38,574 bases of DNA from a virus. Shown in pieces: positions 1 to 38,574 of the stretch. Every line of letters begins with the position of its first letter. The stretch's first letter is position 1. The notes beneath the pieces were generated by a model. That model saw only the letters and a list, made by a program, of their open reading frames with translations, was not told the origin of the DNA and did not search any database. The stretch lies in the IMG/VR virus record IMGVR_UViG_3300009183_000023, positions 1-38,574 of that record. One strand, given 5' to 3'. The position numbers and the translations under genes were made by a program.

Positions 1-123
1 AAACAAACCACTCCATCTATATGTACAAGGTTCAAAGCATGTGCGAGGAATTGTAATTAAATTAGCTTGAGCGCAAGTAGATGTATAAGTAAATGGTTGC
101 ATTACAGGTCTTGTGTAAGGCAT
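1..123. repeat. Terminal direct repeat, copy 1 (circular overlap)
   Basis: The first 123 bases are identical to 38452-38574. An open reading frame on the minus strand continues without interruption from this copy into the sequence preceding the other copy, so the simplest reading is a circular molecule (or circularly permuted phage genome) whose assembly overlaps itself by 123 bp. Unique length is 38,451 bp. A true short direct terminal repeat cannot be excluded. Confidence 0.95.
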
Positions 124-1146
124 TGCAATATTTTGCAAACCAAACATTGAATTGTTTGATAATAGAACAAAAGTTTGATTAAAATTGCATCCTACACCTG
201 CAGTAAGTGGATTGTTTATTCTTGCAATTTCCGAATTATTTCCGCGTGAAATATAAATTCTTCCATCATTTGCATACCATCCTGTTCCAAGTGCTGCTGC
301 AGTTTGTGTTGTTGCACCAACTAATGTAATTGTACCGGCACACACATTTATTTGCCTAACTTGTCCATTATTAGAAAAGACATAAAGCAAATTCTCTGCA
401 AACTTGCTATCGTAACATCCAGTAACACCATAAGCATTTGTGAAGCTTACAATACCTGTTGACTTATTAAATCTATAAGTTTCGATTCTATTTGCTCCAT
501 AATAACAAACTGAAATTCTATTACCATCTGGATGAAATGCCAAAGTACCTTGCGTTTGTCCAATTGTACCAACAAAACCTGCTGCAGAAATAACTGCAGG
601 TCCTATTCCTGTTGCAGTCAAAGGATAAGCGTAAAAATTAGCAGATAATGCACGTTTGCTTACAATCCAAATTGTATCACCTGAACAAGTTTCTAATGCT
701 CCCATTGATTCGCGCATGTTAAATGGGGCATTCAAAACAACATTCTTTGCAGCAGTTACATCACCCAAACCACTATTTAAACTCATATCTATTATTGAAT
801 AATAAATTGGAGCTGATACTTGATTTAAGGTAAATAAATAAAGTATGTTTGGTGTATTTGGTTGCTGAACTATTAATGCAGATTGTGTTGTTGAAGTATT
901 GCCAGTTAGCCCAGCACCATTTGGCATTGGATTGTTGTTTCTATCGTATGCAGTTATCCCATCTGAATAAGCAAGAATTTGACCTGCAGCATCTGAAAGG
1001 CAACTTGTACCTTCAATTTGATTAACAGAACTAAATCCACTTGTTCCAGGTGCAGAAAAATAAACATTTCTTCCAAATACCCAATTCTGATTCTGAGCAT
1101 TTAATAAGCATGGGAGAAAAAGTAAAAGTGTGATTAGTTTTTGCAT
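1..1146 (-). CDS. Secreted NWxFG-type protein, N-terminal 382 residues (crosses the junction)
   Basis: This is the 5' part of a gene that continues at 38451 down to 38302; the joined protein is 431 residues. The start at 1146 gives a signal peptide (residues 1-18, ending LLNAQ). The mature protein opens with NWVFGRN (residues 21-27), followed by a DAAGQILAYSDG...MPNG...STTQSA stretch. This is the hallmark of large surface proteins of Cytophaga/Flavobacteria that usually carry PKD repeats and a T9SS type B tail; repeated G/W/N-rich strands suggest a beta-propeller-like fold (inference). The last 80 residues look like an Ig/PKD repeat, but there is no CHU_C domain: the protein ends ...ASVIGF. 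It lies directly downstream of the Ig/PKD gene, whose end (GGILGF) is similar. Probable role: exported to the periplasm or surface of the infected cell; purpose unknown. No homology search was possible. Confidence 0.85.
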   Translation of the reverse strand, partial: MQKLITLLLFLPCLLNAQNQNWVFGRNVYFSAPGTSGFSSVNQIEGTSCLSDAAGQILAYSDGITAYDRNNNPMPNGAGLTGNTSTTQSALIVQQPNTPNILYLFTLNQVSAPIYYSIIDMSLNSGLGDVTAAKNVVLNAPFNMRESMGALETCSGDTIWIVSKRALSANFYAYPLTATGIGPAVISAAGFVGTIGQTQGTLAFHPDGNRISVCYYGANRIETYRFNKSTGIVSFTNAYGVTGCYDSKFAENLLYVFSNNGQVRQINVCAGTITLVGATTQTAAALGTGWYANDGRIYISRGNNSEIARINNPLTAGVGCNFNQTFVLLSNNSMFGLQNIAMPYTRPVMQPFTYTSTCAQANLITIPRTCFEPCTYRWSGLF

Positions 1147-1204
1147 GAGTTAAATTTCAGGTGTATGTATTGACTTCAAGTTTATTGTTCAGAAAACTTG
1201 ACTT

Positions 1205-1792
1205 CTAAAACCCAAGTATTCCTCCATTCGGAGAAGGTAAGCCCACAACAATATCTGTTGTACTTCCTGAACAACCATTTGTTCCTGTTGTGGTATAAGT
1301 AATAGTTTGTCCTACCATTGAAGGTGTAATGGTTGTAACTACGTTTCCAAGTGCATCTGTATAAACTCCTCCAGTTGGTGTTCCTACTCCTATGGGAATT
1401 CCCGACACATTACTAAAACAAATGTTAGTAAGATTTAATGTTGGTGGAGTTGGTAAAATTACATCAATACAAAAGTTAATTGTTGTATCACATCCACTTG
1501 CAACATTTGTTACTGTATAATTTCCAGTAAAGTTACCTGCAGTATTACTTATTACTGCCCATGTAATTTGATTAGTACCTTGTCCAACAAATGCATTTGG
1601 GACATTTGATGTCCAAACAATGGTGTATTGAGGTACTGCAAATGGCGCACCTGTTGCAAGGTTCTGAGCTGTAAAGCCTCCTCCTTGTCCTACGCATTTT
1701 TGTAAACAAGGTTGTGAAATTGCTACAATCGCAATAAGCGTTAAAATAGCTGTAAGAATTATTTTCATAGGATTTAAGTGTTGGTTTTTCAT
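1205..1792 (-). CDS. Secreted Ig/PKD-like repeat protein
   Basis: The start at 1792 overlaps the upstream stop (ATGA). An internal ATG at 1768 puts the signal peptide (MKIILTAILTLIAIVAIS-Q) right at the N-terminus and may be the true start, giving 187 residues. The mature part is Thr/Gly/Asn-rich with two modules: residues about 35-115, and about 117-190 with the CFSNVSGIPIGVGTPTGGVY...NGCSGSTT pattern of Ig-like repeats in Bacteroidota surface proteins. Two internal Cys pairs could form disulphides after export. The C-terminus is SPNGGILGF; the next gene ends in a similar hydrophobic ...IGF. Exported, probably surface or periplasmic. It sits between the lysis genes and the NWxFG gene, so late expression with lysis is inferred. 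Function unknown. Confidence 0.8.
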   Translation of the reverse strand: MKNQHLNPMKIILTAILTLIAIVAISQPCLQKCVGQGGGFTAQNLATGAPFAVPQYTIVWTSNVPNAFVGQGTNQITWAVISNTAGNFTGNYTVTNVASGCDTTINFCIDVILPTPPTLNLTNICFSNVSGIPIGVGTPTGGVYTDALGNVVTTITPSMVGQTITYTTTGTNGCSGSTTDIVVGLPSPNGGILGF

Positions 1793-1989
1793 TTTTTAAA
1801 TGTTTTTTTGTAATAGTCTTTTGCACTTTCATATTCAAATGGACACCACTCCGCTTCACCTTGTTCGTAAGCTTCAATTATCTGCATTTTTTCCATTGCT
1901 TTTGCTTTGACAATAACTTCATCACAATTTAAAGTTGTAATTCCTTTAATATAAAGTGCAAGCCATTCAACTGCTGTTTGGTTTTTCAT
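1789..1989 (-). CDS. Small conserved-type phage protein (YYxxTF family)
   Basis: The 66-residue product starts at ATG 1989 (a TTG nine bases further upstream is less likely). It has the layout QTAVEWL - AMEKMQIIEAYEQG - YESAKDYYKKTF. The same three-block layout occurs in the proteins at 3936-4187 and 4656-4892, suggesting a paralogous family; proteins ending in YYxxTF are recurrent small hypotheticals in Bacteroidota phages. It is highly charged, with no membrane segment. The stop overlaps the start of the secreted Ig/PKD gene (ATGA), so the two are translationally coupled. Function unknown. Confidence 0.75.
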   Translation of the reverse strand: MKNQTAVEWLALYIKGITTLNCDEVIVKAKAMEKMQIIEAYEQGEAEWCPFEYESAKDYYKKTFKK

Positions 1990-1990
1990 A

Positions 1991-2176
1991 TCAATCAATC
2001 ATTTTAGTTACGCATTGAATGCAAATTGGATGTGTTTCAACTTCCTGATTACAAGAGGAACAAAGATTAACTTTTGCATCTAACTTATTAATCAATTCTT
2101 GGAAGTTATCTTTTCTTGTAAATTCAAACATCCTTCCGGCCTCGTAGGCTAATTTCATTTCTTGTAGTGTGTACAT
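1991..2176 (-). CDS. Small protein with C-terminal zinc-knuckle-like cysteines
   Basis: A 61-residue protein. The first half (EMKLAYEAGRMFEFTRKDNFQELI) resembles the EKxQIxxAY block of the small-protein family nearby. The second half has two Cys pairs (CSSC at about 38-41 and CIQC at about 52-55) with the spacing of a zinc ribbon. It overlaps the TTG/ATG start region of the next gene. Function unknown; metal binding is inferred from cysteine spacing only. Confidence 0.7.
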   Translation of the reverse strand: MYTLQEMKLAYEAGRMFEFTRKDNFQELINKLDAKVNLCSSCNQEVETHPICIQCVTKMID

Positions 2177-2187
2177 ATATGTGGTTT

Positions 2188-2841
2188 TTATTGTTCAATT
2201 AATCTTATTACTTTGCTAACCTGCCATAATTCCCTTACTCGTACAAATACTCCGTAACCATCTCTGCTTCCTCCTGGATTGGTGTTCCCTTCGATTGTGA
2301 TAATGTTTCCTTTTTCGGTAACACCCAAGACAATAAATATGTGGGCATCCCTGCCAAGATTAGAAAAATAAATAGTAGCGATGTCGCCCCTTCTGATCTC
2401 TGTTTGCAAAATGGAACGGCCTGCTTTTGCTTTGTTGAATACAACTTTTTCCTTCCAAATACCATTGCTCCAATTAGGAACATAACCGCTAACAGGGCAA
2501 GAAATGCAAGTATTACGACAAATAATACCCACGTAAGCAGCGCACCAAGGAGCCGGAAAGTTAATACCAACGGAATTAAGCATATTTTTAACATCCTTAC
2601 CCCAATTGGAGCCTTTGGGACGTTCTTCTGTTCCAAGGTAGTACAATGATTGGTTAATGAAGCATTCGGTAAGTACATGGTCTGTCTTAAATTTATGGTA
2701 CGTTAAATTAGAATTAGACTGTGCGCTAAGAAAATGGCTGCAAGTATTCCAAAGAAATAGCAGGCCCAATAAAATCGAAGTTCTTTTACACCAATTTTTG
2801 TTGTTTCTTCTCTGTCTGTGTATTGCTCCCAAATATCCCAT
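2188..2841 (-). CDS. Exported CHAP-domain endolysin
   Basis: A 217-residue cysteine amidohydrolase/peptidase of the CHAP (NlpC/P60-like) type, predicted to cut peptidoglycan at lysis. The candidate catalytic Cys100 is in APWCAAYVG, His167 in RDAHIFIVLG, and the third polar residue in IEGNTN (184-188). The N-terminus has basic residues, a hydrophobic core (SILLGLLFLW) and an Ala-Gln-Ser cleavage-like site at about 40-42, so it is probably Sec-exported or a signal-anchor-release enzyme rather than purely holin-released. The start lies 139 bases inside the upstream membrane-protein gene, in another frame. No later ATG would keep both the signal peptide and the catalytic Cys. The holin-like neighbour supports a lysis cassette. 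Confidence 0.85.
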   Translation of the reverse strand: MGYLGAIHRQRRNNKNWCKRTSILLGLLFLWNTCSHFLSAQSNSNLTYHKFKTDHVLTECFINQSLYYLGTEERPKGSNWGKDVKNMLNSVGINFPAPWCAAYVGIICRNTCISCPVSGYVPNWSNGIWKEKVVFNKAKAGRSILQTEIRRGDIATIYFSNLGRDAHIFIVLGVTEKGNIITIEGNTNPGGSRDGYGVFVRVRELWQVSKVIRLIEQ

Positions 2842-3149
2842 CTATTGTATTTTATTGCTGCATAAGCTGCAGCGTTTGCCAAAAATACGTAAATCATTGC
2901 AATCAGCATAATTTCAAATGCTTTCAAGCTTCTATTTGGTTCTGCAGGATTATCATGGAAGCAATTAAACAACCAATTTATTCCAGATATTTCAAGCAAT
3001 ATTGGATAAATACATAATGCTAAAATTGTTAATGGCATTGTTACCAATTCAGGAAAGTTCTTTGCAGAAATTTTCAGCCATTTGAAGATTTTTATTGATT
3101 GCAAATACATTGCAATAATGAATATTGATATTTTTCTTTTCATGATCAT
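2703..3149 (-). CDS. Holin-like integral membrane protein
   Basis: A 148-residue protein with about four hydrophobic segments: near residues 5-20, 35-55, 80-105 and 128-148 (the last ending HSLILI). The start at 3149 overlaps the upstream stop (ATGA); an ATG two codons later is an alternative. Size, membrane topology and position immediately upstream of, and overlapping, the CHAP endolysin support a holin role, i.e. permeabilising the inner membrane at lysis. No family motif was recognised, so the name rests on topology and context. The 3' 139 bases also encode the N-terminus of the endolysin. Confidence 0.65.
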   Translation of the reverse strand: MIMKRKISIFIIAMYLQSIKIFKWLKISAKNFPELVTMPLTILALCIYPILLEISGINWLFNCFHDNPAEPNRSLKAFEIMLIAMIYVFLANAAAYAAIKYNRWDIWEQYTDREETTKIGVKELRFYWACYFFGILAAIFLAHSLILI

Positions 3150-3361
3150 GCTGTTATTTGTCGTTTGTCAATTGGAATAAATCCACTTCCATTTCCATGT
3201 ACTACTTTTATAAAGTCAACCTCAACCTTTGCTGAGTTAATTATTACCTGGGCAATGTCAGCAATTGCTTTTGCTTTATCCATTTCCATATCTCCTTCTT
3301 TTACCATTTCAATAATTTCAAAAAGGTGATCTCTTAAATCTTCTATTTTATTACGTGCCAT
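3146..3361 (-). CDS. Small conserved phage protein (ARNKIEDLRDHLFE type)
   Basis: A 71-residue, mostly helical charged protein: MARNKIEDLRDHLFEIIEMV, then MDKAKAIADIAQVIINSAKVEVDF. This pattern (a D-L-R-x-H-L-F motif followed by A-K-A-I-x-x-I-A-Q-V-I-x-x-S-A-K-x-E-V) is one I recognise from many small phage hypotheticals of both Gram-negative and Bacteroidota phages. No biochemical role is known to me. It overlaps the HNH gene by 19 bases upstream and the holin-like gene by 4 bases downstream, so it belongs to the leftward operon. Confidence 0.75.
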   Translation of the reverse strand: MARNKIEDLRDHLFEIIEMVKEGDMEMDKAKAIADIAQVIINSAKVEVDFIKVVHGNGSGFIPIDKRQITA

Positions 3362-3939
3362 AATTTATTTAGTGTTTTGATTGTTTCTCTTAATTCAATT
3401 GGGTATTTGGTGATGGTATTTCTATGCATATTCTCAACTTTAGTAATAGCTTCAAGATTTTCTATATCAAAATTTGATATATTTTTATCTTTAAAAGTGA
3501 CTATCATATTGGATGCAATCTTACCATGATGTTCCTCGTAAATATGTCTATGTTTAAGGACCCATTTGCGAGGTTCTGAAATCTTAATGTAAGTATAACC
3601 ATCTTCATCTATGCGTTCAGAACCAACTGGCCTATGATTAGGGGGGATTGAACCTTTTTTAAATTGAGTAATTTCACCTCCTATTTTTAAACCTTTCATT
3701 CCTTTATTCCATGGAATATTTCCCTTTGGAAAAAATGTACTATGGTTTCCAGTCTTTAATCTACCACTTGATTCTGTTGCAAGGTATTGAGCAGTTTTGT
3801 GAAGCTTTAATAAATTAGCTTTACAATAACATTGTTTGACTGACTTACCCAACATTACTGCAACATCCTTAGTGGAAATGTGCGGATAATGTTTTACCAT
3901 GATTTCAATTTCTTCTGTTGACCAGGTGCAGCGTGTCAT
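3343..3939 (-). CDS. HNH endonuclease with N-terminal Myb-like helix-turn-helix
   Basis: A 198-residue protein. Residues about 3-45 (CTWSTEEIEIMVKHYPHIST... VAVMLGKS) look like a SANT/Myb-type DNA-binding helix-turn-helix. The C-terminal half has the phage HNH pattern: YTYIKI...WVLKHRHIYEEHHG (His residues near 129-137) and KDKNISNFDIENLEAITKVENMHRN, where the Asn-His pair closes the ββα-metal fold. Free-standing enzymes of this kind are common selfish homing-type nucleases in phages. It overlaps the upstream gene by 4 bases (ATGA) and the downstream one by 19, so it is well integrated in the operon. No interrupted host gene is visible, so mobility is inference. Confidence 0.85.
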   Translation of the reverse strand: MTRCTWSTEEIEIMVKHYPHISTKDVAVMLGKSVKQCYCKANLLKLHKTAQYLATESSGRLKTGNHSTFFPKGNIPWNKGMKGLKIGGEITQFKKGSIPPNHRPVGSERIDEDGYTYIKISEPRKWVLKHRHIYEEHHGKIASNMIVTFKDKNISNFDIENLEAITKVENMHRNTITKYPIELRETIKTLNKLWHVIK

Positions 3940-4187
3940 AAATCATAAACTATTTCATAGTAATTTTCAAACTCATCCTTAATAAAATTTGTTATTGCAT
4001 TTGATTTATACTTAATCATAGTCAATGCAAAATCTTTCATTTGATTTTTCTCTAATTTCAATCCATCTGCATAAGATTTTTGCATTCTCTCACCAAATTC
4101 CTTTTGAGTAATTAAACCATTGGACTGATCATGTACATGATTTAATACCTCAAAGAATAATTCTTGTATTGCGGTTTCCTTTGCCAT
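3936..4187 (-). CDS. Small hypothetical protein, paralogue of 4656-4892
   Basis: An 83-residue charged helical protein: KETAIQELFFEVLNHVHDQ, FGERMQKSYADGLKLEKNQMKDFA, then ENYYEIVYDL. It aligns by eye with the 78-residue protein at 4656-4892 (QETASQRLYYEIQSHLSDL, FQDRMEQSYKDSIAFEKQQIADAY, EQYYEQTFIF), so the two are probably tandem paralogues separated by two unrelated small genes. It overlaps the HNH gene start. Function unknown. Confidence 0.75.
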   Translation of the reverse strand: MAKETAIQELFFEVLNHVHDQSNGLITQKEFGERMQKSYADGLKLEKNQMKDFALTMIKYKSNAITNFIKDEFENYYEIVYDL

Positions 4188-4189
4188 AA

Positions 4190-4453
4190 CTAAAATATTA
4201 TTGCTCCTAAAATAAATCCTGCAATAAAAATTAATGCATAAACACCTTTATTTAAATCAAGGTCCATTGGATTTTGCGCTTCTTCTTCTGGTTGCAATTT
4301 ACCCCTGCGCAATCCTTTTATAAGTTCTACTTCTGTGAACAGGTAAAAGTCAGCTTGGTCATTTTTTACCAAGTAAACTGCTTCGTAAGTGTCGGATTCT
4401 GCCATGTGTTTCTTAGCAGAATTCGGAATGGTTTTTATTTGTCCTTCTTTCAT
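4190..4453 (-). CDS. Small tail-anchored membrane protein
   Basis: An 87-residue protein starting at ATG 4453, just after the upstream stop. An upstream in-frame ATG at 4504 would overlap the previous gene by 47 bases, and 4453 has the same ACC-ATG context as neighbouring starts. The N-terminal about 65 residues are soluble and acidic (AESDTYEAVYLVKNDQADFY... PEEEAQNP). The last 18 residues are a single hydrophobic helix (VYALIFIAGFILGAIIF) reaching the C-terminus, typical of a tail anchor. It lies in the leftward small-gene operon. Function unknown. Confidence 0.65.
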   Translation of the reverse strand: MKEGQIKTIPNSAKKHMAESDTYEAVYLVKNDQADFYLFTEVELIKGLRRGKLQPEEEAQNPMDLDLNKGVYALIFIAGFILGAIIF

Positions 4454-4457
4454 GGTT

Positions 4458-4652
4458 TTAGTTTTTAAGTCTTGAATAATTTGATCTTGGAAAACAATAA
4501 ACATTTATATCGTATTTTGATTCTAAAATTTCATCAACTTCGTAAGTTCCGTATTGATGTTCAAATACTGTTCCTAATGGAATTAATACTTCAAGTACTA
4601 TTGTACTTACACCTGAATCATCATTAAGATGATATGTTATTTCTTTTTTCAT
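4458..4652 (-). CDS. Small hypothetical protein
   Basis: A 64-residue protein, beta-rich in composition (TIVLEVLIPLGTVFEHQYGTYEVDEIL), with no membrane segment or recognised motif. The start at 4652 follows the upstream stop closely and carries the A-rich, ACC-ATG context of this operon; the next gene starts 5 bases after its stop. Real by position and tight packing; function unknown. Confidence 0.65.
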   Translation of the reverse strand: MKKEITYHLNDDSGVSTIVLEVLIPLGTVFEHQYGTYEVDEILESKYDINVYCFPRSNYSRLKN

Positions 4653-4655
4653 GGT

Positions 4656-4892
4656 TTAAAATATAAATGTTTGTTCGTAATACTGTTCTCCACTTGAATA
4701 ATCTTGCATATCAGCATCAGCCTCGTAATCGTAAGCATCGGCTATCTGTTGCTTCTCAAAGGCAATTGAATCTTTATAAGATTGCTCCATTCTATCTTGA
4801 AAGACATTCCAACTAATTGTTGCATGTCTTAAATCTGAAAGGTGCGATTGTATCTCATAATACAATCTTTGGCTTGCGGTTTCTTGGTTCAT
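4656..4892 (-). CDS. Small hypothetical protein (YYxxTF family)
   Basis: A 78-residue acidic helical protein. Its three blocks (QETASQRLYYEIQ, FEKQQIADAYDYE, GEQYYEQTF) recur in the products of 3936-4187 and 1789-1989. It is the second gene of the leftward transcript that starts near 5090. No enzymatic motif. I recognise the EKQQIxDAY...YYxxTF pattern from small proteins of flavobacterial phages, with no assigned role. Confidence 0.75.
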   Translation of the reverse strand: MNQETASQRLYYEIQSHLSDLRHATISWNVFQDRMEQSYKDSIAFEKQQIADAYDYEADADMQDYSSGEQYYEQTFIF

Positions 4893-4895
4893 AAT

Positions 4896-5075
4896 TTAAA
4901 AATCAGTTAATTTATCAAATACAGCATCTATAATTGCAGATTGTGTTACATTATTTTGAGCGCAGGCAAATACGCATCCAATGGCACTTTCAATTGATAG
5001 CCCATCTTCCTTATTGTAATTACCTTTTACTTGAATTTCGCAGTCATTGACCACAATAGTTACATCTATTTTCAT
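4896..5075 (-). CDS. Small hypothetical protein, first gene of leftward transcript
   Basis: A 59-residue reading frame (MKIDVTIVVNDCEIQVKGNY at its start, ending DKLTDF). It fills the otherwise empty space between the divergent promoter region and the next leftward gene. Its start lies about 20 bases downstream of a perfect TTTG-N19-TACATTTG promoter, which is the main support for it being real. Two central Cys residues (CVFACA); no recognised domain. Function unknown. Confidence 0.7.
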   Translation of the reverse strand: MKIDVTIVVNDCEIQVKGNYNKEDGLSIESAIGCVFACAQNNVTQSAIIDAVFDKLTDF

Positions 5076-5098
5076 TTTGATTGGTTTTTAGTATGGCA

Positions 5099-5129
5099 CA
5101 AATGTAAATTAAATTTATATATTTGCAAA
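5099..5129 (-). promoter_or_regulatory. Bacteroidota-type promoter for the leftward operon
   Basis: On the minus strand TTTG (5129-5126) is followed after exactly 19 bases by TACATTTG (5106-5099), the -33/-7 consensus (TTTG, TAnnTTTG) of Bacteroidota sigma-ABfr promoters. The ATG of the first leftward gene is 24 bases downstream of the -7 box. It is nearly identical in design to the promoter at 5663-5693. Confidence 0.85.
5118..5125 (+). promoter_or_regulatory. Rightward -7 box overlapping the leftward promoter
   Basis: TATATTTG fits TAnnTTTG and is followed 19 bases later by the ATG at 5145. No good -33 TTG is present at the usual distance. The box lies between the -33 and -7 boxes of the leftward promoter, so both polymerases could not sit here at once; mutual exclusion is inferred. 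Confidence 0.45.
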
Positions 5130-5144
5130 CAAATAATTAAAATA

Positions 5145-5651
5145 ATGAAAAAAATATTTTTTATTCTACTCACTACATTTTTAATGTATGGATGTGTCAC
5201 CGAAAAAAAACGTGCAAAGATTTGTGCTACTTGCGCAGTTAAAGAAGAAAGAATTGATAGCACTATATATAAAGAGTATTGGAGCTTCAGGGATAGTGTA
5301 TTAAATGTCCCAAAAGATTCTGCAATAATTGAATATGTTGTTGGTCCATGTCCAGATGGAACTATACCGGTGATTAAAGAAATCTATAAAAGGGATGGAA
5401 GGAAAACAACAATTACTGGTAAAGTCACCGGTAATAAAATTACAGTCAAAGCAGATGTTGGTGTTGAACAGTTAAAATTTGAAATTAAAGAAAAGACCAG
5501 AGAGATTGAAAGATTAAAAAAAGTAAATAAAACTTTACCTTGTCAAGAAAAGTTTGCAGAAGATTTCTTTTATTATAGTGGAATTTGCGCTTATATTTTA
5601 GCATTCCTTGCAATTGTCTTGGCCGTAATTTATAGATCAATAAAAAAATAA
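5145..5651 (+). CDS. Lipoprotein with C-terminal membrane helix, putative u-spanin
   Basis: A 168-residue protein. The start at 5145 gives a classic lipoprotein signal (MKKIFFILLTTFLMYGC, lipid-carrying Cys17); starts further upstream would run through the promoter. The middle is a charged region with a predicted coiled coil (FEIKEKTREIERLKKVNK, about residues 110-130). Residues about 143-163 form a hydrophobic helix ending in YRSIKK. N-terminal lipobox plus C-terminal membrane helix is the layout of unimolecular spanins (phage T1 gp11 type), which join the outer and inner membranes and fuse them at lysis. A CATCAVK motif after the lipobox recurs in similar Bacteroidota phage proteins as far as I recall. 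It is separated from the holin/endolysin genes by the divergent promoter region. Confidence 0.65.
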   Translation: MKKIFFILLTTFLMYGCVTEKKRAKICATCAVKEERIDSTIYKEYWSFRDSVLNVPKDSAIIEYVVGPCPDGTIPVIKEIYKRDGRKTTITGKVTGNKITVKADVGVEQLKFEIKEKTREIERLKKVNKTLPCQEKFAEDFFYYSGICAYILAFLAIVLAVIYRSIKK

Positions 5652-5662
5652 TTAATTATTTG

Positions 5663-5693
5663 TTTGCAATTAATAAAAATACATTTACATTTG
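5663..5693 (+). promoter_or_regulatory. Early rightward promoter, leaderless
   Basis: TTTG (5663-5666), 19 bases, then TACATTTG (5686-5693). The next ATG (5699) is only 5 bases beyond the -7 box, so transcription should begin at or within a base or two of the start codon and give a leaderless mRNA. It is the same TTTGCAA...TTACATTTG design as the leftward promoter. Confidence 0.85.
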
Positions 5694-5698
5694 TCCCC

Positions 5699-5842
5699 AT
5701 GAATGAGCAAAATAAAAAAGGCCGAGGCCGTCCCAAAGGAACTACTAAGGAACCAACAAAGATTTATGCCAGGAGAATAAGAGAATCAAAATATGATGAA
5801 CTTGCTCCAAAATTAGATGAACTAATCAATCAAACTAAATAA
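5699..5842 (+). CDS. Small AT-hook-like basic protein, first gene of early rightward operon
   Basis: A 47-residue protein. The start is placed at 5699 because the promoter -7 box ends at 5693; upstream in-frame starts would be untranscribed. KKGRGRPKGTTKEPTK carries the R-G-R-P-K AT-hook core, followed by a short helical segment (KYDELAPKLDELINQ). Such small GRPKGT proteins are common in phages. As the first gene behind a strong promoter it could act as an early DNA-binding regulator; that is inference. Confidence 0.65.
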   Translation: MNEQNKKGRGRPKGTTKEPTKIYARRIRESKYDELAPKLDELINQTK

Positions 5843-5850
5843 ATAATACC

Positions 5851-6063
5851 ATGAAAAAACCAATCATTTCAAACGTGCCAAACTTAATGGCAAGACTTTT
5901 GAAGCTTCAACAATTACATCTGGAAGCACAGATTATTAAACAAGAATTTATTTGCCATTATTTCTTCAACCGGATAGATCATGATGATTTTAATACTCAG
6001 ATTGCCGAAACTGAAAAAGAAATAAAAGGTTTATCTGTATCAATTCAAGCAATACTTAATTGA
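5851..6063 (+). CDS. Small hypothetical helical protein
   Basis: A 70-residue protein, helical with coiled-coil character (LMARLLKLQQLHLEAQIIKQ at about 12-31; ETEKEIKGLSVSIQ near the end). No recognised domain. It is packed between neighbours in the early rightward operon, 8 bases after the previous stop and 1 base before the next start. Function unknown. Confidence 0.65.
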   Translation: MKKPIISNVPNLMARLLKLQQLHLEAQIIKQEFICHYFFNRIDHDDFNTQIAETEKEIKGLSVSIQAILN

Positions 6064-6064
6064 T

Positions 6065-6316
6065 ATGAGCAAGTTAAACGCAACCTTAATCAATGATAAC
6101 ATTGATGGTTTATACACTATGGCCGAAATTAAGTACATCAATAAAGGTAGATGGCTAAGAATAGGTGAAGCAATAGAAGAATTTGTTGCAACTGGTAAAA
6201 GACGTGATTTACTCTACAAAATTTGTGAGAAACACAAAATTACTTACAGTTACTTCAAAATAGGTTACAATGAATATTGTGGACCATTAGACGAAAAATA
6301 TTACAATAATTTCTAA
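6065..6316 (+). CDS. Small hypothetical early protein
   Basis: An 83-residue basic/aromatic protein (KYINKGRWLRIGEAIEEFVATGKRRDLLYKICEKHKITYSYF). The helical middle followed by KHKITYSYFK is suggestive of a winged or helix-turn-helix DNA-binding fold, but there is no clear match. It sits directly before the recombinase genes in the same operon. Function unknown. Confidence 0.65.
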   Translation: MSKLNATLINDNIDGLYTMAEIKYINKGRWLRIGEAIEEFVATGKRRDLLYKICEKHKITYSYFKIGYNEYCGPLDEKYYNNF

Positions 6317-6322
6317 ATAAAA

Positions 6323-6928
6323 ATGAAAAAACCAATCCCAAAGATTGCTGACCTTGTTAGGTTGGCAGGAAACGTAGCCGAATCTTACGAAAAAGATTCA
6401 TTGAATGAATTACTTAATCAACCGCCACATGCATCATGGGTAAAATTACACCCAATGACTAAAGGAAGCTATTTACCAATAGATAAGGTTGAATTCTTGC
6501 TTACTTACATTTTCCAGAATTGGAGAGTTGAGGTATTACGCGAACAAATAATGTTTAATTCAATTACTGTTGCAATTAGACTACACGTACAAAATCCATT
6601 AACTAATGAATGGACCTTTCAAGATGGTGTTGGTGCCATGAACGTGCAAACAGATGCCGGTAAGAGCGCAGCAGATTTAGGAGCAATAAAAGCTTCAGCA
6701 GTTCAAATGGCATTACCTTCTGCAAAATCTTATGCAATAAAAGATGCTGCTGAACATTTTGGTGCAATTTTCGGACGTGACTTAAACAGAAAGGATATTA
6801 TCCAGTTCTCAGGAGCGCACACAAAGGAAGAAGTTGTGGAAGCAACAGAATCTTACACACCACAAATTACATTTATTGCAGAATCACCTGCACCTAAAAC
6901 AAATCAAGTTAACTTTTCAAATTTATAA
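6323..6928 (+). CDS. Rad52/Sak-like single-strand annealing protein (putative)
   Basis: A 201-residue protein. Residues about 38-150 have the layout of phage Rad52-type annealing proteins: SYLPIDKVEFLLTYIFQNWRVEV, a strand pair with IAIRLHV-like alternation, then GVGAMNVQTD...ADLGAIKASAVQMALPSAKSYAIKDAAEHFGAIFGRDLNRK. The helix 'SYAIKDAAEHFGAIFGRDL' resembles the conserved 'A...DA.K.....FG' region of the Rad52/Sak family. Two genes downstream is a RecE-like nuclease, the usual partner in phage recombination pairs, and an SSB-like gene follows. Role: annealing of complementary single strands during replication or recombination. Assigned from pattern and context only. Confidence 0.65.
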   Translation: MKKPIPKIADLVRLAGNVAESYEKDSLNELLNQPPHASWVKLHPMTKGSYLPIDKVEFLLTYIFQNWRVEVLREQIMFNSITVAIRLHVQNPLTNEWTFQDGVGAMNVQTDAGKSAADLGAIKASAVQMALPSAKSYAIKDAAEHFGAIFGRDLNRKDIIQFSGAHTKEEVVEATESYTPQITFIAESPAPKTNQVNFSNL

Positions 6929-6930
6929 TT

Positions 6931-8013
6931 ATGCAAACAATCGAAGGGCAAGCACTTGCCAAATTAGAAACCAAACCATCCACAGCACAAATTGAAGCGT
7001 GGGTAGAACTCGCAAGTAAAAAAAATGAAATAGCACAAGTTCTTACTAATGCAGAACTGGAGCTTCAACAGATATTGCTTAAATGCGATGTTAAAGACTA
7101 CAAAGCAATTGATGCAGCACTTGCAGAATACCGCAAAAAGCAAACGGAAATGGTTGAAAAACGTAAATCATTTACATCCATTATTGATGCTAATATTGTG
7201 CAGCCATTAATGGCATTTGAAAAACGTGTTGACACTAAAACAAATGCAAAATATGCAGAACTTGGGAATATTTCCTTAACACTTCGCCAAATTGCAGAAT
7301 TAGAAGCTCGCAAATTGCAAGAATTTCAAAATGAAGTTGGAAGATTCTTGGGACATTGCACAAATGAGTTTTTGAGAATTGAAACTAAATACATTTATGA
7401 TCTTAATGCAGAGGTTGATGCACAATATGCAAAATACTTAAATGCAGGTGTAAAGCAACCATTATTAGCTGAAGTAGAAGCATATTTAAGAGGTGTTAAA
7501 CTGGATGCAATCAAGAAGTTTGATTTTGTTTTACTATCAAAAGAAAAGATGCAAGAATTATTTGCAACAGTTCCGCAACCAAATTACAATCATATTTTGC
7601 AAAACAAAATTGATATGCTTGAACAGATTTTTATCAATTATTCATCTGATTTGGCAAATGTAGCAGCAACAATTGAACGTAGAGAATTAGATGCAAAAAT
7701 TGCTGCCAAAGAAGCGCAAGAAAAGCTTATTGCAGAATCTTCAATAAACAATCTAATTGCATCTGCAACAGTTGAACAGGTAGAAGTTCCTAAGATTAAA
7801 ACTGAATTGATTATTGAACCAATTAACTCTCCAGAGTGGGCTACATTAATTATGACACAATTTATTAGTAACTTACCAACCCTTTTTAAATTAGTAAGAG
7901 TAAAATCGTGGGAAAATCTATCCATTGGACAAATGGCTGCAGCAATTGCAAAGCATGCTACAGATACCGGAGAAACTTACAAAGGAATCATTTATAAGGA
8001 ATTGAAGAAATGA
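6931..8013 (+). CDS. Coiled-coil protein of the recombination operon
   Basis: A 360-residue, long helical charged protein. Residues about 15-150 look like extended coiled coil (KKNEIAQVLTNAELELQQILL, YRKKQTEMVEKRKSF), and a second helical stretch lies near 230-280 (IERRELDAKIAAKEAQEKL). The C-terminal about 60 residues are more globular. No catalytic motif. It starts 3 bases after the annealing-protein stop and overlaps the nuclease start by 4 bases (ATGA), so translation with both is coupled. A scaffold or accessory role in recombination is plausible but unproven. Confidence 0.7.
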   Translation: MQTIEGQALAKLETKPSTAQIEAWVELASKKNEIAQVLTNAELELQQILLKCDVKDYKAIDAALAEYRKKQTEMVEKRKSFTSIIDANIVQPLMAFEKRVDTKTNAKYAELGNISLTLRQIAELEARKLQEFQNEVGRFLGHCTNEFLRIETKYIYDLNAEVDAQYAKYLNAGVKQPLLAEVEAYLRGVKLDAIKKFDFVLLSKEKMQELFATVPQPNYNHILQNKIDMLEQIFINYSSDLANVAATIERRELDAKIAAKEAQEKLIAESSINNLIASATVEQVEVPKIKTELIIEPINSPEWATLIMTQFISNLPTLFKLVRVKSWENLSIGQMAAAIAKHATDTGETYKGIIYKELKK

Positions 8014-8594
8014 TTGTAAAAGATTTAAAATACTACTCCAATCTTGATTTTAATGAATACCTGCAGATTAGCGGGTATTCATTCTCAGGAATTAAAATGT
8101 TAGAATCTGGTAAACCAATTCTTACCTCTGAAGGAATGAAACTTGGTACCAGGGTACATAATTTTTTACTTGAACCTGACAAATATGATGGTGAAGATTA
8201 TTTTCTTGTATTTAAAATTGCTGCAGAACTTAGAAAGTGGATTAAGGATGCATTTCAATTTTTAGAACCTGAAGTAGCATTTACCGCAAGATTTGAATAC
8301 AACGGAATGTACCTGGATTACAAAGGTCGTGCTGATCTAATTTTTAAAGGCAAAATTATAATAGATCTAAAAGTTCTTGCCGGAAGAATAAAACCTGCAC
8401 TTGAAAGATTTGGTTATGACAAACAGTTAAGTGGTTATTCACTTGCAACCGGATGCAGCACAGCTTTAATTCTTGCCTATAACAAGACCATTGCACCTAA
8501 TAAAATTAATGAACAATACGTGGAACACTTTAATGTACCAATTTCACATGAATGGTGGAATTACATGATTGTAAAATACGGAAAACCAATTTAA
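8010..8594 (+). CDS. RecE-like PD-(D/E)XK exonuclease
   Basis: A 194-residue protein of the exodeoxyribonuclease VIII/PDDEXK type. Visible motifs: GTRVHNFLLEP with His50 (compare 'LGTAVHALILEPE' in RecE-like proteins), GRAD with Asp109, IIDLK with Asp119-x-Lys121, and DKQLSGY with Gln139 and Tyr142 (motif IV). It is expected to resect double-stranded DNA ends for the annealing protein encoded two genes upstream. It is shorter than E. coli RecE's nuclease domain but within the range of phage versions. The start overlaps the preceding gene. Confidence 0.85.
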   Translation: MIVKDLKYYSNLDFNEYLQISGYSFSGIKMLESGKPILTSEGMKLGTRVHNFLLEPDKYDGEDYFLVFKIAAELRKWIKDAFQFLEPEVAFTARFEYNGMYLDYKGRADLIFKGKIIIDLKVLAGRIKPALERFGYDKQLSGYSLATGCSTALILAYNKTIAPNKINEQYVEHFNVPISHEWWNYMIVKYGKPI

Positions 8595-8636
8595 AATTAA
8601 TCAAAACCGCACCCATCGGAATTGGGACCTAAAATT

Positions 8637-8945
8637 ATGGCACTATTCGCTAATGTATCAATTGACCTTACAAAGTTTAAGGAACTATTACAAGCTAATC
8701 CAAATCACAGCGCATTTACAAAACATGCTAATGGCAGAATGTATGTAAATATTACAATTTGGGAAAATGATGAAGTTGACAAATTTGGAAACAATGTTTC
8801 CTTACAAGTAAACTCAAAAAAAGAACAAAGAGATGCTGAAGGTAAGCATTATGTTGGAAATGGTAAGAAATCAGGGAGCGCACCTCAACAAGCTGCAGCA
8901 CCTGTACAAGTACCAGTTACAACTTCAACAGAACTTCCATTTTAA
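8637..8945 (+). CDS. SSB-like single-stranded DNA-binding protein
   Basis: A 102-residue protein from ATG 8637 (an upstream alternative start at 8622 adds only five residues). The N-terminal part is beta-rich (ANVSIDLTKFKELLQ...NGRMYVNITIWEND), as in small OB-fold proteins. Then comes a Gly/Ala/Gln/Pro-rich linker, and the protein ends TSTELPF, an SSB-type C-terminal tip (compare DDDIPF or DDLPF). The tip recruits replication and repair proteins. Context is ideal: between recombination nuclease and helicase. A terminator-like hairpin follows immediately. Confidence 0.75.
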   Translation: MALFANVSIDLTKFKELLQANPNHSAFTKHANGRMYVNITIWENDEVDKFGNNVSLQVNSKKEQRDAEGKHYVGNGKKSGSAPQQAAAPVQVPVTTSTELPF

Positions 8946-8954
8946 TTAAATCTT

Positions 8955-8984
8955 AGCCCCTGCAAATTGTGGGGGCTTTATTTT
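8955..8984 (+). terminator. Terminator or attenuator after the SSB gene
   Basis: AGCCCC (8955-8960) pairs with GGGGCT (8972-8977) around an 11-base loop, followed by TTTATTTT. It ends about 7 bases before the helicase ATG (8991), and I see no clear promoter between them. Partial termination would therefore reduce helicase and primase expression relative to SSB. Confidence 0.75.
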
Positions 8985-8990
8985 AAATTT

Positions 8991-10526
8991 ATGAAACCAT
9001 ATCAATACCAATCACAACTTATTAATGATGCTATACGTGCAACATTGAATTATGATACAATTTTAATTCAAGCAGCAACAGGAGCAGGTAAGACAGTAAT
9101 GTTTTCTTACATTGCACACAGATTTATATGCAAAAGCATACAAGATGTAATAATTTATGTAGATAGCGAAGATTTAGTTAAGCAAACACGCAAAACAATC
9201 TTTAATATTTTTGGAATTTCAGCACAACCAATTCTTGCAGGGATGCGGAAAGTTCCCAAATCAAGAATTTACATTGCAATGATTAATTCTGTTGGTAAGC
9301 GGATGCCTTCCAACATTGGACTTGGAATAGTAGATGAATGCCATATTGCAACATTGCATAAAGCTCATACATTTACCGAAAAAGTAAAAATTATTGGTTT
9401 TACCGCTACTCCTATAAGCGCAAACAAAAAGTTACCATTAAAAGACATATACCAAACCATCTGCACAGGTCCACAAATCAATGAGCTGATAAAAGATGGT
9501 AAACTTTGTCAAAATATTACACTTGCACCAAAAGATGTTGTGGATAGAAATGAATTGGCAGTTAAAGGGGATGATTTTGATGTTACAAAAATGGGAACCG
9601 AATTCTCCAAGGCCAAACACGTAAAAAATACATTAAAGTATTACGAAAAGTTAATCAAAGGTAAAAAAACACTTATTTTTAATTGCAACGTGGCCCATTC
9701 AATTGAGGTCTGCAAGCATTTTATTGCTGCAGGTTACAATTGTAAACATGTGGATGCAGAAAATGTTACCAAGACAGAATATGACCAGGTACTATTGTGG
9801 TTAAATAATACTCCAGATGCAATTCTTTGCAGCGTAGGTAAAATGACAAAGGGATTTGATGAACCAACAGTTGAAGCAATTATTGTTAATCGTTCAATAA
9901 TGAGTTTATCCCTTTGGTTGCAAATTACAGGTCGTGGTGGCCGTATTTCTCCAAATAAAGATATATTCTATATTCTTGACATGGGAGGTAATGCAGCAAT
10001 TCTTGGTGACTGGTCAGATGACAGAGATTGGAAAGATATTTTCTACAATCCACCAAGTACAAGAAAGAATGCAGGTGTTGCACCTTGTAAATCTTGTCCT
10101 CAATGTGATGCAATATTAGCTGCACAAGCAAGAAAATGTAAATGGTGTGAATTTGTGTTTCCGGTAAAGTTAGAAGCTCAAGAAACGGAAATCTCAGAAG
10201 AATACAAAGTCATGACAAAAGGAATTGACATAGATAAGTTCATTACACGTGCAGAAAAATTAGGACACAAACCATTTGCATCATTTTATAAAATTGGGGA
10301 ACGTATTTTTAAAAATGCACCTAATGCACAACGCGAAATTTTAATCAAAACATTTGAGAATGAAGCAAAAAAATGGTGTGAGGCAAAGTCAATAAAATTT
10401 AATTCATTTCACAAAAAACTAATCATTGAATTTATTGAGCAAGAAATATGTAAATTGCCTTCCCCAATTTCCAATACAATCCAACCACTTAAACCAATCA
10501 CTAATCTATTTCCATCATGGCTATAA
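8991..10526 (+). CDS. Superfamily 2 DEAD/DEAH-box helicase
   Basis: A 511-residue protein starting at ATG 8991. Motifs: QxxQ-type start (YQYQSQL), Walker A AATGAGKT (28-35), DECH box (115-118), motif III GFTATP (136-141), TKGFDEP (motif V) and QITGRGGR (motif VI). Residues about 366-386 carry CKSCPQC...CKWC, a zinc ribbon common after phage SF2 helicase cores. ATP-driven unwinding or remodelling of DNA in replication or recombination is expected. It overlaps the primase gene by 10 bases. Confidence 0.9.
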   Translation: MKPYQYQSQLINDAIRATLNYDTILIQAATGAGKTVMFSYIAHRFICKSIQDVIIYVDSEDLVKQTRKTIFNIFGISAQPILAGMRKVPKSRIYIAMINSVGKRMPSNIGLGIVDECHIATLHKAHTFTEKVKIIGFTATPISANKKLPLKDIYQTICTGPQINELIKDGKLCQNITLAPKDVVDRNELAVKGDDFDVTKMGTEFSKAKHVKNTLKYYEKLIKGKKTLIFNCNVAHSIEVCKHFIAAGYNCKHVDAENVTKTEYDQVLLWLNNTPDAILCSVGKMTKGFDEPTVEAIIVNRSIMSLSLWLQITGRGGRISPNKDIFYILDMGGNAAILGDWSDDRDWKDIFYNPPSTRKNAGVAPCKSCPQCDAILAAQARKCKWCEFVFPVKLEAQETEISEEYKVMTKGIDIDKFITRAEKLGHKPFASFYKIGERIFKNAPNAQREILIKTFENEAKKWCEAKSIKFNSFHKKLIIEFIEQEICKLPSPISNTIQPLKPITNLFPSWL

Positions 10527-12700
10527 ATATATCAATATACAAAAATGCAAATGATACAAAATCTAATGATACAATTGCACTTGACCTATTTCTTGAAGGA
10601 ATAAAAAATGGTAAATGGCAAGATATTGTATTACCTATTAGGGCAATTCAAGACAAAGCTTTGCGCAATGAAAAAAAGAAATCAGCACCAACAGTTACTA
10701 TTGCAGGATTATTTTCAGAACGCAAAGATGATAAACTTGTAAAGCATTCAGGATTTATTGCAATTGATGTTGATGAAGTCGAAAATATAAATTCTGTTAA
10801 AGCTTTATTAAGGACAGACAAATACGTTTACTCCACTTTTGTTTCTATTTCTGGTCGTGGGCTATGTTTGCTTTTTAAGATAAAAGGAACTAAGCATAGG
10901 GAATCATTTGCAGGTATTTCTGAATATTTGTTTAATGAATATAACATTATTGTTGATCCAACATCTGTAAATATTAGCCGGTTACGATTTATAAGTTATG
11001 ATCCAGATTTGCACATAAATCAATTTGCAGAACTTTTTGATAAGTATCCTGAAAAGAAAGCACCACGTAAAATTGATAATGTTGTTTTTTTAGATCAAGA
11101 TTTTAAATCAATATTGAATCAAATAACATCAAATCGTATTAACCTTTGCGAAAATTACCATGAGTGGTTAAGAATAGGTTTTGCAATTTGTCATCAATTT
11201 AATGAATCTGGAAGGGAATATTTTCATTTAGTAAGTCAATATTCCACCAAATATGATGGTAATAAATGCGACAAACAATACGATTCAATGCTAAAGGCAA
11301 GTGGTTCTAATCAAGTTCGCATAAATACATTTTACTACTATTGCAAACAAGCAGGAATTGAAATCCATTCTCCATCTTCCAAGAAGATAATTCAAGCTGC
11401 AAAGCAAGGTAAATCTGCAGGCCTTACACCTCAAACAATTGCAAATAATTTAAAGAAATTTGAAGATATTACAGTAGCACCTGAAGCAATTGAAAAGATA
11501 AGCTCCAGTTCAATACAGGCATCCGACCAATTGGATATTGTTTCCCAAATTGAATTGTTTATACGTTCTAACTATGACCTTAAAAAAAATATCATTACTC
11601 AGCTGATTGAAAATGATTCCCATCCACAGGAAGAAGAAGAAATTAATTCAATGTACATTGCAATTTTAAAAGTAATTCCAAAGGCACAGTTTAGCATATT
11701 TGACAAATTAATTCACAGCGATTTTGTACCTGCATTCAATCCATTGTTAGACTTTATTGCATCCAACACTAATTACATATCTATTGGACATATTAAGGAC
11801 CTTGCAAATACAATTCACACAATTGATTCTAATTACGCTGAATTCTTTCTTACAAAATGGTTGGTGGCAATGATTGCATCTATACATGGTCATCATTCAC
11901 CACTTATGCTTATCCTTCAGGGAAATCAAAATAGTGGTAAAACACAATTTCTTAGGCGCATTCTTCCAAGTGAGTTACACAAATATGTTGGTGAAGTTTC
12001 ACCTGGTATGAAGGATGTGGATTTCTATTTGCTAATGACACAAATGCTTTTAATAATTGATGATGAATGTGGAGGCAAATCAAAAAAAGATGAGCAGCAT
12101 CAAAAGTCAACATCTTCAAAACAATTCTTTAACATTCGCAAACCTTATGGACGTGGTAACGTAACTCTACAACGTCTTGCAATGCTTTGTGGCACCACCA
12201 ACCTTGAAGAAATATTAAACGACATTACCGGTAACAGAAGAAATATTGTAATTGATTTCCAAGGATATGATTTTGAAGCTTACAACTTAATTGATAAGAC
12301 TGCATTATTTATGGAAGCTTACAACCTTTACAAATCAGGTTATAATTACGAGCTTACAAAAGAAGATATTATTTACCTCAACAAATACGATTTTAAATAC
12401 ACTTCTCCAACATCTGCAAATGAGCTTATTCAGAAGTATTTTAAGCCCACAACAAAAGAAAAAGGTACTCCACTTACCGCAACAGATATTCTTGTTTATA
12501 TAGAAGCGGAAACAAGGCAAAAATTTACTGCAATCAATATTGGACGTGAATTAAAAGCACTTGGATTTATTCAAGAAAGATTAGGTGACCAAGCAAAAAG
12601 AGTTTACTATTGCGTTCCACTTTCTCAAAATGCTGCACAAATGTTAGCCGGAATTGAACCTGCATTTTTTCCAAATGTTTCTGATGAATTGCCTTTTTAA
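10517..12700 (+). CDS. VirE-N/VapE-type primase-helicase
   Basis: A 727-residue multidomain replication protein. Residues about 50-190 fit the BT4734/VirE N-terminal primase-like domain (SGFIAIDVDEVENI, YVYSTFVSISGRGLCLLFKI). About 200-290 fit a PriCT-2 domain (HEWLRIGFAICHQF...INTFYYYCKQAGI). The C-terminal half is a VapE-type AAA+ helicase with Walker A QGNQNSGKTQFL (about 468-478) and Walker B LLIIDDECGG (about 511-520). It should unwind and prime at the origin; the dyad-rich AT stretch lies directly downstream. The last residues SDELPF resemble an SSB tip. A strong terminator follows. Confidence 0.88.
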   Translation: MAINISIYKNANDTKSNDTIALDLFLEGIKNGKWQDIVLPIRAIQDKALRNEKKKSAPTVTIAGLFSERKDDKLVKHSGFIAIDVDEVENINSVKALLRTDKYVYSTFVSISGRGLCLLFKIKGTKHRESFAGISEYLFNEYNIIVDPTSVNISRLRFISYDPDLHINQFAELFDKYPEKKAPRKIDNVVFLDQDFKSILNQITSNRINLCENYHEWLRIGFAICHQFNESGREYFHLVSQYSTKYDGNKCDKQYDSMLKASGSNQVRINTFYYYCKQAGIEIHSPSSKKIIQAAKQGKSAGLTPQTIANNLKKFEDITVAPEAIEKISSSSIQASDQLDIVSQIELFIRSNYDLKKNIITQLIENDSHPQEEEEINSMYIAILKVIPKAQFSIFDKLIHSDFVPAFNPLLDFIASNTNYISIGHIKDLANTIHTIDSNYAEFFLTKWLVAMIASIHGHHSPLMLILQGNQNSGKTQFLRRILPSELHKYVGEVSPGMKDVDFYLLMTQMLLIIDDECGGKSKKDEQHQKSTSSKQFFNIRKPYGRGNVTLQRLAMLCGTTNLEEILNDITGNRRNIVIDFQGYDFEAYNLIDKTALFMEAYNLYKSGYNYELTKEDIIYLNKYDFKYTSPTSANELIQKYFKPTTKEKGTPLTATDILVYIEAETRQKFTAINIGRELKALGFIQERLGDQAKRVYYCVPLSQNAAQMLAGIEPAFFPNVSDELPF

Positions 12701-12724
12701 TAGTTCAATCCTTACTCACACAAG

Positions 12725-12755
12725 CCTTTCAATTGATTTTGAGAGGTTTTTTTTT
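12725..12755 (+). terminator. Rho-independent terminator of the replication operon
   Basis: CCTTTCAA (12725-12732) pairs with TTGAGAGG (12739-12746), eight pairs including one G-U, around TTGATT, followed by nine T residues (12747-12755). It lies 25 bases after the primase-helicase stop and isolates the origin-like stretch from upstream transcription. Confidence 0.9.
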
Positions 12756-13034
12756 ACTGTCACTACTGACACTTTAAAAACATCTGTCAGTACATCTGTC
12801 AGTGCATAAAACCTTACTCTACCAACACTTCTATTACTTTTACTGACAGATGTCAGATAAATTGATAAAAAACTTTAATAGAAAATAAATATTATTTACA
12901 CAGAATTATTATTATTATTATTTATATAAATGTAAAAACCACTAAAAAAAGTGACATCTGTCAGTAAAAGTTCTAAATACCTACTCTAACAAGCATTTCC
13001 TTACTGACAGATTAAAATAGCATCTGTCAGTATA
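12756..13034. other. Candidate replication origin with TGTCA/TGACA dyads
   Basis: A non-coding stretch. The 12-mer CATCTGTCAGTA occurs at 12781-12792, 12793-12804 (last base G), 12955-12966 and 13021-13032, and inverted at 12841-12852 and 13002-13013 (one mismatch). The core half-site TGTCA or TGACA occurs ten times in about 270 bp. Two similar modules (plus copy, CTTACTCTACCAA or CCTACTCTAACAA, then minus copy about 48 bases on) flank about 100 bases of almost pure A/T (12857-12950, with ATT repeats). Iterons flanking an unwinding element next to the primase-helicase gene suggest the phage origin. A regulator's operator array is the alternative. Confidence 0.65.
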
Positions 13035-13062
13035 TGACTGTAACTAATTTGAACTATATTTG
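13033..13062 (+). promoter_or_regulatory. Leaderless promoter for the VRR-NUC gene
   Basis: TATATTTG (13055-13062) fits the -7 consensus; TATG (13033-13036) stands 18 bases upstream as a weak -33 element, directly abutting the last origin dyad. The ATG at 13067 is 4 bases beyond the -7 box, so the mRNA should be leaderless. The neighbouring dyads suggest the origin-binding factor could also control this promoter. Confidence 0.6.
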
Positions 13063-13066
13063 TAAT

Positions 13067-13417
13067 ATGATTTCTGAAGAAAAACTTCAATCAGTTTGTT
13101 TCCAATGGTTCCATAATACTTATCCTTCTCTTAGAGGGCTATTGTGGCATGTTCCAAATGGTGGGAAGCGGTCCTTAAATGAAGCAAACAAGTTCAAAGC
13201 AATTGGAGTTGTATCTGGTGTGGCTGATCTTCATTTCTTTTACAACGGAAAGATTTACTTCTTGGAACTAAAAGTTGAAGGAGGTAAGCAATCCGTAAAT
13301 CAAAAAGCTTGGGAAGATGCAATTGTTGCACAACAAGGTTACTATGTTATAATAAAATCATTTGAACAATTTAAACACTTTATAAATGCAATCTACATCT
13401 TACATCAAGCCATTTAA
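13067..13417 (+). CDS. VRR-NUC domain nuclease
   Basis: A 116-residue protein. The start at 13067 is chosen because the -7 box ends at 13062; an in-frame ATG at 13034 lies upstream of the promoter. It is a compact PD-(D/E)XK fold of the VRR-NUC group: HVPNGGKRS (28-35), GVVSGVADLHFF with Asp54, YFLELKVEGGKQS with Glu67-x-Lys69, then NQKAWEDA with the usual Gln. VRR-NUC proteins in phages are thought to resolve branched DNA such as Holliday junctions, useful before packaging. It overlaps the next gene by 32 bases. Confidence 0.87.
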   Translation: MISEEKLQSVCFQWFHNTYPSLRGLLWHVPNGGKRSLNEANKFKAIGVVSGVADLHFFYNGKIYFLELKVEGGKQSVNQKAWEDAIVAQQGYYVIIKSFEQFKHFINAIYILHQAI

Positions 13418-13598
13418 ACCACTCAAAGATCAAATTGGATTAATAACTATTGATTCATGCTTTTTCTCTCATGGTGGCAAGAATTTTGAAATTGTAGCAA
13501 CAAATGTAAAACCACACATTCATACCATCAAAAATATAGAAACAGGAGAAACAGTTGAAATGTTACACACAAGATTACTTGCATTATCAGAAACTTAA
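13386..13598 (+). CDS. Small hypothetical protein
   Basis: A 70-residue protein starting inside the end of the VRR-NUC gene. It is beta-rich: IDSCFFSHGGKNFEIVATNVKPHIHTIKNIETGETVEM, a pattern (S-F-x-H-G...HxHxI-x-N-x-x-T-G) I have seen in small phage hypotheticals. The His cluster (KPHIHTI) could bind metal. The 32-base overlap suggests coupled translation with the nuclease. Function unknown. Confidence 0.65.
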   Translation: MQSTSYIKPFKPLKDQIGLITIDSCFFSHGGKNFEIVATNVKPHIHTIKNIETGETVEMLHTRLLALSET

Positions 13599-13608
13599 TT
13601 TATCTTTG
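13578..13608 (+). promoter_or_regulatory. Promoter upstream of the terminase operon
   Basis: CTTG (13578-13581), 19 bases, then TATCTTTG (13601-13608), a good TTG-N19-TAnnTTTG match. It overlaps the end of the 70-residue gene. Transcription would begin near 13612, and a terminator-like hairpin follows within about 35 bases, so the product may be a short RNA or an attenuated terminase transcript. Confidence 0.65.
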
Positions 13609-13640
13609 CACTTGCATAATTGTGGTTTCGATTAGTTTAG

Positions 13641-13678
13641 TGCGCGGTTTCGTGATTGGTTCCGCGCATTTATTTTTT
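13641..13678 (+). terminator. GC-rich hairpin with T-tract before the terminase gene
   Basis: TGCGCGG (13641-13647) pairs with CCGCGCA (13662-13668) around a 14-base loop, followed by TTTATTTTTT. The very GC-rich stem stands out in this AT-rich genome. It looks like a rho-independent terminator but lies between a promoter (13578-13608) and the terminase start (13697), so it may attenuate or define a small RNA. Confidence 0.65.
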
Positions 13679-13681
13679 ACT

Positions 13682-13689
13682 TAAATTTG
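13682..13689 (+). promoter_or_regulatory. -7 box before terminase small subunit
   Basis: TAAATTTG fits TAnnTTTG and lies 7 bases before the ATG at 13697, immediately after the hairpin T-tract. The -33 element is weak (ATTG at 13655-13658, 23 bases upstream). If used, the terminase mRNA would be near-leaderless and independent of the upstream hairpin. Confidence 0.5.
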
Positions 13690-13696
13690 CAACATT

Positions 13697-14137
13697 ATGG
13701 CAGCACCAGTTGGAAGGCCCAAAAAATTAACACCAGAATCACTTTGGACATATTTTGTCCAATATCAAAAGTACGCGAAAGAAAATCCAAAGTTAAGACA
13801 TGACTTTGTTGGGAAGGATGCCAAGGAAGTTTATCGTGAATTAGAAATTCCTTTGACAATGGATGGTTTTGAAATATTCATGTGGAATCAAGGAATAAAT
13901 GGTGATATAAGTGATTATTTGATAAATAAAAACGCTGCGTACGGAGAATTCTCCACTATCTTAGCGCGTATAAGGAAAATAATTTACGATGATAAGTTGA
14001 TTGGAGCTGCAGCAGGCATCTTTAATCAAAGCATTATTGCACGTGATTTAGGATTGAAAGAGCAAACGGATTTAACTTCTGGAGGCGAAAAGATAAACCA
14101 AGTATTTAAGTGGGGCGACAAGGAACTACCAATATAA
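13697..14137 (+). CDS. Terminase small subunit
   Basis: A 146-residue DNA-packaging protein of the gp3-like type. It has an N-terminal GRPKKLTPESLWTYFVQYQKY, then PLTMDGFEIFMWNQGIN (a helix-turn-helix region), ILARIRKIIYDDKLIGAAAGIFNQSIIARDLGLKEQTD (the oligomerisation helices; the 'GA...N..IIAR.LGL....' signature is typical of this family in Bacteroidota phages). It recognises phage DNA and recruits the large subunit. The large-subunit gene overlaps its 3' end by 28 bases. Confidence 0.88.
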   Translation: MAAPVGRPKKLTPESLWTYFVQYQKYAKENPKLRHDFVGKDAKEVYRELEIPLTMDGFEIFMWNQGINGDISDYLINKNAAYGEFSTILARIRKIIYDDKLIGAAAGIFNQSIIARDLGLKEQTDLTSGGEKINQVFKWGDKELPI

Positions 14138-15399
14138 TTACCTTATCAGAAAAGCAATGTGAGGCAATGGATGCAATTGCTTCTGAGAAGTACACCTTTA
14201 TTTTGTTTGGCGGTGCCATGGGTGGTGGTAAAACTTTTTGGGGCCTGAGTGCATTGCTGATCATGTGTAAGTTATTTCCTAAATCAAGATGGTGTGTTGT
14301 AAGGGAGGACATGGAAAAGATTAGGTCCACAACAATTCCTTCATTCAGGAAGTTAAATCCACCAGGTAGATTGTTTGAAAGCCCATTTCATTACGTGCAT
14401 CCAAATGGTAGTGAGATATTGTTCAAAGGTGAAAACTTTAATAATGACAAAGACCTGCAATGGTTGAGAGGTTTGGAAGTATGCGGATTTTTATTTGAGG
14501 AAATAAACGAATGCAGCATTGATACATTTCAAACATCCTTTGGAAGAATTGGTAGATGGGAATGCAGCCCAAGACCTAAACCAATGATACTTGCAACGTG
14601 CAATCCATCTAAAAATTGGGTAAAGAAAGAGGTTTATGATAAGTATATTGATGGAACACTACCTGAAAAGTGGTTGTACATTCCATCAAGAGTAACAGAT
14701 AACCCATACTTAACTCCTGAGTACCTGGAAAGCACTAAGAATTTCCCTCCACATAAATACAAGCAGTTTGTTGAAGGTGATTGGGAAGTAGATGTTCCTG
14801 TTAACAATCCATTCTTGGATGACTTTGTTGAGAACAAACACGTGTCACCGGTGCCATTAAAGCCTAACACAAACTTACCTTTAATACTATCAATTGACTT
14901 TAACTTAAATCCTTTCTGCGCAATCTTTGGGCAAGAATTCAAAGGTGAAACATTTATACTTGAAGAAATCAGCATTTATAATGGTAATATCTCCAAGATG
15001 TGTGCTGCAATAACAAAGTACATGGCAGATAATGGATTCAGTAAAGCAAAGTTGCGCATTACTGGTGATGCCATGGGCAACAGAGGTGAGATAAGCCAAA
15101 GGGATAATGCATCTCTTTACATTCAAATTATGCGTGAGCTTGGCATTGCTAAGACACAATTTGAAGTTAAATCAAATCCAAAACATAGTAACTCACGTGC
15201 AGATTGTAACACAGTATTGCGCAGGTTAAAAGTATCAATAAGTCCAAACTGCAAAGGATTGATAAGTGATTGTTTAAAAGTTGAATGTGGCGCGGATGGT
15301 GAGATATTGAAGAAGAACAGAAATAAATTAGAGCAACGTGCGGATTTCTTGGATTGTTTCCGCTATCTTTGTAACACCTATTTAAAAAAGTATATATGA
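14110..15399 (+). CDS. Terminase large subunit
   Basis: A 429-residue packaging motor. The ATPase has Walker A GGAMGGGKT (34-42) and Walker B FLFEEINE (about 129-136). The C-terminal RNase H-like nuclease has acidic residues in LSIDFNLNP (about 261-268), ITGDAMG (about 317-323) and DFLDCFRY (about 412-419). The start shown is GTG at 14110, overlapping the small-subunit gene by 28 bases. The next ATG (14167) would remove 19 residues before the Walker motif, so GTG or a nearby non-ATG start is favoured. The stop overlaps the next ATG (ATGA). Confidence 0.93.
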   Translation: MGRQGTTNIITLSEKQCEAMDAIASEKYTFILFGGAMGGGKTFWGLSALLIMCKLFPKSRWCVVREDMEKIRSTTIPSFRKLNPPGRLFESPFHYVHPNGSEILFKGENFNNDKDLQWLRGLEVCGFLFEEINECSIDTFQTSFGRIGRWECSPRPKPMILATCNPSKNWVKKEVYDKYIDGTLPEKWLYIPSRVTDNPYLTPEYLESTKNFPPHKYKQFVEGDWEVDVPVNNPFLDDFVENKHVSPVPLKPNTNLPLILSIDFNLNPFCAIFGQEFKGETFILEEISIYNGNISKMCAAITKYMADNGFSKAKLRITGDAMGNRGEISQRDNASLYIQIMRELGIAKTQFEVKSNPKHSNSRADCNTVLRRLKVSISPNCKGLISDCLKVECGADGEILKKNRNKLEQRADFLDCFRYLCNTYLKKYI

Positions 15400-15719
15400 T
15401 GACTTGCTGCAGTTCAGATTGCTACCAAATGAAAGTAGTTGATCCATGTGTAATTGAATTAAACTTTGGTACCATTGAAGAAGTAAGCACACAGGTAACA
15501 ATGTTTGCACTTAATGTTGCAAGTGGAAGGATTGATCAGTACTTAATTGTTTCATCTATTACTGGAGAGTTAATATTTGAACCTGAAGAAATAGAATACT
15601 TTGCACAGCGCGTTCCATATCGTTTCTTTTTTAGGACTGAGCCGTTAGAACCAAACTTAGAGTTAACCATTGATGAAGAAACATACGAATGTGTTGAAAT
15701 AACTTTTGGTATGATATGA
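15396..15719 (+). CDS. Small protein after terminase, possibly virion-associated
   Basis: A 107-residue acidic, beta-rich protein with an N-terminal Cys cluster (MMTCCSSDCYQ) and one further Cys pair region (VDPCVIEL). ATGA overlap couples it to the terminase gene upstream and another ATGA overlap to the next gene. No recognised domain. Position at the start of the structural operon suggests a head or tail accessory part, but nothing in the sequence proves it. Confidence 0.7.
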   Translation: MMTCCSSDCYQMKVVDPCVIELNFGTIEEVSTQVTMFALNVASGRIDQYLIVSSITGELIFEPEEIEYFAQRVPYRFFFRTEPLEPNLELTIDEETYECVEITFGMI

Positions 15720-16003
15720 GCGAGGTGAAATATAAATCCTTTAAGTGTATTGTGATTGATAGCACATTGCATGAAGATGATACTGAATTGTTGGTTGCCA
15801 CAATGAAAACTTCTAAGGTTAGGATTGATTTGTCAGCCATTCTAACTTATAGGGAAACAAACAGTATTAAGCAAGGATATTCTGGTAATTATGATTGCAC
15901 ATATATTGAGGTAGCAGGTTGCGATCCAATTGTAGTTACAATGCTATACGATGAACTTGATAAGCTAATGATTAAAGCTTATCCTGATAGATTTTTTTTA
16001 TGA
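15716..16003 (+). CDS. Small hypothetical protein of the late operon
   Basis: A 95-residue protein with mixed alpha/beta composition (KCIVIDSTLHEDDTELLVATMKTSKVRIDLSAI... CTYIEVAGCDPIVVTMLYDEL). No motif recognised. Overlaps both neighbours by 4 bases (ATGA), so clearly part of one translational unit. Function unknown. Confidence 0.7.
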   Translation: MSEVKYKSFKCIVIDSTLHEDDTELLVATMKTSKVRIDLSAILTYRETNSIKQGYSGNYDCTYIEVAGCDPIVVTMLYDELDKLMIKAYPDRFFL

Positions 16004-16197
16004 GCATAACAAACATTCCAAAAGGTTTTTATCTCATGGCAATCAATGACAAAAAAACCACACAAATTAAAGATGACAGATTGAAGATTTGCAATCCATG
16101 TGAATTTGCAAAAGCGGGATTCTGCAAAAAGTGTGGCTGCATATTGGCAGCAAAGACCAGAGTAAAAACAGAAAAATGCCCAATAGATAAATGGTAA
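16000..16197 (+). CDS. Small zinc-ribbon-like protein
   Basis: A 65-residue protein. The second half reads RLKICNPCEFAKAG-FCKKCGC...KTRVKTEKCPIDKW, with C-x2-C and C-x2-C-x-C plus a final Cys-Pro. This looks like a small zinc-binding module; I recognise the R-x-x-x-C-x-x-C...CGC...CP...W pattern from small phage proteins near packaging or structural genes. An internal ATG at 16036 (MAINDKK) is an alternative start. The stop overlaps the next gene by 7 bases. Confidence 0.72.
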   Translation: MSITNIPKGFYLMAINDKKTTQIKDDRLKICNPCEFAKAGFCKKCGCILAAKTRVKTEKCPIDKW

Positions 16198-16787
16198 ATT
16201 TAATAAGAAAGTGGAGGGCATCTCAAGCCCAAAAAGAATACAAGGGTAAGTTGAAGTATTTGTTTACTGCCCACAATGGAGAAAAGTTTTTTACATTTCC
16301 TTCCGACCTTGCACAACCTATTAACAGGTTTAGTAATGTTCAGGGATTTTTGGAAAGGTTAAGTGCAGGTGTATCCGGTGAAGAACTGGAGCGAATACTT
16401 ACTGTAATGGAAACGGCAATACAAGCAGGACTTAAGGACCCAAAGCAAGCTGCAAAAGTTGCTGCATGTGTACACACAATGCGCATGCGTAAAGGTGATG
16501 TCATCCACAAAGATTTATTGTTGAACATTGCAGCCATGTTAATCATTGGAGAAAAAGAAGATCCATTGCAGGTAAGTGAAGATTACCACCAACATAAGTT
16601 GGATGTGTTCAGCAAAGAGATTGAGTTAAGTAGCCCACACGCTTTTTTTTTGAAAATTTCTTTGCAGCCTCTATTAGGGTTAACCAATATTTCAGAAGAA
16701 GAATTGCAGCTGTTATGGGAGGAGAATCTAAACAAACAACGGAATCTCCGAGCGATGTTAGACAGTTGGATGTCAGCTTTCGAATAG
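16191..16787 (+). CDS. Tail assembly chaperone, short form (G-like)
   Basis: A 198-residue, mostly helical protein (LERLSAGVSGEELERILTVMETAIQAGL, PLLGLTNISEEELQLLWEENLNKQ). It lies directly upstream of the tape measure gene, where siphoviruses encode the chaperone pair G and GT. Within it, 9 T residues at 16643-16651 create T-TTT-TTG in the reading frame, a good -1 slippery site. The -1 frame is open from 16625, just upstream of the site, through to 16933, giving a longer fusion. The assignment rests on position, size and this frameshift design; no sequence family was recognised. Confidence 0.7.
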   Translation: MVNLIRKWRASQAQKEYKGKLKYLFTAHNGEKFFTFPSDLAQPINRFSNVQGFLERLSAGVSGEELERILTVMETAIQAGLKDPKQAAKVAACVHTMRMRKGDVIHKDLLLNIAAMLIIGEKEDPLQVSEDYHQHKLDVFSKEIELSSPHAFFLKISLQPLLGLTNISEEELQLLWEENLNKQRNLRAMLDSWMSAFE

Positions 16788-16933
16788 CTAACCAGGATAA
16801 ACAATTCAAAGAACATTTATTTGACTTATCACAATTTGCAAGTAAGTCATTAAGTGAAATGTTGGGTACGAGTTTGGATGAATATTTGATTATATTTGCA
16901 AAATACATTCAACACAAACGCGATGGCAGATGA
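16652..16933 (+). CDS. Tail assembly chaperone -1 frameshift extension (T part of GT)
   Basis: The -1 frame relative to the chaperone. After slipping at 16646-16652 the ribosome would read ENFFAASIRVNQYF... and continue through GGESKQTTESPSDVRQLDVSFRI to the stop at 16931-16933, adding about 93 residues to about 154 of the G part (about 247 in total). The frame has a stop at 16622-16624 and none after it, so the open stretch begins just before the slippery run. A separate start at ATG 16715 (72 residues) is the alternative. Its end overlaps the tape-measure start by 11 bases, as in lambda-like GT-H arrangements. Confidence 0.65.
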   Translation, partial: ENFFAASIRVNQYFRRRIAAVMGGESKQTTESPSDVRQLDVSFRIANQDKQFKEHLFDLSQFASKSLSEMLGTSLDEYLIIFAKYIQHKRDGR

Positions 16934-19376
16934 AGTAATAGTTGTATTTGGTGCCGAGGTTGATGGGTACAATACCCAGATTAAATCTGCTATTGGTGCC
17001 AATGATAAATTGGAGAAATCTGCGGATGAGACTTCTGCAAAGATTTCAAAAGACTTTGCCAATACCGGTAAAGCAATCCAACAAGCATTTGCAGGTAAGG
17101 AAGTTTCCAAGTCATTGGACACAACAAAGAAAGCAGCGGAACAGTTGAAGGGTGAAATTAAAAAGTTGTATGATGAAGAAGTAAAGTTATTAAAAGTATC
17201 AAAGAATCTTGCCACAGATGGTGTTGCTTCTGTTAGAAAGGAAGCAGCATTGTTAAGGACTGCATTAGATAATGTTGGAAAAAATATTAATGATACTGGT
17301 ACATCATTAGAAAAAGCAGCCAAGAAAGGCCAAACATTAACAGGTGAGCTTAGAAATTTGAAAGCAGAAATTTCAAAGTTGGAACAAGCAGGTCAAGGTG
17401 GAACAAAAGCATTTACAGATTTAACAATTAAAGCTGCAAAGTTAGAAGATCAGATTGGTGATACCAGGGAGCGCGTAAGAGTATTGGCAAGTGACACGTT
17501 TAAGTTTGATGCTGCTGTACAAGGTGTGCAAGCGGTTGCAGGTGCATTTGCAGGTGCGCAAGGTGCCATTGCATTATTTGGTGGTGAGAGTGAAGAAATT
17601 AACAAGGCATTGCTAAAAGTACAGGCATCCCTTGCATTGGTTGCTGCAGCACAAGAGTTTGCTAACTTAGTAACTGGTCAAGGTGCATTGAAGTTAGCAT
17701 TAGTAACTGCAGCACAAACATTGTATGCATCATCACTTGGAGCAACATCAACAGCATTAAAAGTATTTAGGGGCGCATTAATAACAACAGGATTAGGAGC
17801 GATTGTTGTTGCATTAGGATTTGTTATTGCTAAACTACAAGAGTTTGCAGAAACTTCTGCTGCTGCAGGTGCTGCAGTTAAAGCTGCTAATGCTGCACAA
17901 ATAGAATCTTCAAAAGCATTAATCAAAGCACAACTTGAACTGGATGTTGCAAGGGGAAAGATAACACAAGCAGAATTTGATAGACAAATTTCTTTAGCAG
18001 AGTTTACCAATAAATTAAGTGCTGAGTTACTTGCACAAAAGAGAAGGGTTGCAGATGCTGAATTAGAAATTGAAAGTGCAAAACAAAAGAGATTGTTATT
18101 ACTTATAACTGCACCATTAGCCGATGCAAACAAAGTTGTAAGAGATGCGGAGGCAAAGAAAGCTTCAATCATTGCAGATAATGAAAAAACAATTGCTAAC
18201 TTAAGAGGTGAGTTTAATGCCCAGGAGCAAAAGAGAATTGCTGATGCAACAAAATCAGAAGAAAATGCAGCAAAAGAAAAGGCAGGTGCAAAAGTAAAAA
18301 TTAAGGAGCAAGAGAACATTGATTTATCTGCATTACTTGATGAAGAAATAAACGCACAGTTAAGAACTCAGGCAATCATTGCAGAAACTGCAGTAATAAA
18401 AGATAATAGCATTGCAAATCAAACTAAATTAATTAAGGCAAACTTAGATGTTGAGGTTGCATTGTTGGAAGAAAAGTTTCAGAATGATGAAGAAAGGGAA
18501 GCGGAAAGAGTAAAAATAGTTGCACAAGCACAAGCAGATATTTTAGCATTAACAAAAGATAGTAATAAACAAATTGAAAATGCTGATGAGGAAAGTCTTG
18601 ATCAGCGTACTACAAATTTCAGAAAGTATCTTGCAAAAAGAGCTGAAGATAATAAAGCTGCAGCAAAACAGGAAGAAGAAATACAAAAGAAAACTTTAGA
18701 TGTAAGCATTGAAGCAATCAATGAAACATTTGGTTTATTTACTGCAATTGGTGATGCAAGGATTGCAAAGTTGGAAGAAAATGCTGCTGCTGAAATTGCA
18801 CTTGCAGGTGATGATGCAATAAAGAAAAAAGCAATTGAAAAAAACTTAGCAGATGAAGTTGCAAAGATTAAACGTAGTCAAGCCATTGCAGATAAAGCAC
18901 AAGCATTGTTTAATATTTTTGTAAGCACAGCACAGAACATTGTTAAAGGACCACCACCATTAGTACCATTGTACATTGCACTTGGAGCAATCCAAGCAGC
19001 AGCAGTTGCAGCACGTCCAATTCCTAAGTTTGAAAAGGGAGGTATTGTAAAAGGTCCTCGTCACATCCAGGGTGGAGTGCTTGCAGAATTAGAAGGTGAT
19101 GAATTTATTACCAATGTTAATGCAACAAAAAAGAACAGAGGATTGTTAGAGGCAATCAATAGTGGTAAGGAAAAAGAATTTATATACAAGAAATTTCAAG
19201 TTCCAATTATTCAAGCTTCGCAATCTGCAGCAATAAACCAAAGGTTAAATGCAAAGTTAGATTCAGCAAGAATGGAAAGGGAATTACAAATAAGTAGAAA
19301 GTCTGAAAAACTTAACACGAAAGAAATAGTTAAAGCAGTTACTAATAACAAGTCATCAAGATATAACTGGAATTAA
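16923..19376 (+). CDS. Tape measure protein
   Basis: An 817-residue protein from ATG 16923 (an upstream TTG at 16896 is less likely). It has long coiled-coil stretches (residues about 20-190 and 330-660), hydrophobic segments near 196-222, 229-250 and 284-308, and another at about 680-695. The C-terminal FEKGGIVKGPRHIQGGVLAELEGDEFI pattern is typical of phage tape measures. It fixes tail length and passes through the tube at ejection; about 800 residues corresponds to a tail of roughly 120 nm by the usual 0.15 nm per residue rule. Preceded by the chaperone genes, followed by tail-tip genes. Confidence 0.9.
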   Translation: MADEVIVVFGAEVDGYNTQIKSAIGANDKLEKSADETSAKISKDFANTGKAIQQAFAGKEVSKSLDTTKKAAEQLKGEIKKLYDEEVKLLKVSKNLATDGVASVRKEAALLRTALDNVGKNINDTGTSLEKAAKKGQTLTGELRNLKAEISKLEQAGQGGTKAFTDLTIKAAKLEDQIGDTRERVRVLASDTFKFDAAVQGVQAVAGAFAGAQGAIALFGGESEEINKALLKVQASLALVAAAQEFANLVTGQGALKLALVTAAQTLYASSLGATSTALKVFRGALITTGLGAIVVALGFVIAKLQEFAETSAAAGAAVKAANAAQIESSKALIKAQLELDVARGKITQAEFDRQISLAEFTNKLSAELLAQKRRVADAELEIESAKQKRLLLLITAPLADANKVVRDAEAKKASIIADNEKTIANLRGEFNAQEQKRIADATKSEENAAKEKAGAKVKIKEQENIDLSALLDEEINAQLRTQAIIAETAVIKDNSIANQTKLIKANLDVEVALLEEKFQNDEEREAERVKIVAQAQADILALTKDSNKQIENADEESLDQRTTNFRKYLAKRAEDNKAAAKQEEEIQKKTLDVSIEAINETFGLFTAIGDARIAKLEENAAAEIALAGDDAIKKKAIEKNLADEVAKIKRSQAIADKAQALFNIFVSTAQNIVKGPPPLVPLYIALGAIQAAAVAARPIPKFEKGGIVKGPRHIQGGVLAELEGDEFITNVNATKKNRGLLEAINSGKEKEFIYKKFQVPIIQASQSAAINQRLNAKLDSARMERELQISRKSEKLNTKEIVKAVTNNKSSRYNWN

Positions 19377-19900
19377 TGCCGATACAATTTTTAATAAACG
19401 GAGAGCAATATGAGGACCCATTAAATTGGGATCAATTCTCAATACGATTAACCAGAGATAGATCATTAAATGCAGTAATTGTTTCTTATGACATTGATTT
19501 AATTCTTGGAACTGGTGCTTACAAATATTTAAATGATTTAAGATTAACAAACCAATATTGCGAACCATTAAAAGTCCTGATTAAATATCATTGTGGTAAT
19601 GGTAATTGGTATGATTTGGTAAGAGGATATATATTTTTGACTGAATGTAGATTTAATTTAACTGAATGTACAGTAACAACAAAAGTCTTTGATGAAACAT
19701 TTAGTAGTTACATTGGAAACAATCGTTCTGTTCCGTTTGTAACTAATGCAGAATTTACAAAAGAATTGGTTGCAATGACACCAATTCAAGCTCACAGATT
19801 AGTTTCATTTAATCCAAAAACAAATACTGATGTAAGAACAAGTTGGGGTTATAGGGTTTATGATGTATTTGAAAAGATTGTTGAATTTATAAGCAATTGA
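19376..19900 (+). CDS. Tail-tip/baseplate protein, N-terminal part before in-frame UGA
   Basis: A 174-residue product (MPIQFLINGEQYEDPLNWDQFSIRLTRDRS at its start is split by rules here: key piece FLINGEQYEDPLNWDQ), beta-rich, with a W-Y-D-L-V-R-G-Y-I-F strand as in distal-tail or baseplate hub proteins. It ends at TGA (19898-19900) in the context YDVFEKIVEFISN-stop. The same frame stays open for 72 more bases and then runs on through the next gene to 21451, so this looks like the N-terminal piece of one about 691-residue protein. TGA is used as a normal stop elsewhere here (e.g. 15399, 15719). Options: nonsense mutation, sequence error, or regulated readthrough. Confidence 0.75.
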   Translation: MPIQFLINGEQYEDPLNWDQFSIRLTRDRSLNAVIVSYDIDLILGTGAYKYLNDLRLTNQYCEPLKVLIKYHCGNGNWYDLVRGYIFLTECRFNLTECTVTTKVFDETFSSYIGNNRSVPFVTNAEFTKELVAMTPIQAHRLVSFNPKTNTDVRTSWGYRVYDVFEKIVEFISN

Positions 19901-19931
19901 AAAGTTAAATTTTCTTCTAACTTCTTTTCAA
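19897..19931 (+). promoter_or_regulatory. Hairpin containing the in-frame UGA codon
   Basis: TTGAAAAG (19897-19904), which contains the TGA, pairs perfectly with CTTTTCAA (19924-19931). A further TTA/TAA pairing (19905-19907 with 19918-19920) lies inside, with a 3-base bulge and a 10-base loop. There is no T-tract after it, so it is not a standard terminator. A structure at a leaky stop could modulate readthrough or initiation downstream; this is inference. Confidence 0.45.
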
Positions 19932-19972
19932 ATCTTATTCCAAGTAATATAGGAGCGGATCCTTACGAATTA

Positions 19973-21451
19973 ATGATTACTTGCGGTGCAGCATTAAGAA
20001 ATCAAACGGAAACACCATTTACAATTACATTTATACAATTGTATGAAGCTTTAAGAAGTAAATATAATTTAGGGATGGGATTTCAATTAATTGATGGAAT
20101 TTCTTATGTTATAATTGAAACTAATGATTATTTTCTTGAAGAATTTGTTTCAACAACAATAAGAGAAGCAAACAATATTACTGCTTATTATGATCAGCAG
20201 CAATTATTTAATCGTGTTCAATTTGGAAGTCAAACTTATACTGCACAATTTGATAGTATTTTAGATAATAATTATCTTTCATTCCCTGATATTGCATTTA
20301 GAGGTTTTCAAGATGAAACATTTTATGTTATTGGTGAATGTAATATTGATAACATTCTTGATTGTTTTAATGAAACGACAATTGTAATTGATAGCAATAC
20401 CATTGAAGATATTGTGGTTTATAACAATAGAAATTATGATACTGTACCAATATTGATTCAATCAATTACAAGTGTATTTGGACCTGCTTTTAAATTAGCA
20501 GAGCGAACAGATCCGTTAGGCCTTGGACAAGAAGTTTACAATGGAGATTTGACAAATGATAATACTGCAGCATATTTTATTGGGGCCGTTCCTAATAGTA
20601 TTTATTCAAGTTACTTGGGTTTTGATAGTGCAGATTTACCAATAAATACTGTTATAAATACTGGTGCAGGTTTTGCTGATAACTGTCCAACATTTTCACC
20701 TGCCCAAACATTATTGTTTGATTTGAGTGAAACTTCGGATTCGGTACCAAGTACTGCCCCATTTTTATCGGATAGAGTTGGAACTTATATTCCATACAAT
20801 ACAATTGTAACTGATCCTGGTACAAATTATAATGCAACAACTTTTACATACACAGTACCTGCACCTGCAAGATTTGTTTTTAGAGCAAGATTAGATTTAC
20901 AAAAATGCGGTACAGCTCCAAGTGGGCAAATTGCAAATGTTAGATTAGCACTTACTATTACAGATTTTGAAGGAAATGTATTGCAAAGGATTTTTTCACC
21001 TTATCAAAATTATTTTGTAAGATATGTTTCTGGAACAACAAATTTTCAAATTGATTATACATTTCCAGAAATTGTATTGAGTTCAGGATTTAATGTTTCA
21101 GTAGATTTACAAGCTTATAAAAGTATATCAATTTCAGATTGCCCTATTTTAATTAATAGAAACATTGGTTTTGATGGAAGATTTGCTGATTTTGTTACAA
21201 CAGAAGTACAAGCAATTGAAGGAGGTGAGCTTAAAGAATTCAATCCGGATGACTACAAAAGAAATGCTTATAATTTTAAACAGCCAATATCATTTGAGCA
21301 GGTAAAGTTATTAATTGAGAATCCATTTAAACAGATTAAATTTACTTATGGATTTCAACAATTACAAACCAACAAAGGATTTATTGATACTGTTATTATT
21401 AGCGATTTTGATAAATTTGACACAGAATTTACACTTATTAGCAGCACATAA
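19973..21451 (+). CDS. Tail-tip/baseplate protein, C-terminal part
   Basis: 492 residues if started at ATG 19973, or the continuation of the upstream gene if UGA at 19898 is read through, since frame and context are continuous. The early part ITCGAALRNQTETPFTITFIQLYEALRSKYNLGMGFQLIDGISYVIIETNDYF matches by eye the centre of a tail protein that follows tape measures in Bacteroidota phages, where it is not the N-terminus. That supports a split gene. The rest is beta-rich and Asn/Thr-rich, with a later segment (VFRARLDLQKCG... VRLALTITDFEGN) like a beta-sandwich. Likely part of the tail tip that contacts the host. Confidence 0.75.
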   Translation: MITCGAALRNQTETPFTITFIQLYEALRSKYNLGMGFQLIDGISYVIIETNDYFLEEFVSTTIREANNITAYYDQQQLFNRVQFGSQTYTAQFDSILDNNYLSFPDIAFRGFQDETFYVIGECNIDNILDCFNETTIVIDSNTIEDIVVYNNRNYDTVPILIQSITSVFGPAFKLAERTDPLGLGQEVYNGDLTNDNTAAYFIGAVPNSIYSSYLGFDSADLPINTVINTGAGFADNCPTFSPAQTLLFDLSETSDSVPSTAPFLSDRVGTYIPYNTIVTDPGTNYNATTFTYTVPAPARFVFRARLDLQKCGTAPSGQIANVRLALTITDFEGNVLQRIFSPYQNYFVRYVSGTTNFQIDYTFPEIVLSSGFNVSVDLQAYKSISISDCPILINRNIGFDGRFADFVTTEVQAIEGGELKEFNPDDYKRNAYNFKQPISFEQVKLLIENPFKQIKFTYGFQQLQTNKGFIDTVIISDFDKFDTEFTLISST

Positions 21452-21455
21452 GACC

Positions 21456-23111
21456 ATGGCATTTACTCCAATTAAAAACCAACCTTACATATTTAATCAG
21501 GTAATTCCTTGTTACGTTGAACAATCTGAGTACAGGTATGACATATTAAACAATGATACATCTCAAATTGGATTTTCTTTAACTCCATGTGAAGGTGTTG
21601 AGCCTAATTTATTTAATACGATTGCTGCAGGTGAAGGTTGGACAGTAGATGACCAAATTTACACTTCCAATGGAGGGAGTGGAACTATAACTTTGACATT
21701 TGATGCAAACTTAAACAGCCAAGTTCTATGGAAGGTAACATTTGAAGTTGAACAATTAATTTCAGGTAGTTTATTATTTGGTGTATCTGGATGGGGAACT
21801 TACACCATTACAAGTGATGGTATTTATGAGTTTTACTTTTCAACATTGGTAAGCACATCAAACATTACCATTACTGCACAGAATTTTTATGGCAATATCT
21901 TACTTGAAAATTCTGGTAGTGTAAATCCGCTATTGGAACCAGTAAATACTTTAAATCTTGTTCATTTATTGGATAGCAACAATAATATAGTTGACACATT
22001 GCAAACTACAATCTATGATAATCTTGCCATTTACAATGTAAATTGGAATGATTATGCACCTGGTTGTTATAAGTTAGCCTACATTGATGGGTGTGATGAC
22101 TTTGCAGGTAGATTTAATGGTATTTGTAACGGAATTCCAACGGATGATTTAACTTGTTGGACAGACAATGGTATTGGTGGTTGGAGTTTTGATGATTCTT
22201 TCTTTTTTGAAGCGGAAAGTGAAACAGGTGTTGCAGTATTGACAAACGCAACATTATTGCAAGCAGGTTTTACATATCAAGTATCATTTGACTTGGTTGC
22301 AATGTCAGGAGCGCAATTTTTTATAACATATTTGAGGGAAGATGAAACAACATTAATAATTGATGGTCCTTATAGCACATTTGATTTAGGAACTCACACA
22401 TTTTCTTTTACACCAGTTCAAGATGGGCAAATACAATTGCAATTTGTAGCAGGTTCTTCATCTGCAGAAGGTATAATTCAAAATGTAGTTGTGGAGCTTA
22501 CAGGGCCGTTTGATTATGATGGTATTTCACCATGTATTTGCATTGGAAGTGATTCAACATGTACAGTTGAGTTAAGCGGTTGTTTTGCTGATACCTTTGT
22601 AATGGAAGGTGTTGTTCTGGACAATAATTTTCAACCTACATTACGTCTTACAAGGTCAATTGATGGTGATCCTGTTGCTAAACTATTTAAAAAGCAATAT
22701 CTTTCAGACCAAATTAAGTACAGAAGTTCACTTGGAAAGAACCAATTAAACTTCTTTGATGTTCAAAACAGTTACATCTTACGCATTGAACAACAGCCTG
22801 AATTCATTTTTGATTTTATATTTAAGATGTGGGCAGGTTTTGACAATATGCTTATCAATGGACAAGCTTACAGAATGAATTCTGATCAGTTACCGGTAAT
22901 AGATTGGGCTGATAAAACACAACTTGGAAGTGTGGATATTGAGGTAATACCATTCCAAGAGCGCACAAGAAAAGTTCTTTGTGGATTAAGGAACCAACCT
23001 TGTCAACCTATTACACCAACTAACATAGTAGGTAAATTATTTGAGGATGTTGTTGGATTTAATTTTGATGACACAAATGTAGATGGGTATCTTTTTAATC
23101 TACCTGACTAA
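21456..23111 (+). CDS. Tail-tip protein with carbohydrate-binding-like beta-sandwich modules
   Basis: A 551-residue protein from ATG 21456. The longer frame from 21315 would overlap the previous gene by 137 bases with a low-complexity Leu-rich N-terminus, so it is rejected. Two similar modules resemble galactose-binding-like CBMs: about 45-140 (GEGWTVDDQIYTSNGGSGTITLTF...GTYTITSDGIYEFYF) and about 215-335 (CWTDNGIGGWSFDDSFFFEAE...FTYQVSFDLVAMSG...GTHTFSFTPVQDGQIQLQFVAG). The last about 180 residues are different and may bind the tail. Probable role: adhesion to host surface glycans. Function assigned from fold-like pattern and position. Confidence 0.7.
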   Translation: MAFTPIKNQPYIFNQVIPCYVEQSEYRYDILNNDTSQIGFSLTPCEGVEPNLFNTIAAGEGWTVDDQIYTSNGGSGTITLTFDANLNSQVLWKVTFEVEQLISGSLLFGVSGWGTYTITSDGIYEFYFSTLVSTSNITITAQNFYGNILLENSGSVNPLLEPVNTLNLVHLLDSNNNIVDTLQTTIYDNLAIYNVNWNDYAPGCYKLAYIDGCDDFAGRFNGICNGIPTDDLTCWTDNGIGGWSFDDSFFFEAESETGVAVLTNATLLQAGFTYQVSFDLVAMSGAQFFITYLREDETTLIIDGPYSTFDLGTHTFSFTPVQDGQIQLQFVAGSSSAEGIIQNVVVELTGPFDYDGISPCICIGSDSTCTVELSGCFADTFVMEGVVLDNNFQPTLRLTRSIDGDPVAKLFKKQYLSDQIKYRSSLGKNQLNFFDVQNSYILRIEQQPEFIFDFIFKMWAGFDNMLINGQAYRMNSDQLPVIDWADKTQLGSVDIEVIPFQERTRKVLCGLRNQPCQPITPTNIVGKLFEDVVGFNFDDTNVDGYLFNLPD

Positions 23112-23124
23112 TTAAAATAATTAT

Positions 23125-23132
23125 TATATTTG
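23125..23132 (+). promoter_or_regulatory. -7 box for the tail tube gene
   Basis: TATATTTG fits TAnnTTTG. No convincing -33 TTG lies 17-23 bases upstream. The leader to the ATG at 23207 is long for this genome (about 70 bases) and shares blocks with the capsid-gene leader (see 23133-23206). Confidence 0.5.
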
Positions 23133-23206
23133 CATGCCAATATTTTACTTGTGCCGAACCTTCACAGCATTGACGAGAAGTTCTATAATAATAATTTCTT
23201 GAAATA
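23133..23206 (+). promoter_or_regulatory. Untranslated leader of the tail tube gene, related to the capsid leader
   Basis: The leader contains ACTTGTGCCGA, GCATTG and GAGAAGTTC in that order. The capsid leader (29246-29346) contains ACTTGTGCTGA, GCATTG and GAGTTGTTC in the same order. Most other transcripts here are near-leaderless. A shared regulatory, translation-enhancing or stabilising RNA element for the two most abundant virion proteins is possible. No strong hairpin common to both was found by eye. Confidence 0.4.
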
Positions 23207-23755
23207 ATGGGTAATTGTATTAGCTATTGCAGCGCAGAATTACTTGATCATGAATTAATAAATTGTGAAGCTTACGTTGAGGGCGCATCTTCTGCAATTG
23301 TTATTGGTTCTTGTTCAAGTGATTTAGTGGACCCTTCAGATGGGCCAGCTATACTTGCAGAAATTGCAGCAGGTAGAGCAAGATTGATTAACAACGTAAG
23401 AGTAGATTTGCCTTTGCCAAGTCCATTATTGACTGATTCTCCAGTTGGTGGTGGTTCTCAGATTGCAACTACTTATGATCGCACAATAAATTTATTTGAT
23501 GCAAACGTAACTGCAGATAATGTTGATTTTTACAATCAGGTAAAAAATGACAGAATTGGTTACATAATCATCAAAGAATATGGTGCTGATAGAGTAACTT
23601 TCATCTCTCCAACTAATGGTGCAGGTATTAAGTTTACAGGTGGCAGAGTAATTCCTGTTGCTAAGACTGAATTCCAAAGCTTCCAATTAATTGGTGCATG
23701 GAGTGAAAAGAATGATGCTGGGATTTTCCCAACACCTGCAGGAGTATTTTCTTAA
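23207..23755 (+). CDS. Probable major tail tube protein
   Basis: A 182-residue protein. Cys-rich at the N-terminus (MGNCISYCSAELLDHELINC), then beta-rich (AYVEGASSAIVIGSC... DRTINLFDANVTADNVDFYNQV, GIKFTGGRVIPVAKTEFQSFQLIGAW). The size, its own promoter with long leader, and its own strong terminator point to a highly expressed monocistronic structural gene; with the tape measure just upstream, the tail tube is the best fit. The LFDANVTADNVDFYNQV...YIIIKEYGADRV pattern resembles tube-like proteins of Bacteroidota phages as I remember them. Confidence 0.65.
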   Translation: MGNCISYCSAELLDHELINCEAYVEGASSAIVIGSCSSDLVDPSDGPAILAEIAAGRARLINNVRVDLPLPSPLLTDSPVGGGSQIATTYDRTINLFDANVTADNVDFYNQVKNDRIGYIIIKEYGADRVTFISPTNGAGIKFTGGRVIPVAKTEFQSFQLIGAWSEKNDAGIFPTPAGVFS

Positions 23756-23758
23756 TAT

Positions 23759-23788
23759 TGGGGGTGCATTAACCCCCACTTTTATTTT
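23759..23788 (+). terminator. Terminator after the tail tube gene
   Basis: TGGGGGT (23759-23765) pairs with ACCCCCA (23772-23778) around GCATTA, followed by CTTTTATTTT. A strong rho-independent hairpin, 3 bases after the tail tube stop. The glycosyltransferase ATG (23789) comes directly after, without an obvious promoter, so the downstream genes may depend on readthrough. Confidence 0.88.
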
Positions 23789-24673
23789 ATGACAAAATCA
23801 ATAATATTAATGGCATTTGGGAAGCGCGGGTATTATTTCGCTGCATACAATCTTGCATTCTCCATAAAAGAATTCGGTTGCAAAGTGCCAATTAATATTG
23901 TTGTTGATTCGATTGCAAACCTTAAAAAGTATATTGGTTCAGGAATTAATTACTTTGATTCCGTAATTGAAATGGAGCCTGGTCATATTAGAAATAATGA
24001 TCCGGCATGGAGTAAATTACATTTGAACTATTACATTACAACAGATTACGCATTGTATTTGGATATTGATGCTGTTGCAGTAAAAGACATTACACCATTG
24101 ATTGACCAATTGTCAAAAATTGACAAGTCATACATTGCCCACACAGTTGGTTACCATACATTGAAAGAAGGAAATGACATACCATCAATGCAATGGGCAT
24201 GGGCCAATGATTTGTGGGCGCACTTTGGATTGTCTGAAGATGCAGTTTTACCTGCAATAAATTCAAGTATTGTTTGGATTTCAAAAGTAGGAGCAGCACC
24301 CATCTACAAAAAAGCATTGGAATTGTACGCAAATCCTTTGCAAAAGTTACGCATGAAGTGGGGCGGTGTACAACCAGATGAATTGTATATGAATGTGGCA
24401 CTTGCTGCATTAGGCATTGATCCTTCAATTGATGGTAAGGGTAATGATGATACTGAAGGTTTGATTCACTTTGCAATGAAGCGAACATTAACTACATTAG
24501 AGGTAAGGGAAAAATTCTATTTACAGTCTTATTATGGAGGCAAAGGATTCACCAATAAGTTTTATACAGATTGGTGTGATAAAATATTACGTGATTTGCA
24601 TGCTGCAAAGGGCATTAATCATAATTTTACATTGGATAAGATAATAACAGATAAGCATGCCAACAAGCGATGA
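23789..24673 (+). CDS. GT-A fold glycosyltransferase
   Basis: A 294-residue protein resembling family 8-type retaining glycosyltransferases. It begins with SIILMAFGKRGYYFAAYNLAFSIKEFG and has INIVVD (nucleotide-binding strand), ALYLDIDAVAVKD with Asp92-x-Asp94 (the metal/sugar-nucleotide DxD motif), and late GGVQPDELYMNVAL and GLIHFAMKR, as expected of the acceptor side. It should transfer a sugar from a nucleotide-sugar donor. It overlaps a methyltransferase gene by 17 bases, and both sit between tail tube and portal, so the target may be a virion protein; host surface glycan or DNA are alternatives. Confidence 0.8.
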   Translation: MTKSIILMAFGKRGYYFAAYNLAFSIKEFGCKVPINIVVDSIANLKKYIGSGINYFDSVIEMEPGHIRNNDPAWSKLHLNYYITTDYALYLDIDAVAVKDITPLIDQLSKIDKSYIAHTVGYHTLKEGNDIPSMQWAWANDLWAHFGLSEDAVLPAINSSIVWISKVGAAPIYKKALELYANPLQKLRMKWGGVQPDELYMNVALAALGIDPSIDGKGNDDTEGLIHFAMKRTLTTLEVREKFYLQSYYGGKGFTNKFYTDWCDKILRDLHAAKGINHNFTLDKIITDKHANKR

Positions 24674-25208
24674 AATTGAAAGATTAATGAAAGAAGCTCC
24701 ATCAATTGATGGTAGGCATTTGTGGAACTCTGAACAAGAAGTTTGTGAGTTTATTGGTGCATTGGTAGCAATGATTAAGCCTAAACGCGCACTTGAAATA
24801 GGTGTTTTTGAGGGTGAAACATCCCTTGAAATCATTAAAAATATGCCACAAGATTCTTTCTTTGCAGGTATTGACATTGGAGATTTCAGAACATCAAAGT
24901 GGAAAGCAAACAAAGGATGTGTAGCAGATTTTGTTAAAGGAAGTTCAACAGATATTTCAACCTACATAGATTTTACTGATAAATTTGATTTTATTTTTGT
25001 AGATTCCATGCATTATTGGAATCACATTCTTCCTGAATGGAAGATAGTTGAAAAATGGATTGCTAATGGTGGTGTTATAGCTTACCATGATACACATCAC
25101 ATTGAAGATGTTGCAAGATTAATGGATTACATTGGCAATTTTGGATATAACATTATTAAATTACAAACACCAGGTAACAGAGGTTTAACTATAATAACTA
25201 AGGCATGA
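24657..25208 (+). CDS. SAM-dependent methyltransferase (class I)
   Basis: A 183-residue Rossmann-type enzyme. Motif I is ALEIGVFEGETSLEI (46-60), a Gly-rich SAM loop; GIDIGDF follows after the next strand; DFIFVDSMHYWNHILPEWKIVEKW (about 112-135) and VIAYHDTHH (about 138-146) are typical of the Methyltransf_24/cephalosporin-hydroxylase-like group often found in sugar biosynthesis clusters. This fits O-methylation of a sugar added by the glycosyltransferase encoded just upstream. Overlaps that gene by 17 bases and the 40-residue gene by 4 bases. Confidence 0.82.
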   Translation: MPTSDEIERLMKEAPSIDGRHLWNSEQEVCEFIGALVAMIKPKRALEIGVFEGETSLEIIKNMPQDSFFAGIDIGDFRTSKWKANKGCVADFVKGSSTDISTYIDFTDKFDFIFVDSMHYWNHILPEWKIVEKWIANGGVIAYHDTHHIEDVARLMDYIGNFGYNIIKLQTPGNRGLTIITKA

Positions 25209-25327
25209 AAAATTCAGCAAAAAAAGTAATTACAAACAATAGCCCTAAAGCTTGTTGTGGTGGTAAAAAAGGTGCTAACTACGAAGGTGAAGCAACACTT
25301 AAATCTAAAATTAAAGTTAAATGTTAA
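25205..25327 (+). CDS. 40-residue basic Cys-containing peptide
   Basis: A very short gene between methyltransferase and portal, overlapping the former by 4 bases (ATGA) and the latter by 7. The peptide is Lys-rich with ACCGGKKGANYEGEA and a C-terminal KC. The double overlap and absence of any other use of this gap support it being translated. Small Cys/Gly/Lys-rich peptides before the portal gene occur in other Bacteroidota phages as far as I recall. Function unknown. Confidence 0.6.
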   Translation: MKNSAKKVITNNSPKACCGGKKGANYEGEATLKSKIKVKC

Positions 25328-27219
25328 GTCCTGAATACATTGCCCATGAAATTGGGGAGTTTGTTGCAAGAACAAAATCTTGGAGTGAGGATAGAACCAA
25401 GAATGGCAACACTACTGCACTTGCTGCATTAAGCAAGTTGTATGGTGGTGAAGTAAATTCTAATACTATTCCAAATCAACTTCCAGAGTATTGGGTAGGT
25501 TACAATTATGCGGTGCAACAAATGCAAGCAATTGAGCCACACACAAGACGTGCATTATTCCCTGAAAGGTTGTTTAATTTGCGTACACCAAATCAAACAA
25601 ATGAAGAATTGGAGTACATCCGTTCAACTTTTAAAAGTGTTACACTTCCAATATGGAATGATTTTATTTCAACACTTTCACGTGGTGCAAACAGAAATAA
25701 TTATACTGTAAAAATTGAAGGTGATGAAGCTTTGGTAACTGATATTAATGATTACTTAAAGTATTACTTACCATATTACAATTCATATTATGACTGGTTG
25801 CAATCTTACTTGATTCCATTGAAACAAAAAGATGCTAATGGAGTAATTGCAGTAATGCCACATGACTTGTATGAGCTTTCAACTGTTGCGGATGAAGATG
25901 GTGTTGAAAGATTATCAAATGACTTAATAGATTCTTATCCTGTTTACTTTTCTTCAAAGAATATTGTTGGTCAAGATCCAGGTGAATATTATTTATTGCT
26001 TTCATCTACAGAAAAATCTGTTGTAATTGAATCCGGTAAGCAAAGAAAGATTGGAGTTGTATTGTATCTATTTGATGACACATATATATACAGAATTGAG
26101 CAGGTAGGAGAAATGAAAGATTTTAAATTCTCTGAGCCAGTAATTTACTTTGAACATTTGTGTGGTGAGGTACCGGTACAAAAATTGGGAGGAATTCCAA
26201 ACTTTGTAAATGATCATGTGGTATTTGATTCTGTATTCAGTTATGTTTCCGACATATTAGATCTTGTTTTACTTGACCAAAATAATCTAAACATTTCCAA
26301 GACTAAATGCATCTATCCATACCGGATAATGCTTGGTTCTATATGTGAGTTTGAAATTGATGGTGTGAAGTGCGACAATGGATACATAATGAATGATGCA
26401 GGTAGAAAAAATGCTTGTCCATCATGTAAGGGGCGAGGTTCTGTTCCGCGTGTGAGTCCATTGGGAGAATTATTAATTAATCCAGAGGACCAATTTGGAA
26501 ATGGTGACAAACTCAATGGCCTTGCTTCACCAATTCAATATGTTTCTCCTCCAATTGATACTGTTCAATTTTTGGTAACAGAGATTAATGCAAATGAAAA
26601 CAGAGCGCGAAAAATATTACATCTAAATGATTCGGATGCTGCGGTTGCAGGTAATGAAGGTGCAACGGCAACAGGAAGTTTAAATAAATTACGTTCAACA
26701 TACGCATTTATTAAGCCTGTATCCGACCAATTGTTTAATGTTGCGTTTAAGACATTGGACTATATTGGAATGCAAAGATATGGTGAGGCAATTACTATTA
26801 CAGGAACTGCACCAAACACATTTGATATCAATACCCCAAGTGATTACTTAGCTGCTATTAGCGAGGCTAAAACAATGGGTGTTGCTCCATTTGTCATGTA
26901 TCAATTGTACTGGTCTTACTTGAATTCAATCTCTCATGGTGATATGGATGTAAATAAAGCTTATGAATTAATTATTAATACTGATAGCTTATTGAACAAT
27001 ACACAAGATGAAATTGCATTAAGGATTGCAAGCGGAACTGCTGAAAAGTGGATGGATGTTGTACATAATTCAGGACTTGTATTAGTTTACAATTTGGTAA
27101 CAAGTAATCCTAATTTCTTTGAGCAATCATTTGAGCAACAGCAATTGCAATTAATAGATGCAGCAAAGTCACAAATTAATAGTGCAAGTATTGAAATGAG
27201 AGCTGATCTTATTGTATGA
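25321..27219 (+). CDS. Portal protein
   Basis: A 632-residue protein, the expected size and position (followed by head morphogenesis, scaffold and capsid genes). Helical N-terminal part, a central beta-rich wing, and a C-terminal helical segment with ENRARKILHLND...GNEGATATGSLNKLRSTYAFIKPVSDQLFNVAFKTLDY, as in portal stems and crowns. It forms the dodecameric DNA gateway. Odd: residues about 341-370 carry four cysteines (C-x8-C and CPSCKGRG, a DnaJ-like half-knuckle), suggesting an inserted zinc-binding loop. The stop overlaps the next ATG. Confidence 0.82.
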   Translation: MLSPEYIAHEIGEFVARTKSWSEDRTKNGNTTALAALSKLYGGEVNSNTIPNQLPEYWVGYNYAVQQMQAIEPHTRRALFPERLFNLRTPNQTNEELEYIRSTFKSVTLPIWNDFISTLSRGANRNNYTVKIEGDEALVTDINDYLKYYLPYYNSYYDWLQSYLIPLKQKDANGVIAVMPHDLYELSTVADEDGVERLSNDLIDSYPVYFSSKNIVGQDPGEYYLLLSSTEKSVVIESGKQRKIGVVLYLFDDTYIYRIEQVGEMKDFKFSEPVIYFEHLCGEVPVQKLGGIPNFVNDHVVFDSVFSYVSDILDLVLLDQNNLNISKTKCIYPYRIMLGSICEFEIDGVKCDNGYIMNDAGRKNACPSCKGRGSVPRVSPLGELLINPEDQFGNGDKLNGLASPIQYVSPPIDTVQFLVTEINANENRARKILHLNDSDAAVAGNEGATATGSLNKLRSTYAFIKPVSDQLFNVAFKTLDYIGMQRYGEAITITGTAPNTFDINTPSDYLAAISEAKTMGVAPFVMYQLYWSYLNSISHGDMDVNKAYELIINTDSLLNNTQDEIALRIASGTAEKWMDVVHNSGLVLVYNLVTSNPNFFEQSFEQQQLQLIDAAKSQINSASIEMRADLIV

Positions 27220-28088
27220 CAATTGATGAACTTGTAAAAAAAAAGATTGACATTCTGGAAACGGCACCAGAAGATTTGGCAAATGCTGCTAAAAAATCTG
27301 AGCTGTACATTTGGGAATCTGTATTGGAGGGAATTGATAAGTTTGAAACGCAAGATGGGAAGATACTTGTTAATCGTAAAAATGTAAGTCAACTTTACAA
27401 GATTATTGATATTTTAAAGAAGTCAATAAACAATACAGATTTCCAAGAGGCAATGAAAGCTTTCATTTCTTCATTTGATGAATCTGCCATAATATCTGAT
27501 AGACTTGCAAAGGAAATTGAAAAAGGATTTAAGCCTAACCAGGTGCAGAAAGATTTGCTGCAGATTGCAAAGGATAATGCTGTTTCAACATTAATTGGTG
27601 AAGGACTTGCAGCAAGATTAACACAACCTTTTGTTGAATTACTAACGGCAAACGTAAGTTCTGGTAATTCACTTCTTGAAACGCGCAAGCAATTAAAGAC
27701 ATTTATTCTTGGAAGCAAGGATGCAGATGGGCGGTTAATGGCTAACATTCGCACCAATTCAGGTACTGCATTGGCTGTTGCAGATGCTTCCTATTCAAAG
27801 GCGGTTGCTGACCAGGTAGATGCACAATGGTTCCGGTATGCAGGTGGCACCATTGATACAACAAGACCATTCTGCGAAGAAAGGGCAGGTAAGTTCTTTC
27901 ACAGAAAAGAAGTTGAGGCATGGGCAAAAGAATCTTGGGCAGGTGAGATTGCAGGTACAAATTCAAGTACAATATTTAACTTTCGTGGTGGTTGGAATTG
28001 CAGACATTCACTTAATATGGTAAGCATTGTAAGAGTACCGGATAGCGTAATTGAAAGAAATATTGCAAATGGAAATTATAAACCATAA
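27216..28088 (+). CDS. Phage head morphogenesis (minor capsid) protein
   Basis: A 290-residue protein. The N-terminal about 190 residues are helical; the C-terminal part has the head-morphogenesis signature: WFRYAGGTIDTTRPFCEERAGKFF (about 205-228), a Trp-Gly/Ala helix (EAWAKESWAGEIAG) and FRGGWNCRHSL (about 261-271), with the conserved Cys and His residues of the SPP1 gp7/Mu gpF family. It binds the portal and enters the prohead. ATGA overlap with the portal gene. Confidence 0.88.
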   Translation: MTIDELVKKKIDILETAPEDLANAAKKSELYIWESVLEGIDKFETQDGKILVNRKNVSQLYKIIDILKKSINNTDFQEAMKAFISSFDESAIISDRLAKEIEKGFKPNQVQKDLLQIAKDNAVSTLIGEGLAARLTQPFVELLTANVSSGNSLLETRKQLKTFILGSKDADGRLMANIRTNSGTALAVADASYSKAVADQVDAQWFRYAGGTIDTTRPFCEERAGKFFHRKEVEAWAKESWAGEIAGTNSSTIFNFRGGWNCRHSLNMVSIVRVPDSVIERNIANGNYKP

Positions 28089-28093
28089 CTTTG
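28063..28093 (+). promoter_or_regulatory. Promoter before the scaffold genes
   Basis: TTG (28063-28065), 20 bases, then TAACTTTG (28086-28093), which includes the head-morphogenesis stop codon. The next ATG is at 28114, 20 bases downstream. Spacing is within the 17-23 range described for Flavobacterium. It would drive the small head protein and scaffold genes separately. Confidence 0.5.
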
Positions 28094-28113
28094 TTGTCAA
28101 ATAATACAAACCA

Positions 28114-28326
28114 ATGGAAAAATTTATTAAATGTACAAATGGAGTGCGTTTCCGAAACGTGCCTGAAAGATTGTTTAATTCACCTGCATTTGCACGTACA
28201 GAATGGAGAAAGGTTGAAGAAGTAGAACTTCCTCCAGTAACTGAAGCAAAAGTGAAACAAACTAAAATAAAAAAAGTAGAAAATGCTTCAGGATTGCTTG
28301 AAGAATTTGAAAAATTACCAATTTAA
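28114..28326 (+). CDS. Small head-region protein
   Basis: A 70-residue protein: N-terminal globular segment (KFIKCTNGVRFRNVPERLFNSPAFARTEWRKVEEVE) and a Lys/Glu-rich C-terminal tail ending EFEKLPI. Proteins with 'RxxPERLF..PxFA...W...' upstream of scaffold/capsid genes are frequent in Bacteroidota phages, likely small capsid-assembly or connector parts; the role is not established. It lies between head morphogenesis and scaffold genes. Confidence 0.7.
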   Translation: MEKFIKCTNGVRFRNVPERLFNSPAFARTEWRKVEEVELPPVTEAKVKQTKIKKVENASGLLEEFEKLPI

Positions 28327-28338
28327 AAACCATAAACC

Positions 28339-29178
28339 ATGCCTATTAAACCAGAAGAAGCAATTGAACTTATAAAGTTCATGGGAATAGATCCCGAAAC
28401 AACAGAAAGTATTGATGTGGCCAAAGATTTATTTGGCAATGATTTCATCCGCAAAAATGAGGCGATTAAGGACGAAGCAATTATTTCAAAGGTAGTTGGT
28501 TCAAGACTTGGAAGTTTGCAAACTGAAGCAATAAGAGAATTCAAAGGAATGGGAGTTGAGTTTGAGCCGGAAGAAATTAAAGGTAAGAAATTAGAAGATA
28601 TTTTAAAGATTGGAAGTTCTAAAGTAAAGAATCAATTTGAAGAAATTAAGAAAACTTCTGGTGGTGGGGATGAAGCGGTAAAAGCTTGGGAGAAAAAGTA
28701 CGAGCAGCAAACAAAAAAGTTAGCTGAAACAACAGGACTTGTTGGAAGCTTGCAAAAACAATTTGAGGATTTAGATTTAAGTGTAAAAACTGAAAAGAGA
28801 AATTCAAAAATTACTGATTACAAAAAAGAATCTATCAAAGAAATTAAATTGAGGGCAGATTTAGATGAACTTACTTTAATTGGTTTTAATTCTAAACTTA
28901 ATTCTAAATACAAGATTGAATTGGATGAGGATGAGAACCCATTTGTTGTTGAGTTAAGCACAAATGCAAGGGTAGCATCTAAGAAAAAAGCAGGTGCATT
29001 TGCTGATTTTGGCGAAGTATTTGAGATGGAAGCTACTGCAAACAAACTTTTATCAGTTTCTCCGCATGATGGTAAACCTGCACCTGCAAAACCTGCAGCA
29101 GCAGCAGCAGAACCAAACAAAAATACACCTCCACCAATTGTATCAATGAGATCATTAATGGCAGCAGGTAAATATTAA
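28339..29178 (+). CDS. Capsid scaffolding protein (putative)
   Basis: A 279-residue, highly charged helical protein with a coiled coil at about 95-150 (WEKKYEQQTKKLAETTGLVGSLQKQF), then a C-terminal part with an Ala/Pro-rich linker (about 238-262) and a short end IVSMRSLMAAGKY. Position immediately upstream of the major capsid gene, charge, coiled coil and disordered C-terminus are typical of phage scaffolds that shape the prohead and then leave. No protease motif seen. A terminator follows, so scaffold and capsid are separate transcripts. Confidence 0.78.
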   Translation: MPIKPEEAIELIKFMGIDPETTESIDVAKDLFGNDFIRKNEAIKDEAIISKVVGSRLGSLQTEAIREFKGMGVEFEPEEIKGKKLEDILKIGSSKVKNQFEEIKKTSGGGDEAVKAWEKKYEQQTKKLAETTGLVGSLQKQFEDLDLSVKTEKRNSKITDYKKESIKEIKLRADLDELTLIGFNSKLNSKYKIELDEDENPFVVELSTNARVASKKKAGAFADFGEVFEMEATANKLLSVSPHDGKPAPAKPAAAAAEPNKNTPPPIVSMRSLMAAGKY

Positions 29179-29196
29179 TTGTTTTTTTATTTTTAG

Positions 29197-29235
29197 ATGC
29201 CTTGTAATTTAATTTGCAAGGCATTTTTTATTTTT
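29197..29235 (+). terminator. Terminator between scaffold and capsid genes
   Basis: ATGCCTTG (29197-29204) pairs with CAAGGCAT (29217-29224) around a 12-base AT loop, followed by a T-rich tail (29224-29235). The loop contains the TTTG (29213-29216) that probably serves as -33 box of the capsid promoter, so terminator and promoter overlap. Confidence 0.88.
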
Positions 29236-29245
29236 ACTATATTTG
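29213..29245 (+). promoter_or_regulatory. Major capsid gene promoter
   Basis: TTTG (29213-29216), 21 bases, then TATATTTG (29238-29245). Spacing is within the Bacteroidota range. A leader of about 100 bases (29246-29346) precedes the capsid ATG, unusually long for this genome. Confidence 0.7.
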
Positions 29246-29346
29246 TAAAATTATTGGCACTTGTGCTGACATCGGCATTGTAGATGTAAACTTGTGGTGA
29301 GTTGTTCGACCATTATACAGAACATAAATCATAAATACATAAAACA
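29246..29346 (+). promoter_or_regulatory. Untranslated leader of the major capsid gene
   Basis: Contains ACTTGTGCTGA, GCATTG and GAGTTGTTC in the same order as the related blocks in the tail tube leader (23133-23206). GTGCTG and CGGCAT could form a small stem around ACAT. The rest is A-rich up to the ATG. It may enhance translation or stabilise a very abundant mRNA; inferred. Confidence 0.4.
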
Positions 29347-30405
29347 ATGTCTTTAAACTCCATATATAGCGTATGTCCAGCTATTCAAACGGGACTTCCT
29401 GAAGCTTTCGGCCTTGGTCAAACACCTGAAATGCTTCCATTTTTAGAGTTCGTAAACTCTCCGGTTAACACTCGAGCAATCACTCAACTTGTTTCTCCAG
29501 GTGGAGGAAAAAAGAGAACTGTAAAGCTTTCTTTCTTTCCAAGACTTCCAGAATCTCAAGTTTCTGAGCAAGGTGCTTGCGGTCCTTTTGATGCTATTGG
29601 TGACAATACAAAAGAGTACGAAATCACTAACCCTGCAATTACTTCTGGTGAAACATTATCTCCTGAAGATATTGCTGAATATTGCACAAACAACGCGGTG
29701 TTATTGAATCAAAAATTAGCTTTGCATTTAGATGTAATTGATAGAGCTGTAGCAACACAATCTGCAACAGAAGTAGCAGCATTAATTGGTAGCTTTTCAA
29801 CTTCTGCAGAAGCTTATTACACGAATACAAATCCTGATGGTTACATTAACAGTAACGTGTTAGAAATGAAAACTCGTTTTACATCTGGTGAGCAAACAGG
29901 ATGGTTACAAACATTAAAGCAAGCTACTGCAATGTCTAATTACTCAGGTAATGAAGTTGCTTTTGGTGGACCTGCTTTTAATTCTGCTTTCCAACGTGCA
30001 ATGGCAGGTTGCTGCACAAATAGCGGTTTAAACATCCAAGAATTATTGAGAATGTTTGGAACTGCTTTTGCTTATGATAAACGTATTGCTACTGCATTAG
30101 GTTCTCCAAACAAAGCTATCGTTACTCAACCAGGTGCGGTTCAATTGTTATCTTACCAGTTAGCTGGTTGGAAAGATGGTTTCCCTCCTGCAGCAATCCA
30201 AGGTTCTAACTATGTTAGATTGGGTGCATTCACACGTGCAGGTGTTCCTGTTGACATCTTGTTTAAGGATGACTGTCCAGGTGAATTATCAATTTCAGTA
30301 ACTGCTCAAACACAAATCATTACTTTACCGGACAATATGTTCTATGTAGGTGATGATTTCTACGGAGTAAATTACTTGAATGAAATTGAGGTTAAAAACG
30401 CATAA
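29347..30405 (+). CDS. Major capsid protein
   Basis: A 352-residue protein with the expected size, its own promoter and long leader, and codon use richer in C-ending and 'strong' codons than its neighbours, consistent with very high expression. Composition fits an HK97-fold coat protein: helical spine region (EDIAEYCTNNAVLLNQKLALHLDVIDRAVATQ), then a strand-rich A/P-domain (YVRLGAFTRAGVPVDILFKDDC) and a C-terminal strand region. Preceded by scaffold, followed by connectors. Not identified by a diagnostic motif, but context is strong. Confidence 0.82.
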   Translation: MSLNSIYSVCPAIQTGLPEAFGLGQTPEMLPFLEFVNSPVNTRAITQLVSPGGGKKRTVKLSFFPRLPESQVSEQGACGPFDAIGDNTKEYEITNPAITSGETLSPEDIAEYCTNNAVLLNQKLALHLDVIDRAVATQSATEVAALIGSFSTSAEAYYTNTNPDGYINSNVLEMKTRFTSGEQTGWLQTLKQATAMSNYSGNEVAFGGPAFNSAFQRAMAGCCTNSGLNIQELLRMFGTAFAYDKRIATALGSPNKAIVTQPGAVQLLSYQLAGWKDGFPPAAIQGSNYVRLGAFTRAGVPVDILFKDDCPGELSISVTAQTQIITLPDNMFYVGDDFYGVNYLNEIEVKNA

Positions 30406-30419
30406 TCGTTTTTTTTAAA

Positions 30420-30460
30420 TACTTTTGGTTTGTAGCCCCGTTCTCGCGTAGTTCTGGGGC
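30420..30460 (+). promoter_or_regulatory. -7 box and GC hairpin in the leader of the post-capsid gene
   Basis: TACTTTTG (30420-30427) fits TAnnTTTG, but no TTG is correctly spaced upstream. Just after it GCCCC (30435-30439) pairs with GGGGC (30456-30460) around 16 bases. There is no T-tract after the hairpin, though eight T residues precede the box. This could be a weak capsid-gene terminator, a 3'-end stabiliser, or a structured leader of the next gene. Confidence 0.45.
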
Positions 30461-30493
30461 GCATTCCAAAATTTACCATTAAAAATATTAATC

Positions 30494-31492
30494 ATGCCAA
30501 ATTGTTTTAGTAATGTTATAGGAATAAAAGAAGCTTGCACAAGTGGTGATGCTTACAAGTTATTCATAAATCAATTGGGTATGAACTTGCAGTTACTGGA
30601 CCAGTATGCAGGTAGCAATTATAAGAGTGGATTAGATTTATTTAATGAAAAATTAGAATTTGCAGGTGAAGCAATGGCATCTGAAATGATTGCTTTGCTT
30701 TCGAAAAGAATAAGAGGTAATTCATTACTTTCAAATGTATCGGTTGGATATTTTCCTGATCCAACACAAACTGTTGCTGCAATTGGTGCAGGTACTTGGG
30801 TGGGTGTAAGAATTAAACAAGACACACCATCTTACATTGCACTTGCATTAAAGGATATTAAATTAAACTTAATTACAACAGGGAGCATTCCCTTAAAAAT
30901 ATTTAACTACCAAACAAAAGCATTGATTGCAAATGTTACGGTAACTGCAAACGATTGGAGCGCATTAAATCAAGTAATAAATTCAATTGGACGTGATATA
31001 GATATAGTGGTTGGTTACGAATCAATACATGCTGCAAAAAGAACATTAGTTAACAGGTCAACATGCGGTGGTAACTGTCCACCATCATTTGTTTCATGCG
31101 GAAATTGTACGGATGTTGTTGGTGTTAAGTTTGCCTTAAATGGTGCTGCATTAGGTGCCGTTGTAAATTTGGGCCATACTTCAGGTGTTGAATTAAATTA
31201 CAATGTGAGCTGCAATTACTTATCCTGGTTGTGTTCAATTAGCCAGTTGACTGCATTGCCATTACTTTATAAGTTAGGTGCTGAGATTACAGAATATGCA
31301 ATTCACTTTGCACCTAATGAAAGGGTAAACAATAGTGTTGAACGTGAACAAAATTTAAAATCTCAATATGATTTCTTTACTCAAAAGTACAATGAAGCTT
31401 TAGGAAATGTTTTACAAAATATGAGATTACCAGAAGGAGATGATTGTTTTCTTTGCAAAGAAAATTTAAGATATACCATACAATTGCCATGA
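30494..31492 (+). CDS. Virion protein after capsid, possible head/neck component
   Basis: A 332-residue protein. The N-terminal part is helical (FINQLGMNLQLLDQYAG...LDLFNEKLEFAGEAMASEMIALLS), the centre is beta-rich, and a Cys-rich segment lies near 190-210 (STCGGNC...SCGNC). I do not recognise a family, although proteins of this size and Cys pattern commonly follow the capsid gene in Bacteroidota phages. Position between capsid and tail-completion genes suggests a connector or decoration protein. Confidence 0.7.
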   Translation: MPNCFSNVIGIKEACTSGDAYKLFINQLGMNLQLLDQYAGSNYKSGLDLFNEKLEFAGEAMASEMIALLSKRIRGNSLLSNVSVGYFPDPTQTVAAIGAGTWVGVRIKQDTPSYIALALKDIKLNLITTGSIPLKIFNYQTKALIANVTVTANDWSALNQVINSIGRDIDIVVGYESIHAAKRTLVNRSTCGGNCPPSFVSCGNCTDVVGVKFALNGAALGAVVNLGHTSGVELNYNVSCNYLSWLCSISQLTALPLLYKLGAEITEYAIHFAPNERVNNSVEREQNLKSQYDFFTQKYNEALGNVLQNMRLPEGDDCFLCKENLRYTIQLP

Positions 31493-32031
31493 CAATTGAA
31501 GAACTAAATAAAAGATTGTTACAACTTGCAGAAGATTCGCGGTTTAATGATGCTTTGGTAACTGCTTCATTATCTACACAAGATGCTATGAGTGCAAGAA
31601 TATTTGAGGACCTGGAGAATATTGCAGGTGATAAAGCTTCTGCAAGTGATTATTCAACAAAAGAAATTTGGGTAGAGCCATTAACATTACCACGTAATGC
31701 AGGTAGTTCTGTTGGTAAACGTGGCAAACCAATCAAAACAAGATATTTCAAAGGTGGTTGGGCAGATGTTAAGTCACAAGTTGGAAGGCCAAACTATGAA
31801 TTGAATGGTGTATTATTTAATGATTTTAATTCACCACTTGTAAGTTTTGGTGGTAATTTAAAGATTGCATTAACCTTAAAAAAACCTGAAAACTTTGGAA
31901 AAGTAAAGGGATTAAATAAGAAATATGGCCGTACATTCGGAGTAAATAAAGATGAACGTAAGTTATTTGCAAATGTTTTGCAATTTGAAATTACTAAATT
32001 AACACAAGAAACTGTAAATGGAACTGCTTAA
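31489..32031 (+). CDS. Head-tail joining/tail completion protein (putative)
   Basis: A 180-residue protein starting at ATG 31489, overlapping the upstream stop by 4 bases (an upstream in-frame start at 31444 is less likely). Helical N-terminus, basic middle (SVGKRGKPIKTRYFKGGWADVKSQVG) and a C-terminal RTFGVNKDERKLFANVLQFEI helix. The size and order (capsid, connector, this, next) suit an HK97 gp10-like or neck protein. Assigned from order only. Overlaps the next gene by 14 bases. Confidence 0.6.
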   Translation: MTIEELNKRLLQLAEDSRFNDALVTASLSTQDAMSARIFEDLENIAGDKASASDYSTKEIWVEPLTLPRNAGSSVGKRGKPIKTRYFKGGWADVKSQVGRPNYELNGVLFNDFNSPLVSFGGNLKIALTLKKPENFGKVKGLNKKYGRTFGVNKDERKLFANVLQFEITKLTQETVNGTA

Positions 32032-32557
32032 ATCAATTATAACTTACGGAAATAGCAAGATTGCTACAAGTGGATTATTGGAAAAAACCTTTAATTTGGC
32101 CACACTTAGCAATGGTGCTTATGTTGGTTATACATCGGATGGGCAAGCTACTTCATTAAACAACATTGATAATTACAATGGTATTTCTTATTGGATATTG
32201 CGTTCAATTGCTGCAATTGCAGAGGATGATGATTTAAGGGGTGGTGGTGAGCTTTACACAAATACTTTTAGTTTTGACCTGATTGTTTCCAAAAAGAAAT
32301 CTGAATTAGCATGTGATGGGTTTGGTGCTGAGTTTGAAATTTACCAAAGAATTTTAAAAACATTAATTTTTGATGGAAGTGATTTTGAATTAAGAACAGC
32401 AACAACTTCCAGACAAGCAAAGTTAACTTTAAAAGGATATGGAGAAGCTCCAAAGGAAGTTCCAAAAAGTTTTGAGTACGCAACAATTGCAATTAAAATT
32501 GAAGTAATTTTGAAATCTAACATTACATGCATACCGGATCTATGTGCAACAATATAA
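32018..32557 (+). CDS. Tail terminator-like protein (putative)
   Basis: A 179-residue mixed alpha/beta protein (GYTSDGQATSLNNIDNYNGISYWILRSIAAIAEDDDLR, FSFDLIVSKKKSELACDGFGAEFEIYQRILKTLIF, FEYATIAIKIEVILKSN). Alternating strands and long helices suit tail terminators, and it is the last gene before the fibre genes. No motif is diagnostic. It overlaps the preceding gene by 14 bases and ends 3 bases before the first fibre gene. Confidence 0.55.
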   Translation: MELLKSIITYGNSKIATSGLLEKTFNLATLSNGAYVGYTSDGQATSLNNIDNYNGISYWILRSIAAIAEDDDLRGGGELYTNTFSFDLIVSKKKSELACDGFGAEFEIYQRILKTLIFDGSDFELRTATTSRQAKLTLKGYGEAPKEVPKSFEYATIAIKIEVILKSNITCIPDLCATI

Positions 32558-32560
32558 ATT

Positions 32561-33085
32561 ATGGCAACACCAGAAACTTTTAGAAAATTAACAGATCCTG
32601 TAATTCCTACTCAAAACGGAACTGTTGCATTAGATGACTTATTACATACAGTAGATGTTAGTGATACAAGTAAAGGTGCAGCAGGGACATCTAAAAGAAC
32701 AGCAATACAAAAAATTGTAGATGTAGTTCAATCCAGTTTAAATTTAGAAAGCGGAACGTGGACTCCGACATTGGATGGTGCAACTTCAGCTTGTAGTAAT
32801 CCAACATTAATAAAAGCACAATATTCAAGGGTTGGCAATATTGTAACTTGCACAATTTATGGAACTGTTGATTTAGATTATACAACTTTTGATAGTGGCT
32901 ATTTTAATTTTGATTATCCTTTTGCGCCAACTACAAATAACTCAATAGGTGCTTGTGGTGTTAGAGGTTTTACTGGTCAAATAAATACTTATATTAGAGA
33001 TAATACAATTAATTTTGAATCATTATCTGGAATTTCAGGCTCGGGTGTAACTTTTACCTCAATCTTCCAGTATGAAATTGACTAA
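32561..33085 (+). CDS. Short tail fibre with shared N-terminal domain
   Basis: A 174-residue protein. Residues 1-60 (MATPETFRKLTDPVIPTQNG, then ALDDLLHTVDVSDTSKGAAG, TSKRTAIQKIVDVV) are nearly the same as those of the next gene (490 residues), while the rest differs. The C-terminal about 110 residues are beta-rich with SGTWTPTLDGATSACSNPTLIKAQYSRVGNIVTCTIYGTVDLD, a pattern frequent at tips of phage fibres ('GTWTPTL...A.Y...G..V....'). The conserved part is probably a virion anchor and the variable part a receptor-binding head. Confidence 0.75.
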   Translation: MATPETFRKLTDPVIPTQNGTVALDDLLHTVDVSDTSKGAAGTSKRTAIQKIVDVVQSSLNLESGTWTPTLDGATSACSNPTLIKAQYSRVGNIVTCTIYGTVDLDYTTFDSGYFNFDYPFAPTTNNSIGACGVRGFTGQINTYIRDNTINFESLSGISGSGVTFTSIFQYEID

Positions 33086-33108
33086 CATTTTAAATAAAAA
33101 TATAAACA

Positions 33109-34581
33109 ATGGCAACACCTGCAGATTTTAAAAAACTTACCGATCCAACCATTCCCAATCAAACAGGGGCTGTTGCATTAAATGATTTACTTCATACAGT
33201 AGATGTAAGTGATACAACTTCAGGGGCTGCAGGAACATCAAAAAGAACTACTGTACAAAAGATATTTGATGTTATTGCTGCTACTTTAATTCCACCAACA
33301 TTACAAGAGGTAACAGATGAAGGTAACACTACTACAAATGATATTATTCTTGATGGTAGTGCAATTGAAGTGGATAGTGGTGCAAAATTGCGTAATGGTT
33401 CACTTGATAATGGATTTGGCGGTGGTATTTCACAAGAATGTGTTGCAGGGTATGAGCAAGAATGGGAAAATGGTGTACAGTATTATTTCCCATTATTAGG
33501 AGATGTTGTTTATGCAAATTCAATTAATGGTGTTGCTCCAGGTGTTACTTTTGACAATACAAAAGGATATGTAGTTGGAAGTAGATACAGATTGTTAAGT
33601 ACAGGTATTGAATATATTTGTACGGATGCCACAACAGGTGCTGCAGTTTGGAGTGCAATAGGTAATGTAGAATCAGTAAATGCAGGGACAAATATTACTA
33701 TAACTGGAACTCCAGAAGAACCAATTATAAATTCATTAGCGGATAGGTACAAGACATCTTCAACTACATCAAACAGCGTAAGTAATGGTTCAAAAAGTTT
33801 TACTGTTGATTTGAATTTAGCATACATTCCACTTCAACAAATCCTTGTAGTTTATAATCCTTCAAACCACATGCATGGTGAAGTTACAAGCTATAATGCT
33901 GCAACAGGTGCGCTCGTAGTAAATATTACAAGTCATACTGGAAGTGGAACTTATACATCTTGGGTATTGAATCTTGATGGTACTCCAGTAGATGCAATAA
34001 CAGGTTTAGGAACAGCAAATGAAATTACATATTTTACAGCTTCAAGTATTATTGCATCATTGCCTGTTGCTACATATCCTTCATTAAGTGAATTAGCTTA
34101 TGTAAAAGGTGTAACAAGTGCAATTCAAACACAGATAAATGCCAAACAAGATACACTTGTAAGTGGTACAAATATCAAGACTATTAATTCATCTTCAATA
34201 CTTGGAAGTGGAAATTTAGCCACACCATTTGAATTGGTAATAGCTGCATCTGATGAAACAACTGCATTGACTGCAGGTAATGCTAAAATAACATTTAGAA
34301 TGCCACGTGCAGTTACTTTAACTGCTGTTAGGGCATCACTTACAACAGCGCAAGCAAGTGGAAGTATTTTTACAGTAGATATTAATGAGAATGGTACAAC
34401 AATATTAAGCACAAAGCTAACGATTGATAATACTGAAAAGACAAGTACAACTGCAGCAACACCTCCAGTAATAAGTGATACTGCATTAGCAGATGATGCA
34501 GAAATTACAATTGATATTGACCAAATCGGAAATGGTTCTGCAAAAGGTTTGAAAGTAATGTTAATAGGAACTTACGCATGA
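33109..34581 (+). CDS. Long tail fibre with shared N-terminal domain
   Basis: A 490-residue protein with the same 60-residue N-terminal domain as the upstream gene. The centre is repeated beta structure (AIEVDSGAKLRNGSLDNGFGGG, SVNAGTNITITGTPEEPIINS, 'KQDTLVSGTNIKTINSSSILGSGN' region), like the shaft of many fibres; the C-terminal about 125 residues (from about 375) look like a globular beta domain (LTAVRASLTTAQASGSIFTVDINENG). Likely the main host-recognition fibre. The stop overlaps the next start (ATGA). Confidence 0.8.
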   Translation: MATPADFKKLTDPTIPNQTGAVALNDLLHTVDVSDTTSGAAGTSKRTTVQKIFDVIAATLIPPTLQEVTDEGNTTTNDIILDGSAIEVDSGAKLRNGSLDNGFGGGISQECVAGYEQEWENGVQYYFPLLGDVVYANSINGVAPGVTFDNTKGYVVGSRYRLLSTGIEYICTDATTGAAVWSAIGNVESVNAGTNITITGTPEEPIINSLADRYKTSSTTSNSVSNGSKSFTVDLNLAYIPLQQILVVYNPSNHMHGEVTSYNAATGALVVNITSHTGSGTYTSWVLNLDGTPVDAITGLGTANEITYFTASSIIASLPVATYPSLSELAYVKGVTSAIQTQINAKQDTLVSGTNIKTINSSSILGSGNLATPFELVIAASDETTALTAGNAKITFRMPRAVTLTAVRASLTTAQASGSIFTVDINENGTTILSTKLTIDNTEKTSTTAATPPVISDTALADDAEITIDIDQIGNGSAKGLKVMLIGTYA

Positions 34582-35393
34582 GTTTTTTAGTAAATCCATA
34601 TTGGTTTGGTACGGGAGGATGTACAGATGCAGATGCACTTGCTTTCTTAACCGCAACTGGCATCACCGACCCAACAATTACCTCAGCCATTTGCACATTG
34701 GTTACAAGTATGAAAGCGAATGGTACTTGGGCGAAGTGTAACGCGATTTATCCTTTCGTTGGAGGTACAAGTACCACTCATATGTATAATTTGAAGTCAC
34801 CTTTAAATGTTAATAGTTCATTCCGTTTGTTTTTTAGTGGTGGATGGACTCACTCAGCAAATGGTGCGCAAGCTAATGGCACTAATTCTTTTGCAGATAC
34901 ATATTTAATTCCATCATCAGAATTAACTTTATTAAATACTCATCTTTCTTTTTATTCAAGAACTTACACTATTGGAAATGGGCAAAGAGATATTGCTGCT
35001 TATACTCTTGGTGCTACTCCTTCATTTTCATTAGGTACTAATACTGGAGTCTTAATTTCCGACCATTATTGGTATACAACTAATAGAATGAGTAGGAGTA
35101 TTCCAAATGCGCAAGGAATGATGCTTACCAGTAGAACAAGTGATACAGTTCATAAAGCATATAGAAATGGCACTCAATTAGGTGCTACTGATAATGTTTC
35201 TAATGCTGGAAATGTAATGCCTTCTATTTCTTTATATTTAGGAGTAGCAAATGTAACTCCTTTAGCACCAACATCATATTCAACTAAAGAATATGCATTT
35301 GCATCCATTGGAGCAGGACTTTCAGATGCAGAAGCAGCAACACTATATACAGATGTACAAGCTTTTCAAACTACTTTATCTCGCAACGTATGA
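34578..35393 (+). CDS. LamG/concanavalin-like tail fibre protein
   Basis: A 271-residue protein. After a helical stretch (ALAFLTATGITDPTITSAICTLVTSMKANGTWAK) the rest is a beta-sandwich pattern: SFRLFFSGGWTHSANGAQANG, DTYLIPSSELT, HLSFYSRTYTIGNGQRDIAAY..., and an end YAFASIGAGLSDAEAATLYTDVQAFQTTLSR, which is typical of LamG-type fibre proteins in Bacteroidota phages and prophages. It is probably a glycan-binding part at the tail tip. Overlaps its neighbours by 4 bases on both sides. Confidence 0.8.
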   Translation: MSFLVNPYWFGTGGCTDADALAFLTATGITDPTITSAICTLVTSMKANGTWAKCNAIYPFVGGTSTTHMYNLKSPLNVNSSFRLFFSGGWTHSANGAQANGTNSFADTYLIPSSELTLLNTHLSFYSRTYTIGNGQRDIAAYTLGATPSFSLGTNTGVLISDHYWYTTNRMSRSIPNAQGMMLTSRTSDTVHKAYRNGTQLGATDNVSNAGNVMPSISLYLGVANVTPLAPTSYSTKEYAFASIGAGLSDAEAATLYTDVQAFQTTLSRNV

Positions 35394-35593
35394 TAGTTTA
35401 TTTACTCACTCCAGAACAAGCAGAATCTTTAATAAATGTTGAAGTAGTTCAAGATAACTTTTTCAATCCAATTCAAGATGCGGATGGTAATTGGATAATT
35501 TCACAAGAAGAAGTTGACCAATGTAATATTAGATGGGTAAAAAGTTTACCTCAAATTGAATATAATCCTGTTATACCTAAAGACCCTTATTAA
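35390..35593 (+). CDS. Small hypothetical protein after the fibre genes
   Basis: A 67-residue acidic protein (LLTPEQAESLINVEVVQDNFFNPIQDADGNWIISQEEVDQC, then IRWVKSLPQIEYNPVIPKDPY). The 'xxWVKSLPxIEYxP' end recurs in short proteins downstream of fibre genes in related phages as I recall; it may be a fibre-assembly or chaperone protein. Start overlaps the fibre stop by 4 bases (ATGA). Confidence 0.7.
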   Translation: MIVYLLTPEQAESLINVEVVQDNFFNPIQDADGNWIISQEEVDQCNIRWVKSLPQIEYNPVIPKDPY

Positions 35594-35599
35594 ATAGCT

Positions 35600-35893
35600 A
35601 TGGAACTAATAAAAATGTTTTGGTGCCAAGTTTCAAAATTGGTAAATGATTATCCTGAAGTTGACATAACTGTTGGCACATCTATTGGGACTGCATCCAT
35701 TATTAGTTTGTCAAAGGATGAAATTACTTTTGCAACACAAATGTTAATTGCAATAGTTACAATTGGATTCTTTTTTTTAAGGGCAATTTTCGCTTACAAA
35801 AAAAACAAGCGCGAAGAAATTGAATTGAAGCTTAAAGAAATGGAACGTGAGCAAGAAGAATGGGAATTTAAAAAAAGGAATGGAATAGATTAG
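35600..35893 (+). CDS. Small membrane protein, second holin candidate
   Basis: A 97-residue protein: short N-terminus, a weak hydrophobic stretch (TVGTSIGTASIISL, about 26-39), a strong transmembrane helix (MLIAIVTIGFFFLRAIFAY, about 48-66), then a charged coiled-coil tail (KKNKREEIELKLKEMEREQEEWEFKK). This is holin-like in size and topology, and the last gene of the rightward arm. Its stop codon overlaps, on the opposite strand, the stop of the leftward T9SS-type gene. Confidence 0.6.
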   Translation: MELIKMFWCQVSKLVNDYPEVDITVGTSIGTASIISLSKDEITFATQMLIAIVTIGFFFLRAIFAYKKNKREEIELKLKEMEREQEEWEFKKRNGID

Positions 35894-36408
35894 CGTACCA
35901 AGGTAACACGTCCTAAATCCCTTAATTTTTGCCCTAAAATTGTTGTGTAATCACAAGTGTAAACATATACACCACCCATACATTTATTTCCTTTATAAGT
36001 ACCATCCCATTCATTAACACCTTTAAATATTACTTGTCCTTCCCTGGTATAAATTGTGATTAAATCTATTGTAACATTGTCACCAACAGGAATCCATGTT
36101 TTATTATCTCCATCCGGTACAAAGGCATTTGGAGCGTAGTAAGTCCATTCTTTACATTCTTCCACGTTTACGAGAACTTTATCAATAAATGAACAGCCAA
36201 ATTCATTGGTAACTTCAAGCTCCACAAAAAATGCACCTATCCGATTAATTACAAGTGTAGCATCTTGTTCTGTACTTATATAACCATCAATGGTCCATTG
36301 GTAAGCATAATTATTTTGAGTGGTAAGATTTATAATTGTGTCTTTGCAATACGCGATTTGCGAAAATGTACCAAATGGTATAATACTAAATAGTAAAACA
36401 AATCTCAT
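35890..36408 (-). CDS. Secreted protein with T9SS type B sorting domain (CHU_C/gliding type)
   Basis: A 172-residue protein. Signal peptide at 1-17 (MRFVLLFSIIPFGTFSQ), an Ig/PKD-like module at about 20-83 (YAYQWTIDGYISTEQDATLV... GAFFVELEVTNEFGCSFIDKVLV), and a C-terminal domain at about 88-172 that matches the gliding-motility/CHU_C pattern: YAPNAFVPDGDNKTW (91-105), IYTREGQVIF, EWDGTYKG (133-140), GGVYVYTCDY (145-154), ending GRVTLVR. In Flavobacteria this domain directs proteins through the type IX system to the cell surface. Here it would be exported by the host's Sec then T9SS. A leaderless promoter (36413-36420) precedes it. Confidence 0.9.
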   Translation of the reverse strand: MRFVLLFSIIPFGTFSQIAYCKDTIINLTTQNNYAYQWTIDGYISTEQDATLVINRIGAFFVELEVTNEFGCSFIDKVLVNVEECKEWTYYAPNAFVPDGDNKTWIPVGDNVTIDLITIYTREGQVIFKGVNEWDGTYKGNKCMGGVYVYTCDYTTILGQKLRDLGRVTLVR

Positions 36409-36412
36409 CTAA

Positions 36413-36420
36413 CAAAATTA
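36413..36420 (-). promoter_or_regulatory. Leaderless promoter of the T9SS-type gene
   Basis: TAATTTTG on the minus strand ends at 36413 and the ATG is at 36408, four bases on, so the transcript should be leaderless. TTTTG stands about 16 bases upstream as the -33 element, slightly short of usual spacing. Confidence 0.55.
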
Positions 36421-36444
36421 CACAAATTGTATTATTCAAAATGT

Positions 36445-36630
36445 TTATTTTATTCCAAAGATTCCTCTTAAAAAATCTACACTTGGATCTTCAGGTTTTG
36501 ATTCTTCTACCTTGTAAAATATAATTTGCTTTCTGATAATTTCTTTTGCTTCAATTTCATGTTTAGCCAGTACAGTAGTTTTCATTTTCTTTCCGTACAC
36601 TTCAAACCAAACTTCATATTGCTTTTTCAT
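36445..36630 (-). CDS. Small hypothetical protein
   Basis: A 61-residue protein (MKKQYEVWFEVYGKKMKTTVLAKHEIEAKEIIRKQIIFYKVEES, then PSVDFLRGIFGIK). The beta-alpha-beta pattern 'YEVWFEVYGKKMKTTVLAKHEIEAKEIIRKQI' suggests a small ferredoxin-like fold of the kind seen in other phage hypotheticals. It overlaps the phosphoesterase stop by 4 bases, so it is probably cotranscribed. Function unknown. Confidence 0.7.
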   Translation of the reverse strand: MKKQYEVWFEVYGKKMKTTVLAKHEIEAKEIIRKQIIFYKVEESKPEDPSVDFLRGIFGIK

Positions 36631-37814
36631 CTGCAGTAAATTGACATTGAACTTATCATTCCGTATTTTTTATTCAAGATATTTAAACCTTGTTGCGGTT
36701 CTTCAGGAGATGCACCAATTGATTGCGCATAGGCATTGTAACCAATTAAGCTTCCATTTACAAAACAATCCTTGGTAGCTTGCCACCTTTGGTGATAATG
36801 GCCCATAAAATTATAATTTGCAACTTGCTGTTGGTTCATTCGCTGAATAGACTTGATTAAAGGTACTGTAAGCCCTCCAATTCCTCCTTGGTATTTTATG
36901 TAGTCACCATGGAAGAAACGATTCATGTAGCCCATAATATCCAAGTAAACATAAATTCCATTTGCAATTATAAACTCAACCTTTTTATTATTGCTAAAAT
37001 AATCTGCAATATCATTATACATCATCCATTCGTAAGAGTTCCGGTATCCAGTAGAAACAAACTTTTCTTTTTCTGTCCTTCCATGATTTCCGTAATTACA
37101 AGGAATAATTATCTTATCAAAATTGCCATACTTTAAATAAAAATTAATTGCAGTAATAATTTTTTCCTTTGCAAACCTGGTTGCTTGTGTTGGTGAAAGT
37201 AAATTACTTTCTCTTAATTCTGTATGAATGTTACCTGTTATAAAATCACCTCCAAGCCACAAAACCATTTGGCTAATATCAGAATTGTTTCTTTCATGGT
37301 GAATCATTTTAAGAGAATTCTGTATAATCTTATTCCAACGAATTGTTGCAATATCTAAATTATATTCATTCAAACCATTGATTGTTCTACCATCCACAGA
37401 TTCTTCAAAGTGGCAATCTGAAAGCTGAACAATTGGTATTGCTTCATTTTTACTCTCAGATAAATATGGTTCAATTCTGGTAATCTCAACAGGTTGTTTA
37501 ATATTTATCAGGGCATCAAATCTCTTTTCAGAATTTTCATACTCAGCTAATAAATGATTGTATTTTGCATTTAACTCTTTGACTTTTGCAGATTCTGCAC
37601 GTTTATTAAAATCAATTGCAATAAGTTCAGATGTAGTTTTTGGAACTTCTACTTCTTTTTCTTTTAATGTTTCCCCATTTTTAAACCTTCCAAATGCTGA
37701 TTTTAATGCCGGATAACTTTTATGATTGTATTTTATTCCTATTGATTCACCAATATCTTTACATGTTGTAAAGCCTTCACTTAATTTTTGTCTTACGATT
37801 TCTGCATAATTCAT
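36627..37814 (-). CDS. Calcineurin-like metallophosphoesterase with N-terminal HTH-like region
   Basis: A 395-residue protein from ATG 37814 (a TTG six bases upstream is less likely). Residues about 1-50 look like a helix-turn-helix (VRQKLSEGFTTCKDIGESIG), followed by a coiled coil to about 105. The catalytic domain has LSDCHFEE (Asp133, His135), GGDFITG (about 188-194), GNHGR (about 247), FHGDY (about 308) and GHYHQR (about 340-345), the five metal-binding blocks of the family. Such phage enzymes are often annotated as DNA repair exonuclease-like; substrate unknown. It has its own promoter and sits away from the replication genes. Confidence 0.88.
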   Translation of the reverse strand: MNYAEIVRQKLSEGFTTCKDIGESIGIKYNHKSYPALKSAFGRFKNGETLKEKEVEVPKTTSELIAIDFNKRAESAKVKELNAKYNHLLAEYENSEKRFDALINIKQPVEITRIEPYLSESKNEAIPIVQLSDCHFEESVDGRTINGLNEYNLDIATIRWNKIIQNSLKMIHHERNNSDISQMVLWLGGDFITGNIHTELRESNLLSPTQATRFAKEKIITAINFYLKYGNFDKIIIPCNYGNHGRTEKEKFVSTGYRNSYEWMMYNDIADYFSNNKKVEFIIANGIYVYLDIMGYMNRFFHGDYIKYQGGIGGLTVPLIKSIQRMNQQQVANYNFMGHYHQRWQATKDCFVNGSLIGYNAYAQSIGASPEEPQQGLNILNKKYGMISSMSIYCR

Positions 37815-37835
37815 AATCAATAGTTTAGGTTTTTA

Positions 37836-37843
37836 CAAATGTA
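37836..37843 (-). promoter_or_regulatory. -7 box for the phosphoesterase gene
   Basis: TACATTTG on the minus strand, 21 bases before the ATG at 37814; the same -7 sequence as the two strong early promoters. No TTG at the expected -33 distance was found, so strength is uncertain. Confidence 0.55.
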
Positions 37844-37856
37844 TGTAAAAATATGA

Positions 37857-38078
37857 TTACTCGATACTTATAGAATAATCATTTAATTCTTCTCTAATTT
37901 TATCTCTTACCAATTCAAAAGCTTTACAAGTGTCATTTGACAATTTATCATTGTACTTAATTTCACTTCTTAAATACTGGTCAAGCTCCCAAATAACAGA
38001 TTTATACTTATCTGCATTAATTGCCGTTTCAAATTCCTTTTGATCATCTCTTAAATCAAATTCTAATATTCCTTTCAT
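37857..38078 (-). CDS. Small conserved phage protein (KGILEFDLRDD type)
   Basis: A 73-residue protein: MKGILEFDLRDDQKEFETAI, VIWELDQYLRSEIKYND, CKAFELVRDKIREELNDYSI. I recognise this as a widespread small phage protein (the F-x-L-x-x-D-x-x-E-F...WELDQYLR...KY pattern) with no known function. It lies between the 55-residue gene and the phosphoesterase, in the same direction. Confidence 0.8.
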   Translation of the reverse strand: MKGILEFDLRDDQKEFETAINADKYKSVIWELDQYLRSEIKYNDKLSNDTCKAFELVRDKIREELNDYSISIE

Positions 38079-38119
38079 TTTATGTATGATTTATCATTTA
38101 TTGGTTGGAAAAAGTGTAG

Positions 38120-38287
38120 TTAATGAGTGATAAGTAATGCATTAATCTTATCTTTTAATTCTTGGTCAATGTCATTTAGCAATATACCTTTTAGCGCACC
38201 AATGCATTCGCCAAGCTTTGCAGAATTTTCAATGTTGCGCTTTTCTAATTCTTTAATACGAGCTTCAAGTTCTTCAATATAGTTCAT
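38120..38287 (-). CDS. 55-residue coiled-coil protein
   Basis: Starts at ATG 38287 (NYIEELEARIKELEKRN...), ends NALLITH. The first 20 residues form a coiled coil, and the rest is helical (LKGILLNDIDQELKDKINALL). It fills the space between the secreted protein's stop (38302) and the next gene, in the leftward operon. Small coiled-coil proteins of this type are common in phages; function unknown. Confidence 0.65.
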   Translation of the reverse strand: MNYIEELEARIKELEKRNIENSAKLGECIGALKGILLNDIDQELKDKINALLITH

Positions 38288-38301
38288 AGTCCATGTATTT
38301 A

Positions 38302-38574
38302 TTAAAATCCAATTACACTTGCTAAAATATTACCTGTTACATTTATATTTTGTATAATGGATGTTGTTTCGCAATCACAAATTCTTTCTAATGTAATTGA
38401 ATGCACACCATTTGGTAAATTTACAGTTACGTTAAGCCCCATTACACTTCCAAACAAACCACTCCATCTATATGTACAAGGTTCAAAGCATGTGCGAGGA
38501 ATTGTAATTAAATTAGCTTGAGCGCAAGTAGATGTATAAGTAAATGGTTGCATTACAGGTCTTGTGTAAGGCAT
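38302..38574 (-). CDS. Secreted NWxFG-type protein, C-terminal end (same gene as 1-1146)
   Basis: The 3' part of the 431-residue gene that starts at 1146. Positions 38574-38452 duplicate 123-1, so only 38451-38302 (49 residues plus stop) is new. It encodes an Ig/PKD-like repeat (TIPRTCFEPCTYRWSGLFGS... VTVNLPNGVHSITLERICDCETTSIIQNINV) with several cysteines, ending LASVIGF. The frame fits exactly at the junction (1146 and 150 bases are both multiples of three), which is the best evidence for circularity. Confidence 0.88.
   Translation of the reverse strand: MPYTRPVMQPFTYTSTCAQANLITIPRTCFEPCTYRWSGLFGSVMGLNVTVNLPNGVHSITLERICDCETTSIIQNINVTGNILASVIGF
38452..38574. repeat. Terminal direct repeat, copy 2 (circular overlap)
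   Basis: Identical to 1-123. Consistent with a circular assembly of a circularly permuted or circular phage genome. Confidence 0.95.

Follow-up and report, generated by a model that had tools for sequence, protein, structure and literature searches.

The Llp protein of phage T5 is a receptor-blocking periplasmic lipoprotein that is bound to one receptor and acts without the type IX secretion system (T9SS). Cargo of that system with a type B sorting domain needs five motifs for its secretion (PMC12618676) and is anchored by PorP/SprF-like proteins (PMC9143113, PMC12618676). These shuttles are scarce, the cargo consuming them in a one-to-one ratio, and type B cargo made in excess fails to be secreted (PMC12618676). 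A neighbouring PorP/SprF gene is usual without being strictly defining, as illustrated by three orphan cargos in F. johnsoniae (PMC12618676). Signal peptides of Bacteroidota follow a Q-rule, with a glutamine directly after the cleavage site (PMC5837995). On the phage side, Cryophage carries three type A T9SS cargo genes, for which superinfection exclusion was suggested (Bellas et al. 2020, PMC7468147), and phages of Porphyromonas gingivalis have proteins with Q-rule signal peptides (PMC10367356). In Flavobacterium and Cellulophaga, gliding adhesins are likely phage receptors (PMC7345892, PMC13288928).

Here we analyse a viral genome of 38,574 nucleotides (the window, meaning the whole stretch) in which a preliminary description had singled out a minimal type B cargo gene. 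We propose, with a probability of roughly 0.6, that its product (the mini-cargo) is a phage-borne type B T9SS cargo that would anchor a set of three proteins at the cell surface. The features concerned are collected in Table 1.

Table 1 Features of the window discussed in the text
Feature	Position	Strand	Remarks
Terminal direct repeat, copy 1	1..123	.	
Terminal direct repeat, copy 2	38452..38574	.	
Propeller-like exported protein (beta-propeller-like), N-terminal 382 aa (of 431)	1..1146	-	Signal peptide, Q18
Propeller protein, C-terminal part	38302..38574	-	Overlaps terminal repeat; tag ASVIGF
Codons of C-terminal tag ILASVIGF, propeller protein	38305..38328	-	
Exported PKD-like protein, 195 aa	1205..1792	-	Signal peptide, Q27; no sorting domain
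Codons of C-terminal tag PNGGILGF, PKD-like protein	1208..1231	-	
CHU_C (type B T9SS) mini-cargo	35890..36408	-	Profile, alignment, AlphaFold2
TAATTTTG, putative Bacteroidota -7 type promoter box	36413..36420	-	4 nt upstream of mini-cargo ATG, leaderless

Architecture of the mini-cargo

The 172-aa product consists of a Sec signal peptide (residues 1-16) followed by Q17, one Ig/PKD-like domain (about 20-85) and a C-terminal CHU_C sorting domain (about 89-172), and the reading frame, coordinates, motifs and modules of the preliminary description are all recovered. The N terminus is hydrophobic and Q17 invariant, as befits a Sec signal peptide, and the chain ends in GRVTLVR, invariant in the sibling contigs, which places the sorting domain at the extreme C terminus. 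The assignment to the type B sorting family, originally made from motifs, is upheld by a marginal PF13585 (CHU_C) match to residues 93-156 (E = 4.7e-6; 27.1 bits against a curated cut-off of 27), but not by TIGR04131, whose score (E = 3.2e-6; 27.2 bits) lies under its curated cut-off of 35. We therefore file the domain under PF13585 only and regard it as real yet divergent in the window member; PF13585 scores of 43-60 bits are reached in other, unrelated phage members.

AlphaFold2 predicts two beta domains with a mean pLDDT of 83.7 when 31 homologues are supplied, falling to 41 with seven close homologues alone. In the former model the C-terminal domain is confident (92-97) and the Ig-like domain somewhat less so (74-89). 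Foldseek searches of the model against the PDB returned generic Ig-like matches only (whole-chain TM <0.4). Against predicted viral structures, the top hits were proteins of uncultured phages, 199 and 187 aa long, to which UniProt already gives the name 'Gliding motility-associated, C-terminal domain'.

The window has a TAnnTTTG box 4 nt upstream of the ATG, and so do five of the six siblings checked (L001, L002, L003, L004, L006). Its position is fitting for a leaderless Bacteroidota promoter, in keeping with the separate promoter predicted earlier.

A phage gene under purifying selection

The window is bounded by direct repeats of 123 nt, and one gene, encoding the propeller protein, spans the joined ends, its two parts (Table 1) forming a single 431-aa protein; the gene is unbroken in sibling contigs. 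Matches to PHROGs in the window include terminase subunits, portal, primase/helicase and helicase. Seven sibling viral contigs encode the mini-cargo at 64-77% identity and in the same place, beside the structural module at the end of the leftward arm, where the gene had been placed in the window. Its dN/dS is 0.10-0.20 in three unsaturated comparisons, values that are rough, as many dS estimates exceed 1. The mini-cargo gene is thus a real phage gene under purifying selection. A chimeric join with host sequence, the concern raised in the preliminary description, is ruled out by the repeats, the gene across the joined ends and the sibling synteny. Searches for a close relative in bacterial genomes, for host assignment, found none, with matches of 26-40% identity over longer stretches and one short match of 62%.

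Two co-conserved exported partners

The propeller and PKD-like proteins are likewise exported products of leftward genes, and both are without a sorting domain. The glutamine right after the signal peptide is invariant in all three families. Mini-cargo and propeller co-occur in every sibling contig that reaches both loci, and the PKD-like protein is present in all siblings where its place is held; one sibling (L007) is without most of the intervening genes, yet keeps all three exported proteins. The three genes are not contiguous in the window, the mini-cargo gene lying behind other genes with its own promoter. The propeller protein takes its name from repeats and weak matches and not from any structure, solved or predicted. 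It shares homology with the N-terminal region of giant chromosomal frames, mostly of 480-2700 aa; in one class, 90 of 149 genomes have such a frame (best match E = 7.8e-61, 41% identity). What had been described as a lone cargo is instead one part of a co-conserved set, within a wider class.

Small CHU_C proteins in other phages

The exact pattern PNAF[ST]PNGDG occurs in 24 viral stretches and its D variant in seven more, and many of these stretches encode small CHU_C cargo, so that the search for short relatives in other phages suggested earlier was productive. Proteins consisting of a bare signal peptide and CHU_C domain measure 107-109 aa in six contigs (L043, L049, L060, L061, L065 and, from an internal start, L056) and 116 and 139 aa in LR756502 and G008; those with an Ig domain and CHU_C measure 159-194 aa, and a further family of about 299 aa recurs in six contigs (L042:7881-8780(+), L048, L050, L051, L055, L064). 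T4-type portals are found in six large contigs with such CHU_C genes, and terminase in several. On sequence grounds, the window gene is a member of this broader class.

The bare genes (L043:6237-6560(-), L049:12075-12401(-), L060:4352-4675(+), L061:431-754(+), L065:6117-6446(-), L069:3986-4336(+), L124:5839-6258(+)) lie on phage contigs of diverse kinds, T4-portal phages included. In L042 the 299-aa gene lies where the tail module ends, a short way behind an endolysin gene and a small gene. Several CHU_C genes, long ones of 732-1670 aa plus a short one, are found in two uncultured phages, LR745206 (L067, L068) and LR756502 (L066, L069), both about 635-642 kb in size.

Of the 30 CHU_C proteins in our phage list, 20 are no longer than 300 aa, and of the 150 chromosomal open frames listed (median 1051 aa), 7 are; the contrast is only indicative because the phage list was hand-compiled, chosen by pattern and includes related members. 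Bare CHU_C frames away from contig ends number 2 among the 150 chromosomal frames listed, and one of these (L121) resembles the tail of a frame-shifted long gene.

Partners within a locus share C-terminal tags

In unrelated phages, T4-portal jumbo phages among them, a CHU_C gene recurs together with genes for a PKD protein and at least one further exported protein (L046/L123, L057/L144-L148, L063, L152), with partial sets of CHU_C, PKD and exported partner in L062 and L150. Partners within one locus end alike, for example in VIGF/ILGF in the window and PNIQ/ITIQ in L063, and in jumbo phages the tags of different partners vary in concert (IISHD/NISHD in L145, PINHN/PIQHN in L152). Chromosomal sets have the same design (L114-L116, L118, L119). 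In these, exported PKD proteins with shared tags, for example TSxIYH or TPTN, accompany a CHU_C protein about 350 aa long; a DUF4421 gene adjoins the L114 set and a PorP/SprF gene, confirmed by Pfam, the L119 set.

When proteins were shuffled among loci, the similarity of tags within loci was significant (permutation P = 5e-5) and that of the 50 residues upstream was not (P = 0.81); for the five phage loci alone the values were 5.5e-4 and 0.96. The sample comprised five independent phage loci and five chromosomal loci, several of which have an I-x-H-N/D tag in common anyway; the chromosomal loci were chosen by a small open frame matching a PKD protein, not by their tags. As the upstream residues carry no excess similarity, gene duplication is rejected as the general cause of the shared tags. 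Sixteen further chromosomal CHU_C neighbourhoods, chosen by CHU_C length, contained no tag partners, and there CHU_C is often accompanied by a PorP/SprF-like gene (recognized by eye). This excludes tag partners as a feature of all CHU_C loci, and tagged sets are therefore a minority design.

We hypothesize that the CHU_C protein may act as the reader of the tag. That the tag docks the propeller and PKD-like proteins for joint display is a tentative proposal, to which we give somewhat less than even odds. Its generalization, in which small CHU_C proteins would be T9SS adaptors onto which exported proteins devoid of a sorting domain dock through a short locus-specific tag, in phages and hosts alike, and with which phages would place proteins of their own on the cell they infect, is more tentative still.

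A proposed route to the host surface

PorP/SprF genes were absent from the nine phage records searched, the window included, and the usual cognate neighbour is thus missing beside the mini-cargo; the same search found seven and four such genes in two control chromosomes. Host shuttles must therefore serve the phage protein, and the sequence is best read as pointing to Sec- and T9SS-dependent export onto the surface of a Bacteroidota host. In the mechanism that we propose, host Sec would take all three proteins out of the cytoplasm and host signal peptidase I would cleave each at its Q-rule site. The host T9SS would then carry the CHU_C protein over the outer membrane, where a PorP/SprF-type shuttle of the host would hold it. 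The shared tag may dock the propeller and PKD-like proteins either to the CHU_C protein or to some shared partner, giving joint display and, as the outcome, a rebuilt surface of the infected cell. Similar kits occur in unrelated phages, so such phages probably rebuild the infected-cell surface too.

Receptor blocking, altered adhesion or gliding and help with release had been suggested earlier. The likeliest purpose of such a display would be to shield receptors or to exclude superinfection, although we offer it as speculation and consider it doubtful. Between siblings L003 and L004 the fibre segments share 20-36% identity and the CHU_C protein 99.4%, so a general surface effect fits better; the contrast counts weakly against a blocker tailored to a single receptor. 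The fibre-like protein at 33109-34581 (+) has a conserved N terminus and a C terminus that is replaced between siblings, probably reflecting receptor-binding variation. The proteins scanned with PADLOC gave no match at E up to 0.01.

Alternative explanations

The strongest alternative is that the sorting domain is itself the effector and the Ig domain incidental, the mini-cargo competing for the PorP/SprF shuttle of the adhesins and so keeping phage receptors off the surface. Because type B shuttles are few and each serves a single cargo, host adhesins could be barred from the surface even by a CHU_C protein that has no payload, and the behaviour of overproduced cargo (PMC12618676) and the likely role of gliding adhesins as receptors (PMC7345892, PMC13288928) are in line with this. 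The bare phage proteins of 107-139 aa (L043, L049, L056, L060, L061, L065, L069, L124) and the great rarity of such frames in chromosomes also speak for it. In the window, however, a plain decoy would have no need of a conserved Ig domain and two co-conserved partners, and we judge this explanation unlikely.

Improbable, in our assessment, is a function at the close of infection, with the exported set perturbing the outer membrane or helping progeny to escape from debris. A holin-like gene (phrog_4237) lies tail to tail with the mini-cargo gene, an exported endolysin is encoded in the same leftward arm, and the 299-aa family gene comes after an endolysin and a small gene; against this, the L063 set sits in a tail operon, the jumbo-phage sets are not consistently near lysis genes, and the mini-cargo promoter looks like a host housekeeping type rather than a late one. 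The three proteins might also be tail or fibre decorations with misleading signal peptides, given that the L063 set lies among baseplate and tail genes and the window mini-cargo gene near fibre genes, but strict Q-rule signal peptides in three families and a complete C-terminal sorting domain would then be unneeded, which makes a virion role highly improbable. Contamination, or a decaying host gene acquired by chance, would accord with a host origin of the CHU_C domain but is refuted by the seven syntenic phage contigs, the terminal repeats and the purifying selection.

The endolysin of the window (2188-2841 (-)) is of CHAP type and carries a Sec signal peptide of its own, again with the Q-rule glutamine; lysis may thus proceed without a holin to export the endolysin. 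A 168-aa protein at 5145-5651 (+), with a lipoprotein signal and a C-terminal membrane segment, resembles a unimolecular spanin; it has no PHROG match.

Comparison with known systems

The suggestion that such a strategy is undescribed was too strong. Type A cargo was reported in Cryophage in 2020 (PMC7468147) and UniProt holds the phage proteins named for the gliding motility domain, so phage-encoded T9SS cargo is not a wholly new idea. In the literature that we searched, which leaves many journals outside, there were no reports of type B phage cargo, bare phage sorting domains or a shared tag, and the tag-adaptor arrangement is possibly a new kind of system. Our analysis suggests that Bacteroidota phages may widely hijack the host T9SS to alter the surface of the infected cell, by means of a minimal type B cargo that is joined, in several lineages, by partners bearing tags. 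The tag as proposed would, if true, amount to a second route into the T9SS and would enlarge the secretome of the phylum; the bare phage sorting domains would be ready-made probes for the scarce type B shuttles.

Cryophage and the window have in common a phage-encoded T9SS cargo for which superinfection exclusion is suggested, but Cryophage carries type A domains on enzymes and a PA14 protein encoded by variable genes (PMC7468147), whereas the mini-cargo is type B, minimal and conserved across its phage lineage. The P. gingivalis phage proteins are similarly adapted to Bacteroidota signal peptidase I, although, unlike for the mini-cargo, no T9SS domain is reported for them (PMC10367356). With type B cargo in general (PF13585; SprB and PG1035 are the studied cases) the mini-cargo shares a Sec signal peptide, a C-terminal CHU_C domain and the expectation of a PorP/SprF-type shuttle. 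It differs from chromosomal type B cargo in its length (172 aa against a median of about 1050 aa), in being phage-encoded with no shuttle gene nearby and in having its payload on separate polypeptides. With T5 Llp it may share a purpose, that of hiding a receptor on the infected cell.
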